54,499 nt of DNA, from NCBI GenBank assembly GCA_017433415.1, contig JAFRHI010000008.1, positions 1 to 54,499 on the forward strand. The letters are read 5' to 3'. A program made the translations under genes and the position numbers. Position 1 is the first letter of the stretch; each line of letters opens with the position of its first letter. Source of the DNA: Bacilli bacterium (GTDB taxonomy: Bacteria > Bacillota_I > Bacilli_A > RF39 > UBA660). Below, one piece after another: positions 1 to 54,499 of the stretch. The notes below the pieces were generated by a model that saw nothing but the letters and a program-made list of their open reading frames with translations, did no database searches and was not told the origin of the DNA.

Positions 1-329
1 ATTTTTATTTTATTAACTTTAGTGCCTTTAGGTAAATATCCTCTTAATGAATCTGAATTTTGTGGATTGTTTATTATTAAGTAATTAATTATTTTTTTTA
101 TTTTTTCTTCTTCTGTTACTCCTTCTATAAAAACATCTGTTTTTACTAAATAATTATTTTTATTTAATAAATATACTGTATTAGTTGCTAAAGATGTTAT
201 ATCAGTCAATTCTAAGTTTGTTCGCAAAATATTTTTATTATTTGTAGTGGGTATTGTATAAATAGTTAGAATAATAAACATAGTTAGAGTTGTTGCAAAT
301 ATTTTTTTTAAAGCTTTTTGTTTAAGCAT
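1..329 (-). CDS. GerM-type (GerMN domain) protein, 3' end outside window
   Basis: An open frame runs from an ATG at 329 off the left edge, giving 109 residues of the N-terminal part. It starts with a short positively charged stretch and one hydrophobic segment (about residues 8-26), so it is membrane-anchored or exported. From about residue 50 the pattern VYLLNKNNYLV, then a helix rich in E/K, then LRGYLPKGTKVNKIK matches the GerMN domain of the sporulation/germination protein GerM. Known family role: spore envelope and germination in Bacillus. Its position directly downstream of gerE and spoIIIAH on the same strand supports a sporulation role. The start has a modest upstream AGGTGAT. The missing C-terminus means a second GerMN copy cannot be judged. 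Assignment is by motif resemblance only. Confidence 0.6.
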   Translation of the reverse strand, partial: MLKQKALKKIFATTLTMFIILTIYTIPTTNNKNILRTNLELTDITSLATNTVYLLNKNNYLVKTDVFIEGVTEEEKIKKIINYLIINNPQNSDSLRGYLPKGTKVNKIK

Positions 330-352
330 AATATCACCTATAAAATTATATG

Positions 353-374
353 AAAAAACGTACTTTTTAGTACG
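353..374 (-). terminator. Rho-independent terminator after gerE
   Basis: A 6-bp perfect stem (CGTACT/AGTACG) with a four-base loop is followed on the minus strand by a T run. It lies directly after the gerE stop and before the GerM-type gene, so the two may be transcribed separately. Confidence 0.7.
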
Positions 375-376
375 CT

Positions 377-580
377 TTAAATAGATAATTCTTTTAATTT
401 TATTAACTCAACTACAGCACTAGCTCTGCCACTTACTCCTAATTTTTGCATTACGTTAGAGATATGGTTTCTTACGGTTTTTTCGCTTATTCCTAATTTT
501 TCAGAAATATCTTTGGTGTTGTAATTATCTATTAGTAGTTTGAATATTTCTCTTTCTCTAGGAGTTAAAATATTACTCAT
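377..580 (-). CDS. gerE: GerE-like spore regulator (LuxR-type HTH only)
   Basis: This 67-residue protein is a stand-alone LuxR/GerE helix-turn-helix domain. LTPREREIFKLL opens the domain and ISEKTVRNHISNVMQKLGV is the recognition helix region, nearly the same as Bacillus subtilis GerE (74 residues). GerE is the last regulator of the mother-cell programme and modulates sigma-K-dependent coat genes. There is no receiver or sensor domain, which also fits GerE. Neighbours are spoIIIAH upstream and a GerM-type gene downstream. A different solo LuxR regulator is possible, but the recognition helix and the sporulation neighbours make GerE the best reading. Confidence 0.85.
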   Translation of the reverse strand: MSNILTPREREIFKLLIDNYNTKDISEKLGISEKTVRNHISNVMQKLGVSGRASAVVELIKLKELSI

Positions 581-641
581 TTATTATCACCTAAAGTATT
601 TTATGTATATTAAACTCTTTGTTGTGTGTAATTTACCTATT

Positions 642-1145
642 TTATTTTTTTTGAAATTTTACAGTAATATTTTGTCTTTCTTTATATTCTTGTTGGATAC
701 TACGCATTATTTTATTTGCAAGATTTACATCATGTTTATCAGATACACATATAACGGAGATATCTTTATTATTAATTTTAATAAAGCATGCTAGATTTTG
801 TTCTTTTTTTAATTTTTTTTCTAATTTTTCTTCTTTTCCTTGTATTTCATTTAAGTATTTTAATTCTTCATAGGCATTGTTTTTTTCTTCACTTGTTAAT
901 TTATCGTCCATTAATTGTTCTTTTAAAACATCGATTGCTTCTTGTCTTTCTTCTTCTAAACTTACACGCATAGCAACTAACGAACTTTCTTCTTGTACTT
1001 CTTCAAGTACTGCTTCCGAGTCTTTATCAACAAGATCTATTTTTACTTTTTCCAACAAATCGTTTGGCATTGTTATATAATAGACTCCCAATACTAGAAT
1101 TAAACTAAATAATGTTAAAAACCATAGTGTTTGCTTATTTATCAT
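642..1145 (-). CDS. spoIIIAH: Stage III sporulation protein AH
   Basis: The protein has 167 residues with one N-terminal membrane segment (about residues 8-25, ending VYYITMP). An E/K-rich helical linker of about 80 residues follows, then a C-terminal domain (about 110-165) with the ring-building-motif pattern seen in SpoIIIAH (CVSDKHDVNLANKIMRSI). In the family, SpoIIIAH sits in the mother-cell membrane and pairs with forespore SpoIIQ to form the intercellular channel. The start has GGAGG eight bases upstream. Normally it is the last gene of the eight-gene spoIIIA operon. Here the upstream gene is an unrelated membrane/zinc-ribbon protein, so the gene stands apart from any spoIIIAA-AG cluster in this window. 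Confidence 0.85.
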   Translation of the reverse strand: MINKQTLWFLTLFSLILVLGVYYITMPNDLLEKVKIDLVDKDSEAVLEEVQEESSLVAMRVSLEEERQEAIDVLKEQLMDDKLTSEEKNNAYEELKYLNEIQGKEEKLEKKLKKEQNLACFIKINNKDISVICVSDKHDVNLANKIMRSIQQEYKERQNITVKFQKK

Positions 1146-1183
1146 ATAAGGCCTCCATTCAATTAATTATATGAACAAAAAAA

Positions 1184-1207
1184 AAGAATATTCATAAGAA
1201 TATCCTT
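1184..1207 (-). terminator. Terminator after the DUF5684-type gene
   Basis: A ten-pair stem (one G-T) with a TTAT loop is followed on the minus strand by nine T. It overlaps the stop of the upstream gene and separates it from spoIIIAH. Confidence 0.7.
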
Positions 1208-1880
1208 ATTTTAATTGTTTTCCACAACTAGAGCAAAATGCTGTATCTGATGACACAACTGCTCCACAGTTTGGACAAGAATTTGTAGCTTGTAATTGCT
1301 CTGTTGGTTGTAATTGTTCTACAGGCTCACTTGGGCTTTCTGGTTGTTGTGGTTCTTGAGCTGGTTGGTTTTCTGGTTGTTGTGGTGCTTGAGCTGGTTG
1401 ATCTGCAGGTGTATCTTTTTTAAGAATGTTTTCATTAACATATTTCATAACTGGATCATCCATTGGATTAGGGCCTACATAATTTGAATTTTTTCCACCA
1501 AGAATTAGATAAAATATAGGTGCTAAAAGAATTAATCCTACCGCAAATCCTGGATCTTTACCAAAGCTTTTAGCCAAACTTACATTAAATATAACTAAAA
1601 AGTAAATACTTCCAGCAGCACATAATAAAGATCCTATTACTGGGATAACATTTAATACTGTTAAACCAAGAACAATTAGTGGCCAATATTTATATACACC
1701 TATTTTTGTACATAATGTATATTGGTTATACACTGGGATAAGACTCTTCCATCCTTCCTCTCCTGTTTTGTTAATTGTTTTCCACAATCCGATAATTGTT
1801 AAGATACCAAGTACTAATGGTATTAGCATAGCTACACCGAAAATTGCAAAAAATGTTCCTAGAACTGCGTCATCTGTCAC
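1206..1880 (-). CDS. Membrane protein with DUF5684-type core and C-terminal zinc ribbon
   Basis: The 224-residue protein has hydrophobic segments near residues 9-32, 63-85, 88-105 and 113-128. The GWKSLIPVYNQYTL region is typical of DUF5684-like membrane proteins. A proline/glutamine linker (about 158-195) contains near-repeats of QPAQ/PQQPE. The last 25 residues are a zinc ribbon, CPNC-x11-CSSC. The start is a GTG inside the end of the upstream ynbB-like gene, with GGAGG about nine bases before it, so the two are translationally coupled. Function is unknown. The ribbon may bind metal, nucleic acid or a partner, but nothing here shows which. Confidence 0.7.
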   Translation of the reverse strand: MTDDAVLGTFFAIFGVAMLIPLVLGILTIIGLWKTINKTGEEGWKSLIPVYNQYTLCTKIGVYKYWPLIVLGLTVLNVIPVIGSLLCAAGSIYFLVIFNVSLAKSFGKDPGFAVGLILLAPIFYLILGGKNSNYVGPNPMDDPVMKYVNENILKKDTPADQPAQAPQQPENQPAQEPQQPESPSEPVEQLQPTEQLQATNSCPNCGAVVSSDTAFCSSCGKQLK

Positions 1881-3138
1881 TTTTTTCTACCTCCTTTAAT
1901 AATTTTTGAACAGATTTCATGATGCCAAACTTTCCATAGTCATATGTTAGAGATCCTTGCAAATATGCAATATATGGTTCTCTAAGTGGACCATCACATG
2001 ATAACTCAATTGATGATCCTTGAATAAATGAGCCACTTGCCATGACTACCTTATCAGAATATCCTGGCATATCCCATGCTTCAACAACAGCGCCACTATC
2101 AATTGCTGATGCTTCTTGAATTCCTCTTGTGAATTCAATCAATTTATTGGGATCTTTAAAGATAATATTTTGAACGATATCAACACGTTCAGAATTATAT
2201 CTCGGCTCAACTTCATAACCTAACTCCTCTAAAACTTTACTAGCTAGAATTGTCGTTTTAAGAGAAGCTGTGATAGCATTCGGTGCTAAATATATTCCTT
2301 GTAAAATTTGTTTATTAATGCCTAGACTCGGTCCTACTTCTTTTCCTTCTCCAGGTAGTGTCAAACGTTCAGCACAAAGATTTATTAAATCTTTTCGTCC
2401 GACTATATAAGCACCATTAGGAGCAATTCCACCACCAAGATTCTTTATTAGCGAACCAACGACAATATCAGCCCCTACTTCTATTGGTTCTTTGTCACTT
2501 ACAAATTCACAATAGCAATTATCTATCATTATAATTATATCATTATCTATTTGTTTAATAAAGGAAATTATTTTTTCAACTTTGTCTAAAGAAATACTTT
2601 TTCTAGTAGAATAGCCCTTACTTCTTTGTATTTCTATTACTTTAACTTTATTCTTAGAAATAAATTCTTTTATCTTTTCATAGTCAAAATCATCATTTAT
2701 TAAATCAATTTCATGGTATTTAACTCCATAACTTTTTAAAGAGCTTGGGTTTTCTTTAATACCAATTACTTCGTCTAATGTATCATAGGGTTTTCCACTA
2801 ATACTTAATAAAAGATCATTGGGTCTTAGAAGTGCGAATAAACAAACGGTTAAAGCATGAGAACCAGAAATAAATTGTCCACGTACAAGGGCATCCTCTG
2901 CTTTGAAAATATCTTTAAATATTTTTTCGATTGTTTCTCGACCTAGATCGTTATAACCATACCCTGTTGTTTCATTAAAACAAGATTCATTTACTCGATT
3001 TTTGTGAAAGCTATTTAATACTTTCATACTATTGATAGTACAAATTTCATCAACTAATTTAAATTGTTTTGAACAGGCATTTTCACAATTATTAACTAAA
3101 TCTACTAGGCTTTTATTTATACCTAATTCTTCATACAT
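1870..3138 (-). CDS. ynbB: PLP enzyme of the methionine gamma-lyase/YnbB 'aluminium resistance' family
   Basis: The 422-residue protein has a fold-type I PLP layout. The GSHALTVCLFALLRPNDLLL region (about 92-111) would bind the cofactor phosphate, IIIMIDNCYCEF (about 201-212) holds the ring-stacking Asp, and the probable Schiff-base lysine is K232 in GSLIKNLGGGIAP. The N-terminal GYGYNDLGRETIE motif and the overall length match the YnbB family, often named aluminium resistance protein. The actual reaction is not established for most members; C-S lyase chemistry is inferred from fold relatives. It ends in TGA overlapping the next gene. Confidence 0.82.
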   Translation of the reverse strand: MYEELGINKSLVDLVNNCENACSKQFKLVDEICTINSMKVLNSFHKNRVNESCFNETTGYGYNDLGRETIEKIFKDIFKAEDALVRGQFISGSHALTVCLFALLRPNDLLLSISGKPYDTLDEVIGIKENPSSLKSYGVKYHEIDLINDDFDYEKIKEFISKNKVKVIEIQRSKGYSTRKSISLDKVEKIISFIKQIDNDIIIMIDNCYCEFVSDKEPIEVGADIVVGSLIKNLGGGIAPNGAYIVGRKDLINLCAERLTLPGEGKEVGPSLGINKQILQGIYLAPNAITASLKTTILASKVLEELGYEVEPRYNSERVDIVQNIIFKDPNKLIEFTRGIQEASAIDSGAVVEAWDMPGYSDKVVMASGSFIQGSSIELSCDGPLREPYIAYLQGSLTYDYGKFGIMKSVQKLLKEVEKSDR

Positions 3139-3147
3139 GTTATCACC

Positions 3148-3891
3148 TCAAGCATTATATTTTCCACCATCTACTCTTATAATAGAGTCATTGATATAGT
3201 CTGATTTTGAACTTGCAAGAAAGACTACAACTTTGGCAATTTCCTCGGCCTCAGCAAATCTTCCTAATAATATTTTCTTTTTTTCAGCATTTATTTGTTC
3301 ATAAGTAAGTCCTTTGTTCATAGCTGTTTTTACCCAACCCGGGGCTACGCAGTTAACATTAATAAATGGTGCAAACTCACGAGCTAAATTATGGGTTAAG
3401 GAAACTACTCCTGCTTTTGAAGCATCATAATCACAGCTTTCAGGATAATATGTATCAAAAGCATTTGTTGATGAAATATTGATAATTTTTCCTTGTTTAG
3501 CATTTAGCATTATTTTTCCTACATATTTACTGCAAAGATAAGTACCAATTAGATTTACATCAAGTATTCTTTTGAATTCTTTTATATTTTTATCTAATAA
3601 CAAGCTATCTCTACTTACTCCAGCATTATTTACTAAGATATCAATACCACCAAAATGATCAACAATGGTATTAACCATATTTTCAACTTCATCTTCTTTG
3701 GAGACATCACATTTTATGGTTAAAACATCTACTTGATATGTTTCTTTAATGTGTTTTTCTAAGTTCTTAGCCTCTTCTTCATGATGACAATAATTTATAA
3801 CTACATTAACACCAAGTTTTGCAAATTCTTCAACACAAGAAGCACCTATACCACGATTACTACCTGTTACTAAAGCAACCTTTTTACTCAT
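3148..3891 (-). CDS. SDR-family oxidoreductase, FabG-like
   Basis: The 247-residue protein is a classical short-chain dehydrogenase. It shows the dinucleotide-binding TGSNRGIG (about 9-16), NNAG (about 88-91), the catalytic Ser in ISSTN, and a YxxxK dyad in YDASK. RVDGG near the C-terminus is typical of FabG and related 3-oxoacyl-ACP reductases. NADPH-dependent reduction of a 3-oxoacyl thioester is one possibility. However, it is not in a fab cluster, so the substrate may be different. The start has AGGAGTG upstream, and the gap to the ynbB-like gene is nine bases, so they are probably cotranscribed. Confidence 0.8.
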   Translation of the reverse strand: MSKKVALVTGSNRGIGASCVEEFAKLGVNVVINYCHHEEEAKNLEKHIKETYQVDVLTIKCDVSKEDEVENMVNTIVDHFGGIDILVNNAGVSRDSLLLDKNIKEFKRILDVNLIGTYLCSKYVGKIMLNAKQGKIINISSTNAFDTYYPESCDYDASKAGVVSLTHNLAREFAPFINVNCVAPGWVKTAMNKGLTYEQINAEKKKILLGRFAEAEEIAKVVVFLASSKSDYINDSIIRVDGGKYNA

Positions 3892-3901
3892 GAAATCACT
3901 C

Positions 3902-4324
3902 CTAATTACTTAATCCATAATTTTCAATGAAACTATTTAAATCTTCTCCATCAGTTATATCAACTAATGTTGCATATAAACTCCCCTCTTCTATATACAT
4001 CAATGTAGGGATAACAACATCTTTTCTAGTTATTGATAATTCTTGAAGATATTCCTGGTATTCAAACTTTTTACTAGCATCTAGTTTATAGTACTTGACG
4101 TCATTATTAGAAAGAATATTTTCTATCTTTTTACATTTTTTACAATCGGGACTAGTGATGAATACTAGCATTGTTTCTTTTTTATTAATTTTTTTTACTA
4201 TTTTTGATGAACCAACATCAAATTTATTAACGAATAATAAAATTGTAGGTATTAAAAACACTATTATGATTAATACACTAAGTAAAAATTTATTTCTTAA
4301 ATCTATAAAATCTGGATCGTTCAT
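3902..4324 (-). CDS. Membrane-anchored thioredoxin-like protein (CKKC)
   Basis: About 140 residues. One N-terminal membrane segment (about 12-33) is followed by a small thioredoxin-like domain with VFITSPDCKKCKKIENIL, where the CxxC is the predicted redox pair. A cis-proline-like IPTLMYIEEG follows about 45 residues later. Topology puts the domain outside, or facing the membrane, if the N-terminus is inside. I chose the ATG at 4324 because AGGTG lies six bases upstream; a GTG three codons earlier overlaps that ribosome site. It precedes the SDR gene by ten bases and is probably the first gene of this operon. The substrate is unknown. Confidence 0.6.
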   Translation of the reverse strand: MNDPDFIDLRNKFLLSVLIIIVFLIPTILLFVNKFDVGSSKIVKKINKKETMLVFITSPDCKKCKKIENILSNNDVKYYKLDASKKFEYQEYLQELSITRKDVVIPTLMYIEEGSLYATLVDITDGEDLNSFIENYGLSN

Positions 4325-4360
4325 GTTTTTCACCTATTATGATTTTACTACATAATTATT

Positions 4361-4388
4361 AAAAAAGGAAGATTACTCTTCCTTTTTA
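4361..4388. terminator. Bidirectional-looking hairpin between ileS and the thioredoxin-like gene
   Basis: A GGAAGA/TCTTCC stem is flanked by A and T runs on both strands. It lies between the ileS terminator and the start of the next minus-strand operon. Confidence 0.55.
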
Positions 4389-4429
4389 TTAATTTAAGTG
4401 ATCGATATTTTGTTTTTTTAATACATTAA

Positions 4430-4457
4430 AAAAGTATAGTTTTTAACTATACTTTTT
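4430..4457 (-). terminator. ileS terminator
   Basis: The AAAGTATAG/CTATACTTT stem includes the ileS stop codon and runs into a T tract on the minus strand. Confidence 0.8.
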
Positions 4458-7400
4458 CTACCTTGATATAGGCTTCTTCATCATTAAGCATACATTTTGC
4501 CTTTAATCTATTATTTTTAACTAGCTCATCACCTAGTACTTCACCCATGACGTAGTCATAATATTTTTCTAACATTTCTTCTACTTTTGGTGTTCCTTTG
4601 TAATGTACTTTAATGTGATCTGTAATGACAAAGTCTGCTTCTTTTCTTAGGCTTTGAACTTTACGAACAAATTCACGAGCTAATCCTTCTAAGATTAATT
4701 CATCAGTAAGTTCTGTGTCTAATACTACACAAGTACGAGCAGATGAAGCTGAAGCAAATCCTTCTTTTTGTTTTAAAGAAATTAAGACATTTTCTGGTGT
4801 TAGGGTAAAGTCTTCTCCAGCTAATTTAACTGTTAAGCTGCCCTCGCTAATTTTTTGAATTTCTTTACTTGTAAGGTTTGCTAAAACTTGTTGTAAGTCT
4901 TTTATTTTTGGTCCTAGTTCTTTACCCAAAACTTTAAAGTCTGGTTTAACGATATATTCTAGATACTCTGTCATATCTTCTTTGAATAGAACTTCTTTTA
5001 CATTTAATTCTTCTTGGATTACTGGTAATAAATCACCGATAATCATTTGATCACTCTTTGGAAGAATTAAACTGTTTATTGGTTGACGTACCTTTATATT
5101 TGCTTCTTCACGAGCAAATCTTCCAAGTGAACAGATATCTCTTACTAAATCCATTCTTTCTTCTACTGCTTCATCAATTAATTCAGCAACTTCATTTGGC
5201 ATATCAGTTAAGTGAACTGATTCTTCGCCTGTTAATTTTGTATAGATTTCTTCTGTTATGAATGGTGTAAGTGGAGCACATAATTTACATAATGCTACTA
5301 AAACTTCATAAGTAGTTAAATAAACTGCTTTTTTACTTTCAGTAAGTTCTGAATCCCAGAATCTTCTTCTATTACTTCTAATATACCAGTTAGACAAATC
5401 ATCATTTAAGAATGGTACGATTAATCTAGCTACCTTATTTAGATCGTATTCTTTATAACCTTCATTTACTTCTTTGATTAATTTATTTAATTTAGAAATT
5501 AACCATCTATCAATTAGTTCTCTATCTTTAACTGGGATATCATATTCTCTTGGATCGATATTATCAGCATTAGCATACATTTCAAAGAATGAATAAGCAT
5601 TTTTGAATGTTGAAATATACTTTGAATAGATTTCTTTTAGTCCATCAACATCAAATTTTAATGGTGTCCATACAGGTGATGCATATAGCATATAAAATCT
5701 TACTGTATCAGCGCCATATTCTTCCATTATTTCAAATGGTGATAAGGCGTTTCCACGTGACTTATGCATTTTTTGACCATGTTTATCTAGTAATAAGTCA
5801 TTTACTAAACAATTTTTAAATGAAGATTTTCCAGTTACAAAGACTGATACAACTATTAGTGAATAGAACCATCCTCTAGTTTGATCAATTCCTTCAGATA
5901 TGAAATCCGCTGGAAATTGTTCTTCAAATAATTCTTTGTTTTCAAATGGATAATGGTATTGAGCAAATGGCATTGCCCCAGAATCAAACCAACAATCTAT
6001 TACATCTTTAATACGTGTCATTTGTTTTCCACATTTTGGACAAACTATATGAATATCGTCAACGAACGGTCTATGTAATTCTATTGATTCATCAATATCT
6101 TCTACAGCTCTTTCAACTAATTCTTTTCTTGAACCAATCATTTCTTCATGACCACATTCACATCTCCATAGTGGTATTGGCGTTCCCCAATATCTGTTTC
6201 TAGAGATTGCCCAATCATTCATATTTTCAAGCCAGTTTCCAAAACGTTTTTCACCAACGAATGATGGATACCAATTAATCTTTTTGTTTTCTTCAATTAT
6301 CTCTTCTTTTAAATCTGTTGTTCTAATGTATAGAGATGGTTTTGAATAATAAACAAGTGGTGTTTTACATCTCCAGCAATGTGGATAGTCATGAGTAATT
6401 CTTTGTTTCTTAAACAATTTATCTTCATCAGCTAAATATTTAACAATTTCTGTTTCTAGTTCAGGGTCAACAACAAGTCTTCCTTTCCATGGTCCTTCTG
6501 TAAAGCAACCATCTTCTCCAACAGGATTAAAGATTGCTAAATCATATTTTAAACCAACTTCATAGTCATCTTGACCAAAAGCAGGTGCAGTATGAACGAT
6601 TCCAGTACCATCATCCATTGTAACGTATTCATCACAAGCTACAATAAAGGCCTTTTTATTTTTTGGAGCTTTTAAGATTGGCATTAATTGTTCATATTCA
6701 CGATACTCTAAATCTTTACCAAGATATTCTTCAACTACCTCATAGCCATCTCCTAATACTTTATCAGCTAGTGCTTTAGCAATTATGAAGTTATATCCTC
6801 TAGAGAAGCATTTTACATAGGTTTCATTTGGATTTACAACTAGGGCAATATTAGATAATAATGTCCAAGGAGTTGTTGTCCAAGCTAGGTAATATGTATT
6901 TTCTTCATCTTTAGCTTTAAATGGTACATATACTGTAGTAACTGGAATTTCTTTATATCCTTGTGATACTTCATGAGATGCAAGTCCAGTACCACATCTT
7001 GGGCACCAAGGTACTACTTTTAGTCCATCATAGATGTGTCCTTCATCAAAAATTTTCTTTAATATCCACCATTCAGTTTCAATATAATTATTATCATACG
7101 TTACATATGGATGTTTTAAATCAATGAATTGTCCCATTTCTTTTGTAAATTTAGTAAAATATTCTTCATTTTTCCAAACACTTTCACGACATTTTTGATT
7201 AAATTCTTTGATACCATATTTTTCGATATCGCCTTTTTCAGTAAAGCCTAGTTCTTTTTCTACTTGAACTTCAACTGGTAATCCATGGGTATCCCAACCT
7301 ACTTTTCTAACTACTCTGTTACCTGACATAGTACGATATTTACATACTGTATCTTTTAATAATTTAGCCATAATATGATGTACTCCTGGCATACCATTAG

Positions 7401-7548
7401 CTGTTGCTGGGCCATCATAGAAGACATAATTTTCGTGACCTTTTCTATTTTCAATACTTTTTTCAAATATTTTGTGATCTTCAAAATATTTACTATATTT
7501 TTGTTCTACTTGATTTATTTTTCCTTGTTCTAATTTTTTAAATTTCAT
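4447..7548 (-). CDS. ileS: Isoleucyl-tRNA synthetase, eukaryote-like type 2
   Basis: A class I aminoacyl-tRNA synthetase of about 1033 residues. The HIGH-equivalent is GMPGVHHIMAKLL (near residue 55) and the KMSKS-equivalent is GQKMHKSRGNALSP (near 592). It has a full editing domain and a Cys-rich PWCPRCGTGLASHE. The WILKKIFDEGHIYDGLKV segment and the lack of the short C-terminal zinc finger of the Staphylococcus/E. coli chromosomal type place it with IleRS type 2, the clade often tolerant of mupirocin. I chose the ATG at 7548 (AAAGGAG eight bases upstream) over a GTG three codons earlier. It is the second gene of a T-box operon, 13 bases after the antiporter gene. Confidence 0.95.
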   Translation of the reverse strand: MKFKKLEQGKINQVEQKYSKYFEDHKIFEKSIENRKGHENYVFYDGPATANGMPGVHHIMAKLLKDTVCKYRTMSGNRVVRKVGWDTHGLPVEVQVEKELGFTEKGDIEKYGIKEFNQKCRESVWKNEEYFTKFTKEMGQFIDLKHPYVTYDNNYIETEWWILKKIFDEGHIYDGLKVVPWCPRCGTGLASHEVSQGYKEIPVTTVYVPFKAKDEENTYYLAWTTTPWTLLSNIALVVNPNETYVKCFSRGYNFIIAKALADKVLGDGYEVVEEYLGKDLEYREYEQLMPILKAPKNKKAFIVACDEYVTMDDGTGIVHTAPAFGQDDYEVGLKYDLAIFNPVGEDGCFTEGPWKGRLVVDPELETEIVKYLADEDKLFKKQRITHDYPHCWRCKTPLVYYSKPSLYIRTTDLKEEIIEENKKINWYPSFVGEKRFGNWLENMNDWAISRNRYWGTPIPLWRCECGHEEMIGSRKELVERAVEDIDESIELHRPFVDDIHIVCPKCGKQMTRIKDVIDCWFDSGAMPFAQYHYPFENKELFEEQFPADFISEGIDQTRGWFYSLIVVSVFVTGKSSFKNCLVNDLLLDKHGQKMHKSRGNALSPFEIMEEYGADTVRFYMLYASPVWTPLKFDVDGLKEIYSKYISTFKNAYSFFEMYANADNIDPREYDIPVKDRELIDRWLISKLNKLIKEVNEGYKEYDLNKVARLIVPFLNDDLSNWYIRSNRRRFWDSELTESKKAVYLTTYEVLVALCKLCAPLTPFITEEIYTKLTGEESVHLTDMPNEVAELIDEAVEERMDLVRDICSLGRFAREEANIKVRQPINSLILPKSDQMIIGDLLPVIQEELNVKEVLFKEDMTEYLEYIVKPDFKVLGKELGPKIKDLQQVLANLTSKEIQKISEGSLTVKLAGEDFTLTPENVLISLKQKEGFASASSARTCVVLDTELTDELILEGLAREFVRKVQSLRKEADFVITDHIKVHYKGTPKVEEMLEKYYDYVMGEVLGDELVKNNRLKAKCMLNDEEAYIKVEKV

Positions 7549-7561
7549 ATTCTTCACTCCT

Positions 7562-8515
7562 TTAATTCAATAAAACATAACTATAATATGTAATAAATAA
7601 TAATAAAAATGTAATTCCTTCTCTTTTAGTAATTTTATAATCATTAAAAGAAAACATAAATAACAATACTGAGGCAATAATCATTACTATTAAATCGATA
7701 TAGCTAAAACTAATTATACTAATACCACCAAGTATTGTTACTGGTAGTCCAATAACTACTCCAATATTGAAAATGTTACTTCCTACAACATTTCCAATGG
7801 CAATATCATATTCTCCTTTTTTAGTAGCTGTAAGACTTGTTACTAATTCTGGTAGAGATGTACCAAAAGCTATAATAGTAAGAGCAATTACTCTCTCACT
7901 CACTCCTATGGTAGTTGCTAATTCTACTGCAGATGTTACAACAAAGTGACTTCCAATAATTATTGAAATTGTTCCAACTATTGTATAAAGAATTGCAGTA
8001 GATAGAGGTGTTTTCTTTTTTTCATATTCCTTAAGATTATTATTTTTTCTTGCCATGGCAATTAAGTAATAAATAAATACTAAAAAGAATAATAATATTA
8101 CAATGCCATCGCCTCTTGTAAAGCTATTAACCATACTCTTATCAATCATCCTATCAGACAATAAAATGGCAAAAGCAATTGTAATAAGCATCGTGATAGG
8201 GAGTTCTTTCTTAACAGTAGTATTTTTTACTGTTAATGGATGAATAGTACTACATGCACCTAATATTAAAAGAATATTTAATATATTGCTACCAATAACG
8301 TTTCCTAAAACGATGTCTCCACTTTCTATCAACAATGATTTAACACTTACAGCAAATTCTGGAGCACTTGTTCCAAATGCCACAATTGTTAATCCTATTA
8401 ATAGTTTAGGCATTTTAAAACTATCAGCTATTCCACTAGCACCATCTACAAAGATATCAGCACCTTTTATTAAGATAATAAATCCTAAAACTAATAAAAT
8501 TGTATTAATTAACAT
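7562..8515 (-). CDS. Calcium/sodium antiporter, CaCA (YrbG-like) family
   Basis: About 317 residues, with ten or so hydrophobic segments in two inverted halves. Each half has the CaCA alpha-repeat: LTIVAFGTSAPEFAVS then GNVIGSNILNI in the first, LTIIAFGTSLPELVTS then GNVVGSNIFNI in the second. The acidic residues in these repeats bind cation in the family. It probably exchanges Ca2+ or another cation for Na+ or H+ across the membrane. The ATG at 8515 is preferred because GGGGAGG is just upstream; an in-frame start 17 codons earlier would begin inside the T-box 3' region. It lies between the T-box and ileS, an unusual insertion into an aminoacylation-controlled operon. Confidence 0.88.
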   Translation of the reverse strand: MLINTILLVLGFIILIKGADIFVDGASGIADSFKMPKLLIGLTIVAFGTSAPEFAVSVKSLLIESGDIVLGNVIGSNILNILLILGACSTIHPLTVKNTTVKKELPITMLITIAFAILLSDRMIDKSMVNSFTRGDGIVILLFFLVFIYYLIAMARKNNNLKEYEKKKTPLSTAILYTIVGTISIIIGSHFVVTSAVELATTIGVSERVIALTIIAFGTSLPELVTSLTATKKGEYDIAIGNVVGSNIFNIGVVIGLPVTILGGISIISFSYIDLIVMIIASVLLFMFSFNDYKITKREGITFLLLFITYYSYVLLN

Positions 8516-8552
8516 ACTCCCTCCCCTTTTAAATTCTATGATATGAATAAAT

Positions 8553-8767
8553 AAAAAGAACTTCATCCCTAAGGACGAAATTCTCGTGGTACCACCTTAA
8601 TTCATAAGCTTAACTTATCTTGAAACTATAACGCGTTACCGTATTTATCTTATCCATAAATCACATTTGAAAGTGATCCGAAATGTAATACTTATTATTC
8701 CCTTTCACCAGGTAGGAACTCTCTATAAACTTTCATACATTTCCGTCTTTCGCATTTGTTTTACAAG
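8553..8767 (-). promoter_or_regulatory. T-box leader (predicted tRNA-Ile sensing)
   Basis: Read on the minus strand, the leader ends with the antiterminator T-box AAGGTGGTACCACG (8585-8598). The terminator hairpin GAATTTCGTCC...GGGATGAAGTTC with its T run follows at 8553-8583. The upstream part forms a long stem I. An ATT triplet at 8687-8689, in the unpaired stretch on the 3' side of stem I, is the likely isoleucine specifier. Uncharged tRNA pairing would prevent termination and switch on the antiporter and ileS. The T-box itself is certain; the specifier is inferred from the downstream gene. Confidence 0.92.
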
Positions 8768-8771
8768 GAAT

Positions 8772-8800
8772 AATATAACATACTTTTTTTTGTTTTACAA
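8772..8800 (-). promoter_or_regulatory. Sigma-A-type promoter of the T-box operon
   Basis: TTGTAA, 17-base spacer, TATATT on the minus strand. It is placed so that transcription starts just before the T-box stem I. Confidence 0.7.
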
Positions 8801-8825
8801 CACAATTTTATAAATTATTATATGT

Positions 8826-8850
8826 AAAAGGATAGTCATTTTGACTATCC
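8826..8850 (-). terminator. Terminator after the divIVA-like gene
   Basis: A nine-pair stem GGATAGTCA/TGACTATCC contains the stop codon of the upstream gene. The following minus-strand T run is short (TTTT). Confidence 0.6.
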
Positions 8851-9279
8851 ATCTAATTCTAAAACTTCAATTTCTTCAACAACAGCCATTTGTTGTTCCA
8901 TGATTAGTTTTAATTTTCTCTTAAATATTTTTATATTACGTTCAAGAATATCTCTTTCTGCTTCTATTTTTTCAGCTTTGATTAAAGCGTCATTAACAAT
9001 TCTTGAGGCATTACTTTTAGCATCAGCAATAATTAATTCGCCTTCTTGACGAGCCATTTTTTTGATATTATCACTAGTTTCTTCAGCTTTCATAATCGCA
9101 TGATTAAGAGTTATCTCTTTTTGCTTATACTCTTCTAACTCTTTTTTTAATTCTACTATTTCTTCTCTTTGACTTTTTACTCTGGCAATTATACCTTCTG
9201 TTTCTTTAATTACCTCTCCAACAAAATCATTAACTTCACTACGATTATATCCATTAGCTTCATAACTAAATTTTTCCAT
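8845..9279 (-). CDS. DivIVA-domain coiled-coil protein
   Basis: The 144-residue protein opens with FSYEANGYNRSEVNDFVGEV, the DivIVA N-terminal membrane-curvature-binding pattern (family form: F..a.rGYd..eVd.fl). Heptad coiled coils cover most of the rest. Family members mark negatively curved membrane at poles and septa and recruit division or cell-wall proteins. It follows sepF by 28 bases, as in the classic ylm/divIVA division cluster, but the other ylm genes are absent here. The start has GAGGTGATT upstream. It is shorter than typical DivIVA, so a GpsB-like or other DivIVA-domain paralogue is possible. Confidence 0.85.
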   Translation of the reverse strand: MEKFSYEANGYNRSEVNDFVGEVIKETEGIIARVKSQREEIVELKKELEEYKQKEITLNHAIMKAEETSDNIKKMARQEGELIIADAKSNASRIVNDALIKAEKIEAERDILERNIKIFKRKLKLIMEQQMAVVEEIEVLELDG

Positions 9280-9307
9280 ATAATCACCTCAGAAATGTTA
9301 ACTAGTT

Positions 9308-9736
9308 TTAAAAGAAATCTTCTTCTTCATCTTCTTTTGAGTCTTTTTTACCTCTTGATTGTTTAGCAGGAGCTTGGTCATCACTTATCTTACCTTCAAC
9401 ATTAACATTGTTTGGAGTACATAAGAAAATACCACCACCTAGTTTTTGTATATCTCCACCTATGGCATAGATAGTTCCATATAAAAAGTCTACTATTCTT
9501 TTTGCCTGATCTGGTGTTACTCTTTTTAGATTTACAACTACGGCACTTCTATTCTTTAGATAGTCAGCAATTTGTTGACTTTCTGAATATGCACGTGGTT
9601 CTAATAACATCATTTTAGAGGCAGCCATGCCATTTTGTTCATGAAATTCTTCTCTTGATACAGAGTAATATCCTTCATCTCCTGATACTTCTTGTGTTTC
9701 TTCTCCACCAAAAAAACCTTTTAATTTATCTTTCAT
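9308..9736 (-). CDS. sepF: Cell division protein SepF
   Basis: The 142-residue protein has an N-terminal amphipathic start ([11 protein letters not shown]) typical of the SepF membrane anchor, a variable acidic linker, and the SepF core: [40 protein letters not shown] (about 47-87), then [22 protein letters not shown]. SepF polymerises at the septum and ties FtsZ to the membrane. It precedes the DivIVA-domain gene in the same direction. The start has GGAGGAAAT upstream. The short acidic C-terminal tail (KEDEEEDFF) is not part of the core fold. Confidence 0.93.
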
Positions 9737-9835
9737 ATTATTTCCTCCAATATTTATATACTATCTTAATATATATTATTTTAACACAAAATGTCAAAAA
9801 GCAAAAGATTATTAGTATTTAATGTGTAAACCACC

Positions 9836-11818
9836 CTATTGATTTGCATATGGTGTTACTACATTATCTGTAGGTAATTGTTGCAACTCTAGATTTTTAC
9901 CTGGACTTATAGCCCCTTGTATTTGTTCAGTTGAAGTCATTTGGGGTTGTTGAACAGGAAGTGGTTGCATCATATTTTGAACATTGTTTGTTTGAATTTG
10001 ATTGTTCATAATTTGTTGCACACTATTTTGGTTCAACATATTGTTATTGTTATACCAAACTTTCTCTAAATCAACGTTATTAGATAATGGTTCTGGATTT
10101 GGTAAATCTATATACATAACTGTAGGTACTTTGAATGCTGTACCAAAAGCAATACAATTTCCTGGTTTTAGATTTTTTAATTGCAAAACTATTTCTGATG
10201 AAATATTTGGTACCATTGACTCAATGTAATCTAAGTCATGAGGATGTAGTGTTCTTAAAATAACAAAATTCATACATTGTGAAACACAAGTGTCAGATAA
10301 TTCACTTGGTCGTTGAGTAATTAAAGCAAGGAATATACCATATTTACGTCCTTCTTTTGAAATACGTTCAAATATATTATAACCAAGAACTTCAATATCT
10401 GTATCTTGTTTTTGAACATAACGATGGGCTTCTTCAATAATAATATGATATGCCCTACTTCCTCGTGGAGTAGTAACACTTGCTTTTAGGAAAATCATTC
10501 TTGATAGGATTTTAGTAATATTTTTAGCTAATCTATCATCAATATAATTAATATTAAAATTGATAATTTGTGCTTTAGCATTAACTCTAGAATCCCATAT
10601 TAAGTGTTCTATATATTCTTCTCTTGTAATATATTCAGGATATGTAAAGTAATGTCTATTGTCTCCTGTAGCAAGTGTATGTAATCTTACTAGAATAACA
10701 TTTGCTGTGTCAAAAACTTTATCACTTTTTAAAACACCTTCACTAATAAGAGCAAATTCCATAGCCATTTCTAGATCAACTAAATTATAAAAAGGATTTA
10801 TTTCATTAACATCAACATCTGTCTGAGTTTCTAATATATACCCTCTTATAAATTCAACAACTAATTCCATTTCTTGCATTTTACCTGTTTTGTCAACATA
10901 TAAGCATTGATTTAAAGTCCTAGTATATCCTGGTTGAACAATTTGACTCTCTAAACTTAATGTTGGGGTATTGAATTTTGTCAATACACCGATAACTTGG
11001 TCTCTAATTTTAGTTGATTCATTACCACTTAATAAAATATCTTGTAACGCTCTTGCGATAATATCATTTTTTCTTTTTAAAACATTCTCACCTGAACCAG
11101 TTAGAATCGGTACTAGTTTAAGAGATTTTTCGATTATAGGTAATTGTGATGGTGATGTTGCATCAAGAAGTAATGCTAAATCATCTACATCTAAAAGCCA
11201 TGGTGGAATAGTTAAAATTTCAGTATCTGGATCAATTGTATTTGTTGTATAGGTCTTATAGTTTATAGCAGGATTCTTTTGATGCAATGCACTGAAGGCA
11301 TTGGTATATTCACCATATGCATCAAAGAAGAATAAACTTGAGTTTATTGGTGGTGTTGATGTTTCAGTATATAATTTTTGAATAATAGATGCTACAGTAC
11401 AACTTTTACCAGCACCAGAGTTACCAATTATAGAAAAATGGCTATTGAAAAAGTCATTAATTTTTACATTGATTTTATATCCTTCATAAACATTACTCGT
11501 TCCAAAATTAGTATAGCCAAATTTTAATTGCTGTTCTCCAAATAGTAATGCTAATTCTTCAGCGGAAATTAATCTAATATTTGATTTAAACGATGGTTTC
11601 GTACTTGATCCTGGCACGAAATAACCATTACTTATTTCACCAACTATATTAGCAATCATTTTGGTTTGATTAACATTAGCAATCTCAGCTACTACTTTTC
11701 TGTTGCTATCATCTTCAAATATAATATGTAAATTTACCAAATTTGGTTGTTCATTAATGTTAATATTTAAATTTATTATTACACTATTATCGATTATTTC
11801 TTCTATTTTTCCTAGCAC
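9836..11818 (-). CDS. HerA/VirB4-type (DUF87) ATPase
   Basis: About 660 residues. An N-terminal beta-barrel-like region comes first. The Walker A GNSGAGKS lies at about 132-139, Walker B at HIIIEEAHRY, and a sensor/arginine-finger region at LITQRPSELSD. The C-terminal 80 residues are a Gln/Asn/Pro-rich low-complexity tail. The family comprises hexameric DNA-pumping ATPases. HerA proper works with the NurA nuclease, but no nurA is next to it, so its partner is open. The GTG at 11818 is chosen because GAGGGTG lies just upstream; an in-frame ATG 11 codons earlier has no such site. Confidence 0.8.
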   Translation of the reverse strand: MLGKIEEIIDNSVIINLNININEQPNLVNLHIIFEDDSNRKVVAEIANVNQTKMIANIVGEISNGYFVPGSSTKPSFKSNIRLISAEELALLFGEQQLKFGYTNFGTSNVYEGYKINVKINDFFNSHFSIIGNSGAGKSCTVASIIQKLYTETSTPPINSSLFFFDAYGEYTNAFSALHQKNPAINYKTYTTNTIDPDTEILTIPPWLLDVDDLALLLDATSPSQLPIIEKSLKLVPILTGSGENVLKRKNDIIARALQDILLSGNESTKIRDQVIGVLTKFNTPTLSLESQIVQPGYTRTLNQCLYVDKTGKMQEMELVVEFIRGYILETQTDVDVNEINPFYNLVDLEMAMEFALISEGVLKSDKVFDTANVILVRLHTLATGDNRHYFTYPEYITREEYIEHLIWDSRVNAKAQIINFNINYIDDRLAKNITKILSRMIFLKASVTTPRGSRAYHIIIEEAHRYVQKQDTDIEVLGYNIFERISKEGRKYGIFLALITQRPSELSDTCVSQCMNFVILRTLHPHDLDYIESMVPNISSEIVLQLKNLKPGNCIAFGTAFKVPTVMYIDLPNPEPLSNNVDLEKVWYNNNNMLNQNSVQQIMNNQIQTNNVQNMMQPLPVQQPQMTSTEQIQGAISPGKNLELQQLPTDNVVTPYANQ

Positions 11819-11861
11819 GTAATCACCCTCTATTCTTATTAAGTATATCAAATGTTTTGTA

Positions 11862-11886
11862 AAAAAAAAAGTCGTAATTGACTTTT
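11862..11886 (-). terminator. Terminator after the lipoprotein gene
   Basis: A short AAAAGTC/GACTTTT stem with a T run on the minus strand. Confidence 0.45.
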
Positions 11887-11890
11887 ATTT

Positions 11891-12457
11891 CTAAAAAAGA
11901 CCGTGAATTTTTTTTAAATCAGCTTCTGTTAACTTTTCTATTTTCCAAATTCCTTTTTCTTTTGTTAATTCAATGGTAAGCATATATTTCTTTTTTGAAG
12001 TAACTTTGTCCATTTCTTCTAATTTATAATCGATATAATTAGATATTTCTTCTATTTCTTCTTCAATCTCTTCCATTGAATTATTATCTTTATCCTCAGA
12101 AGATTTATCTTGATTTTCTAAGTATCGTTTTTCTGAATTACTAATAGCTGTTTCATAATCATACACTTCTATTTCAACGTCTACTGTTGCCTTAGACCCT
12201 TTTATTTCTTCATTTGTTATTTTATATGACAAGTTTTGATATTGTTTTTCTAAAAGTCGTTTATATTCAGATTGTTGCTCTTCTGTCATATTACTATCTT
12301 GTGAAATAATATTATCTAATTCTTCTACGACATTATTATCTAATCTTTGATAGTTGGATAAAAATTCTTCTACTTTACTTGTCGGAGTGTTTTTCAAATT
12401 CTGACAACCAGTAAAAGTAAAAATGGATATTAATAGTATTATTAAAATTTTTTTCAT
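11891..12457 (-). CDS. Putative lipoprotein of unknown function
   Basis: The 188-residue protein has a lipoprotein signal peptide (KKILIILLISIFTFTGC, lipobox FTGC with Cys at about 18). It is therefore exported, lipidated and held at the outer face of the membrane. The mature part is mostly helical and very acidic around 110-140 (runs of E/D). TSKKKYMLTIELTKEKGIWKIEKL near the C-terminus resembles the strand pattern of small DUF4878/NTF2-like extracytoplasmic domains. The link to that fold is weak. It lies between a PP2C phosphatase gene and the HerA-like gene. The ribosome site is GGGAGGAG. Confidence 0.6.
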   Translation of the reverse strand: MKKILIILLISIFTFTGCQNLKNTPTSKVEEFLSNYQRLDNNVVEELDNIISQDSNMTEEQQSEYKRLLEKQYQNLSYKITNEEIKGSKATVDVEIEVYDYETAISNSEKRYLENQDKSSEDKDNNSMEEIEEEIEEISNYIDYKLEEMDKVTSKKKYMLTIELTKEKGIWKIEKLTEADLKKIHGLF

Positions 12458-12497
12458 ATTCTCCTCCCTATTTATAGGGTGGTTATTTTTTTAATAA

Positions 12498-13298
12498 TTA
12501 TGCATTTCTTATATAAATTGCGCCACTCGCATTATCTCTTCCTTTAAAAGGAACTATATAGTTCAATTTATATTTTCTTTTTAAACGAAGAGGAACATGA
12601 AAATTCTGATTGACATTTACTGCCTCATTAATTATTTTATTTAACAATTTATCTTTTGGAGTTTTACTAATTAAGGAAATAATCTTTTTATCAGTAATCA
12701 TATCAGTTACTCCATCAGAAAATAATAAAATCATATCATAATTATTTTTTATGATGGTTGTTGTTATTCTACATAAATCATTATTAATACCAATACAGGC
12801 ATTTATGACATTGTTGATGGCAAAAAAACGAAGATCATCTTTTTTTACTCCACCATATTTATAATACATCCAAACATCAGCATCATCTTCTGTTATTTGA
12901 ATTAATTTTTTTCTTTTATATATATATGTTCTTGAATCACCAACATTTATTATTAATGTTTCTTTTAAATTAATAAGAGCCATTGTTAGCGTTGTTCCAA
13001 CGTTGTTTTCACCATATTTATTAATTAATCTTGTATTTAAACTTTTAATATATCTTTTCAATAATTTTTCAGTAAGTTCTGTATCATTAATAATTTTTAA
13101 TTCTTTTTCTTTAAACCATTTACCTATTGAGTTGACAACATAATTAGCAGCTCTATCACCATAGTTTTTTCCACCCATGCCATCAGCAACTAATAATAGT
13201 TTAATGTTTTTATTACGAGGGTGTTTAAGACATAGTACGGCATCTTCATTTTTTTCACGTATTAAACCAATGTCTGTTATTGCTTCGAATATTTCCAT
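12498..13298 (-). CDS. PP2C-family serine/threonine phosphatase
   Basis: The 266-residue protein has PPM/PP2C motifs in order: TDIGLIREKNEDA (about 7-19), LLVADGMGG (about 34-42, metal-binding Asp), NVGDSRTYIYKRKKLIQITEDDA, and LLFSDGVTD (metal-binding Asp) near 195. It probably removes phosphate from Ser/Thr proteins, as PrpC/Stp does against the PrkC kinase. A final DNASG supplies the last metal Asp. No kinase gene is next to it, unlike the usual prpC-prkC pair, and the sequence is shorter in the middle than B. subtilis PrpC only by small loops. Confidence 0.88.
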   Translation of the reverse strand: MEIFEAITDIGLIREKNEDAVLCLKHPRNKNIKLLLVADGMGGKNYGDRAANYVVNSIGKWFKEKELKIINDTELTEKLLKRYIKSLNTRLINKYGENNVGTTLTMALINLKETLIINVGDSRTYIYKRKKLIQITEDDADVWMYYKYGGVKKDDLRFFAINNVINACIGINNDLCRITTTIIKNNYDMILLFSDGVTDMITDKKIISLISKTPKDKLLNKIINEAVNVNQNFHVPLRLKRKYKLNYIVPFKGRDNASGAIYIRNA

Positions 13299-13345
13299 GT
13301 GACAACTCCAATCAAAGATTATTATAGCATTTACAATGGCAAAAA

Positions 13346-13378
13346 AAAAGAAGCTAGACAGTAATAACTGTAAAGCTT
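13346..13378 (-). terminator. asnS terminator
   Basis: An AGCT..ACAGT/ACTGT..AGCT interrupted stem is followed by a long T run on the minus strand, just after the asnS stop. Confidence 0.75.
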
Positions 13379-13382
13379 ACAT

Positions 13383-14765
13383 TTAAAATTCACAATTACC
13401 TGGTGTTCTTGGATATGGTATTACATCACGTATATTTTCAATGCCTGTTAAATACATGATTAATCTTTCAAATCCCATTCCAAAGCCAGAATGAACACAA
13501 CCACCATATTTTCTTAGGTTTAAATACCAAGATAGTTCTTCTGTTGAAACATTCATCTCTTTCATACGTTTTTCTAGGATGTCATAACGTTCTTCACGTT
13601 GAGATCCACCCATTAATTCACCACTACCTGGCACTAATAAATCTACTGCTGCGACAGTTTTCTTGTCATCGTTAAGACGCATATAGAAAGCTTTAATATC
13701 TTTTGGCCAATCATAGACAAAAACTGGAGCATTAAATTTTTCTTCTGTTAAATATTTTTCATGTTCACGAGCTAAGTCTTCTCCGTATTGAGGTTCAAAC
13801 TCAAATTTTTTACCAGACTCAAGCAAGTATTTGATTGCGTCATGATGAGTTATACGAATTGCTTCTTTTGCTACTAAATCTTCAAGTTTTTTTACTAATC
13901 CTTTTTCTACAAAGTTATCTAGAAAATCTAATTCTTCACGACAATTATCCAACACATATTTAACAATATATTTAAGCATACCTTCCATAATATTCATATC
14001 TTCTTCTAAATCATAGAATGCCATTTCTGGTTCAATCATCCAAAACTCATTAGCATGTGTCTTTGTATTAGAATTTTCTGCTCTAAATGTTGGTCCAAAT
14101 GTATAAGTATTTTTATATGCTAAAGCAAATGTTTCAGCTTGTAATTGACCAGAAACTGTAAGTGACGCTTGTTTAGCAAAAAAGTCTTTTGAATAATCAA
14201 TATTACCATTTTCATCATGAGGTATTTTATCTAAATCAAACGTTGTAACTTTAAACATTTCTCCAGCACCTTCACAATCACTTCCAGTAATTAATGGAGC
14301 ATGAAAATAAATAAAATCTCTTTCTTGAAAATATTCGTGAATAGCAAAAGCTGCTTTACTTCTAATTCTAAAAACAGCTTGAAATAGATTTGTTCTTGGT
14401 CTTAAATATGCCTGCTCTCTTAAAAACTCACGGGAATGTTTTTTTGGTTGAATTGGATAGTCTTCTGGACAATCTCCTAATAATTCGATATTAGTTGCTT
14501 TTATTTCAAAAGCTTGATTTTCTTTAGGAGACTCAACTACTGTTCCTTCTACTTTTATCGAACTTCCTATATGATATTTTTGAATAGTTTCAAAATCTTT
14601 TAAATCTTTTTCATATATTATTTGAATCGGTGTAAAAAATGTTCCATCAGAAAAAGAGATAAATCCAAATTCTTTTTGTTTACGATGATTTTTAATCCAT
14701 CCTTCTAATGTAACTTTTTTACCCATATATTTTTTTGTATTTGTAAATATTTCTTTAGCTATCAT
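13383..14765 (-). CDS. asnS: Asparaginyl-tRNA synthetase
   Basis: The 460-residue class IIb synthetase has an N-terminal OB-fold anticodon-binding domain (VTLEGWIKNHRKQKEFGFI), a motif 2 region (TFRAENSNTKTHANEFWMIEPE) and motif 3 (GFGMGFERLIMYLTG...DVIPYPRTPG). AEFW/EPEMAF and the absence of a GAD or bacterial AspRS insertion separate it from AspRS. It charges tRNA-Asn directly, and one tRNA-Asn(GTT) gene is in this window. The start has AGAAGGAAGG upstream. It is followed by its own terminator and so appears monocistronic. Confidence 0.95.
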   Translation of the reverse strand: MIAKEIFTNTKKYMGKKVTLEGWIKNHRKQKEFGFISFSDGTFFTPIQIIYEKDLKDFETIQKYHIGSSIKVEGTVVESPKENQAFEIKATNIELLGDCPEDYPIQPKKHSREFLREQAYLRPRTNLFQAVFRIRSKAAFAIHEYFQERDFIYFHAPLITGSDCEGAGEMFKVTTFDLDKIPHDENGNIDYSKDFFAKQASLTVSGQLQAETFALAYKNTYTFGPTFRAENSNTKTHANEFWMIEPEMAFYDLEEDMNIMEGMLKYIVKYVLDNCREELDFLDNFVEKGLVKKLEDLVAKEAIRITHHDAIKYLLESGKKFEFEPQYGEDLAREHEKYLTEEKFNAPVFVYDWPKDIKAFYMRLNDDKKTVAAVDLLVPGSGELMGGSQREERYDILEKRMKEMNVSTEELSWYLNLRKYGGCVHSGFGMGFERLIMYLTGIENIRDVIPYPRTPGNCEF

Positions 14766-14850
14766 ATTAATCCTTCCTTCTGTTTAATATAATAATGGCT
14801 TCTTTAAAGCTGTTTCTATTATACCACCTTATTTAATTTTTTCCACTATA

Positions 14851-16008
14851 TCAATATAAATCATTATAATATTTCCAGCAAATTATTCTTAAAACTGCTT
14901 TATTAATTGTTTCTTCAGTAATTATTCCATTATTATATGATTCTAATAATTCATTATACATAGTAATGAAATCACTTGTTATAATCATATCATTTCCAGC
15001 ATTTATAGCCATTGTTGCGGCTGTTTTATCAGTAACATAATCTTTTACAGCATCCATTGCTAAATCATCTGTTATTATAATACCACTGAAGCCTAATTTT
15101 TCTCTTAATTCAGCTATTACTGTTTTACTTAATGATGCTGGTTGATTATCAAGCACAGTAATAACATTATGTGATACTAAAATACAAGGAACCTTTTCTT
15201 CAATTCCAGCTTTGAATGGTAAATAGTCGTTTTCAACAAAAGAATTATATTCGCGATTATCAATTGCAATTCCTGTGTGAGTATCAACATTATTACCATA
15301 ACCAGGAAAATGTTTTAGGCATGATGAATAGTGATTATTATTAGCATATTTAACCATTTCTTTTACAAATTCTGCAGTTTTTTTGGCATCTTCTCCAAAA
15401 GCTCGATTGTAAATAAAATCATTTTCATTAGTAGATACATCGGCAACTGGAGCTAGATTTAAGTTAATATTAATATCCTTTAATAACTTTGCCTTTTCAT
15501 TTTCTGTTGTTTCTAATAGTTCATAGCCACCTTCATTATAATATGCTTTTGGTGATTTAAATCGTTCTTCACGAAAGTTTTTAAAACGACTTATACGAGT
15601 AACAAATCCTCCTTCTTCATCAACACCAAAAATCAAAGGATATTTACTAATACTTTGATTATATTTAAGTTCTTCTCTAATACTTTCTTTAGTGTGATTT
15701 TCAAAATCTTTGGCAAATAGGATATAACCACCAGGATTATAATCATTGAATTTTACTATATCTTCTTTAGCATAGCGTACTAAAAATAATTGGCCTATTT
15801 TTTCTTCAATTGTCATATCAGTAACAACATTCTGTGCTTTTTTATAATATTCATTAAATATTGATTTTTTTATATCTTGGTCAGAGATTAATTCTTTTTT
15901 TATTTGTTTCTTTTCAACATTTTTTTCTTTTTTGTTGCTAGTAGTCAAGTAATAGTAAATACTTATAGCAATTATTAATAATAGAAAAACAAATAATATC
16001 TTTTTCAT
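14851..16008 (-). CDS. Membrane-anchored GH3 beta-N-acetylhexosaminidase (NagZ-like)
   Basis: The 385-residue protein has an N-terminal hydrophobic anchor (about 3-22) without a lipobox. A GH3 TIM-barrel domain follows: IGQLFLVRY, FGVDEEGG, KHFPGYGNNVDTH (substrate loop and catalytic His/Asp region) and GIIITDDLAMDAV, which holds the nucleophile Asp. The short single-domain form and the KHFPG..DTH loop match NagZ-type enzymes, which release GlcNAc from muropeptides. Being anchored outside, it probably takes part in cell-wall turnover. The ribosome site AAGGAG is close upstream. It is ten bases from the RluA gene and on the same strand. Confidence 0.85.
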   Translation of the reverse strand: MKKILFVFLLLIIAISIYYYLTTSNKKEKNVEKKQIKKELISDQDIKKSIFNEYYKKAQNVVTDMTIEEKIGQLFLVRYAKEDIVKFNDYNPGGYILFAKDFENHTKESIREELKYNQSISKYPLIFGVDEEGGFVTRISRFKNFREERFKSPKAYYNEGGYELLETTENEKAKLLKDININLNLAPVADVSTNENDFIYNRAFGEDAKKTAEFVKEMVKYANNNHYSSCLKHFPGYGNNVDTHTGIAIDNREYNSFVENDYLPFKAGIEEKVPCILVSHNVITVLDNQPASLSKTVIAELREKLGFSGIIITDDLAMDAVKDYVTDKTAATMAINAGNDMIITSDFITMYNELLESYNNGIITEETINKAVLRIICWKYYNDLY

Positions 16009-16017
16009 AAGAACTCC

Positions 16018-16866
16018 TTAATTCATAATTTTTTTAAATTCATTAGGTGTTGCTGTTTCAAATAAGATTTCTTTTTTTATTACTGGATAATAAATTTTTA
16101 ATCTATTAGCATGTAAATATAAACGATTAATATTATCTTTTATATTACTATATTTTTTATCACCTACAATTGGGTTTTTCAAGCTTGCTAAGGCAACTCT
16201 AATTTGATTTTTTCTGCCTGTTTCTATCGTTATTTTTAATAATGAGTAATTATTGTTTTCTTTAATTACTTTATAATTAGTTATTGCTTCTTTTCCTTCA
16301 TTGTCCTTAGATATATAAACTAAATTAGTTTTAGTTTCTTTTAATTTCTGAACTATTTTATCTTCTTCTTTAGGCATTTTACCATGAACTACGGCAACAT
16401 ATTCTCGTAATAATACATAGTCATTCCAATTTTCTTGTAATTTGTTTTTTATTTTTTCATTTTTGGCAAGTACTACTATTCCGCTTGTATCTTTATCTAG
16501 ACGATGAACAATAAAGATTCTGGCATTTTTATCTTTACTAATTAAGTATTCTCTTACAATATGGTATAAAGTTTTTTCTTTTTCTTTAGAAGTTGCGATT
16601 GTTAGAAGACCACTTGGTTTATTGACTACAATGATATTCTCATCTTCAAATAAGATATCAAAAGGAAGTGTTTTTTTATTCTTATTATCAGTATCAATTA
16701 TTATATTCATTCCTGGTAATAATGGATAGTTATATTTAGTTACTTTATTATTATTTACATAAATTGCTCCATGAGTTAAGTATTGCTTTATTCTTTTTTT
16801 GGGCATGTCTAATTCATTATATAGATATTCAAGTAGTTCTGATTTCCTAGTCACTAATAATTTCAT
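16018..16866 (-). CDS. RluA-family pseudouridine synthase
   Basis: About 282 residues. An N-terminal S4 RNA-binding domain (about 1-60, LDMPKKRIKQYLTHGAIYVN) is followed by the pseudouridine synthase domain with the catalytic Asp in HRLDKDTSGIVVLAKN, the RluA signature. It isomerises uridine in rRNA or tRNA; the target site cannot be told (RluD-like and YlyB-like are both possible). The ATG at 16866, with AAAGGAG upstream, is the better start than an in-frame one 17 codons earlier. It ends ten bases before the hexosaminidase gene. Confidence 0.88.
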   Translation of the reverse strand: MKLLVTRKSELLEYLYNELDMPKKRIKQYLTHGAIYVNNNKVTKYNYPLLPGMNIIIDTDNKNKKTLPFDILFEDENIIVVNKPSGLLTIATSKEKEKTLYHIVREYLISKDKNARIFIVHRLDKDTSGIVVLAKNEKIKNKLQENWNDYVLLREYVAVVHGKMPKEEDKIVQKLKETKTNLVYISKDNEGKEAITNYKVIKENNNYSLLKITIETGRKNQIRVALASLKNPIVGDKKYSNIKDNINRLYLHANRLKIYYPVIKKEILFETATPNEFKKIMN

Positions 16867-16920
16867 ATATACAACTCCTTTTACATAAAAATTATATAAT
16901 AAAAGAGTTTTTACCACAAT

Positions 16921-16953
16921 AAAAAGCTTAAGATTTTAACATCTTAAGCTTTT
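16921..16953. terminator. Strong terminator after the DUF4176 operon
   Basis: The AAGCTTAAGAT/ATCTTAAGCTT stem has A and T runs on both sides. On the minus strand it closes the operon ending with the DUF4176 gene. Confidence 0.8.
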
Positions 16954-16956
16954 TTC

Positions 16957-17256
16957 CTATTGTTCTAAAAATGCTTTTTTTACTTCATCACATGTGCTAA
17001 CTAATGCTTCGTTAAGTAACTTTTGTTCATCATCTATTAAACCAAGATGAATAATTTTTTCAATTTGCTCATGGTCAAATCCTACTACATAGTCACTTTC
17101 TATTATACCTTCAGGGAATGTACAAGCACCATAATCATAAATCTTTTTTTCTTCATTTTCTTTTTTTGGGAAAATTAGGTAACTTGTCACCATTAGTTTT
17201 TTATTTCCCCCTTTTAGTAGGACTACCGTACCGATTGGTAAAAATTTTTCATTCAT
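16957..17256 (-). CDS. DUF4176-domain protein
   Basis: About 99 residues: FLPIGTVVLLKGGNKKLMVTSY, then YDYGACTFPEGIIESD and FDHEQIEKIIHLGLIDDEQ, the DUF4176 pattern. DUF4176 genes are commonly found beside type VII secretion (WXG/LXG) cargo in Firmicutes, though the molecular role is not settled. The ATG at 17256 has GGAG at proper spacing; the ATG at 17265 is too close to it. The gene follows the repeat-rich protein immediately, and the ribosome site lies in that gene's last codons, so they are coupled. Confidence 0.75.
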   Translation of the reverse strand: MNEKFLPIGTVVLLKGGNKKLMVTSYLIFPKKENEEKKIYDYGACTFPEGIIESDYVVGFDHEQIEKIIHLGLIDDEQKLLNEALVSTCDEVKKAFLEQ

Positions 17257-17257
17257 A

Positions 17258-19816
17258 TTATTCATCTCCTTTATCGTTTTCTTCTTCTTTTCTTTCTTTT
17301 TCTTTGTTAGCTGCTACTGTTCCAGCTACTCCAGCCACTCCAGCAGCTAAACCTATTGCTCCAGGAACAATATAATCACTTATTCCGGCTCCACCAGCAA
17401 TTGTAGTATTTGGTATTGGTGCATATTCGCTTGTTGGCGTTGGAGTTGTTGGTGTTGGTTCTGGTACTACTGGTGTTGGTTCTGGTACCACCGGTGTTGG
17501 TTCTGGTACCACCGGTGTTGGTTCTGGTACCACTGGTGTTGGTTCTGGTACCACTGGTGTTGGATCTGTTGGTGGTGGCACTGGTGTTGGTTCTGGTATC
17601 GGTGGATCTGGTGGTGGATATATAATTGGATCAATTGTTTGTGGATCTGGTGTTGTTGGTGGTTCTACTATAGGTATAGGATCAGGTATTTCTGGATGTT
17701 CTAATATACTAGTAGTTGCTTGTTCAGGAACCTTAGCATGTGGTGGTGGTATTATAACAATATCTTTAGATGTAGGTAGAACTGCTGTTTTTCCTGGTGG
17801 TAATGCAAGTGGTTCTTCTGTTACTGGTAATTCTCCTTTTGTTCCTACTTTTCCTTCTATTGCTATCGGTGGCTCTTTTGGTGGAATTTCTGTTGTTGTT
17901 CCTACTTTTCCTTCTATTGCTATCGGTGGCTCTTTTGGTGGAATTTCTGTTGTTGTTCCTACTTTTCCTTCTATTGCTATTGGCTTTTCCGTTGGCGGTA
18001 ATTCTGTCCTTGCTTGCGTACTTACCTCTCCTGGTAACTCTGGTACTTTTTCTCCTGGATTTAGTTCTGCTGGGTTTGTTTTTGGAGTAGCACCTGAGTC
18101 GACTGTTCCACTTGCTTTTGCTCCTGGTTCTGCTGTTGTTGCTGTTGGCTCTACTTTCGGTCCAGCATTTGCTTCTGTTGGTCCTGGTTTTGGAGTAGCA
18201 CCTGATTCAGCTGTTGCACCTGGTTTTGCTCCTGGTTCTGCTGTTGTTGCTGTTGGCTCTACTTTCGGTCCAGCATTTGCTTCTGTTGGTCCTGGTTTTG
18301 GAGTGGCACCTGAATCAGCTGTTCCACTTGCTTTTGCTCCTGGTTCTGCTGTTGTTGCTGTTGGTTCTGTCTTTGGAGCTGTATTTGTTTCAGCTGTGCC
18401 TGTTTTTGGAGTGGCACCTGACTCAAATGTTTCATTGGCTTTTCCTGCTGTTTCGGCTGTGCTTGCTTTTGGCTCTGTTTTTACACTTGTTTTTGTTTCT
18501 GACCCAACATTTACCCCCTTAGCTTTTTCTAATGCTTCTCGTGCTGCTCTTACTTCTGGATTGGTATCAGGATGAATATTTTTAGCAGCTTGTTTATATT
18601 GTTCCTTAGTAATTTTTCCATCAGTATAATCTTTTTGTAATTTAGCAAAGTCATCATTTGCTTTTTTAAACGCAGCATCATAATTTTCTTGTGCTGCTTT
18701 TACAGGATCACTTGCAGCTTTACCTTCATTAAATGTCGTATCGGCTGTACCTTTTGCCTTTGATGCTGCTTCTCCAGCACTTTCTGCTCCAGCTCTAGCG
18801 CCTGCTTCTCCGGCACTTTCTGCTCCAGCTCTTGCTCCGGCTTCTGCAGCACCATCTGCTGCTCCTCCAGCTGCTCCAGTTCCTTCTGGACCTGTTGGGC
18901 CCTTTGGTCCAACTCCTTCCGGTTCTACAGGAGCGCCTCCTTCTGGACCTACAGGTCCGGTGTTGCCTTTTAACTTTCTAAATACTGCTGCCGCACCTCT
19001 AAATGCGTAATTAAGTACTACTACTGAAGCGGCTGATATTGCTGCTGTTTTTACTCCATAGCCAAATGCTTGGTTATACTCCATTCCGCCTTGTAATCCA
19101 GCTTGAGTACCTGTTCCAAGTCCTCCAACTGCTGCAACCGCAACACCTGCTTTTAATGATCCTATTGCTGCTGTTGCTCCGGCTGCCGCTCCGGCTCCAC
19201 TGAGAGCTCCTACTGCTGCTCCTCCAGCGGCTAATGCTGCAGTATATCCGGCGACTGTACCTATTCCTTTAAATATTTTGGCACCAACACTTTGGCTACC
19301 CATGTAACTATATTTTTCTATATTTTGCCATTTTGTTGCAAAGGCATTTTTGAAATAATCTCCAACATGATTTTTCTCTACAAATTGGCCAATTTTTTCT
19401 TGACCTTTTTTAGAGAACAATCCAACCACAAATCCCACAGCAGAGGCAAATCCATCTACTATTTCTTCTCCAGCTGTTAATACTCCTTCTGTTAGTTTTA
19501 AGCTTGCCATTTGATGTGTTGCGAAAAGTCTTTTTAAAAGACCAGCCTTATCAACATCTTGGTTATAGGATTTAATCATTTCAACGCGCTCTTCAATTGA
19601 TTTCTCTACTTCGTTTATTACTTCTTCACAAGTTGCGCCCATTCCACTTGCTTTTGCAACTGCTGAGTAATTAACATATTCAATTCCTCTGGCACTAGCT
19701 ATAGTTTGACAAGCGGCATTTATTCTACTATCAACGTCTGCTAATTCTCTTTTTGCTGCTTCTAATTCCTGTATTGCATCATTAACTAATGTTGCATCAT
19801 AATTTAATTTTGCCAT
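17258..19816 (-). CDS. Large repeat-rich protein with helical N-terminus, type VII-cargo-like
   Basis: The 852-residue protein has four regions. An N-terminal helical part (about 1-120) is reminiscent of WXG/LXG-type cargo heads but has no WxG. An Ala/Gly-rich hydrophobic stretch (about 180-275) comes next. A long low-complexity region (about 285-790) follows, with nested tandem repeats (short collagen-like GPxGP, GARAGAESAGEA, a 36-residue unit, a 19-residue unit and EPTPVVP). A last membrane segment (about 815-835) ends in a charged KE-rich tail. No catalytic domain and no LPxTG motif are visible. The neighbours (small helical protein before, DUF4176 protein after) suggest an exported, perhaps T7SS-linked, surface protein, but no EssC/YukA machinery is in the window. 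Confidence 0.6.
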   Translation of the reverse strand: MAKLNYDATLVNDAIQELEAAKRELADVDSRINAACQTIASARGIEYVNYSAVAKASGMGATCEEVINEVEKSIEERVEMIKSYNQDVDKAGLLKRLFATHQMASLKLTEGVLTAGEEIVDGFASAVGFVVGLFSKKGQEKIGQFVEKNHVGDYFKNAFATKWQNIEKYSYMGSQSVGAKIFKGIGTVAGYTAALAAGGAAVGALSGAGAAAGATAAIGSLKAGVAVAAVGGLGTGTQAGLQGGMEYNQAFGYGVKTAAISAASVVVLNYAFRGAAAVFRKLKGNTGPVGPEGGAPVEPEGVGPKGPTGPEGTGAAGGAADGAAEAGARAGAESAGEAGARAGAESAGEAASKAKGTADTTFNEGKAASDPVKAAQENYDAAFKKANDDFAKLQKDYTDGKITKEQYKQAAKNIHPDTNPEVRAAREALEKAKGVNVGSETKTSVKTEPKASTAETAGKANETFESGATPKTGTAETNTAPKTEPTATTAEPGAKASGTADSGATPKPGPTEANAGPKVEPTATTAEPGAKPGATAESGATPKPGPTEANAGPKVEPTATTAEPGAKASGTVDSGATPKTNPAELNPGEKVPELPGEVSTQARTELPPTEKPIAIEGKVGTTTEIPPKEPPIAIEGKVGTTTEIPPKEPPIAIEGKVGTKGELPVTEEPLALPPGKTAVLPTSKDIVIIPPPHAKVPEQATTSILEHPEIPDPIPIVEPPTTPDPQTIDPIIYPPPDPPIPEPTPVPPPTDPTPVVPEPTPVVPEPTPVVPEPTPVVPEPTPVVPEPTPTTPTPTSEYAPIPNTTIAGGAGISDYIVPGAIGLAAGVAGVAGTVAANKEKERKEEENDKGDE
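17457..17561 (-). repeat. Five 21-bp tandem units encoding EPTPVVP
   Basis: Five adjacent 21-base copies differ only at synonymous positions. They encode a proline-rich stalk of the 852-residue protein and are prone to copy-number change. Confidence 0.95.
17841..18000 (-). repeat. Three 57-bp tandem units (PPIAIEGKVGTTTEI)
   Basis: Copies start at 17841, 17898 and 17955. The first two are almost identical; the third diverges at its end. They encode a 19-residue repeat. Confidence 0.92.
18070..18450 (-). repeat. About three and a half 108-bp units (TAEPGAK/GPTEANAGPKVEPTAT)
   Basis: A 36-residue repeat is rich in Ala, Pro, Thr and Glu. Two central copies are nearly identical and the outer ones degenerate. 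Confidence 0.9.
18765..18845 (-). repeat. Two 36-bp units encoding GARAGAESAGEA
   Basis: A short alanine/glycine-rich duplication follows the collagen-like GPxGP patch in the protein. Confidence 0.8.
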
Positions 19817-19827
19817 TTTATCCCTCC

Positions 19828-20184
19828 TTAATAGCCACCATTTTGTTGTTGCTGTTGTCTTCTTTGTTCTTCTAATTGTCTTACATACTCATTATATTCG
19901 GTCACTTGAGCATTGTATACATTTGTTGCATCGGCTATTAATTGTTCAGCGCTAATCACTAGCTCATTTTTTGTAGTTTTTATTTGTTCTCCTACCTCGA
20001 TTATTGAACCTTCTAGAGATCCTTCATCTACTGATAAAGCTTTTTTATTACAAATATTTCCAGCGTTTATTACTCTTTCACCACATTTTTCAAAGCATTC
20101 TAACTCATTTATTATTGTTTCGCATCCTGATTTTATCGTATTTAAATCTATTATTTGCGATTGACTTGTTATTCCGTATGCCAT
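19828..20184 (-). CDS. Small helical protein, WXG/Lap-like partner of the repeat protein
   Basis: About 118 residues, almost entirely predicted helix. The C-terminus is coiled-coil and Gln-rich (EQRRQQQQQNGGY). It has no WxG motif, no signal peptide and no membrane segment. Its size and its position 11 bases upstream of the 852-residue protein resemble the small helical chaperone-like partners of type VII cargo, but this rests on context only. I prefer the ATG at 20184 (GGAG ten bases upstream) to a GTG two codons earlier. Confidence 0.6.
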   Translation of the reverse strand: MAYGITSQSQIIDLNTIKSGCETIINELECFEKCGERVINAGNICNKKALSVDEGSLEGSIIEVGEQIKTTKNELVISAEQLIADATNVYNAQVTEYNEYVRQLEEQRRQQQQQNGGY

Positions 20185-20233
20185 ATGCACTCATCTCCTA
20201 AACTCTACCTTATATATTTATTTTTTCATAAAA

Positions 20234-20268
20234 TCAAAAAAAAGACAAGCATTTGTCATTTGCTTGTC
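20234..20268 (-). terminator. Sortase gene terminator
   Basis: A GACAAGCA/TGCTTGTC stem with a T run on the minus strand, just after the sortase stop. Confidence 0.8.
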
Positions 20269-20273
20269 ACATA

Positions 20274-21050
20274 TTAAACAACTTCTTTACAAATTACTAA
20301 TAGATATGACCCTTCTGGATTGTAGTGGCATACTTGTAAAACTAATAATCTATCTGTTTTTTTTATGTCATCATCTCTAGAATATAAAGTGTTAGATAAT
20401 AATTTTGCCGAATGCTGTATAAAGTCATTATCATTATAGAATACTAATTTCATATGTTCATTATCGGCGTTTGTTATAATTTTTATGGCAATTACTTCAA
20501 ATTCTATTTGTTTTTCATCAATACTCAAATATGCAGTTTTATAATTATTGAAAATATTTTCATCTAGATATGCTTCTAAATTAATGAATGGTAGTTCATC
20601 ATAATACTTCGTATTTCTTGTATTATGGCCATAGATATTAATTTGTCTATCATTTACTAAATCTGTATTTCTATAATCAAAAAATGGAACTCCTAGACCA
20701 TCTCTTTGATTATAATAGTTATAGTTTAAATAGTATTCGTTATTAGCAGCTCTTGTTACTAGTGCATCAATATTTAATTGGGGGATGGTTAATTTTCCCA
20801 TAATATATTGATTATTGTATTGAGCTCTATAATTAGGTAATTCATTTACATAGTTTACTACCTCTACCTTTTCGTCTTTATCAACATAATTATTTTTGGC
20901 TTTTTCTTTTATTATTTTTTCAGCACTTGGAGCTATTTTCTTTGGTACAACATATTTATCATATAGATAGTATCCAACAAGGGTAAATACTATTGGTATG
21001 ACTAATATTAATAAATATTTTAATAATTTATTTTTTCTTTGTTTTTCCAT
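20274..21050 (-). CDS. Class B-like sortase with an altered Arg site
   Basis: The 258-residue protein has one N-terminal membrane segment (about 10-30). A sortase beta-barrel follows: GKLTIPQLNIDALV, GVPFFDYRN, the catalytic His142 in IYGHNT and the catalytic Cys241 in LQVCHY. The arrangement is like class B (SrtB). In the family a conserved Arg about ten residues after the Cys completes the active site. Here that stretch reads CHYNPEGSYLLVICK, with no Arg. The gene overlaps the end of the PAP2 gene by 23 bases. A thioester-domain surface protein with a VPDTG motif about 10 kb away is a possible substrate, but the pairing is a guess. Confidence 0.82.
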   Translation of the reverse strand: MEKQRKNKLLKYLLILVIPIVFTLVGYYLYDKYVVPKKIAPSAEKIIKEKAKNNYVDKDEKVEVVNYVNELPNYRAQYNNQYIMGKLTIPQLNIDALVTRAANNEYYLNYNYYNQRDGLGVPFFDYRNTDLVNDRQINIYGHNTRNTKYYDELPFINLEAYLDENIFNNYKTAYLSIDEKQIEFEVIAIKIITNADNEHMKLVFYNDNDFIQHSAKLLSNTLYSRDDDIKKTDRLLVLQVCHYNPEGSYLLVICKEVV

Positions 21051-21669
21051 ATACTCCTCCAGAATAATTTGTTTTTTTCATATATTTATCAAATAGTGTT
21101 AAAATTCCAATGATAATAGTAAGTGACAATAAATATCCACATAATACATCACTTGGATAATGAACCCCTAAATAAATTCTACTTATACCTATGGTTAAAA
21201 TTATATAAACTAATAAAATGATAAATATTGTTTTTAGATATTTGTTTTTTATTTTTGATATTACTATATAAATTAAAAATCCATATAATGCCATTGCTGC
21301 CATTGAATGACCACTTGGAAAAGAAAAGCCTTTTTCCTTAATTAAATGATAATAATTTGGTCTAGGTCTTTTTATTATTTCTTTTAATACTCTATTTAGT
21401 ATTTGTGATGATAGCAATACTATTGCCAGCTTTATTCCGTTTTGTTTGTCTAAAATTATTAGAAAAATAATCATAATTATGATAATTACAATAAAGTTAC
21501 CTAGATTAGTTAATACTTTAAAGTAATTATCTAAAAATATAGATGGTTTTTTGGTAATAAACTCATAAATATTTTTGTCAAAGCCATTTAACTTATTTGT
21601 AAGAGTTAAATACATAAAAACTAAAAATAGTAATAAAAATAGTAATGTTAAAGAAATGTTTTTTTTCAT
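21028..21669 (-). CDS. PAP2-superfamily membrane phosphatase
   Basis: About 213 residues with six hydrophobic segments and the three PAP2 motifs: KRPRPNYY (about 92-99), FPSGHSMA with the catalytic His, and SRIYLGVHYPSDV with the second His and Asp. Members dephosphorylate lipid phosphates such as undecaprenyl pyrophosphate or phosphatidate, with the active site on the outer face. Undecaprenyl-PP recycling is plausible given the wall genes nearby. The ATG at 21669 has AAAGG upstream; a TTG three codons earlier is less likely. It overlaps the sortase start. Confidence 0.88.
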   Translation of the reverse strand: MKKNISLTLLFLLLFLVFMYLTLTNKLNGFDKNIYEFITKKPSIFLDNYFKVLTNLGNFIVIIIIMIIFLIILDKQNGIKLAIVLLSSQILNRVLKEIIKRPRPNYYHLIKEKGFSFPSGHSMAAMALYGFLIYIVISKIKNKYLKTIFIILLVYIILTIGISRIYLGVHYPSDVLCGYLLSLTIIIGILTLFDKYMKKTNYSGGVYGKTKKK

Positions 21670-21674
21670 AATAA

Positions 21675-22868
21675 TCAACCTTTATTTAATAAATTTTTTA
21701 TTTCATTTTTATATAGTTCTACTCCTGGTTGATCAAATGGATTAACGTTAAAAAGATAGCCACTAAAAGCTGCACTTAGTTGAAAAAAATATGCTAGTTC
21801 TGAAATATTTTCAAGTGTCAATTCATCCATTTCTATTTCTATTATTGGCACTTTACCTTTATAATGGGCAATAGAAACTGCTTCGGAAATATTTTTATTT
21901 AATTCATCTAAACTATAATTATTGTATTGAATATAATGATTACTATTTAGTATTTTGATAACAGTTTCAAAAATTATTTTATTTCCTTCTTGAATAAATT
22001 GTCCTAGTGAATGAAGATCTCTGGTGTAAAGACTAGCTACAGGAAATATTCCTTGATTGTTTTTACCTTCACTTTCTCCAAATAATTGCTTTAACCATTC
22101 TGTAAATTGGAGAAGATTCTCTTCATAGACACAAAAGTTTTCAATATATTTTTTAGATTTAAATAATAAATTTCTGGTAAGTGCATATTTATAAGCATCA
22201 TCTATTAGTCTTTTTCCATCGAAATAGCCATCTATTATTTTGTCTATATCATAATTAAGGGCTAGTGGAAGTAAATGAGCTGGAGTAATGAATGAATAAC
22301 GTCCTCCTACATCATTAGGTATTTCAAATGTTTTATATCCCTCTACCTGAGCTTCTTCCCAAAGTAATCCACTACCTTTAGTAGTTGTAGCAATTATATG
22401 CTTTGACATTTCTTCTATGTTATATTTTCTTTTTAATAAATCTTTTAATAGTTTATATACTATTGATGTTTCTAATGTTTTACCACTTTTACTAATAACG
22501 TTTAAGCAGAAATTTTTATTTTTTAAATAGTTTAATAATTCGTCTAAGTACTTAGTAGATAGTGTTGACCCAGCATAGATAACTTCAAAATCATTACTAA
22601 AATATGATTTTAAAGCACTGTGAATAGCAGAACTTGATAAATAAGATCCACCTATTCCTATAACTACTAGAACATCAAAATTATTCTTTATATATTCTGC
22701 TGTTTCTTTTATATCGACAACAGTTTCTTTATCTATTTCTCGCATCCAGCCAACCATATTACTTTTATTAAGCTTTTCAATATATTTTTCTTTTTCAGCA
22801 AGTAATTTATTATATTCTTCTTTATCAATAAATTCTTTAGTATAAGTTTCAAAATCAAATTTTATCAT
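21675..22868 (-). CDS. pgi: Glucose-6-phosphate isomerase
   Basis: About 397 residues with the PGI signatures: VVIGIGGSYLSSSAIHSALK (near 75-94), NVISKSGKTLETS (about 147-159), the catalytic Glu region (GESEGKNNQGIFPVAS) and NPFDQPGVELYK near the C-terminus. It interconverts glucose-6-P and fructose-6-P. It is shorter than B. subtilis Pgi (about 450) but all motifs are present. The ATG at 22868 with GGAGTG upstream is chosen over an in-frame start ten codons earlier that overlaps the gene before it. It ends in TGA a few bases before the PAP2 start. Confidence 0.92.
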   Translation of the reverse strand: MIKFDFETYTKEFIDKEEYNKLLAEKEKYIEKLNKSNMVGWMREIDKETVVDIKETAEYIKNNFDVLVVIGIGGSYLSSSAIHSALKSYFSNDFEVIYAGSTLSTKYLDELLNYLKNKNFCLNVISKSGKTLETSIVYKLLKDLLKRKYNIEEMSKHIIATTTKGSGLLWEEAQVEGYKTFEIPNDVGGRYSFITPAHLLPLALNYDIDKIIDGYFDGKRLIDDAYKYALTRNLLFKSKKYIENFCVYEENLLQFTEWLKQLFGESEGKNNQGIFPVASLYTRDLHSLGQFIQEGNKIIFETVIKILNSNHYIQYNNYSLDELNKNISEAVSIAHYKGKVPIIEIEMDELTLENISELAYFFQLSAAFSGYLFNVNPFDQPGVELYKNEIKNLLNKG

Positions 22869-22878
22869 TTTATCACTC

Positions 22879-23343
22879 CTATTTATTGTTTCCTTCATAT
22901 ATTATTGCCTCATAAATTAAATCTACTAAATGATCTGATGGTACAAGATTATATTTTTCTATTATTTTATTGAAAATATCTGGACTATATTCCATATTTA
23001 AATAATTATAAAACAATTCTTTTTTATTTTCTAAATCCTTTAAATAGTCTAGAGTGTAACTATTTTCAATGATTAGCAAAGGATAGTTGTTAGACCATTG
23101 TTTAAATTTTTCTTTTATGAAATAAATATTGTCAACATATGTAAAACTCTTTTTATCGTATTGAATCATTGCTTTTAAGTCGGGATTTTCTATTAGCTTG
23201 TCATTAACACGATAGTCAAAACGATCTATTAAATTTAACCCCCCTAGTTTTAAAGCACTTATTTGAGCAATAAAGCCTTTTTCACTTTTACTATGTGTTG
23301 GTATTATTTCTACAATTATATATTTATCTTTTTGTAAGTTCAT
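22879..23343 (-). CDS. DnaQ-like exonuclease-fold protein, probably catalytically dead
   Basis: The 154-residue protein has an opening strand/helix order (YIIVEIIPTHSKSEKGFIAQISALKLGGLNLIDRFDYRVN) that follows the DEDD exonuclease fold (family form: vvfDiETTG ... i.eIgAvk...g ... F...v.). The first catalytic D-x-E is replaced by V-E-I-I and the later HDxxxD is not apparent. I infer a degenerate relative that may bind rather than cut nucleic acid. The fold call is tentative. It ends just before pgi, eleven bases from its start, so the two are cotranscribed. Confidence 0.45.
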   Translation of the reverse strand: MNLQKDKYIIVEIIPTHSKSEKGFIAQISALKLGGLNLIDRFDYRVNDKLIENPDLKAMIQYDKKSFTYVDNIYFIKEKFKQWSNNYPLLIIENSYTLDYLKDLENKKELFYNYLNMEYSPDIFNKIIEKYNLVPSDHLVDLIYEAIIYEGNNK

Positions 23344-23370
23344 TTTCTATCTCCCATAATTATTATAACA

Positions 23371-23400
23371 AAAAAGGAAGATAAATTCTTCCTTTTTTTA
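23371..23400 (-). terminator. Terminator after the giant glucan synthase gene
   Basis: A GGAAGA/TCTTCC stem with flanking A and T runs immediately follows the stop at 23401. Confidence 0.75.
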
Positions 23401-26400
23401 TTATTTGTTCGTGTGCACGATAATATTGTGCTCTTTTTGATCATCAACTAGGGTTATAGTTGAAGAAATTATATTTTTATTATCAAAAACTACTTTTTCT
23501 TTATTTTTTCTTATTACTTCTATGTTGTAAGTAGTATTTTGATATTTATAGATTGCTCTAAAACCATCCCAAGCAATAGGCATACGAGGATCTAATTTCA
23601 ACTTATTTCCACGTTTTTTAATACCTAAAATATCTTGGACTCCTACTCTATAAAACCAACCTGCAGAACCTGTATACCATGTCCAGCCACCTCTTCCTGG
23701 AAAGCTTTCTGCTGAATAAATATCGGCAGCTATAACGTATGGTTCTACTTTATATTTGTTTATATCATTAACTGTTTTCGTTCTGTTAATTGGATTTATT
23801 TTTTGATAATATCTATAAGCTCTATCATGGTATCCAGCTTTTATCAAAGCCATTAAATACCAAGCAACTGAATGTGTATATTGTCCACCGTTTTCTCTAA
23901 TTCCTTTTGGATAATTCATTATATAACCAGGATTATTTAAAGATTTAGAAAAAGCAGGTGTCAATAATTTTACAATATTATTCTTTTTATCAACTAATTG
24001 TTCTTCAACTGAAGTAATTACTTTTTGAACTCTATCTTTTGGAGCAACTCCACTTAGTATTGAAAAACTTTGGGATATTAAATCTATCTTACATTCACTA
24101 TTTTCATGACTACCTAGTTTATCACCATTGTCGAAGAAAGCTCTTAAATAATATGTTCCATCCCAGGTTTTTTTATTTAAGTTTTCTTTTAATTTTTCAT
24201 TAAATTTTTCATATTTAGAATAATCAAAATTTTTATCAAATTGCTTAACTGTTTTTATAAACATTTCAATGGTATTATATAGGAAGAATCCTAACCAAAC
24301 ACTCTCACCTTTACCTTTTATACCAACTCTATTCATTCCATCATTCCAATCTCCTCCACCCATAAGTGGTATTTTATGATGTCCTAGAGAATGCATAGAA
24401 AGTGCTAAGGATTTTTCGCAGTGAGTTAATAAAGTATCTATTTTTTCGGAATAATTAAATATTATTCCTTTTTCATGTTCAAAGTCACTTAATTCTTCAC
24501 CTACTACATACGGTACTTGCTCATTTAAGATATCAATATCACCAGTTGTTTCGATATAGTTAGCTGTTGCATAAACAAGCCATAGGAAATCATCTTTATA
24601 GCGACTACGAAGACCAAAATGATTTTTTTCATGCCACCAATGAAGGACATCGCCTTCTTCAAATTGATGAGCAGCATTAATTAGTATTTGTCTTCTAGTA
24701 AATTCTGGTTCTACTAAAGCGATATTCATAGCATCTTGAAGTTGATCACGATATCCAAAAGCACCACTAACTTGATAGAAACCAGCTTTTGCCATAATTC
24801 TTGAGGAAAGAGTCTGATATAAATACCAACCATTTAAAACATAATCAAAGCTTTTATCAGGTGTTGATACTTGAATAGTTCCTAAAACATTTGCCCAGTA
24901 TTCTTTTATTTTACGTAATTCTCTTTTACAATTATTAATGTCACTATAGCGATTTATTAATTCTAAATTCTCACGGTCACTTAGACTACATCCCATAGCA
25001 AAAGCAATTGTTTTTTCTTCTTCTTTAGCTAAATCTACATTAAATGAAATATCTTTATACAACATTTTATTGCATTCAGCACTATTTATTTTTTCAGAAG
25101 TTGTCATGAAGACATTTACATCACTATAGTTGATACTGTAGACATTACGCATTTTTAAATAATTATCAGCTCCCATGAATTCTGTTAGGATATGGCGTGC
25201 TGTTTTTTCTTCAAAATTTCCTAGTGTTGGATTAACCCAGAATTTGATGTTAATATGATTCTTAATTTTCTTTTTATTAGTTAGTTTTAATAAATAAATC
25301 TTAACATTATCATTGCAAGCTACAAATTCTGTTATTTCATGTTTTAAATCTTCAGTTTCACTTTCTAAAATACTATAACCAAATCCATGTGTGCATTTTT
25401 CAGGATCAAACTGTTTATCATTAAACTTAAATCCTTCACTTTTATCATTTAATATGGTTTCATTACCCCATGATGTTAATTTAAATTCACCAGAATTGTA
25501 TGCATATGTATAACCACAACCATTATTGGTAATTATCGTTCCAAATGTTTTATTGGCAATAACATTACTCCAAGGCATTGGTGTATCTTTGTTGTAGACA
25601 ACATATTCACGACCATTGTTTTTAAATCCACCCATACTATTATCAAACATTAATTTCTCTTTTTGACTAGTTTTAATATTTTCTTCAATTGTTGTAGTTT
25701 GGTAATCACTAATTGTATTGTTCTTTTCAAGATTTTCAACAGCTTCTTTTAAACTAATATGATTTTCAACTACAAAACGTAAACGCGGAATCATATTTAA
25801 AAGACTACGATCTTCCTTAGTAATATCGCCATTATTGATAACAGTGATGCTACCTGGTGTATGATAAAAACTATTTAATGTATACATTCTATACATTTCA
25901 TCATCAATTTCTTTTTTGATTGCAGAAGCGTATTCACTACTTTCACTATTAATAATAATGACATCAACAAATATTGACTTGTTTTTATAATATTCAAAGG
26001 CTTTTAAAATTTCATAAACAAAACTCATATCGCTTATATCAGTAATTTCTACTGATATTATTGGGCGATCTCCACTAATACCAAATTTCCATAAACCAGG
26101 TTGAGCCAAAGCATTTTTTCTTAGATAATCCATTCTTTCTTCATTAACAGAAATTCTAGTTGTTTGATATAGATAATTTAACATGATGTTATAAGTACGC
26201 ATATTTTCTCCTGTTAAATTAAGATTTTTAGTATTAATTACATTCATTAGAGTTGATATTTCAAAAGCTTTTTCTAAAGAGTATCTGTTATCATAATATT
26301 TTAAAATATCCATTATCTGTTCTTGACTACGTCCAAATCCAATAAGTAAATAAACACTTATAGAGCTGTTTGCTGGAACTAATATTTGGTTACGTAGAGC

Positions 26401-29400
26401 TAAAACAGGATCAATGTTGTCTCCGGAATAATTTGTTAGATTGCTGTTAAGAGCTGCAGCAGTAGTAATATTTTTATTACGTCCAATAAAATTTGATCTT
26501 TCTGTTTCATAACTGTATTCTGTTTGCGGTTCATCAATTAACAGCCTAGTTACCATGTAGTTATTTACAGCAGCTTCTCCACGTCCTTTTCTTTTAGCAA
26601 TTAAGCTATTTGTTTCCTTGTCATATTCAGTAGAAATAAACATACTATTAAATACTTTATGACTGACGTCATCCATATTATCAGAAAGAATTGGTTCAGT
26701 GTAACTTGTTAATTCCAATTTTTTATCAAATTCACCTTCATTTTTCAAGGTTATCTTTCTGATCTCAGCATGATGTCCTTTACAGACAACAATTTCTGTT
26801 TTAGTAGAAATAGATGCGTCTCTTCTTAAAAATTTAATTTTATCTGAAGCAAATACTACTTCATATTTATCTGGTTTTTCATTAATTGGAGCATAAGTGT
26901 TACTCCATATTTTATTATTTTCTAAGTCTTTTATAAATAAGAAAATACCATAATCTATTTCTGTAACTTTACGATATCTATTTAGCTGTAAGGTACGATA
27001 TCTTGAGAAACTATTACCACGATCATTCATAAATAATGAATATTTTCGGTTTGAAAGAACAGACATTTCAGGCATGTATGAAATATGATCAAATGCTCTA
27101 ATATCATTTTCAATAACTTCTTTTTTATAATTGTATTTCTTGTATTTTGCCATTTTCATATCAATGCTTGTTTTAACTTGAACTTTTTCTTTTAATAGTA
27201 TCTCAAATGTACGGACATTGACATTTTCATGGAATAATCTTTTTATTACTCCTGATTTTAAATAGTTTGTTATACCTACTAAGCTCATTCCTTGATGATG
27301 GGCAAAATATGCTCTAACTGCTTCTTTACTATCATAGTCATATGCTTCATATAAACCATACATTGAACACATGTCTAAATCTTTGAATTTTTTAATATTT
27401 TCAGAAACATCTTCTGGGAATAATTCAAGAGCCATTAATGAAGAATATGGCGATAATACTATTCTATTTTCTTTATCTTCTTTAGCTTTCAAGTATGGCG
27501 TTGAAAATGCTTTATACTTATAGTTTAGAGAATTATCTAATTCACTATATGCAGATTCTGAAATACCCCAAGGTAATTTATGAGAAATTTTATTAATATA
27601 TTCTTTTTGACATAAATAAGCAAAATTATATGATTCATCTAATAGAGTATTTGGATAATTTTTCATAAATAATAATGGCATGTAATATTCAAAAGAAGTT
27701 CCACTCCATGATATTAATCCTTTACGTCCTTTGTAAGTTGTTAGTGATTTATCTAAACTAAACCAATGCTTATTGGGAACGTCTCCTAGACAGATTGCTA
27801 AGTAACTAGTTAAGCGAGATTCACTAGCAAATTTGTTATAGTTATAAATTGAAAGTTTTCCTTCATTTTCATCATAACCAATACTGAATACATCTTTTTT
27901 AGTATATAATTTTTTAAAATTAGCATTTTTGATTAATTTATCACACATTTTTACTGATTCAAACATTTCATTTTCATTTAAGAATTCTCTGGCAACAACA
28001 ATACAAGCAATTAAATTTCCAGAATCTACTGTTGAAACAAAATTTGGATATAGAACTTTTTTAGTTCTTATATCATACCAGTTATATAGATGACCATGCC
28101 ATTTTTCTAAAGACTCAACACTTTCTAAAATATTGTCTAAAAGTGTAACCGCTTGTTGGAGTTCTATAAATCCTAATTCATAGGCACTTATTACACTAGT
28201 TAATGAAAAGCCAATGGCAGTTGGTGAAGTACGAAAATCTAATTTTTCTTCTCTGTTTTCTTGATAGTTATCAGGAATAAGGTAATTATATTCTGGTTTT
28301 AAATTTTCTTCAAAATAAGTCCAAGTTCTTTCTGCTAATTCTTTTAATTCTAGGACTTTCTTTTCTTTTAATTCAACTTGATGATGATCAATATCTTTAC
28401 TAACTAGATATAAAATGAATGGAGCACTTAAAAATATAAATGCTAATAATAACCCTAAATAGTTATTTGTTAAAAAAGCAATTATGCTAAATACCACGGC
28501 GGTTAAAATATTAAAGCTAAAGTTTTTTAGATAATTTTTTAAATTGCCATTAACAGTTTTAGCAACTTCTTCAGCTGTAATCCAGTTAAGAAGATTTTTG
28601 TGACTAAATAACAATCTATATAATGTTCTGAAAAAAGCATCCATATAAAGTCTAGTATAATATGGGATGGTTGCAAAAACGATATATGCTCTTAATAAAA
28701 GACTTCTACCACCATAATAGAGATTTTTATAATATACATTTTTATGTTCTTTACTCTTTCTAGATACATTTCTTCTTAAGAAAAACAATATTGAAATAGC
28801 TATTTCTAAAACAACGAACAAAATCCAAATTATTGACAAATTTGTAGTTCCTGTAAATGCTAATAATAGTATTAATAGAAGCATAGGATTTAAAAACATT
28901 CTAACTATATTATCTAAAATTTTGAATTTACCTAGCAAATTGATTGGATTTTTAACGCGCTTACGATTTTTACTTGGGACTTTGTTAAACAACCAACCGA
29001 TGATTTGAGTATCTCCTCTAGCCCATCTATGCTGACGAGTTACATCTACTAAAAATTTTGATGGAAAATCATCTATAAGCTCAATATCAGATACAAAACC
29101 ACAACGAATGTAATTACCTTCTAGCAAGTCATGGGATAAAATTAGATTATCTGGAAAGGCATCAGCAAGAACAGTATTAAACACCTCTAAGTCATATATT
29201 CCTTTACCAATAAAACTACCCTCATTAAATGAATCTTGATAAAAATTAGGTATGATTGCTGAATAAGTATCAAAACCACCTATACCGGCAAATATCTGGC
29301 TATATAAACTTTTGTTAGTAGCTTCAATATCAACATTTACTCGTGGTTGCATTAAACCATAACCACTAATAACTTTAGTTTTATTATTGTTTAAAACTGG

Positions 29401-31029
29401 TCTGTTTATTGGATGGGCCATAGCTCCTACTAAGTTAAGTGCTGAATTTAAAACTAATTTTGTATCGGCATCAAGAGTTATTACATATTTAATATTTAAA
29501 TCATTATCATGGAGCATATTGACATTATAATACTTTTCATTATCAACATACTCACCTAATAAAACTTTATTAAATTGAACTAGAGCTCCTCTTTTTCTTT
29601 CATACCCTAAGTAACTATTTTCTTTAGGGTTCCAAATTCTCTTACGATATACAAAGTAAAATAACTCTTTTTTATATTTTTCGTTCAACTTTTTAGCATA
29701 TTCTTCACCATATTTTGATATTTCTGCATCATAATCAGTTACTTGAACATCACTAGCTTTTACATCCCCTAATAATGAAAAATATAAATTATCTGACTTA
29801 TTAACTAAATAAAATGATTCCAATGTATCAAACATTTCTTTAATTTTATCAGTGTTTGAAACTATTGTTGGTATTACCACCATAGTTCTTGATTCTTCAG
29901 GTATTCCTTTTGAATAATCAATTTTTGGTAATGGTTCTGTTTTAGTAAATTTCGTTGAAAATTCTGTGATTATTTGACTAACTAATTGACTAACAGGAAT
30001 TAGTAAAATTAAAAATCCTAATAAACGACATTTTATAAAGTAATTTGATAAGAAATATGATAATGCTATAGTAATTAAAAATAACAATAAAATATAAATA
30101 ATTACTTTATATTTTGGATTTTTCTTTTTTAAGAGCTTAAAACCAATATGTTCTTTTAAATTAAATTGGCTTTTTAAATAGTTATATTCATCAACGTGAT
30201 TCTTTTTAGATAACAAAATCAATTTCTTACGATAAAGATGCTTTGATTCTAGTGTCATTTTTTTATACACAGGATCTGTTAATAAAAGCTTTTCTGTTTT
30301 TGATACTCTCTCATATAAATCTTCTAGTGAATAATCAAAAAACTCTTTTAAATCGTTGAAAATATTAGATACTAAGATATTGTTTTCTAACTTATTTTGA
30401 TATTCTTCATTTATTAATTCCTTAAGACTAATATCTTGTTCTTTTAAAAATTCGTTTAAAGATTTAAACAATTCACTTGATTTATTTACCCTATGTAATT
30501 CATTATTTATAGCAAAAATATAGTGTTTGTTTTCCATGATATTAAAATTATTGGGAATTAGTGTTTCTAAAGTTAAATTATCATTATTTTTAATTATTGT
30601 GGAAATTGTTTCTTTATTAAGTAGTTTATTGTATTCTTCACGACATAAAGCATTTAGACGTTCAATATAGATGAATAATAAAACTGGAAAAATACATGAA
30701 AGTTCCCTATATGTGAAAACTTTATTATTTTCTTTTTGATAGTTTTTTAATTCTTCAACTAAGTATTTAAAATTAATATTATAATTTTTCTTACTAACAA
30801 TATTTTTTAAAAAATAATAATTATCATTTAATATTTTTTGATTTCTGGAAAGTTCTTTTTTTATATTTAAAATGTTATTCTTGTGTTCTACTACCATATA
30901 GTAATTGTCTATTAGCCATTCATTAGTTATTTCAACATATTCATGGTTTTTGGTTTTAGTAACTAAAAAATTATAATATTTTGTTATGTCATCAAAATCT
31001 TTTAAAAATTTTTTTATCATGTTTGCCAT
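23401..31029 (-). CDS. Cyclic beta-1,2-glucan synthase-like GT84-GH94 giant protein
   Basis: The 2542-residue membrane protein has an NdvB/Cgs-like order. An N-terminal helical region and membrane segments (about 300-345) come first. The GT84-type glycosyltransferase follows, with TLDADTKL (about 518), GSFIGKGIYDLEVF and QHRWARGDTQ (about 668). Further membrane segments (about 700-880), a GTA/glucoamylase-like region and tandem GH94-type domains come next. The conserved GGGDWNDGMNRVG (about 2220, catalytic Asp) and GQYTHSVAWYLMAL lie near the C-terminus. In Brucella and Agrobacterium such proteins make, cyclise and trim beta-1,2-glucan; the product here is not known. The start has AAGGAGTG upstream. 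It stands alone between terminators and is 14% of the window. Confidence 0.85.
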   Translation of the reverse strand: MANMIKKFLKDFDDITKYYNFLVTKTKNHEYVEITNEWLIDNYYMVVEHKNNILNIKKELSRNQKILNDNYYFLKNIVSKKNYNINFKYLVEELKNYQKENNKVFTYRELSCIFPVLLFIYIERLNALCREEYNKLLNKETISTIIKNNDNLTLETLIPNNFNIMENKHYIFAINNELHRVNKSSELFKSLNEFLKEQDISLKELINEEYQNKLENNILVSNIFNDLKEFFDYSLEDLYERVSKTEKLLLTDPVYKKMTLESKHLYRKKLILLSKKNHVDEYNYLKSQFNLKEHIGFKLLKKKNPKYKVIIYILLLFLITIALSYFLSNYFIKCRLLGFLILLIPVSQLVSQIITEFSTKFTKTEPLPKIDYSKGIPEESRTMVVIPTIVSNTDKIKEMFDTLESFYLVNKSDNLYFSLLGDVKASDVQVTDYDAEISKYGEEYAKKLNEKYKKELFYFVYRKRIWNPKENSYLGYERKRGALVQFNKVLLGEYVDNEKYYNVNMLHDNDLNIKYVITLDADTKLVLNSALNLVGAMAHPINRPVLNNNKTKVISGYGLMQPRVNVDIEATNKSLYSQIFAGIGGFDTYSAIIPNFYQDSFNEGSFIGKGIYDLEVFNTVLADAFPDNLILSHDLLEGNYIRCGFVSDIELIDDFPSKFLVDVTRQHRWARGDTQIIGWLFNKVPSKNRKRVKNPINLLGKFKILDNIVRMFLNPMLLLILLLAFTGTTNLSIIWILFVVLEIAISILFFLRRNVSRKSKEHKNVYYKNLYYGGRSLLLRAYIVFATIPYYTRLYMDAFFRTLYRLLFSHKNLLNWITAEEVAKTVNGNLKNYLKNFSFNILTAVVFSIIAFLTNNYLGLLLAFIFLSAPFILYLVSKDIDHHQVELKEKKVLELKELAERTWTYFEENLKPEYNYLIPDNYQENREEKLDFRTSPTAIGFSLTSVISAYELGFIELQQAVTLLDNILESVESLEKWHGHLYNWYDIRTKKVLYPNFVSTVDSGNLIACIVVAREFLNENEMFESVKMCDKLIKNANFKKLYTKKDVFSIGYDENEGKLSIYNYNKFASESRLTSYLAICLGDVPNKHWFSLDKSLTTYKGRKGLISWSGTSFEYYMPLLFMKNYPNTLLDESYNFAYLCQKEYINKISHKLPWGISESAYSELDNSLNYKYKAFSTPYLKAKEDKENRIVLSPYSSLMALELFPEDVSENIKKFKDLDMCSMYGLYEAYDYDSKEAVRAYFAHHQGMSLVGITNYLKSGVIKRLFHENVNVRTFEILLKEKVQVKTSIDMKMAKYKKYNYKKEVIENDIRAFDHISYMPEMSVLSNRKYSLFMNDRGNSFSRYRTLQLNRYRKVTEIDYGIFLFIKDLENNKIWSNTYAPINEKPDKYEVVFASDKIKFLRRDASISTKTEIVVCKGHHAEIRKITLKNEGEFDKKLELTSYTEPILSDNMDDVSHKVFNSMFISTEYDKETNSLIAKRKGRGEAAVNNYMVTRLLIDEPQTEYSYETERSNFIGRNKNITTAAALNSNLTNYSGDNIDPVLALRNQILVPANSSISVYLLIGFGRSQEQIMDILKYYDNRYSLEKAFEISTLMNVINTKNLNLTGENMRTYNIMLNYLYQTTRISVNEERMDYLRKNALAQPGLWKFGISGDRPIISVEITDISDMSFVYEILKAFEYYKNKSIFVDVIIINSESSEYASAIKKEIDDEMYRMYTLNSFYHTPGSITVINNGDITKEDRSLLNMIPRLRFVVENHISLKEAVENLEKNNTISDYQTTTIEENIKTSQKEKLMFDNSMGGFKNNGREYVVYNKDTPMPWSNVIANKTFGTIITNNGCGYTYAYNSGEFKLTSWGNETILNDKSEGFKFNDKQFDPEKCTHGFGYSILESETEDLKHEITEFVACNDNVKIYLLKLTNKKKIKNHINIKFWVNPTLGNFEEKTARHILTEFMGADNYLKMRNVYSINYSDVNVFMTTSEKINSAECNKMLYKDISFNVDLAKEEEKTIAFAMGCSLSDRENLELINRYSDINNCKRELRKIKEYWANVLGTIQVSTPDKSFDYVLNGWYLYQTLSSRIMAKAGFYQVSGAFGYRDQLQDAMNIALVEPEFTRRQILINAAHQFEEGDVLHWWHEKNHFGLRSRYKDDFLWLVYATANYIETTGDIDILNEQVPYVVGEELSDFEHEKGIIFNYSEKIDTLLTHCEKSLALSMHSLGHHKIPLMGGGDWNDGMNRVGIKGKGESVWLGFFLYNTIEMFIKTVKQFDKNFDYSKYEKFNEKLKENLNKKTWDGTYYLRAFFDNGDKLGSHENSECKIDLISQSFSILSGVAPKDRVQKVITSVEEQLVDKKNNIVKLLTPAFSKSLNNPGYIMNYPKGIRENGGQYTHSVAWYLMALIKAGYHDRAYRYYQKINPINRTKTVNDINKYKVEPYVIAADIYSAESFPGRGGWTWYTGSAGWFYRVGVQDILGIKKRGNKLKLDPRMPIAWDGFRAIYKYQNTTYNIEVIRKNKEKVVFDNKNIISSTITLVDDQKEHNIIVHTNK

Positions 31030-31113
31030 AAATATACACTCCTTATTTGAATTATATCATAATTTGATCTTAATAACTACCAAAAGTCTATTTAATTAGC
31101 TAGATATTTATTA

Positions 31114-31142
31114 CAAAAAAAAGAATGGTATCAACCATTCTT
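31114..31142 (-). terminator. Terminator after the surface protein gene
   Basis: An AAGAATGGT/ACCATTCTT stem followed by a T run on the minus strand. Confidence 0.8.
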
Positions 31143-31146
31143 CTTA

Positions 31147-32769
31147 TTAGGCATTTACTTTATTATAATGAACAAATACTCCAACAATTCCTAGTAATAT
31201 TGTTCCTAATACAGCTAATACTAAATTAGTTGAATCTGATCCAGTATCTGGAACTGGGACTATTTGTGCTTCACATTGATCTTTATATGCAACTTCTGTT
31301 ACTTCTTTACCATCTTGACCATAGTATTTACCATCAACAATTTCACATACATGAACACATTCATTTAAATATTCTTCTTCTGAAACTTCTGTTCCGTTAG
31401 AACCAAAATATTTATTATTAATGAATTCACAAACATGTTTTTCACATTGTACTGTATATTCATCATATGTTACTTCACTACCATCTTTTCCGAAATAGCT
31501 ATCACCAACTTTTTCGCAAGTATGTTTGAAACATTCTTTTTCATAAACTGATTTTTCTACTTCGAAACCATTTTTTCCAAAATATTTATCACCTATTTTT
31601 TCACAAACATGTTCATTACATTCTAGATCATATTGATCAGCTTTAACAACATTTCCATTTTTTCCAAAATAAGTGTTTCCTACTTTTTCACAACTATGTT
31701 TTTCACATTCAATTGAAAATTCTTCTTTAGATTTAAGAATTCTACCATCTTTTCCAAAGTATGTATTTCCTACAACTTCACAAGTATGTTTTTCACATTG
31801 AATTGAATATGTTGTCTTATCAGTTATTTTTCCATCTTTGTCATAATAGTGATTGTTGTAGTATTCACATTTATGAACACATTGACGTTCATATTCTGCT
31901 TTGTCAACTACTTTACCACTCTTGTCATAGTATTTACCATTAGCAATTTCACAACTTCTTTTAACTGGAGTTACTGATAAGCTTACACTTGTTGTTACAG
32001 TTTTTGGTTCTTCTACTATAACAACTAAATCTTGCCATTTACTATCTGATGTAACATATCTTTCTACTGTTGGTACATTACCAGTTACTTTGGCATTAAC
32101 TTTAAATGTTTTTGCTGATGTTACATTAGCTGCTGGTACCATTACATAAAATTTAGAGCCATTAGCAAATGTTGTTTGGGCATTATTGTTTGCATCTACT
32201 ATTTTAGTACCACTTGGGGCACCATCTAAACTTACTGTAGCATTTCCAGCATTAGATGCACTAACTGTAATTACACCTGATTTATAGTAATTACCATCAC
32301 TAGTTTCAGATAAGTTTGTGCTACTAGCATTAAGTTTTACACTTGGTTGTTTACCAGTGTAATTCTTATTGTTAGCTGCTGTTTTAGCTAAAGCTTTAGC
32401 TTGATTACTTACATCATATTTTTTGTAAGTTTCAGGCATATAATTATCAGTATATACCCATAAAGCTAATTGAGTTTTTAAGTATTCTGCATCTGATTCA
32501 CCAGTATTGTCTAGTAAATAAAGTATTGCACCATCTGTTTCTTTCTTTTTGAAAGTTAATGTTGTTCCTTGGGCAGCACCTGTTTTACTAGGTGTTATAC
32601 AGTAAGCATATCCTTTAGTAGTATGGAATTTTGCTTCTTTTCTTGTTCCTGTATAAATGTAGGTCTTCTTGTCAATGGTCATTGTTGATTGAGCACTAAC
32701 ACTTATTCCTGTTAAAGCAATAAGAGCTATTATTACCATTGCGGTAATTTTCTTGAAATGTTTTTTCAT
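31147..32769 (-). CDS. Sortase-anchored thioester-domain (TQxA) surface protein with Cys repeats
   Basis: The 540-residue protein has a signal peptide (about 1-26, cleavage near SVSA-Q). A thioester domain follows, with Cys57 in GYAYCITP and Gln100 in LKTQLALWVYT, the Cys/TQxA pair that forms an internal thioester in Gram-positive adhesins. An Ig-like beta region (about 140-265) precedes eight repeats of about 29 residues (273-499), each Cys-Glu-x4-x-YFGKDG-x-V-x5-Y-x2-x-Cys. A sorting signal closes it: VPDTG (506-510), a hydrophobic stretch (515-533) and a short tail. It is predicted to be wall-attached and to bind a target covalently by analogy with TED proteins. The ribosome site is GGGGG. 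Confidence 0.85.
   Translation of the reverse strand: MKKHFKKITAMVIIALIALTGISVSAQSTMTIDKKTYIYTGTRKEAKFHTTKGYAYCITPSKTGAAQGTTLTFKKKETDGAILYLLDNTGESDAEYLKTQLALWVYTDNYMPETYKKYDVSNQAKALAKTAANNKNYTGKQPSVKLNASSTNLSETSDGNYYKSGVITVSASNAGNATVSLDGAPSGTKIVDANNNAQTTFANGSKFYVMVPAANVTSAKTFKVNAKVTGNVPTVERYVTSDSKWQDLVVIVEEPKTVTTSVSLSVTPVKRSCEIANGKYYDKSGKVVDKAEYERQCVHKCEYYNNHYYDKDGKITDKTTYSIQCEKHTCEVVGNTYFGKDGRILKSKEEFSIECEKHSCEKVGNTYFGKNGNVVKADQYDLECNEHVCEKIGDKYFGKNGFEVEKSVYEKECFKHTCEKVGDSYFGKDGSEVTYDEYTVQCEKHVCEFINNKYFGSNGTEVSEEEYLNECVHVCEIVDGKYYGQDGKEVTEVAYKDQCEAQIVPVPDTGSDSTNLVLAVLGTILLGIVGVFVHYNKVNA
31273..31953 (-). repeat. Eight degenerate Cys-pair repeats in the surface protein
   Basis: Eight units of 84-90 bases encode paired cysteines (C273, C297/C301, C325/C330, C354/C360, C384/C389, C413/C418, C442/C447, C471/C475 and C499) around a YFGKDG-type core. 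The regular spacing suggests one disulfide per unit in an extended stalk. Confidence 0.9.
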
Positions 32770-32831
32770 TCCCTTTTCCCCCTAACTGTTGCATATTATA
32801 CCACAAAGTTATGGATAATGCAAGTACTAAC

Positions 32832-32857
32832 AAAAAAAAACTCGAAATATCGAGTTT
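32832..32857 (-). terminator. tRNA-Ser terminator
   Basis: A CTCGA/TCGAG stem with a T run on the minus strand, 11 bases past the tRNA end. Confidence 0.75.
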
Positions 32858-32867
32858 ATTCTTATAA

Positions 32868-32958
32868 TGGCGGAGTAGGAGAGATTTGAACTCTCGCGCC
32901 AGTTGCCCGACCTACACCCTTAGCAGGGGCGCCTCTTCAGCCTCTTGAGTACTACTCC
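32868..32958 (-). tRNA. tRNA-Ser(GCT), CCA encoded
   Basis: A class II tRNA of 91 bases with a long variable arm. The anticodon loop CTGCTAA gives GCT, reading AGC/AGT. The acceptor GGAGTAG pairs with CTACTCC, and the 3' CCA is encoded. Confidence 0.95.
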
Positions 32959-32983
32959 ATTCCTCTTGTGCGTCCGCACATAT

Positions 32984-33012
32984 ATTATTACATAATGACT
33001 TTTTTTTGTCAA
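32984..33012 (-). promoter_or_regulatory. Promoter of tRNA-Ser
   Basis: Consensus TTGACA at 33007-33012, a 17-base spacer, then AATAAT, about 25 bases before the tRNA. Confidence 0.6.
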
Positions 33013-33029
33013 TAATAATTATATTTTGC

Positions 33030-33050
33030 AAAAAAAAACACCAACGGTGT
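33030..33050 (-). terminator. Terminator of the tRNA-Ile/Asn/Glu operon
   Basis: An ACACC/GGTGT stem followed by eight T on the minus strand, just after tRNA-Glu. Confidence 0.7.
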
Positions 33051-33061
33051 AACTTATAAAT

Positions 33062-33138
33062 TGGTGACGAGTACGGAATTCGAATCCGTGAATGCTGCCG
33101 TGAAAGGGCAGTGTGTTAAGCCGCTTCACCAACTCGCC
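33062..33138 (-). tRNA. tRNA-Glu(TTC), CCA encoded
   Basis: Acceptor GGCGAGT/ACTCGTC, anticodon loop CTTTCAC (TTC), T-loop TTCGAAT and an encoded CCA. Confidence 0.95.
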
Positions 33139-33141
33139 AGA

Positions 33142-33218
33142 TGGCGCCCCAACTAGGACTTGAACCTAGGACCCCTTGATTAACAGTCAAGTGCTCTAAC
33201 CAGCTGAGCTATTGAGGC
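33142..33218 (-). tRNA. tRNA-Asn(GTT), CCA encoded
   Basis: Acceptor GCCTCAA/TTGGGGC, anticodon loop CTGTTAA (GTT), T-loop TTCAAGT and an encoded CCA. Confidence 0.95.
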
Positions 33219-33225
33219 ATATTAA

Positions 33226-33302
<77 letters not shown>

Positions 33303-33322
33303 ATTAATATTCGTACTCCATA

Positions 33323-33351
33323 ATTGTACTACAAAATTTTAATTTTTGCAA
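33323..33351 (-). promoter_or_regulatory. Promoter of the tRNA-Ile/Asn/Glu operon
   Basis: TTGCAA, 17-base spacer, TACAAT on the minus strand, about 20 bases before tRNA-Ile. Confidence 0.75.
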
Positions 33352-33392
33352 TAAAAACTTTGATTTGTCTCAATTGCACTAATAGAATACTA

Positions 33393-33421
33393 TAAAAAAA
33401 CTACTTATGTCAAGCAGTTTT
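33393..33421 (-). terminator. Terminator after the 187-residue membrane protein gene
   Basis: An AAACTGCTT/AAGTAGTTT imperfect stem with a T run directly after the stop at 33423. Confidence 0.65.
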
Positions 33422-33422
33422 T

Positions 33423-33986
33423 TTAATTTGTTTCTTTTATTTTTAAAGATTTAATTATTTCATTCTGAGCTGTTAAGCATAAATTGTCATCATTATCATT
33501 ACTATCTTCATATCCATAATCAAAAATACTATATTCAGCATCATATACTTTTCCATTTTTTACAGATGAATATTCATAAGTAATATAACCATTTTCACTT
33601 TCTTTTCTTATTGAGTACCATGTATCACCATTTATGTTTTGTTCTTCTATTTCACTTACTTCATCACTTAATGTGTGATTAAAAGTAGATTCCAAATAGC
33701 TTTTTCCATCTTTGTAATTATCAAACTCTGATACACTAACGGAAAAATGACAACTATAGCCATTTTCACTATATGAATATGACACCATATCATCATAAGC
33801 AAATGTTTTTTCAAATTCTTTTGGTAGACTATACCCTATTTTTTTTGACACATCTTTCTTCGTATTAAAAATATCATATTTATTTTTACTCATGTGGACT
33901 ATACCAATAGCAATTAAGGCAATAGTTATACATATTAAAGCTATTACTACTGGAGGTATATTACTCTTCTTTTTTGATTCTTCCAT
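33423..33986 (-). CDS. Membrane-anchored protein of unknown function
   Basis: The 187-residue protein has a Lys-rich N-terminus, one membrane segment (about 12-29, VIALICITIALIAIGIVH) and an acidic soluble domain outside the membrane. The exterior part alternates strands and turns (SYSYSENGYSCHFSVSVSEFD, WYSIRKESENGYITYEYSS), suggesting a small beta-sandwich. I do not recognise the family. A good GAGGTG site precedes the ATG. It stands alone between the tRNA-Ile promoter and the divergent tRNA-Lys gene. Confidence 0.6.
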   Translation of the reverse strand: MEESKKKSNIPPVVIALICITIALIAIGIVHMSKNKYDIFNTKKDVSKKIGYSLPKEFEKTFAYDDMVSYSYSENGYSCHFSVSVSEFDNYKDGKSYLESTFNHTLSDEVSEIEEQNINGDTWYSIRKESENGYITYEYSSVKNGKVYDAEYSIFDYGYEDSNDNDDNLCLTAQNEIIKSLKIKETN

Positions 33987-34052
33987 ATAATTTCACCTCA
34001 ATTATATTATACATTTATTCTTGTTGTTTTTACAATTATTTTTAAAAAGCTC

Positions 34053-34081
34053 TTGTAAATATTAATAAAATACGTTAAAAT
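34053..34081 (+). promoter_or_regulatory. Promoter of tRNA-Lys
   Basis: TTGTAA, 17-base spacer, TAAAAT, with the tRNA starting 19 bases downstream. Confidence 0.7.
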
Positions 34082-34100
34082 AGTTATGCAACTTGGAAAT

Positions 34101-34176
34101 GGGCTGTTAGCTCAGTTGGTAGAGCAACTGACTCTTAATCAGTGGGTCTAGGGTTCGAATCCCTAACAGCCCACCA
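34101..34176 (+). tRNA. tRNA-Lys(CTT), CCA encoded
   Basis: Acceptor GGGCTGT/ACAGCCC, anticodon loop ACTCTTAAT (CTT), T-loop TTCGAAT and an encoded CCA. A weak GGACTC/GAGTTT hairpin with T8 at 34190-34214 would end transcription. Confidence 0.95.
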
Positions 34177-34189
34177 AATTGATAATTAA

Positions 34190-34214
34190 AAGGACTCGTG
34201 AAGAGTTTTTTTTA
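34190..34214 (+). terminator. Probable tRNA-Lys terminator
   Basis: A short ACTC/GAGT stem followed by eight T. Confidence 0.5.
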
Positions 34215-34268
34215 TTAATAAAAAATATGCTATATTAATGATATAAAGACTTAACATCTGAGTAAAAA

Positions 34269-34300
34269 TAAAGAACTAACATTAATTGTTAGTTCTTTCA
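34269..34300 (-). terminator. Terminator after the 138-residue gene
   Basis: A long AAAGAACTAACA/TGTTAGTTCTTT stem overlaps the stop codon. Confidence 0.75.
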
Positions 34301-34698
34301 TATTGTAATACTTTACTTGGTTCTTGTTCTTTTAATAATTCTGCTTGAGCAATTGCTAATTTTTCTTCTGCTGTTCCATCAATAAATATTTCTTCATTAA
34401 CACTAAACAGTACTTTTACAGCAGGTCCAAGATAACCAAAATTATCATCATCATAATCTTTACTATCATCATAATAGCCATATAAATCTTTCATTATTAT
34501 AATGTAATCTGAACTATATTCTAACCATTCATTCTCAGTATAATTAAATGTAAAATATGATCCAACAAATATTTCTTTTTCTGCAGTTTTATATGTTACT
34601 TCTACCCACTCATAATCATCAGACTTCTTTTCCAAAATCATAACTGCCTTGTCAGTAAGTTGTATTTGTTTCTTTTCTAAACTATATACGTTTCCCAT
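34282..34698 (-). CDS. Hypothetical cytosolic protein
   Basis: The 138-residue acidic protein has no signal or membrane segment. It is rich in aromatic and acidic residues (YIIIMKDLYGYYDDSKDYDDDNFGYLGPAVK). AEEKLAIAQAELLKEQEPSKVLQYERTNN is a helical tail. No family is recognised. A strong AGGAGG precedes the ATG. It is transcribed alone, ahead of its own terminator and after the ddl cluster. Confidence 0.6.
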   Translation of the reverse strand: MGNVYSLEKKQIQLTDKAVMILEKKSDDYEWVEVTYKTAEKEIFVGSYFTFNYTENEWLEYSSDYIIIMKDLYGYYDDSKDYDDDNFGYLGPAVKVLFSVNEEIFIDGTAEEKLAIAQAELLKEQEPSKVLQYERTNN

Positions 34699-34748
34699 AA
34701 AAACCCTCCTAGTGTTTTATACTATCATAATAGTTTTTTAGGCGCAAC

Positions 34749-34772
34749 AAAAAAAGGCAATTTCTTGCCTTA
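34749..34772 (-). terminator. Terminator of the murF-ddl operon
   Basis: An AAGGCAA/TTGCCTT stem with seven T on the minus strand. Confidence 0.75.
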
Positions 34773-35015
34773 TATTTCGTTTATAGAAATTACGTATTTT
34801 TTATTTACTAATGTTTTCCCTTCTACACCTGTTTCAATTTTTCCTAAGGCTGCTGGGAAACCTTCTGTTTCTGCTCTTGCAACATCCATTTCTATGTATT
34901 CATCATCGTAATTTAGGATCTTTCCATAATAAGAAACAGGATATAGACTTCCACCTCCTGCTGCTGCAAAAGTAACAATTAGTTTGACTTCTTTATTTAA
35001 ATACTTATCTAACAT
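34770..35015 (-). CDS. Small protein of unknown function after ddl
   Basis: The 81-residue protein is predicted mostly beta: EVKLIVTFAAAGGGSLYPVSYYGKILNYDDEYIEMDV, then VNKKYVISINEI. This strand pattern is like small Sm/SH3-type barrels, but that is only an impression. Its start overlaps the end of ddl (the ATG follows the ddl TAA at once, and the ribosome site AAAGGAAAA lies in the last ddl codons), so it is coupled to ddl. It may serve the wall-precursor operon. Confidence 0.6.
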   Translation of the reverse strand: MLDKYLNKEVKLIVTFAAAGGGSLYPVSYYGKILNYDDEYIEMDVARAETEGFPAALGKIETGVEGKTLVNKKYVISINEI

Positions 35016-35016
35016 A

Positions 35017-36243
35017 TTATCTTAGTTTTCCTTTCGCACCTTTCATTCCTTTTACTCCACCATTAGCAGCAAATCCTTGAAGTATATTGGTTTCAAAAGA
35101 ATGAGTTTTTCCTACTCTCTTTTTATAGTCTTTAATACCAATGTTTATCATTTCGTCTAATAAAGTTGTAAAATTAACATCTTTAGCATCCCATAGATAA
35201 AAAGCTAAGCTTCCTGGGATGGAATTAATTTCATTAATATAAACTTTTTTCTTTTCATCGTCTATTAAGAAATCGATTCTTGAATTTCCAGAACTTCCTA
35301 GGGCTTTAAAGGCCTTCTTAGCAATCTCTTCTATTTCTTCACGTAGTTCTTTTGAAATGTTAGCAGGAATTTTTCGATTAGCAGATGCCATTCCTTTACT
35401 ACTTTTAACAGGTGTTTTCATTCCCTTTAATTTTCCACCTTTACCACTACCAATATATTTATCGGCATAAGTTAAAAACTTATTAGTTGATAAAACTTCT
35501 TCTATTTCACTTACTTTTTGATTTTCATAATTACCCATTACAGCAATATTTACTTCTTTTAAATTTTTAACTACTTCTTCAACTATGATTTTAGTATCAT
35601 ATTGAATAGCTTCATCTATTGCATCTCTTAAACTGTCTTCATCATCACAAACGTTAATACCTACACTTGAACCTGTTGTGGCTGGTTTTACGATTAATGG
35701 GTATTTTAATTTTTTTATTTTTTCAAGTACCTCATCAAAATTACGCTTGTAATCAACATCATAAAACCAAGTGTATTTAGTCATTGGTAAATCAGCACTT
35801 TTCCAGACATCTTTCATATAAGCTTTATCCTGACCTACTACTGATGCATAAACGTTAGATCCTACATATGGGACACCTACTGTTTGAAGATATCCTTGTA
35901 AGACACCATCTTCCACATTAGTACCATGAACTATAGGGAAGATAATATCTACTTCTTTTACAACTGATTTAAATAATCCTCTTTTTTTCTGTAGTACATA
36001 ACTTCCATCTTTATAGTATAAAACAACATTACTACTATATTTTTTGATAAGATTTAAATCTTGATATACATCAATATCTTTTAACATATCTCCTGTGTAC
36101 CATTCTCTATCTTTTGTTATGTAGATTGGAATGATCTCATATTTTTCTTCATCCATTTTATTCATAGCTTGAATTGCAGTTATAATACTTACTTCATGTT
36201 CAACACTTTCTCCACCAAAAACAACTCCAACTTTTATTTTCAT
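35017..36243 (-). CDS. ddl: D-alanine--D-alanine ligase family protein
   Basis: The 408-residue ATP-grasp ligase opens with GVVFGGESVEHEVSIITA (about 6-23). The ATP-grasp lid and nucleotide site are at YPLIVKPATTGSSVGI, and SRIDFLIDDEKKKVYINEINSIPGSLAFYLW holds the metal and product site. It joins two D-Ala, or D-Ala with another D-residue, for the peptidoglycan stem. Oddities are an inserted loop GKGGKLKGMKTPVKSSKG near 255-275, EINSIPG in place of the common EvNt.PG, and a C-terminal tail rich in Gly/Lys (KGMKGAKGKLR). alr (40.3 kb) and murF lie nearby. The specificity cannot be read from sequence. Confidence 0.88.
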   Translation of the reverse strand: MKIKVGVVFGGESVEHEVSIITAIQAMNKMDEEKYEIIPIYITKDREWYTGDMLKDIDVYQDLNLIKKYSSNVVLYYKDGSYVLQKKRGLFKSVVKEVDIIFPIVHGTNVEDGVLQGYLQTVGVPYVGSNVYASVVGQDKAYMKDVWKSADLPMTKYTWFYDVDYKRNFDEVLEKIKKLKYPLIVKPATTGSSVGINVCDDEDSLRDAIDEAIQYDTKIIVEEVVKNLKEVNIAVMGNYENQKVSEIEEVLSTNKFLTYADKYIGSGKGGKLKGMKTPVKSSKGMASANRKIPANISKELREEIEEIAKKAFKALGSSGNSRIDFLIDDEKKKVYINEINSIPGSLAFYLWDAKDVNFTTLLDEMINIGIKDYKKRVGKTHSFETNILQGFAANGGVKGMKGAKGKLR

Positions 36244-36255
36244 TTTCCCACTCTC

Positions 36256-37878
36256 CTACTTTTCATTATATGTATCTGGTAAATCATTTTCAAATAAGGC
36301 ATAAACTTCATTGTTTGTCGCTAAAGTACTAATGAAAGGATATGCTTCTCTAACATCATTAAATACAATTATTTTTTCTTTGTCAAATTCTTTTTCCAAT
36401 AAACCATCTTTTATTGGTTTTGTTTGCTTTTCACCTATTAATATAGCGTAATCAGCAACTTCGGCTATTTGTTTTCCAAATTCTTTATTGTATTCTTCTT
36501 CTTTATCACCCAATTCAATCATTCCTGGGGTGACAATTATTTTTATTCCAGGCATCATTTTTAGAACCTGACAAGCTCTCTTAGCACCTACAGGATTAGA
36601 ATTATAAGCATCATCTATTTGATAAAAATTACCTAGTTTTTTTAATTCTAATCTGTGTTCTACTGGATTAACACTTTTTACAGCAGTAACTAAATCAGGA
36701 ATTTCTATTCCAAATTCTTTTCCACAAGCAATTCCATCTAAAATATTGTAGACATTATGATTACCTAATAGTTTTGTTTCAAAGTGATAGCTTTTATTAT
36801 CACCTTTAAATACTACATCAAATGATGTTCCTTTGGCAGAGCACTTTATATTTTTAGCATAAACATCAACATCATGATTATCTATACCAATCCAAATTGT
36901 TTTAACTTTATTTTTTAATTTATAACCTACTTGCTTTGGATCATCACCATTTAAAATAGCAAATCCATCACTAGGTAATGACTCAATAAGTTCAAATTTA
37001 CCTTTAATGATATTTTCTTCACTTCCAAAGCTTTCTAAATGTGCTGTTCCTATTGTTGTTAAAATACCATACTTTGGTTTTATTAATCGGCAAAGACCAG
37101 CTATTTCTCCTTTAACATAAGCACCCATTTCAGCAATAAAAATATCAGTAAATTTATCAAGATTATTATTGACAGTCATTATTAACCCATTATAAGTATT
37201 TAAATTTCTTGGTGTAGCTAGTGCATTATATTTTATGTTTAAGATTGCACTCAAAATATTTTTACTACTTGTTTTTCCATAACTACCAGTAATACCTATT
37301 ATTTTTAAATTATTCATACTTTTCAATTTATTTTGAGCTTTGGTCTTAAAATGTAGATAAACACATTTTTCAATTGGTGTATTCATAATCATTGCAATAA
37401 AGACAACAAATTGGTTTAAGTATGTCATTAAACTTATTATTAAAATTAACAACCAAGTATTTTTTAAATTATTACCGTTTATAAACAATAGTATTGTAGG
37501 AATAAGATAAAGTACTACTGTGGTAATTATTAATCTTTTAACTCTGGCTGTTATTACTAGTTTTTTCTTATTTTGACCATTTATAATACTCTTTTTCCAA
37601 TTTGTTCCAATTAAAACAAGTAATAGAATTATTATTATAATTAAAATATTTGTTATAAATTCTAAATTGTAAATTGTAAATAGGCAATTTCCAATTATTA
37701 CTACTCCTGCAAGAAATAAATCTGTTCCTAAGAATTGTTGGTCATTTTTCAAAAGCCATTTAATATACCTGTTATTTTCATTGTATAAATTTTGTTGTAG
37801 CATATGAATAGATTTTTTACTTTTATAATAATTGGCATAGAAAAAAGATATTATTAAAATTATATATATAAGTTGCAT
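36256..37878 (-). CDS. murF: MurF-like ligase with an N-terminal membrane module
   Basis: 540 residues. About 1-165 contain four or five membrane segments (3-17, 52-72, 75-92, 115-135, 143-165). A Mur ligase follows: P-loop GITGSYGKTSSKN (195-207), RNLNTYNG, AEMGAYVKGEI, LNGDDP, NPVEHRLELK and DDAYNSNPVG. MurF adds D-Ala-D-Ala to UDP-MurNAc-tripeptide. The usual N-terminal UDP-substrate domain is absent and replaced by the membrane part, so it may instead ligate a membrane-bound substrate or be tethered. It is 12 bases before ddl, which supplies the dipeptide; this context favours MurF. Confidence 0.82.
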   Translation of the reverse strand: MQLIYIILIISFFYANYYKSKKSIHMLQQNLYNENNRYIKWLLKNDQQFLGTDLFLAGVVIIGNCLFTIYNLEFITNILIIIIILLLVLIGTNWKKSIINGQNKKKLVITARVKRLIITTVVLYLIPTILLFINGNNLKNTWLLILIISLMTYLNQFVVFIAMIMNTPIEKCVYLHFKTKAQNKLKSMNNLKIIGITGSYGKTSSKNILSAILNIKYNALATPRNLNTYNGLIMTVNNNLDKFTDIFIAEMGAYVKGEIAGLCRLIKPKYGILTTIGTAHLESFGSEENIIKGKFELIESLPSDGFAILNGDDPKQVGYKLKNKVKTIWIGIDNHDVDVYAKNIKCSAKGTSFDVVFKGDNKSYHFETKLLGNHNVYNILDGIACGKEFGIEIPDLVTAVKSVNPVEHRLELKKLGNFYQIDDAYNSNPVGAKRACQVLKMMPGIKIIVTPGMIELGDKEEEYNKEFGKQIAEVADYAILIGEKQTKPIKDGLLEKEFDKEKIIVFNDVREAYPFISTLATNNEVYALFENDLPDTYNEK

Positions 37879-37886
37879 AATACCTC

Positions 37887-38606
37887 CTATAAAAACTTAT
37901 TTAAAATAGTTACAATTTGAGGCAGGTTTTCTAAATAGGCATAATGTGTACCGGGTAATATTATTAATCCAGCATCAATCATTATTTTTTCAAGTTCTTT
38001 AGCATCATGTACAGGTGCTTCTGTATCATTTTCTCCCCAAATAAGTAGTGTTGGTTCCTCTATTTCACGAGCAAATTTTGATAAATCTTCATTTACAACA
38101 TTAACTAAAGTTTCTCGCATAACTGGACTAGCTGCTTTATAATCTCTTGAACCAATATAGTTTTTCATGAATTCTCCAAATTTATCAAGTCCAGGTAAAG
38201 TCTTTAACTTTTTTAAAAATTTAACAGTAAGTGGTAACTCCTCTTCAATTCTTATGCAAGGACTACCAAAAAGAACTAATTTTTCAATTGGGTTTCTTGC
38301 GGAATATCTAATAGCTACTCTTCCACCAAAAGAATGACCCATAATAATTGGTTTTTTTATTCCAACTTCTTCAATGAATTTTTCTAACATTATTGAATAC
38401 TTTTCTATATCCCATGCTTCATTTGGCTCATCACTTTCTCCAAAACCAGGCAGATCTAAAATTGTAATACGAAATCTATCACAAAAATTATCACCAATTG
38501 GACGCATCATTGCTATGTTTTGTCCCCAACCATGTAAAAGTAATATATCTTTCCCTTCTCCATATTGTATGTAATTTATATCAATATCTTGAATTTTTAT
38601 TTTCAT
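37887..38606 (-). CDS. Alpha/beta-hydrolase
   Basis: The 239-residue protein has HGWGQN as oxyanion-hole region (about 25-30), the nucleophile elbow GHSFGG (about 90-95), the acid in WGENDTEAP and the catalytic His in GTHYAYLE. It starts eight bases after the upstream ribosome region and ends nine bases before murF, so it is the first gene of a hydrolase-murF-ddl-81-residue-protein operon. The substrate is unknown; esterase or C-C hydrolase activity are both possible in this family. The ribosome site is AGGTG. Confidence 0.85.
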   Translation of the reverse strand: MKIKIQDIDINYIQYGEGKDILLLHGWGQNIAMMRPIGDNFCDRFRITILDLPGFGESDEPNEAWDIEKYSIMLEKFIEEVGIKKPIIMGHSFGGRVAIRYSARNPIEKLVLFGSPCIRIEEELPLTVKFLKKLKTLPGLDKFGEFMKNYIGSRDYKAASPVMRETLVNVVNEDLSKFAREIEEPTLLIWGENDTEAPVHDAKELEKIMIDAGLIILPGTHYAYLENLPQIVTILNKFL

Positions 38607-38697
38607 AAAATCACCTAATTTAATTATATCACAATAGAATAATAAATAAAATCAAATCAAATTTAATATTTTACATATTTCTTATTTTGTAAAGAAA

Positions 38698-38731
38698 TTG
38701 TAAAAGTAGAAGACTAATAATCTTCTACTTT
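38698..38731. terminator. Terminator of the 39-kb exported protein gene
   Basis: An AAAGTAGAAGA/TCTTCTACTTT stem with a seven-base loop overlaps the stop of the minus-strand gene. Confidence 0.75.
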
Positions 38732-39528
38732 GTTTTTTCAATTAGATAAAAACTATAATCATCATCTTTATTGTGTTTAAAAACCATATCATATGTATTT
38801 AGCTTTGAACCATATTTAGCAACTACTTCATTTCCACTTAAGATTCCTTTTCTCACACTAACTTGTCCTATTTTAGAATTCTTGTCAGGATTTTTATATA
38901 TAGTTGCTATTGTTGGAACGCCTGTTGCTTCATCTATATTTTCATATTCCACATAGAATACTTTTCTAGTAACAATTATTTTTTCTTCGGCTAGTTTTGT
39001 TTTGATATTTTTTACAACGTATCCTGCCGAATAAGGAACTTTTGGAGAGTTTAATGTATAAGAATAATTTGCTTTATCTTTTGCATATGTTAATTTGTAT
39101 GTATCACCAGCATTGATACTTTTAGCTTTGTACTTTAAATTCTTACCAAAAATCTTCTCAAAGTTATTTTTAACAATTATTTCTGGCAAAGTCTTAGCTT
39201 CAGAAGTTGGTTGTAATTCACCATATGCTGAAACATAAAGTGCTGCTCCAAGATCAAATTTTTCAGCCATTAGTTTTCTTGCAACATATGGATATCCTAA
39301 GTACGTTGAATTAATATCATTAAAGGCACTATCAAATTTATTTAAAGTGTCTGCTATTTGATAGAATGAATTCAAATCTATTTCGGTATCATTTATTACT
39401 GTTATTGTTGAATTTTCTTCTTTATTTAGAATAAACTTTTCAACAGCTATATATCCTCCTAAAACTAAAATTATCACAAGTAAGATTATGATAGTAATTA
39501 TAAATCCCTTTTTATTTACTGTCTCCAT
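38725..39528 (-). CDS. Membrane-anchored extracytoplasmic protein, unknown function
   Basis: About 267 residues. A single N-terminal membrane segment (about 8-28) leads to an exterior domain of about 235 residues. The pattern is alpha-beta, with repeated strand pairs (YKLTYAKDKANYSYTL, IIVTRKVFYVEYENI, YDMVFKHNKDDDYSFYLIEK). There are no catalytic motifs and no cysteines in the exterior part. The ATG at 39528 has AGGAG eight bases upstream; a TTG two codons earlier is less suited. It is monocistronic between terminators. Confidence 0.6.
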   Translation of the reverse strand: METVNKKGFIITIIILLVIILVLGGYIAVEKFILNKEENSTITVINDTEIDLNSFYQIADTLNKFDSAFNDINSTYLGYPYVARKLMAEKFDLGAALYVSAYGELQPTSEAKTLPEIIVKNNFEKIFGKNLKYKAKSINAGDTYKLTYAKDKANYSYTLNSPKVPYSAGYVVKNIKTKLAEEKIIVTRKVFYVEYENIDEATGVPTIATIYKNPDKNSKIGQVSVRKGILSGNEVVAKYGSKLNTYDMVFKHNKDDDYSFYLIEKTK

Positions 39529-39614
39529 ACCCAATCTCCTATTCTATACTAATTATAAGAAATAGTGGACAATTATTCAAGTCAATTTCATATCTTTTAC
39601 TGTTAATTAGTGTT

Positions 39615-39641
39615 AAAAAAAGCGTATTATTCATTAATACC
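39615..39641 (-). terminator. comEB terminator
   Basis: A GTATTA/TAATAC stem includes the stop region and is followed by seven T on the minus strand. Confidence 0.65.
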
Positions 39642-40143
39642 CTCTTTCTCCTTCTAATGAATCATCATTATCAATAAAATCTTTTTCAACATCTATATAG
39701 TGATATTCGTCTTTATTATCTCTAACATAGATACCTTTTATTCCAGCATTAATTACTACTCTTTTACACATTGCACAACTACTGGCTTTTTCTACATACT
39801 CACCTGTTTTAGCATCTTTTCCTACCATATAAAGAGTTGCACCTATCATATCTTTTCTAGCTGCTGATATGACAGCGTTTTGTTCAGCATGAACACTACG
39901 ACATAATTCATATCTTTCTCCACGGGGAACATTTAATTTTTCTCTTAGACAATAACCTAGGTCATTACAATTTTTTCTGCCTCTTGGAGCACCATTATAA
40001 CCTGTTGAAATAATTTCATCATTATTGACAATAACTGCCCCCCATTGTCTTCTAAGACATGTCGATCTTTCTGTTACAGACTCAGCAATATCTAGATAAT
40101 AATTAACTTTATCCCTTCTTTTGGAGTTATTGCTTTTTTTCAT
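39634..40143 (-). CDS. comEB: ComEB-like dCMP/cytidine deaminase family protein
   Basis: About 169 residues. The zinc deaminase motif is HAEQNAV (His ligand, catalytic Glu), with two Cys ligands in SCAMCKRVVINAG. The N-terminal TCLRRQWGAVIV and TGYNGAPRG match ComEB and deoxycytidylate deaminases. It probably converts dCMP to dUMP for dTMP synthesis; ComEB also sits in competence operons, but no comE genes are next to it. The ATG at 40143 has GGTGG upstream; a GTG three codons earlier overlaps that site. Confidence 0.88.
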   Translation of the reverse strand: MKKSNNSKRRDKVNYYLDIAESVTERSTCLRRQWGAVIVNNDEIISTGYNGAPRGRKNCNDLGYCLREKLNVPRGERYELCRSVHAEQNAVISAARKDMIGATLYMVGKDAKTGEYVEKASSCAMCKRVVINAGIKGIYVRDNKDEYHYIDVEKDFIDNDDSLEGERGY

Positions 40144-40246
40144 ATTTACCACCCAACTTAATTATACAAAAAAAATATTGTTGCTACAATTAAATTTTAA
40201 TCATATTTAATTTTTAATGAATCTAGAGTTTTTTGTTATTATATAG

Positions 40247-40252
40247 TATAAT
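40247..40252 (+). promoter_or_regulatory. Probable -10 element of alr
   Basis: TATAAT lies 47 bases before the alr ATG. No good -35 is seen at the usual distance. It is divergent from comEB. Confidence 0.4.
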
Positions 40253-40298
40253 TAAATATAGTCGATTTAAAAATATATATTAAAGGAGCATATAATAC

Positions 40299-41357
40299 AT
40301 GTATAGAAATACATTTGTGGAAGTTAATTTAAAAAACTTAAAATATAATATTGAATCATTAATTAATAAATATAATGGCTATGAATACTTTTTTGGAGTA
40401 GTAAAAGCTGATTGTTATGGGCATAATGATATTTCTACAGTCAAAGCGATAATTGAGGCTGGTTGTAATTATCTTGCGGTTGCAACACTGGATGAAGCAT
40501 TAGCTATAAGAAAAGAAATAAAAGATGTTCCTATATTATGTCTAAGTATTGTTGACATTAAATATCTTCCTTTATGCTTAAAAAATGAAATTACTATAAC
40601 AGTAAGTAACCTTGATTATATAAAAAATATTACTACTGAAAATCCTAATTTAAAAGTTCATATAAAAGTTAACACTGGTATGAATAGACTTGGCGTTAGT
40701 AATAAAAATGAATTCAACACCATATGTAAGTTAATCAAAGAAAAGCATTTTGTATTAGAAGGAATATATACACATATATATAATCCTATTAATAAAATTG
40801 ATACTTTTAATCAATTTGAAGAATTTGAAAGAATTACAGGTGATATTAATTTAAAGGAAATACCTATTGTTCATGTAGGTGCAAGTGAAACGACAGAGTT
40901 TTATTCAAAGAGAAGTTATGCGAATGGCTGTCGCTTAGGTATTTCTATGTATGGATTAATTGATTGTGATAATGTTAATTTTAAATCTACATTTAGTCTA
41001 TATAGTGAAATTGTTCAAATAAATGAAGTTGAGCATGGAGTTGTTGGATATAGTGGATCTTATAAAGTAAATGGAAAAGAAAAAATAGCAGTAATTCCAA
41101 TAGGATATGCTGATGGTATTATTAGAAAAAATACTGGTAGAAATATATATATAAATAATAAACCCTATGAAATAGTTGGTAACATCTGTATGGATATGCT
41201 ATTTGTTAAAGTTGATGATTCTGTTAAAGTTGGGGATAAAGTAACAATTATTAAAGATATTGATCATATTAAGGAGATTGCTAAACATTTAGATACTATA
41301 ACATATGAAGTAATCTGCTCTATTAGTAAAAGAGTTCCAAGAATATATATTAAATAA
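40299..41357 (+). CDS. alr: Alanine racemase
   Basis: The 352-residue fold-type III PLP enzyme has the Schiff-base lysine K36 in GVVKADCYGHN and the second catalytic Tyr in the VGYSGSYKV region. VGNICMDM and GYADGI follow as in Alr. It makes D-Ala for the ligase encoded 4 kb away on the other strand. The ribosome site AAAGGAG is ten bases upstream. This is the last gene of the core-chromosome block; the following DNA is accessory. Confidence 0.93.
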   Translation: MYRNTFVEVNLKNLKYNIESLINKYNGYEYFFGVVKADCYGHNDISTVKAIIEAGCNYLAVATLDEALAIRKEIKDVPILCLSIVDIKYLPLCLKNEITITVSNLDYIKNITTENPNLKVHIKVNTGMNRLGVSNKNEFNTICKLIKEKHFVLEGIYTHIYNPINKIDTFNQFEEFERITGDINLKEIPIVHVGASETTEFYSKRSYANGCRLGISMYGLIDCDNVNFKSTFSLYSEIVQINEVEHGVVGYSGSYKVNGKEKIAVIPIGYADGIIRKNTGRNIYINNKPYEIVGNICMDMLFVKVDDSVKVGDKVTIIKDIDHIKEIAKHLDTITYEVICSISKRVPRIYIK

Positions 41358-41370
41358 TATTAATTATTGC

Positions 41371-41396
41371 AAAAAAAAACTGAACTTTCAGTTCAG
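41371..41396 (-). terminator. Minus-strand terminator beyond the attR-like site
   Basis: A perfect CTGAACT/AGTTCAG stem is followed by nine T on the minus strand. No minus-strand protein gene ends here. It would suit the tRNA-Cys/tRNA-Gly operon if the DNA between 41.4 and 53.2 kb were removed. Confidence 0.75.
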
Positions 41397-41404
41397 AAGC
41401 ATTT

Positions 41405-41415
41405 AAATGGAGCGA
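41405..41415. other. Candidate attR: copy of the tRNA-Gly 3' end
   Basis: AAATGGAGCGA is identical and in the same orientation as 53164-53174, which spans the 3' end of tRNA-Gly. A loose dyad (AACTTT/AAAGTT, 41417-41454) adjoins it inside the element. Confidence 0.6.
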
Positions 41416-41477
41416 TAACTTTACTTATATTCGAAAAATTATACTCCCAAAGTTGTTTGATTAAATCAACTAAATAA

Positions 41478-41506
41478 ATTATATAAGATTTATCATTAAA
41501 AATCAA
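41478..41506 (-). promoter_or_regulatory. Consensus promoter firing outward through the attR-like site
   Basis: TTGATT (41501-41506), 17-base spacer, TATAAT (41478-41483) on the minus strand. Transcription from about 41471 would end at the 41371-41396 terminator, giving an RNA of about 100 bases with no protein frame. Confidence 0.65.
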
Positions 41507-41571
41507 TGGTTCTATGGTAAATTCAATAAAAATATAGTATAATTTTATTAGAAATTTTCGGGAGGTTTATA

Positions 41572-42156
41572 ATGGACTTAAAGACTACAATATTTAGTAA
41601 AATATTAAATATGAATAAAAGAAAATTAGGAGTTAGTGTTATTATTGCATTTGTTTCAATATTAATATTATTTCCATTTATTGATACTAATTTTTTCTAT
41701 GCTAATAGAATAAAAAGTAGAATTGATATTTTACAGAAGATTACTGAATTAGATATGGACAAGATAAATCAAGATAAGAATTTAGCGAAAGAATATGAAA
41801 GAATTGTAAAAGAAATAAATGAATCCGATAGTAATTATATTAATAAAGTTTTAAATAATAATAAAAATGCCCATACCATTGGTAAGTTTATAAGTGGTGG
41901 AATTTTATGGTGGTTATTAGGAATTATAGTTCTATTCTTTTATAATGTATTTAATAAAGAAGATAATAAAAAAGGTAAAAATTGGGGAACAAGAATTGCA
42001 GGATTTATTTTATGTGCAATTATAGGTGGACTTATAGGCCTTATTTGCTCAATTATACCAACGATATTCAATATTTGGGTTAATTATATAATAATACCTA
42101 TTTTAGTTCTTGTACTAATGATTTTATTGCTATACAAATCTTCATCTAATAATTAG
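41572..42156 (+). CDS. Membrane protein, first gene of the cargo operon
   Basis: The 194-residue protein has hydrophobic segments at about 20-38, 107-123, 140-158 and 165-188. A charged, probably coiled loop of about 65 residues lies between the first two (RIKSRIDILQKITELDMDKI). No family is recognised. A GGGAGG site lies upstream, with a TATAAT about 28 bases before the ATG but only a poor -35. The next gene starts 11 bases after its stop, so they form one operon. Confidence 0.65.
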   Translation: MDLKTTIFSKILNMNKRKLGVSVIIAFVSILILFPFIDTNFFYANRIKSRIDILQKITELDMDKINQDKNLAKEYERIVKEINESDSNYINKVLNNNKNAHTIGKFISGGILWWLLGIIVLFFYNVFNKEDNKKGKNWGTRIAGFILCAIIGGLIGLICSIIPTIFNIWVNYIIIPILVLVLMILLLYKSSSNN

Positions 42157-42167
42157 GAGGCGTTGAT

Positions 42168-43079
42168 ATGAAAGTATTAAGTTTAACAGAACCTTATGCA
42201 ACTCTAATAAAAGAAAATAAGAAATTAGTTGAAACACGAAGTTGGAAAACTGATTATAGAGGCGAATTATATATTCATGCTAGTGCTACAAGAATTCCAA
42301 AAGAATGGAAAGAAAACAAAGAATTAATGGCATTAGTAGATGATAAATCATTAAACTTTGGAAATATTATTTGTAAATGCAAATTAGTTGACTGCATTTA
42401 TATGACAAAAGAGTATGTAGAAAATATGAAAATTAATAATTATCAAGAATATATTTGTGGTGTATATGAAGAAAGTAGATATGCTTGGGTTTTAGAAAAT
42501 GTAACACCATTAAAAGAACCAATAAAAGCTAAAGGACAACTTAATATTTGGAATTATTATGATGATTTAGAAATTATGGATTTAATGGAAGATATAGAGT
42601 ATGGTTGGTTAGATAAGTATAATAAGAAACATACAATTGTTGATGAAACATTTTCAAATGATTATATGTTACAATCGCCAAGTGAAATAATATCTAATAA
42701 AGTTGGTGTATGCTGGGATCAAGTGGAACTTGAAAGAAATTATTTTAAAGGAAATGATTGGAATATAAAAACATATTTTATAGTACATTACGATGGTGAT
42801 AGATGTCCAACACATACTTTTTTAACTTACAAAAAGAATAATAAATATTATTGGTTTGAACATTCATGGAAAAGATTTAAAGGAATACATGAATACAATA
42901 GTGAAAAAGATTTATTATTAGATGTTAGAGACAAATTTATTAATTATGAATTAAACAACCAATATGAAAATGAAAATCTAGTATTACACGAATATAAAAA
43001 GCCAAAATATCATATTTCAGTTCAAGATTTCTATAACCATTGTGATAATGGAAAATATATAGATTTTAATAAATTATAG
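42168..43079 (+). CDS. ASCH domain fused to a transglutaminase-like domain
   Basis: The 303-residue protein begins with an ASCH/PUA-like domain (about 1-130): LSLTEPYATLIKENKKLVETRSW, then YRGELYIHASA and later AWVLENVTPLKEPIKAKGQLNIW. ASCH domains are RNA- or nucleotide-binding folds. From about 140 the second half has a Cys-His arrangement: C182 in NKVGVCWDQVELER, H216 in CPTHTFLTYKK and EH at 231-232 in YWFEHSWK, as in papain/transglutaminase-like proteins. Cysteine protease, amidase or transferase chemistry is possible; I cannot choose. The ribosome site is AGGAGG. It is followed at 14 bases by the deformylase-like gene. Confidence 0.7.
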   Translation: MKVLSLTEPYATLIKENKKLVETRSWKTDYRGELYIHASATRIPKEWKENKELMALVDDKSLNFGNIICKCKLVDCIYMTKEYVENMKINNYQEYICGVYEESRYAWVLENVTPLKEPIKAKGQLNIWNYYDDLEIMDLMEDIEYGWLDKYNKKHTIVDETFSNDYMLQSPSEIISNKVGVCWDQVELERNYFKGNDWNIKTYFIVHYDGDRCPTHTFLTYKKNNKYYWFEHSWKRFKGIHEYNSEKDLLLDVRDKFINYELNNQYENENLVLHEYKKPKYHISVQDFYNHCDNGKYIDFNKL

Positions 43080-43093
43080 GAGAAAAAGATAAT

Positions 43094-43693
43094 ATGGAAT
43101 TAAATAGAATAACTATTGAGAATAATGAAGAGTTTTTAAGACAAATTTCAACCGATGTTAATTTTATTAATGATGATTATAGTAAATGGATAGAAGCATT
43201 AAAAGATTATTGTCAAAATAATGCTGTTTATGCTTTAGCTCCTGTTCAAATTGGTATTCCTAAAAGAATGATTTATTTTAGAAATACCACATCTGATATG
43301 ACTAAAAACAAGGATTCAAATTATGATGAAAGTACAGTTCTTATAAATCCTGTTATAATTGAAGCTAAAGGACATACTAGATTTATTGAAAGATGTGCAA
43401 GTTGTCTTGATTATGTTGCTACTGTTGATAGACCATATTCAGTTGAAGCAGAATACTACGATGTTAATGGCAATAAAGTACATGAGACTTTTGAAGGATT
43501 TAAGGCAACAGTATTTAGTCACGAGTATGATCATTTAAATGGTATCTTGCATATTGATTTATCAGATGATGTTAGAGAAATGACTTGGGAAGAAACAAAA
43601 ACATATAGAGAAGAACATCCTTATGAAGTGTTATCAAAAGATGATGAATTTGATTATGGTTCAAGAGAGATAAGAATTAAAAAGACAATTTAA
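43094..43693 (+). CDS. Divergent peptide deformylase-like metalloenzyme
   Basis: The 199-residue protein has the zinc/iron site HEYDH (143-147) intact. Motif 1 is ALAPVQIG (Gln52), a variant of the usual GxGLAAPQ. Motif 2 is ERCAS with Cys101 instead of EGCLS. Peptide deformylase removes the formyl group from N-terminal Met. As a mobile-element copy it may give resistance to deformylase inhibitors or act on special peptides; both are inference. It is the last gene of the cargo operon and is convergent with the relaxase gene. Confidence 0.78.
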   Translation: MELNRITIENNEEFLRQISTDVNFINDDYSKWIEALKDYCQNNAVYALAPVQIGIPKRMIYFRNTTSDMTKNKDSNYDESTVLINPVIIEAKGHTRFIERCASCLDYVATVDRPYSVEAEYYDVNGNKVHETFEGFKATVFSHEYDHLNGILHIDLSDDVREMTWEETKTYREEHPYEVLSKDDEFDYGSREIRIKKTI

Positions 43694-43721
43694 GTCACAT
43701 AGACCTAGAATTGTCTTTTTC
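43680..43721. terminator. Bidirectional terminator between deformylase-like and relaxase genes
   Basis: A 12-bp AAAAAGACAATT/AATTGTCTTTTT stem with an 18-base loop lies between convergent genes. Confidence 0.75.
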
Positions 43722-45002
43722 TTTTTGAATATCCTTATCAAAATTATTAAGGTTATTTTGTATGCCTTCGGCTCTTTTTGTTATTTCTTTACAATATTTA
43801 TCGTACTTATAAAGTTTTTTAATTTTAGGTTGTATATCATTTATTTCGGCAAGTATTTCATTTTGTTTATCTTCAGTTTTTGCTCTATGGTATCTTTTCC
43901 AAAGATTTTCTCTTTTACCTTTTAACTCACTTAATTCATCAGAGTTATTTTTAGCAAAGTTATCTAAATCATCTTTCGTTACAATATTATTCTCGTGCAT
44001 AAATCTAACTTGTTGTGAAGTTTGCTCTAATTTGTAAACCTCTTTTCTAATAGAGTATGGAAGATATTGTTTAGGATGGTTCTTTGGGAATACTCCTAGT
44101 AGATAACAATAGTATAAATATAATCCATATATTCCTTTATGAGGTTTATTAGTCCTAGAATATTCTTCAAAGATAGATTTTTGTGGCATAGGTCTAAATA
44201 CTATTTGTTTTGATAAATATAATCGTTGGTTTAGTCTTTCTTTTGAATATTCTTCACCAAATACATTTTCTATTCTAACTTTATCTTCACCATCTCTATA
44301 AATAGTTATTACACCATTACGAGAATAAACTTTATAACCTAGTGATTTCATTCTTTCAAATAATTGTTTTAAAGTAACTGAATAACTAATAACATTGTCT
44401 AAATCTTCTTTAAGAGTTTTGTAATATTCATCATTTGAAATACTTTTAGTATAAGTCTTTTTATAAAACTTATCTTCATCTAAAACAGATAGTCCATATT
44501 CAGAACATAGTGAATCAGAAATGTGTCTTATCTTTGATATATTGGTTAGATTGTTATTATATTTCTTACCACTTTTAAAAGAAACAGAGTTAATTATGAA
44601 ATGGTTGTGAATATGATTAGTATTTTGATGTGTTGCAACAACCACTTCATAATCTTTAAACATTTCTTCTGCAAACTTAACACCAATCTCATGAGCAATA
44701 TCTGGAGTAACTTCGCCTTCTTTAAATGACTGGTAACCATGATAAGCAAGAACTCCGTCTTTCTTTTTAAATCTTTCTTTAGTGAACTCCATATCATCAC
44801 AAGGATTATCTTCATCACAATTTAAGCAACTTACATAACAAACTTTTTCTTGTTTAAAATTATAATCTTTAATAGGTTCTTCTAAATAACTATATGACTC
44901 TCTATTACCATAATCTTTATTAAGAGTTTTTTCAGGGTTGATGATATAATTTATAGACTGCTTTAAATTATTCTTAATACTCCAAATTGATGTTGTCGCC
45001 AT
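43695..45002 (-). CDS. MOBP-type relaxase (mobilisation nuclease)
   Basis: The 435-residue protein has an N-terminal relaxase domain (about 1-180) with the HUH-type motif ATHQNTNHIHNHFIINS (His 125, 130, 132, 134). An early catalytic Tyr (YII) near 19 and a Cys-rich insertion C-x4-C (56-68) precede it. The rest is a helical C-terminal region (about 180-435), ending in coiled coil. Relaxases nick oriT and pilot single-stranded DNA during conjugation. No type IV secretion genes are present, so the element would be mobilised by another one's machinery. The start has AAAGGA upstream; the nearby 45003-45064 is a candidate oriT. Confidence 0.85.
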   Translation of the reverse strand: MATTSIWSIKNNLKQSINYIINPEKTLNKDYGNRESYSYLEEPIKDYNFKQEKVCYVSCLNCDEDNPCDDMEFTKERFKKKDGVLAYHGYQSFKEGEVTPDIAHEIGVKFAEEMFKDYEVVVATHQNTNHIHNHFIINSVSFKSGKKYNNNLTNISKIRHISDSLCSEYGLSVLDEDKFYKKTYTKSISNDEYYKTLKEDLDNVISYSVTLKQLFERMKSLGYKVYSRNGVITIYRDGEDKVRIENVFGEEYSKERLNQRLYLSKQIVFRPMPQKSIFEEYSRTNKPHKGIYGLYLYYCYLLGVFPKNHPKQYLPYSIRKEVYKLEQTSQQVRFMHENNIVTKDDLDNFAKNNSDELSELKGKRENLWKRYHRAKTEDKQNEILAEINDIQPKIKKLYKYDKYCKEITKRAEGIQNNLNNFDKDIQKEKDNSRSM

Positions 45003-45064
45003 ATAGGTTTATCCTTTCTTTTGGAGTGGTGGGAGTAATACCACCTTGCTTGCTTATGACAACG
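45003..45064. other. Candidate oriT region upstream of the relaxase
   Basis: A short non-coding gap with an inverted repeat GGTGG/CCACC around TGGGAGTAATA, followed by CTTGCTTGC. The site next to relaxases is often oriT; no nick site is identified. Confidence 0.35.
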
Positions 45065-45418
45065 TCACACATAAACTAACTCCTTTAAGATAATATCTTC
45101 AGCAGTATTTTTATAATTATTCATCATTTTTACCCATTCAATTTGATTATTTTCTTTGCTTTTTTCAGATAGTTTTTCATCATTCTTAATATAATTATCC
45201 ATTATAGTTTTTAATCTTTCTTCACATTCTTTACTGACTGAAAGAAGATGATTTGTTAGTTCATTCTTCATTAAAAGTGCCTGATATAATCCTCTTTTGT
45301 GCTCCTTAATATAGTTTAATCGCAAGTAACCATACTTATTTATTTCTCCATAATTTTGATTTTCTATTACCAAATTAGGTAATAAATAATCTCCTTTTTT
45401 AACATATTCAATATTCAT
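45065..45418 (-). CDS. tnpV: TnpV-family transposon protein
   Basis: The 117-residue protein has YLRLNYIKEHKRGLYQALLMKNELTNHL, the TnpV core, then an acidic helix and NNQIEWVKMMNNYKNTAEDIILKEL. TnpV was named in Tn4451-type mobilizable transposons and recurs beside serine recombinases; its role is unknown. It lies 62 bases upstream of the relaxase gene and on the same strand. The ribosome site is GAAAGGA. Confidence 0.85.
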   Translation of the reverse strand: MNIEYVKKGDYLLPNLVIENQNYGEINKYGYLRLNYIKEHKRGLYQALLMKNELTNHLLSVSKECEERLKTIMDNYIKNDEKLSEKSKENNQIEWVKMMNNYKNTAEDIILKELVYV

Positions 45419-45436
45419 AATTTAATCAAATCCTTT

Positions 45437-45688
45437 CTAATTTTCTAATAATTTATTTGTTTTGTAGCTTATAATTCCATATTTATCTTTGACATTATCT
45501 ACTGTAATAGGGAACTTTTCTTTAGGTGAAATTGCTACAAATCTTATAATTTTTTCATTATCTTTTGGTTGATATTCTAAAATAACTTCATTAGTTTTTT
45601 CATCAATTGTTTCATACATTTCATAAAAAGATGTTTCAAAGTGTTCATTCATTTTAGATAAATACTTATCTAATTGTTCTTCATTCAT
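45437..45688 (-). CDS. Small element protein of unknown function
   Basis: The ATG at 45688 with AGGTGG just upstream gives about 83 residues: a helical N-terminus (MNEEQLDKYLSKMNEHFETSFYEMY), then beta-rich (VILEYQPKDNEKIIRFVAI). No family is recognised. The same frame stays open upstream to the recombinase stop at 45788-45790, so this stretch could also be the 3' part of a longer recombinase frame. TnpV follows 19 bases later. Confidence 0.55.
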   Translation of the reverse strand: MNEEQLDKYLSKMNEHFETSFYEMYETIDEKTNEVILEYQPKDNEKIIRFVAISPKEKFPITVDNVKDKYGIISYKTNKLLEN

Positions 45689-45787
45689 TCTGCCACCTTT
45701 AATAGTTTTTTCTACATTATCAACCATTACAGGTACTGCTACATCAAAGATACCTGCATCATAAAACTTTACTAATTGTTTTATAAA

Positions 45788-47341
<1,554 letters not shown>

Positions 47342-47397
47342 TTATTTATACGACAAAAACAACCAATATTGTGGGAGTATATAAACTCACCAATTCA

Positions 47398-47670
47398 TTA
47401 ATGCCTTGCTATGTACTCTGATAATTCAGACAATGGGATTTTCTTCTTAAGATTCCCTATATAAAAATGTTTCTGTTCATTGAAGAATAAGTATAACTTA
47501 TCTCCAATAATAACCTTATGTGGTTCTACATACGCTAGATTAGTATGTTCCACAATCCTTAAGTATCCTTCAATTATTTGATAGGACTTCTTATTGAATT
47601 TGCAAGACCAATTAATTTTGGCTTTGAGTTCATCACTCATATTGATTTTCTTTTTTACGATATTAATCAT
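47398..47670 (-). CDS. Small protein paired with recombinase A
   Basis: The 90-residue protein shares with the 94-residue protein at 52795-53076 the order [LM]S-x-[DE]LK-x-KI[ND]W, then NLAYV[ED]PHKV, LFFN and LSEL. So they are paralogues, both just upstream of a large serine recombinase. It has no signal or membrane segment and no known motif. A regulator or directionality factor is inferred only from position. The ribosome site is AAAGGGTGTGATG. Two terminators bracket it. Confidence 0.7.
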   Translation of the reverse strand: MINIVKKKINMSDELKAKINWSCKFNKKSYQIIEGYLRIVEHTNLAYVEPHKVIIGDKLYLFFNEQKHFYIGNLKKKIPLSELSEYIARH

Positions 47671-47702
47671 ACCACATCACACCCTTTCTTCGCAATAGCA
47701 AC

Positions 47703-47725
47703 AAAAAAATCAACTTGCGTTGATT
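47703..47725 (-). terminator. Terminator in the leader of the 90-residue gene
   Basis: An AATCAAC/GTTGATT stem with loop TTGC and a T run on the minus strand, upstream of the small gene. It corresponds to 53101-53127 in element B. Confidence 0.7.
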
Positions 47726-47737
47726 TAATCATTAACA

Positions 47738-47750
47738 TCGCTTGGTGCGA
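47738..47750 (-). ncRNA. Conserved leader hairpin, copy A
   Basis: TCGC-5-GCGA, flanked by AAAATCG on the minus strand. Copy B at 53141-53153 is TCGG-5-CCGA. The fourth pair differs in both partners, so the stem is kept (compensatory change). Confidence 0.55.
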
Positions 47751-48025
47751 CGATTTTATCTTTTGGAGCAATTGTGTATCTCGTTTGAGAAACAATTACC
47801 GACAAATGTAATGAGATAAAACTCAATTACATACTAAATATATCACGTTTTAGGGAAAGAGTAAATAACTTGAAAATGATATTTTGATAAAATTGATAAA
47901 ATAGTGAGTGGGACATTGATTTTTAAAGTGTTAATTTGATAAGGATTTAATCCCACATCTAATCCCACTAAGAAGTCATTATAAAAAAAGGAAATTAACA
48001 ATACATAATCCCACAATAGTGGGAC

Positions 48026-48051
48026 AATTTTGCATGTGCAAAATAAGTTTG
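48026..48051 (+). repeat. Outer inverted repeat, left arm (26 bp)
   Basis: 25 of 26 bases match the complement of 48747-48772. The arm itself holds the near-palindrome TTTTGCA-TG-TGCAAAA. Confidence 0.9.
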
Positions 48052-48101
48052 ATATCACATAGAAGTATTATGCAATAAGGCCTTGTTTAATGTGTTGATA
48101 T

Positions 48102-48120
48102 CAATTACTTATGCTCTTGC
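48102..48120 (+). repeat. Inner inverted repeat, left arm (19 bp)
   Basis: 17 of 19 bases, including a perfect 13 (CTTATGCTCTTGC), match the complement of 48679-48697. Confidence 0.85.
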
Positions 48121-48197
48121 AAAATTATTCAATAAATTACATAATTTGTGGGATTATATGTCCCATTTGTGGGATTCTACAAAAACTATAAAATTAG

Positions 48198-48226
48198 TTG
48201 CAATAAATAAGTTTTTAGTATATAAT
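48198..48226 (+). promoter_or_regulatory. Promoter of the 104-residue gene
   Basis: TTGCAA, 17-base spacer, TATAAT, about 30 bases before the ATG. Confidence 0.75.
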
Positions 48227-48256
48227 AATCAATTGTCTTTGAAGGAGGTATAAACA

Positions 48257-48571
48257 ATGGAAAAAATAATTCGTTGTACAAGAATTGGTGTTGATTGTGT
48301 TGCTAATGATCCAGTAGATGTTCGTTGTGGTGGACCAGAGTATTTAGGTTTTGATTTTAATGTTCAAAAAGAACAAGCTGAAGAAATGAAAAAGTTTATA
48401 AGAGAAGCTCTTAATAGTTTTAACGTTCCAGTAGCCGCAATATATAGTTATGGTGAAATTGATTTAAATGAAGAAAAAGTATGGACAAAAGAAAGAATTG
48501 TAGCTGCTATAAGTAAAGATGCCAATTATTTAATAAGTGAAGCAAGTAGAAATTATTCGAGAAGAAGATAA
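48257..48571 (+). CDS. 104-residue protein of unknown function within nested inverted repeats
   Basis: It starts IIRCTRIGVDCVANDPVDVRCGGPEYLGFDFNV, a beta-rich opening with three Cys. A helix (QAEEMKKFIREALNSF) and a strand-helix end with a basic tail (NYSRRR) follow. There is no signal or membrane segment, and I do not recognise the family. It has the best ribosome site in the region (GAAGGAGG), its own consensus promoter and its own terminator. So it is a real, independently expressed gene, on the opposite strand to its neighbours. Confidence 0.75.
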   Translation: MEKIIRCTRIGVDCVANDPVDVRCGGPEYLGFDFNVQKEQAEEMKKFIREALNSFNVPVAAIYSYGEIDLNEEKVWTKERIVAAISKDANYLISEASRNYSRRR

Positions 48572-48599
48572 CAATAAACAGGATTTTCCTGTTTTTTTA
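48571..48599 (+). terminator. Terminator of the 104-residue gene
   Basis: An AACAGG/CCTGTT stem with a T run. Confidence 0.8.
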
Positions 48600-48609
48600 A
48601 TGTTGCCAT

Positions 48610-48651
48610 TTTGGTTGAAAAATGACCATGATTTGGTTGTATTTCGACCAT
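48610..48651. repeat. Two direct repeats TTTGGTTG-N6-GACCAT, 22-bp period
   Basis: Units at 48610-48629 and 48632-48651. ATGGTC appears again inverted at 48784-48789. The spacing of about two helical turns suggests protein-binding sites. Confidence 0.6.
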
Positions 48652-48678
48652 AATTTTAATTTTTTTGTATAACAAAAA

Positions 48679-48697
48679 GCAAGAGCATAAGAGATTG
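48679..48697 (-). repeat. Inner inverted repeat, right arm
   Basis: Complement of 48102-48120 (perfect 13-base core GCAAGAGCATAAG). Confidence 0.85.
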
Positions 48698-48749
48698 TCC
48701 CCTAAAACTATTAAAACCTAGATAAACTCTAGGTATTTAATAGGGACAA
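48695..48749. other. Long interrupted stem-loop
   Basis: TTGTCCC (48695-48701) pairs with GGGACAA (48743-48749), ATTAAA with TTTAAT and ACCTAGA with TCTAGGT, around a five-base loop. One side bulges by eight bases. Either strand could fold. Confidence 0.7.
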
Positions 48750-48772
48750 ACTTATTTTGCACTTGCAAAATT
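48747..48772 (-). repeat. Outer inverted repeat, right arm (26 bp)
   Basis: Complement of 48026-48051 with one mismatch. It contains TTTTGCA-CT-TGCAAAA. Confidence 0.9.
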
Positions 48773-48803
48773 TAACCATAAAGATGGTCGTAATAATAGA
48801 AGA

Positions 48804-48834
48804 AACCCTTATATTATAAGGTTTTTTTATGGTA
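48804..48834 (+). terminator. Plus-strand terminator in non-coding DNA
   Basis: A CCTTATA-T-TATAAGG stem with seven T. No plus-strand gene ends here, so it may close an RNA crossing 48600-48800. Confidence 0.6.
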
Positions 48835-48949
48835 GAAATTATGGATGATTTTGAAATCATTCTTAGTTTTCATTATATTCTTTTTATTAATGATAAATTA
48901 AATAAATAATTTATAATAATGAATACAAATCCACTTATAAAATAGTAAA

Positions 48950-49963
48950 TTATTTATAGATAGAAACAACTCCCTCTAATTTAATAGATGATACAAATAA
49001 CGTTTCTTTATCATTTTTTTGCATTAATTCAATGTTTAATTCTGCTCCCATATTTTCCAAAAGTTCATATGCAAAAGCCAATCCTATTCCTGAACCTAAA
49101 TTTGTAGCATTATTTCCGCGGACACCTTTTTGAATCAGTTTATTTCCATCAGTTTCATTAATTTTTTCACTAATATTACTAATCTTGATAATTGAATGCT
49201 CAGTGCTTTCATCGAAAGTTATTTCTATTGTACTATCTGGCTTTGCATATTTTATTGCATTTTCCATCAATATAAATAATGATAAATATAGAGATTTAGT
49301 AATATTAAATGAATTTTGCTGTTTACTACTTATGTTTACTTTTATTCCTTTTTGCCTAGCTTTATATCTCAAAATATAATTTAATTTTGCAACAATTGGA
49401 TGAAGTTTTTGTTCCTTTTCGATTATGTCAGTTAAATCAACTTTACCATATAATATATCTAGTCTAAAATTAATTAATTCATACAATGATATAAGTGACA
49501 TTTCGTTAGAAGTTAATTCATTATCGCCTTTTTCTTCTTTAAATTCATCAATCATTGAATTAAAGTAAGAAGCCATATTTCTCAAATCATGTACCGTTTC
49601 TTTATATCTTTCTAGAGTCATATCTCTTTCAATGGATTTTTTTACCAAAATTAATGCTTGCTCGGTAGTAAACTTCACGCCGTGTTTTAACTCATATTCA
49701 AAATTATTTCTCGTTTTTCCATTAATATTTTCACTGATGATTATGGAAGTTAAGATATTACCTCTATGTACAATAGTTGATAGACCATATGGACATGAAT
49801 ATGTTCCGTCTTTTCCTGTATCGATATTTTCATAATATTTGGAACATTTTTTATTAGGATTACCTAAACATTTTTCGCAAAATAAATACTTTGGGTATAC
49901 ATAACCATCTAATAGTTTTTTATATTTTTTATCATATATTGGAAATATGTTATTTTGTAACAC
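48950..49963 (-). CDS. Soluble histidine kinase with Cys-rich N-terminal domain
   Basis: The 337-residue protein has no membrane segment. The N-terminal domain (about 20-100) holds C29-x2-C32-x7-C40-x16-C57 followed by PYGLSTIVHRGN, a pattern recalling PocR-type sensory domains. The dimerisation helix has His125 in ETVHDLRNMAS. The ATPase has the N-box LMENAIKYA (N235), then NLGSGIGLAFAYELL as G-box. It would phosphorylate the receiver protein encoded just upstream. The start is GTG, inside the last codons of the receiver gene (14-base overlap), so expression is coupled. The signal is unknown; metal or Fe-S binding by the cysteines is inference. Confidence 0.85.
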   Translation of the reverse strand: MLQNNIFPIYDKKYKKLLDGYVYPKYLFCEKCLGNPNKKCSKYYENIDTGKDGTYSCPYGLSTIVHRGNILTSIIISENINGKTRNNFEYELKHGVKFTTEQALILVKKSIERDMTLERYKETVHDLRNMASYFNSMIDEFKEEKGDNELTSNEMSLISLYELINFRLDILYGKVDLTDIIEKEQKLHPIVAKLNYILRYKARQKGIKVNISSKQQNSFNITKSLYLSLFILMENAIKYAKPDSTIEITFDESTEHSIIKISNISEKINETDGNKLIQKGVRGNNATNLGSGIGLAFAYELLENMGAELNIELMQKNDKETLFVSSIKLEGVVSIYK

Positions 49964-50648
49964 ACATTATCACCACATCTTTCATTACATCAAAAACATA
50001 AGGAAGTATTTTTTTCATTATTTCGCTTTTTTCTTTTAAACTTTTTTGGCAATATTTTTTTATATCAGAAGTATAATCTTTTCCTTCAAGAAATGAACGA
50101 ACAAAGAAATCTTCGAATACTGCAATATTTTCTGTTGGTATTTTATTAGATTCTAATATTTTTTTAATGCTGTCCCACTTGTATTTAGGATTACTTATAG
50201 TAGAAATATATTGATCCAATTTTTCTGATAATTGATTACTATTTAAATTCTTAATGATAGTTGCATCAACAGAACTATAATATGGATAAAAATCAAGAGA
50301 CTGATCTAAAGCACTAAATATTATTACAAACTTATCAGGATACATTTCCTTAATTTTTTTTGCTAGTGCTGCACCTTGAAAATATGGATCTATTTCCTTT
50401 GCTACTCCATTAATGTCACAAAAAATAATATCGTAGGCACTATATTCTTCCATAGTTGTATAATTAAATTTTACATCAATATCCTTAAAACCTAATTTGT
50501 TTAGTCCTTCTTTTTGAGCAAAACCTTCATCATCAATTATTAAAATTTTATATTTTTTTCTATCTGATTCAATTGTTGGTTCTAATTTTATATCAATAAT
50601 ATCATTTATCGTTCTTAATTTAGATTTTTTATTTATTAGAAAATTCAT
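49950..50648 (-). CDS. Receiver-domain protein without DNA-binding output
   Basis: The 232-residue protein has a receiver domain (about 33-145) with acidic pair D39/D40 in ILIIDDEG, phospho-acceptor D78 in IIFCDING, Ser112 in IIFSALD and Lys133 in IIKNL. All needed residues are present, so it should be phosphorylated by the kinase encoded downstream. The C-terminal 85 residues are helical and match no HTH, GGDEF, HD or methylesterase output I know. The N-terminal 30 residues (NKKSKLRTINDIIDIKLEP) may be another short region. The ribosome site is AGGAGG. A new output or a protein-binding role is inferred. Confidence 0.82.
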   Translation of the reverse strand: MNFLINKKSKLRTINDIIDIKLEPTIESDRKKYKILIIDDEGFAQKEGLNKLGFKDIDVKFNYTTMEEYSAYDIIFCDINGVAKEIDPYFQGAALAKKIKEMYPDKFVIIFSALDQSLDFYPYYSSVDATIIKNLNSNQLSEKLDQYISTISNPKYKWDSIKKILESNKIPTENIAVFEDFFVRSFLEGKDYTSDIKKYCQKSLKEKSEIMKKILPYVFDVMKDVVIMCVTK

Positions 50649-50756
50649 ATGTACCTCCTGATAAAAATTCCAATACCATTATACCATACAAATATAAATG
50701 TTTATCTCAATTTTATACATTTAGCTATTAATGATAAAAAACAGCTAATTTTATTG

Positions 50757-52653
<1,897 letters not shown>

Positions 52654-52794
52654 ATTAAATTCAATATTATAAATTTCGGGTAAATTGTGTTTTATTTTCA
52701 TAGATGTACCTCCATTTCTAGAGTTACCTCTTTCATTGGTTATTTATAATATCACTTTTTAGAATTTTGTCAATTCCCTATTGAGGGAATAGTA
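52654..52794. other. Non-coding leader between small gene B and recombinase B
   Basis: Apart from the terminator at its left edge I see no gene here. It contains GAGGTACATCTATG and GGAGGT-like purine runs on the minus strand, possibly a leader peptide, but no convincing frame. Confidence 0.3.
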
Positions 52795-53076
52795 TTAAGA
52801 ACATTTAGCTAGTTTAAAGAATTTTTCTAGTTCAGATAAATTATGTTTATCATTTAGAGTATTAACATAGAAAGTATCAACACCATTGAAGAACAAGAAT
52901 GTATAATTATTAATTTTAACTTTATGTGGATCTACATAAGCTAGATTACTAGGCTCTAATCTAATTAAATGACCTTTCTCAAGAATTATTGAAGTAGAAG
53001 TATAATTCTTAGCCCAATCAATCTTTTTCTTTAAGTCAGGGCTTAAATCAAGTTTTTCTTTAATAATATTTAACAT
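52795..53076 (-). CDS. Small protein paired with recombinase B
   Basis: About 93 residues: LSPDLKKKIDWAKNYTS, a middle with LEPSNLAYVDPHKVKI, TFLFFNGVDTFYV and NLSELEKFFKL. It is a paralogue of the 90-residue protein next to recombinase A, with NLAYV[ED]PHKV the best-kept core. I chose the ATG at 53076, aligned with the paralogue, with AAAGGTTGTGATG upstream; an in-frame start eight codons earlier lies before the ribosome site. A recombination directionality factor or regulator is possible but unproven. Confidence 0.7.
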   Translation of the reverse strand: MLNIIKEKLDLSPDLKKKIDWAKNYTSTSIILEKGHLIRLEPSNLAYVDPHKVKINNYTFLFFNGVDTFYVNTLNDKHNLSELEKFFKLAKCS

Positions 53077-53100
53077 ATCATCACAACCTTTCTTAGACAC

Positions 53101-53127
53101 AAAAAAACTTAATTATTTCTAATTAAG
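53101..53127 (-). terminator. Terminator after tRNA-Gly, before small gene B
   Basis: A CTTAATT/AATTAAG stem with loop ATTTCT and seven T on the minus strand. It would serve as the terminator of the interrupted tRNA operon and as an attenuator for the element genes. Confidence 0.7.
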
Positions 53128-53140
53128 CTTTATCTCAACA

Positions 53141-53153
53141 TCGGTTGTTCCGA
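53141..53153 (-). ncRNA. Conserved leader hairpin, copy B
   Basis: TCGG-5-CCGA, matching copy A (TCGC-5-GCGA) with a compensatory pair. It lies 11 bases inside the tRNA-Gly att-like site. Confidence 0.55.
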
Positions 53154-53163
53154 CGATTTTTAC

Positions 53164-53174
53164 AAATGGAGCGA
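53164..53174. other. Candidate attL at the tRNA-Gly 3' end
   Basis: AAATGGAGCGA, spanning the CCA end and discriminator of tRNA-Gly, is repeated at 41405-41415. Confidence 0.6.
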
Positions 53175-53241
53175 ACGAGGGGAATCGAACCCCCATCACA
53201 GCCTTGGCAAGGCCGTATTCTAACCATTGAACCACGTTCGC
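53167..53241 (-). tRNA. tRNA-Gly(GCC), CCA encoded; probable integration target
   Basis: Acceptor GCGAACG/CGTTCGC, anticodon loop TTGCCAA (GCC), T-loop TTCGATT and an encoded CCA. Intact although its 3' end is the probable insertion site. Confidence 0.95.
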
Positions 53242-53247
53242 ATAAAT

Positions 53248-53321
53248 TGGAGGGGCCTACCGGATTTGAACCGGTGATCAGGGTGTTGCAGACCCACGCC
53301 TTACCACTTGGCTAAAGCCCC
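53248..53321 (-). tRNA. tRNA-Cys(GCA), CCA encoded
   Basis: Acceptor GGGGCTT/AGGCCCC, anticodon loop CTGCAAC (GCA), T-loop TTCAAAT and an encoded CCA. It is the first gene of a Cys-Gly tRNA pair. Confidence 0.93.
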
Positions 53322-53332
53322 ATTGCATTAAT

Positions 53333-53361
53333 ATTGTAGCAAACATCTTGTTTTTTTTCAA
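53333..53361 (-). promoter_or_regulatory. Promoter of the tRNA-Cys/tRNA-Gly operon
   Basis: TTGAAA, 17-base spacer, TACAAT on the minus strand, ending 12 bases before tRNA-Cys. It would also drive the element genes if termination at 53101-53127 fails. Confidence 0.75.
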
Positions 53362-53398
53362 CTAAATTGTGATTTTTTACTATATTTTATGAAATTAA

Positions 53399-53421
53399 AA
53401 GGAAGAATTGCTAATTCTTCC
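53399..53421 (-). terminator. Terminator of the right-edge gene
   Basis: A GGAAGAATT/AATTCTTCC stem with a T run on the minus strand. Confidence 0.75.
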
Positions 53422-54499
53422 ATAAATAATAAATGTTTTCATAATTATATTTAAGTTCATTGCTTGTTAATATTTCTTTCAATCCATTTGAATCATCATA
53501 ATAATATAAAGTACCTTCTTTTACTAATATTATTGCTCTATCAATTATATACCAATCTTCTATACCTTCTAATTCAAATAATAGAATTTGATTTTTTAAA
53601 TTGTTATCCATAACTTTATAAAATTTATTGTTTTTGTAAAAGTAATAATAATTATACTCTTTTCTTAGTTGATTAGTATCTGTTACTTTTTCGTTTTTTA
53701 ATAATTTATTATTAAATAGTTGCTTGTCTAAAAAGTAATCACTTTTTGATAGCTTTACTTTTTTATTATTGTCATAGATAAAATAATTTGTTTGATCCTC
53801 ATCAACTTCTTCTATTTTTTCTTTTCTTATATCTATTTTATATTCTTTTTTTTCTTTTAGATCTGTTACATATATATAATTATTAATGACACCATTTATA
53901 TAGGAGTTCTTTGATAATACTATTTTAGGCTTATATACATTAAGTTTTTCTTTATTCATGTCATAATAATAAACTTTTTTTATTCCATCTACAGAAGTAT
54001 TTTCAAAAATTACAAAATAGTCTTTTGTAGTTGTAGCCATTATGTTGTCATATAAATCATAATCAAATACTTTTTGATAATTACTTTTTTCTTTAGCAAT
54101 AACATAAAATCCTTTATAATTCCAAATTATATATTTATGATTTTTTAAGATGTTATTTTGATAAATATCTATTTTTTTATATTTTGTTTTTATTATTTCT
54201 TCTTTTTTTTGTTTTATCTTTAATTTATTTAATATTTTCTGATAATCTTCATTACTACTTTCTTCTAAATAATAATTAGATACTTGTTGGTTGTTGATTG
54301 TACAATATAAAGTTCTTTTTAATTTTTTCTTATATATTGGCATTATACAGATTAGATTATTACTTTTATAAGATTTAATACTCTTGATTATTTTTTTTTG
54401 TTTTTTTAAGTTTTCATTTAATGTATAACTAAACGTAAGTTTATCTTTTTTTATTATTATGTCATAAGAATGATAATTATTCTTATGATAAGTTTCTGA
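53411..54499 (-). CDS. Unknown protein, 5' end outside window
   Basis: The frame is open to the right edge, beyond the ATG at 54343, so at least 362 residues belong to it and the start is not visible. It is rich in Asn, Lys, Tyr and Ile and is made of short repeated strand pairs (YVTDLKEKKEYKI, YYFYKNNKFYKV, AIILVKEGTLYYYDDSNG). A beta-propeller-like soluble protein is a reasonable picture. No catalytic motif and no family is recognised; no membrane segment is seen in the visible part. It is transcribed toward the tRNAs and ends at its own hairpin. Confidence 0.55.
   Translation of the reverse strand, partial: SETYHKNNYHSYDIIIKKDKLTFSYTLNENLKKQKKIIKSIKSYKSNNLICIMPIYKKKLKRTLYCTINNQQVSNYYLEESSNEDYQKILNKLKIKQKKEEIIKTKYKKIDIYQNNILKNHKYIIWNYKGFYVIAKEKSNYQKVFDYDLYDNIMATTTKDYFVIFENTSVDGIKKVYYYDMNKEKLNVYKPKIVLSKNSYINGVINNYIYVTDLKEKKEYKIDIRKEKIEEVDEDQTNYFIYDNNKKVKLSKSDYFLDKQLFNNKLLKNEKVTDTNQLRKEYNYYYFYKNNKFYKVMDNNLKNQILLFELEGIEDWYIIDRAIILVKEGTLYYYDDSNGLKEILTSNELKYNYENIYYLWKN

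What the first reader, a model, noticed from the sequence alone, without database searches (positions are those of the whole stretch)
41572..43693. Tight cargo operon: membrane protein, ASCH-transglutaminase-like fusion, divergent deformylase
Three plus-strand genes with gaps of 11 and 14 bases on a mobile element combine an RNA/nucleotide-binding domain fused to a Cys-His hydrolase-like domain with an enzyme that deformylates nascent peptides. I do not know such a set. It could protect translation or N-terminal processing against an inhibitor, modify a peptide, or form an anti-phage or toxin module.
Basis: partly seen in the sequence, partly recalled or inferred. Interest (0 to 1): 0.58.

Follow-up and report, generated by a model that had tools for sequence, protein, structure and literature searches.

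The report
Swappable mobile-element cargo with ASCH-protease fusion
Three genes packed together on a small mobile DNA element in a gut bacterium are most likely separately acquired cargo rather than one machine, but the middle one is a little-known, widely shared fusion of a nucleic-acid-binding type domain with a protease-like domain that may turn out to be a defence gene.

Summary
In detail: three plus-strand ORFs (194, 303, 199 aa), gaps 11 and 14 bases: membrane protein, ASCH fused to a Cys-His hydrolase domain, divergent deformylase. They are the cargo of a Tn4451-like mobilizable element (41408-47769) inserted at the 3' end of tRNA-Gly. The set is not a conserved module. Among 80 loci encoding the fusion or its second half, none has such a deformylase within three genes; one has the membrane protein. 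Sister elements keep backbone and left end but carry other cargo (retron; FokI-like restriction-modification). The fusion is a nomadic gene of uncultured gut Bacilli: one ORF carries both domains in 75 of 80 loci, with varied partners, Fic commonest. Its first half models like the human TRIP4 ASCH domain, its second like CPR-C4 protease and vasohibins, with invariant Cys182/His216/Glu231. The deformylase belongs to an accessory subfamily (57 of 386 family genomes); mobile accessory deformylases, some lowering actinonin sensitivity, are published. The absence of another deformylase in this genome can be an assembly gap. Best reading: independently swapped cargo behind a shared leader. The bold reading, ASCH sensor plus protease effector as a one-gene defence, is open. 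A weak deformylase/ASCH neighbourhood recurs (p 0.07).

The parts
41408..47769 (.). Tn4451-like integrative mobilizable element 1, from core TGGAGC at 41408 to core TGGAGC at 47764
   Evidence: Left end conserved in 7 other loci and right end abutting tRNA-Gly in L257/L258
41401..41559 (+). Element left end and leader upstream of whichever gene is first in the cargo; possible cargo promoter (TATAAT near its end)
   Evidence: 90.7% over 161 bp in L087 and 84.6% over 149 bp in L257, whose first cargo genes differ; first ~80 bp alignable in 8 of 8 printed, TATAAT near the end in 5 of 8. Promoter role inferred; the consensus scan is not above chance
41572..42156 (+). 194-aa membrane protein, near-orphan
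   Evidence: 86% identical copy directly upstream of the fusion in L104; weak partial matches in 2 other relatives
42168..43079 (+). ASCH (residues 1-132) fused to transglutaminase-like Cys-His-Glu domain (residues 133-303; C182, H216, E231)
   Evidence: Pfam; AlphaFold2 pLDDT 95.0, pTM 0.87; TRIP4 ASCH Z 15.6, CPR-C4 Z 11.7, VASH1 Z 10.9; triad conservation
43094..43693 (+). Accessory peptide-deformylase-family protein; Q52, E99, C101, H143, E144, H147 kept; motif II ERCAS instead of EGCLS
   Evidence: Pfam; alignments A2, A4; numbering against E. coli
43695..45002 (-). Relaxase (MobA/VirD2-like)
   Evidence: PF03432 127.6 bits
45065..45418 (-). TnpV
   Evidence: PF14198 105.5 bits
45788..47326 (-). 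Large serine recombinase
   Evidence: PF00239 and PF07508
47764..53172 (.). Second, related element in tandem, with its own serine recombinase (50757-52580)
   Evidence: cores at 47764 and 53167; ORFs
53167..53241 (-). tRNA-Gly(gcc), integration site; its 3' end is the core
   Evidence: ARAGORN

Best explanation
The three genes are independently exchangeable cargo of a Tn4451-like integrative mobilizable element sitting at the 3' end of tRNA-Gly. Shown: the element backbone and its left end recur in relatives with other cargo; the fusion recurs in many neighbourhoods; deformylase and membrane protein are not its constant partners. Inferred: genes are added and lost behind a constant element-end leader that supplies transcription. 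Each gene then acts on its own. The deformylase is an accessory enzyme of the kind that can keep N-terminal deformylation going under natural deformylase inhibitors (inferred, about 0.5). The fusion is a Cys-His-Glu peptidase or amidase of the transglutaminase-like fold whose ASCH half binds nucleic acid or a nucleotide and controls or targets it (fold modelled, binding and activity inferred, substrate unknown). My single most likely role for it is host defence (about 0.3), next small-molecule or peptide detoxification (about 0.25).
For: 0 of 80 fusion loci with an accessory deformylase within three ORFs, 400 neighbour ORFs examined. Membrane protein beside the fusion in 1 of 80. The 73 close co-directional neighbours of the fusion are mixed: 14 match PDC-S04/Fic, 3 SLFN_AlbA_2, 3 short-chain dehydrogenase, most others 1-2. 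Four elements of the same backbone carry the fusion inside with different companions: window, L087, L104, L108. In 147 relatives, six elements have a relaxase at least 70% identical (own included); only the own one was seen to carry the fusion, one carries a retron RT plus AAA ATPase, one a FokI-like enzyme, two methyltransferases and an AAA_13 protein. Leader conserved where first genes differ. Deformylases of this subfamily in 57 of 386 family genomes, neighbours diverse. Mobile accessory deformylases and actinonin tolerance are published (PMC12690207; abstract, Results part 1, section 13 and found passages read).
Against: The membrane protein and the fusion travel together in two elements whose relaxases are 73% identical (window, L104), so that pair may be a unit. 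Deformylase and ASCH or transglutaminase-like genes lie within three ORFs in 6 of 62 deformylase places (window included; two of the six are one genus), 6 of 344 near ORFs against 1 of 324 ORFs further off, p = 0.072, and one deformylase is fused to an ASCH/PUA-like stretch (L070; the relation rests on one phmmer match at E 0.00066). Tight spacing suggests co-expression. Many contigs are short MAG pieces, so partners can be cut off.
Confidence: 0.72

Rival explanations
1. A three-gene functional module: membrane protein, ASCH-hydrolase and deformylase act together on translation, N-terminal processing or a peptide.
For: Gaps of 11 and 14 bases, one strand; the hydrolase domain and the deformylase both may act on amide bonds of peptides (inference); weak deformylase/ASCH neighbourhood.
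Against: 0 of 80 fusion loci with the deformylase within three ORFs, 1 of 80 with the membrane protein.
Confidence: 0.07
2. The fusion is a one-gene anti-phage effector: the ASCH domain senses invader or modified nucleic acid and switches on the protease-like domain, which damages the host or the phage; the other two genes are bystanders.
For: Same cargo slot holds a retron RT with ATPase and a FokI-like restriction-modification set in sister elements; commonest partner is a Fic protein matching PADLOC candidate PDC-S04 in 14 of 73 neighbours; other partners include SLFN_AlbA_2. Literature passages: an ASCH-fold protein BapA is a 5hmC-DNA glycosylase defending against T-even phages (PMC13160076); ASCH fused to a REase in mobile counter-invader neighbourhoods (PMC10853773). 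Triad C182/H216/E231 kept in every fusion ORF that has those letters: 77 of 77, 76 of 76, 74 of 74.
Against: No PADLOC model matches the fusion. Neighbours also include housekeeping-like genes. The same hydrolase domain is fused to GNAT, phosphotransferase and methyltransferase domains, which is not a sensor pattern. The Fic cases come mostly from one element type.
Confidence: 0.3
3. The hydrolase domain destroys or tailors an antibiotic or metabolite; the fusion is a resistance-type gene, like the catP cargo of Tn4451.
For: The domain is fused to GNAT (L270, L271, L278), APH-type phosphotransferase (L275, L277) and methyltransferase (L274) domains, kinds common among drug-modifying enzymes (general knowledge); the fold also resembles arylamine N-acetyltransferases more weakly; deformylase next door.
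Against: ASCH domains studied so far act on or bind nucleic acids or nucleosides (papers); the Thr of the YqfB Lys-Thr-Arg set is a Glu here, so the one known ASCH deacylase chemistry is not expected.
Confidence: 0.25
4. Accessory deformylases and ASCH-type proteins form a loose functional pair of which the window is one version.
For: ASCH or transglutaminase-like genes within three ORFs of 6 of 62 accessory deformylase places (window included), 0 of 30 housekeeping-type deformylase loci; L070 fusion.
Against: p = 0.072, window counted, two cases from one genus; both gene kinds live in variable regions; 0 of 80 in the reverse direction.
Confidence: 0.12

Closest known systems
Tn4451/TnpX family of integrative mobilizable elements (and Tn6104-6106 of C. 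difficile; PMC3158075, passages read)
   Same: Large serine recombinase, TnpV, mobilisation protein, variable accessory genes
   Different: Ends at a 6-bp core TGGAGC at the 3' end of tRNA-Gly, in tandem with a second element; cargo differs
Accessory peptide deformylases on plasmids and integrons (PMC12690207)
   Same: PF01327, mobile, subfamily present beside a housekeeping copy in relatives; position 87 changed, position 125 Phe as in Def2 of Vibrio cholerae
   Different: Position 97 is Val (V/M/F/L in 10 of 10 of the subfamily aligned) rather than Tyr; motif II ERCAS; carried by an integrative mobilizable element; activity untested
TRIP4/ASC-1 ASCH domain
   Same: Fold over residues 1-132 (Z 15.6, 124 aligned, 2.9 A)
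   Different: About 23% identity; here joined to a hydrolase domain; nucleic acid binding untested
CPR-C4 protease and vasohibins (PMC9108980, abstract and passages read)
   Same: Fold over about residues 119/130-303 (Z 11.7 and 10.9), catalytic-type Cys and His
   Different: 9-15% identity; an invariant Glu231 where they use a backbone carbonyl as third member; no SVBP-like partner known
DUF553 PF04473 (transglutaminase-like)
   Same: Match over residues 150-232, 20.4 bits
   Different: Just under the curated cut-off of 20.5; different architecture

Membership tests
Tn4451/TnpX-type integrative mobilizable element | large serine recombinase | tested here: met
   PF00239 116.6 and PF07508 76.1 bits
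Tn4451/TnpX-type integrative mobilizable element | TnpV | tested here: met
   PF14198 105.5 bits
Tn4451/TnpX-type integrative mobilizable element | mobilisation relaxase | tested here: met
   PF03432 127.6 bits
Tn4451/TnpX-type integrative mobilizable element | 2-bp target repeat | tested here: inconclusive
   6-bp shared core TGGAGC at both ends; the crossover dinucleotide cannot be seen
Tn4451/TnpX-type integrative mobilizable element | excision as a circle, mobilisation | not testable with these tools
   needs PCR or mating
Peptide deformylase (PF01327) | profile match | tested here: met
   117.9 bits, cut-off 22.8
Peptide deformylase (PF01327) | motif I with Gln | tested here: inconclusive
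   ALAPVQ; Gln52 kept, one Ala is Pro
Peptide deformylase (PF01327) | motif II EGCLS | tested here: not met
   ERCAS: Glu, Cys and Ser kept, Gly and Leu replaced; the published survey says exact motifs are not needed for activity
Peptide deformylase (PF01327) | motif III HEXXH | tested here: met
   HEYDH 143-147
Actinonin-tolerant Def2-type deformylase | Tyr at E. coli position 97 | tested here: not met
   Val108 by ungapped alignment of motif II; not Arg either
Actinonin-tolerant Def2-type deformylase | Phe at position 125 | tested here: met
   Phe136; 10 of 10 in A4
Actinonin-tolerant Def2-type deformylase | raised actinonin MIC | not testable with these tools
   bench test
ASCH domain (PF04266) | profile over cut-off and fold | tested here: met
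   25.0 against 21.2 bits; TRIP4 Z 15.6
YqfB-type ASCH amidohydrolase | Lys21-x-x-Thr24-x-Arg26 | tested here: not met
   K19-x-x-E22-x-R24 by eye; E22 invariant in 44 sequences; YqfB residues from PMC6972931
Vasohibin/CPR-C4 proteases | fold | tested here: met
   Z 11.7 and 10.9
Vasohibin/CPR-C4 proteases | third catalytic member a backbone carbonyl (Leu) | tested here: inconclusive
   invariant Glu231 is a candidate third member; model coordinates not inspected
Vasohibin/CPR-C4 proteases | protease activity | not testable with these tools
   bench test
Known anti-phage systems (PADLOC) | match of any of the three proteins | tested here: not met
   only ZorA at E 0.021 for the membrane protein; none for the other two at E up to 1

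The most novel reading that the evidence does not exclude
The ASCH-hydrolase fusion founds a new family of one-gene defence proteins spread by mobile elements through uncultured gut Bacilli: the ASCH half reads foreign or modified nucleic acid and releases a vasohibin/CPR-C4-fold peptidase with a Cys-His-Glu triad.
Probability: 0.2. Interest if true: 0.75.

Novelty: new variant of a known kind. Interest (0 to 1): 0.4.

Why it matters
It turns an apparent operon into a testable picture of gene-by-gene cargo exchange on a mobilizable element at tRNA-Gly, whose slot elsewhere holds known defence systems. It brings out a conserved, mobile ASCH-peptidase-fold fusion that I did not find described in the papers searched, and a deformylase subfamily with changes at inhibitor-contact positions.

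Tried and rejected
Rejected: that the mobile deformylase is the only one in this organism. The own genome shows no other, but 143 of 147 relatives (the own genome is one of the 143) have at least one PF01327 gene. In same-genus loci the housekeeping copy lies between an SMC-like gene and an FtsW-like gene, with other genes sometimes between (names read by eye from sequence). In the own genome the match to the SMC-like gene ends at C21:24533 and that contig ends at 24704, while only a 34% identical FtsW-like match exists. An assembly gap explains it.

Rejected: a known defence system by profile. Rejected: YqfB-like deacylase chemistry of the ASCH half (motif not met). Rejected: a plasmid or phage origin of the whole fusion. 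Plasmids (35 of 72,556 records) and phages (3 of 50,697) gave matches to the ASCH half only; of 80 viral contigs kept out of 104, 70 had an ASCH ORF, none the hydrolase domain or such a deformylase.

Led nowhere: a viral-contig scan with the deformylase (nothing); a model of the membrane protein (pLDDT 54.1, pTM 0.26; not searched); promoter scan not above chance (27 found, mean 22.1 sd 5.9). Deformylases on plasmids (25 records) are distant, under 60% identity. A paper search for ASCH domain, transglutaminase and fusion found 0 papers; ASCH with transglutaminase-like found 4, of which I read passages in one, without such a fusion.

Full report
What is there. The three ORFs are real and at the stated places: 41572-42156, 42168-43079, 43094-43693, gaps 11 and 14 bases. 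Pfam names ASCH (25.0 bits, cut-off 21.2) and, just under its cut-off, DUF553/transglutaminase-like (20.4 against 20.5) in the middle protein, and Pep_deformylase (117.9) in the last.

The element. Downstream lie a relaxase, TnpV and a large serine recombinase, the gene set of the Tn4451 family (passages of PMC3158075). Comparison with seven loci from relatives places the ends: a 6-bp core TGGAGC at 41408, 47764 and 53167, the last being the 3' end of tRNA-Gly. In L257 and L258 one element abuts tRNA-Gly directly; here two related elements stand in tandem. The left 160 bases are 90.7% (over 161 bp, L087) and 84.6% (149 bp, L257) identical although the first cargo genes there are an SLFN_AlbA_2 and an HD-domain protein. 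A TATAAT is visible near the end of the leader in 5 of 8 elements printed; that it is a promoter is inference, and the consensus scan was not above chance.

Not a module. A scan with five fusion proteins gave 201 loci, of which the best 80 were kept; nearly all named records are uncultured Bacilli, Tenericutes or Firmicutes MAGs. One ORF carries both domains in 75 of 80; of the other five, two are broken fusions (L159, L162) and three have the second domain only. No accessory deformylase lies within three ORFs of the fusion in any of the 80 (400 neighbour ORFs; 72 loci show an upstream and 75 a downstream ORF); one lies seven ORFs away on the other strand in L088. The membrane protein lies beside the fusion once, in L104 (86% identity), where an HD_3 protein takes the deformylase's place before the relaxase. 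Close same-strand neighbours (73 proteins within 100 bases, at least 70 aa, taken from the 75 loci with both domains in one ORF) match Fic/PDC-S04 in 14, SLFN_AlbA_2 in 3, short-chain dehydrogenase in 3, and otherwise families with one or two members.

Sister elements. Of 147 relatives, 12 have a relaxase match at E up to 1e-40, six at 70% identity or more, own included (a seventh match, in G029, is an 88% identical fragment of 85 residues and was not counted). Their cargo differs: a retron RT (RT_Ec107-like, E 1.8e-123) with an AAA ATPase in G083; a FokI-like enzyme, two methyltransferases and an AAA_13 protein in G082; an HD protein in G031; a 500-aa protein without Pfam match in G006; ferredoxin-like and cysteine-desulfurase-like genes, by eye, in G079. 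The contigs of G083 and G079 are short, so their cargo may be cut.

The fusion. AlphaFold2 with 44 sequences gives pLDDT 95.0, pTM 0.87. Residues 1-132 match the TRIP4 ASCH domain (Z 15.6, 124 aligned, 2.9 A). Residues about 119-303 match CPR-C4 (Z 11.7, 163 aligned, 3.7 A) and VASH1 (Z 10.9), above LapG (8.3), a streptococcal TglA and NTAQ1 (7.6). In 77 ORFs with both domains Cys182 is kept in 77, His216 in 76 of 76 with a letter, Glu231 in 74 of 74; in 31 ORFs with the second domain only, Cys in 29, His and Glu in 31. Outside the fusion the second domain is joined to GNAT, APH phosphotransferase, methyltransferase or DUF3781 domains. So the chemistry is probably that of a cysteine peptidase or amidase; the substrate is unknown.

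The deformylase. It belongs to a subfamily about 44-48% identical to it, found at E up to 1e-40 in 57 of 386 family genomes, besides the housekeeping type. Gln, Glu, Cys and HEXXH of the active site are kept, motif II is ERCAS. By ungapped alignment with E. coli, Arg97 is Val108 (V, M, F or L in 10 of 10), Leu125 is Phe136 (10 of 10), Glu87 is Ile98. Lamberioux et al. (PMC12690207) report that nearly half of bacterial genomes have more than one deformylase, often on plasmids and integrons, and that R97Y, with L125F adding, lowers actinonin sensitivity in Vibrio cholerae. The window protein shares Phe at 125 and loss of Arg97, but not Tyr97. The housekeeping type of these bacteria is spaced differently at this place, so the comparison is with E. 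coli only.

A possible looser link. Among 62 accessory deformylase places, ASCH or the second domain lies within three ORFs in six: window, L332, L357, L364, L368, L371 (the last two from one genus). Near, 6 of 344 ORFs; four to eight ORFs away, 1 of 324; one-sided p = 0.072 with the window counted. Around 30 housekeeping-type deformylases there were none among 111 neighbours, in shorter loci. In L070 a deformylase carries an N-terminal stretch that weakly matches one ASCH ORF (E 0.00066) but no Pfam model. Suggestive, not significant.

Verdict. Ordinary in its mobile frame and in its accessory deformylase; unusual in the fusion, whose spread, conserved triad and company make it worth testing as a defence or detoxification gene. 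Survey limits: MAG contigs, mechanical ORF calling, best 80 of 201 loci.

Noticed in passing
47764-53172: A second related element in tandem, with its own serine recombinase and cargo that looks by eye like a response regulator (49950-50648) and a histidine-kinase-like protein (48950-49963).
   Followed up: partly
40299-41357: Alanine racemase just left of the element; a match at E up to 1e-60 occurs in only 6 of 31 genomes searched, own included, so it may itself be accessory.
   Followed up: partly
L259:2888-4934: Retron RT (RT_Ec107-like) with AAA ATPase as cargo of a sister element.
   Followed up: partly
L261:9301-14990: FokI-like enzyme, two methyltransferases and an AAA_13 protein (PDC-S06 match) as cargo of a sister element.
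   Followed up: partly
L099:10001-13577 and similar loci: Fusion followed directly by a Fic protein (PDC-S04) and a distant serine recombinase; a second element type, often beside an ffh-like gene (named by eye).
   Followed up: partly
L275, L277, L274, L270, L271, L278: The fusion's second domain joined to APH phosphotransferase, methyltransferase and GNAT domains.
   Followed up: partly
L070:3404-4420: Deformylase with an N-terminal stretch that weakly resembles ASCH/PUA domains.
   Followed up: partly
L257:12895-12945: A further TGGAGC lies just beyond the element end, hinting at longer arrays at this site.
   Followed up: no

Follow-up and report, generated by a model that had tools for sequence, protein, structure and literature searches.

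A 104-residue gene bounded on both sides by inverted repeats raises the question of what such repeats are for, and of which DNA around them forms the mobile unit. The locus lies in a 54,499-nucleotide stretch, hereafter the window, from a member of a family of uncultured Bacilli with small genomes. The original prediction described nested inverted repeats and offered three readings: a small non-autonomous mobile cassette, a pair of protein-binding sites, or a substrate of the encoded protein. The arms were found where predicted, with outer arms at 48026-48051 and 48747-48772 (26 bp, 96% complementary) and inner arms at 48102-48120 and 48679-48697 (19 bp, 89% complementary, 13 perfect). The best inverted-repeat score in the 2-kb surround was 22, compared to a mean of 12 and a maximum of 17 in 40 dinucleotide shuffles. 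The repeats are thus real, but "nested" misdescribes them. When both sides were aligned with copies from relatives, the outer and inner arm of each side proved to be parts of a single composite site of ~97 bp, present in two copies in opposite orientation.

Each composite site contains, in order, the palindrome TTTTGCA-NN-TGCAAAA, TAAGTTTG, a hairpin of variable sequence, and CTTATGCTCTT; its 5' part, ahead of the hairpin, reads TTTTGCA-NN-TGCAAAATAAGTTTG. The left site (48026-48122, plus strand) has a GATATC hairpin and its CTTATGCTCTT core at 48108-48118, while the right site (48677-48772, minus strand) has a GTCCC hairpin and its core at 48681-48691. These are the two occurrences of CTTATGCTCTT in the window. 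A covariance model, R1, built from six sites that included both of these, scored them at 94.9 bits (left) and 100 bits (right), with DNA fold z-scores of -4.1 and -6.9, respectively. Across 53 distinct sites, the stem carried 116 double changes versus 34 in shuffles, and the covariation score, from an alignment that was fitted to the structure, was 0.595 compared to 0.215 for shuffled and at most 0.209 for slid alignments. The hairpin is therefore conserved as a structure. At many sites there is also a CCTTATAAAATAAGG-like dyad ~50 bp 5' of the palindrome (in the window at 48808-48824, for example), which may form part of the proposed transfer origin described below.

The two sites of the window differ in subtype, as defined by stem and flanking repeat. 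The left site lies in a subtype I region (47883-48183, plus strand) with GTGGGA repeats in its flanks and a DNA block that is shared, in conserved form, with related elements of genomes G271 and G284. GTGGGA occurs seven times in the 320-bp flank, compared to a mean of 0.03 and a maximum of 1 in 2620 other placements. The right site lies in a subtype II region (48593-48855, minus strand) with ATGGTC/ACCATAA repeats and a block of DNA that G271, G284, and G191 also conserve; its 320-bp flank holds four copies of CCATAA and three of ATGGTC, versus maxima of 3 and 1 elsewhere. A chance origin of the sites was excluded by the inverted-repeat shuffles, the flank-repeat counts, and the stem covariation.

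The sites are not confined to this locus. Of the 386 genomes of this family searched with a covariance model, 137 yielded the composite site. Within the genome that the window comes from, these two places are the sole exact matches to the 24-base arm pattern, with more divergent whole-site copies at C4:8095 and C20:23196. The exact pattern had no matches in IMG/VR, and a DNA search against plasmids returned weak, chance-like matches at most. The contexts examined fell mainly into two classes, with some loci (e.g., L109, L121, L125, L126, and L129) fitting neither clearly. In the first class, which comprises 15 of the examined loci, an M23-peptidase gene stands on one side of the site and small accessory-type (aux) genes, followed by the MobL relaxase gene of a conjugative element, on the other; the site is 5' of the relaxase gene and on the same strand, with VirB4/VirD4 close by in most cases. 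This is the position of an origin of transfer (oriT). The Pfam MobL match was 1.3e-10 in locus L057, and the window's own genome also has a MobL match, with the C4:8095 site located 1.4 kb 5' of its MobL relaxase gene. Judging mainly from position and gene order, the small genes beside MobL are probably ribbon-helix-helix (RHH) accessory genes. The aux1-position proteins (60-79 residues) of different elements had no convincing mutual similarity by BLASTP, so their accessory role rests on position. Loci of the second class yielded no MobL nearby; their site lies beside a large serine recombinase gene, close to its 3' end.

The oriT assignment was also consistent with a comparison to the experimentally mapped oriT of pLS20. 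The best covariance model match in the whole plasmid, at 27655-27758, fell within the mapped oriT interval (E 0.012, next best 0.67), with a modest score of 22.5 bits, and the 11-mer CTTATGCTCTT is present in this oriT at 27744-27754. The pLS20 sequence bound by Aux1, CAAATAAATCTGGTACCACG (PMC5675868), resembles AAAATAAGTTTGGTACCACT of L058; the relaxases of pLS20 and L057 aligned weakly. Since the published pLS20 nic site (PMC5313138) lies on the template strand at a distance of ~40 bp from CTTATGCTCTT, the nick position in the window sites is uncertain. In the staphylococcal plasmid pWBG749, the nic segment CCTTATGCTCTTACGG contains CTTATGCTCTT (PMC4652767). Among the three readings first offered, a pair of protein-binding sites comes closest, as each copy matches a site that a relaxosome would recognize.

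Both window sites lie inside a large-serine-recombinase element of ~5.4 kb (element B, 47764-53172), inserted at the 3' end of a tRNA-Gly (GCC) gene (53167-53241, minus strand; ARAGORN, Rfam). In genomes of the same genus, similarity to the window resumes at 53165-53167, the end of the tRNA gene, and L137 and L139 have tRNA-Gly without the element. The left end, TGGAGCAATTGTGTATCTCGTTTGAG, is also found in three other genomes (L096, L097, and L141). Element B thus has defined ends at its target, and it encodes its own recombinase (50757-52580, minus strand; Resolvase 2.5e-34, Recombinase 8e-17), preceded by a small ORF (52795-53100, minus strand) whose relatives were found by tblastn beside serine recombinases in L056, L094, L095, L099, and L102. 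Further cargo includes a histidine-kinase-like gene (48950-49963, minus strand; HATPase_c 1.3e-8) and a response-regulator-like gene (49950-50648, minus strand; weak NCBIfam LytR match, 3e-4). Inspection of the ORFs in 47764-53172 and scans against Pfam and NCBIfam found no relaxase family.

The core TGGAGC is found at 41408, at 47764, and at the tRNA-Gly end at 53167; two elements therefore appear to sit in tandem at this one tRNA-Gly, with the sites in the second. The neighbor, element A (41408-47769), has att-like cores at 41408 and 47764, its left end at 41408 being assigned from the 6-mer alone. On the minus strand it encodes its own MobA/VirD2-type relaxase (43695-45002; Pfam Relaxase 4.9e-37), TnpV (45065-45418; Pfam TnpV 2e-30), a serine recombinase (45788-47326; Pfam Resolvase 1.3e-33), and a small ORF (47398-47670). 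Elsewhere in the window, positions 17258-19816 contain an 852-residue ORF with proline-rich PVVPEPT repeats and a GC content much above its surroundings, and 31147-32769 encodes a predicted surface protein of 540 residues with repeated CEK..KVGNTYFGKNG-like units.

Pairing of the sites recurs in other genomes. The initial tally of adjacent pairs less than 6 kb apart gave nine in convergent orientation plus a single divergent one. Because G248 and G127 seem to share one element, nine distinct pairs remain. All nine were on opposite strands, with a probability of ~0.002 under random, independent orientation, a figure that should be interpreted with caution given that the pairs are few, partly related by descent, and in several cases share recombinase ancestry. 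The members of the inspected pairs differ in subtype, less clearly so in G144. Three same-strand pairs also occur, spaced 8-18 kb apart and possibly spanning more than one element. S. aureus plasmids that possess a second oriT invariably have it on the strand opposite the first, mostly with a different subtype (PMC4652767). Our data suggest that chromosomal elements of a distant group follow this rule as well.

The gene between the sites (48257-48571, plus strand) has the features originally predicted for it: an AAGGAGG ribosome site, a terminator-like stem at 48576-48594, and a promoter-like TTGCAA-17-TATAAT at 48198-48226, such promoter matches being about as frequent in shuffles. It is oriented against its neighbors, with adjacent genes between 43.7 and 53.1 kb on the other strand, and there is no transposase inside the repeats. 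The 104-residue protein had no Pfam match over the cut-off and no NCBIfam or PADLOC match. Its structure model was confident (pLDDT 93), with no Foldseek match at E<=0.001 and no clear PDB match; the best VIA hit, a PII-like protein with Z 4.3, was not informative. Homologs with 25-62% identity are found in loci that lack the sites, and the sites surround unrelated genes, which contradicts the reading of the repeats as a substrate of the encoded protein. Cargo between paired sites ranges over the 104-residue gene, a 124-residue gene, NUDIX, an AAA/HD set, SNF2 with SWIM, a sortase-like gene with a repeat protein, and NERD with two regulators, over inter-site distances of 0.6 to 5 kb. The 104-residue gene looks like one such interchangeable cargo. 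In one cargo set, at L098 8071-11656, an SNF2-family helicase and a SWIM zinc-finger protein lie between two opposed sites; the helicase matches defense-system helicase models (ZorD, DpdE), though a common helicase domain may be the sole reason.

Recombinases 92-93% identical to that of element B adjoin opposed site pairs in L096 and L097, and the elements of the window, G284, and G271 combine recombinases of this similarity and the same left end with unrelated cargo between the origins. One conceivable consequence is that the segment between opposed oriTs serves as a cargo bay, exchanged by the relaxases of different helpers acting at the two origins while the ends and recombinase are kept. 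The unrelated cargo fits this idea and does not show it, and we regard it as a rather unlikely conjecture.

Collectively, these findings support, with a probability of roughly 85%, a reading in which each composite site is an oriT like those of MobL-type conjugative elements, and element B belongs to the integrative mobilizable elements that lack a relaxase; its two oriT mimics would match two helpers and would be opposed so that the segment between them survives transfer. We weighed this against three other explanations. If the sites were the ends of a small non-autonomous, MITE-like transposon carrying the 104-residue gene, their inverted orientation, short distance, and lack of an internal transposase would be expected. 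However, single site copies stand before relaxase operons, the two copies here are of different subtype with homology running well outside the arms, and the distance and cargo vary from pair to pair. The flanks inspected had no target duplication and differed on the two sides. This explanation is extremely improbable, and neither cassette-specific ends nor a target duplication was seen for a stand-alone cassette of the kind first proposed; the mobile unit is instead the ~5.4-kb serine-recombinase element.

Alternatively, the sites could be att-like recombination sites of serine recombinases, with the segment between them inverting. One site is near a serine-recombinase gene in many elements, and the palindrome around a central dinucleotide is reminiscent of sites of this type. 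The element ends nonetheless map elsewhere, to TGGAGC cores at tRNA-Gly, and the sites are also found in MobL elements without a close serine-recombinase match. In the examined pairs that contain subtype II, it is the recombinase-proximal member, with no flipped arrangement among them, and we consider inversion very improbable. The sites might also be oriT relics of decayed conjugative elements with no present function in element B. The window's own genome offers some grounds for this: its C20 copy lies beside a shortened relaxase fragment, and its two MobL-linked sites belong to another subtype, with a TTTCG core and AGGATG repeats, which leaves this incomplete genome with no visible matching helper. 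Weighing on the oriT-mimic reading itself, no conjugative element was found with exactly the left-site combination, a GATATC stem with GTGGGA repeats; L134 came nearest. Against decay, both sites keep the palindrome, the stem, and CTTATGCTCTT, and the recurrent pairing of different subtypes on opposite strands across several serine-recombinase lineages points to selection, making a relic origin improbable. The C20 locus itself (L106 9197-9742) looks like a decayed relaxase module, with a shortened aux/MobL fragment behind its oriT-like site.

Under the preferred reading of two oriT mimics in a mobilizable element, the element B recombinase would excise the element from tRNA-Gly as a circle. 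When a matching conjugative element is present in the cell, its RHH accessory proteins and MobL relaxase could bind one of the copies, and the relaxase would nick it near CTTATGCTCTT, after which the circle may be transferred through the type IV pore of the helper. Two recognition subtypes would give access to two kinds of helper, and the 104-residue gene would be cargo in the slot between the origins. With the origins on opposite strands, relaxase-mediated joining, which would delete what lies between, should not take place. A relaxase-mediated deletion between same-strand oriTs was proposed for S. aureus, where one such deletion has been observed (PMC4652767), and the same logic may explain the window pair. 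The two opposed copies thus probably let a 5.4-kb element without a transfer enzyme ride with either of two helper kinds.

For most bacteria the short oriT motifs are not known, which makes relaxase-less elements difficult to recognize. In this family, a single covariance model detects sites in more than a third of the sampled genomes and ties them to MobL conjugative elements. Since the sites can be separated into subtypes by stem and flanking repeat, the matching of helpers and hitchhikers becomes predictable from sequence and testable.

Dual, opposed oriT mimics are a known arrangement; what differs here is their MobL type and their chromosomal carrier, a serine-recombinase element. In pLS20, a MOB_L plasmid of Bacillus subtilis, the gene order is oriT-aux1-aux2-relaxase (PMC5675868; arrangement also in PMC5313138), and the conjugative relatives of our site likewise have the order oriT, RHH genes, MobL relaxase; AATAA..TGGTACCAC and CTTATGCTCTT are common to the pLS20 oriT and our site. 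Unlike pLS20, which is self-transmissible with one oriT upstream of its relaxase gene, the window has two sites, carried by a small integrated element that encodes no relaxase. Relaxase-less integrative mobilizable elements termed "iOriT" (PMC11389934) are similarly integrated, have their own recombinase, and depend on an oriT alone for transfer, but element B differs in having two oriT subtypes, which form a compact pair in opposed orientation around a variable cargo. As cited in PMC11389934, the small E. coli plasmid pBuzz (Moran and Hall 2019) likewise has a pair of inversely oriented oriTs and is mobilized in trans, although it is a Gram-negative plasmid mobilized by a B/O plasmid rather than an integrated element. 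Another parallel is with the pWBG749-family oriT mimics of S. aureus, which are relaxase-less carriers with two opposite-strand oriTs, usually of different subtypes, and RHH-dependent subtype specificity (PMC4652767, PMC8136818). Those carriers are non-conjugative plasmids, whereas the elements described here are chromosomal serine-recombinase elements that come from uncultured Bacilli and have their own repeats and stems.
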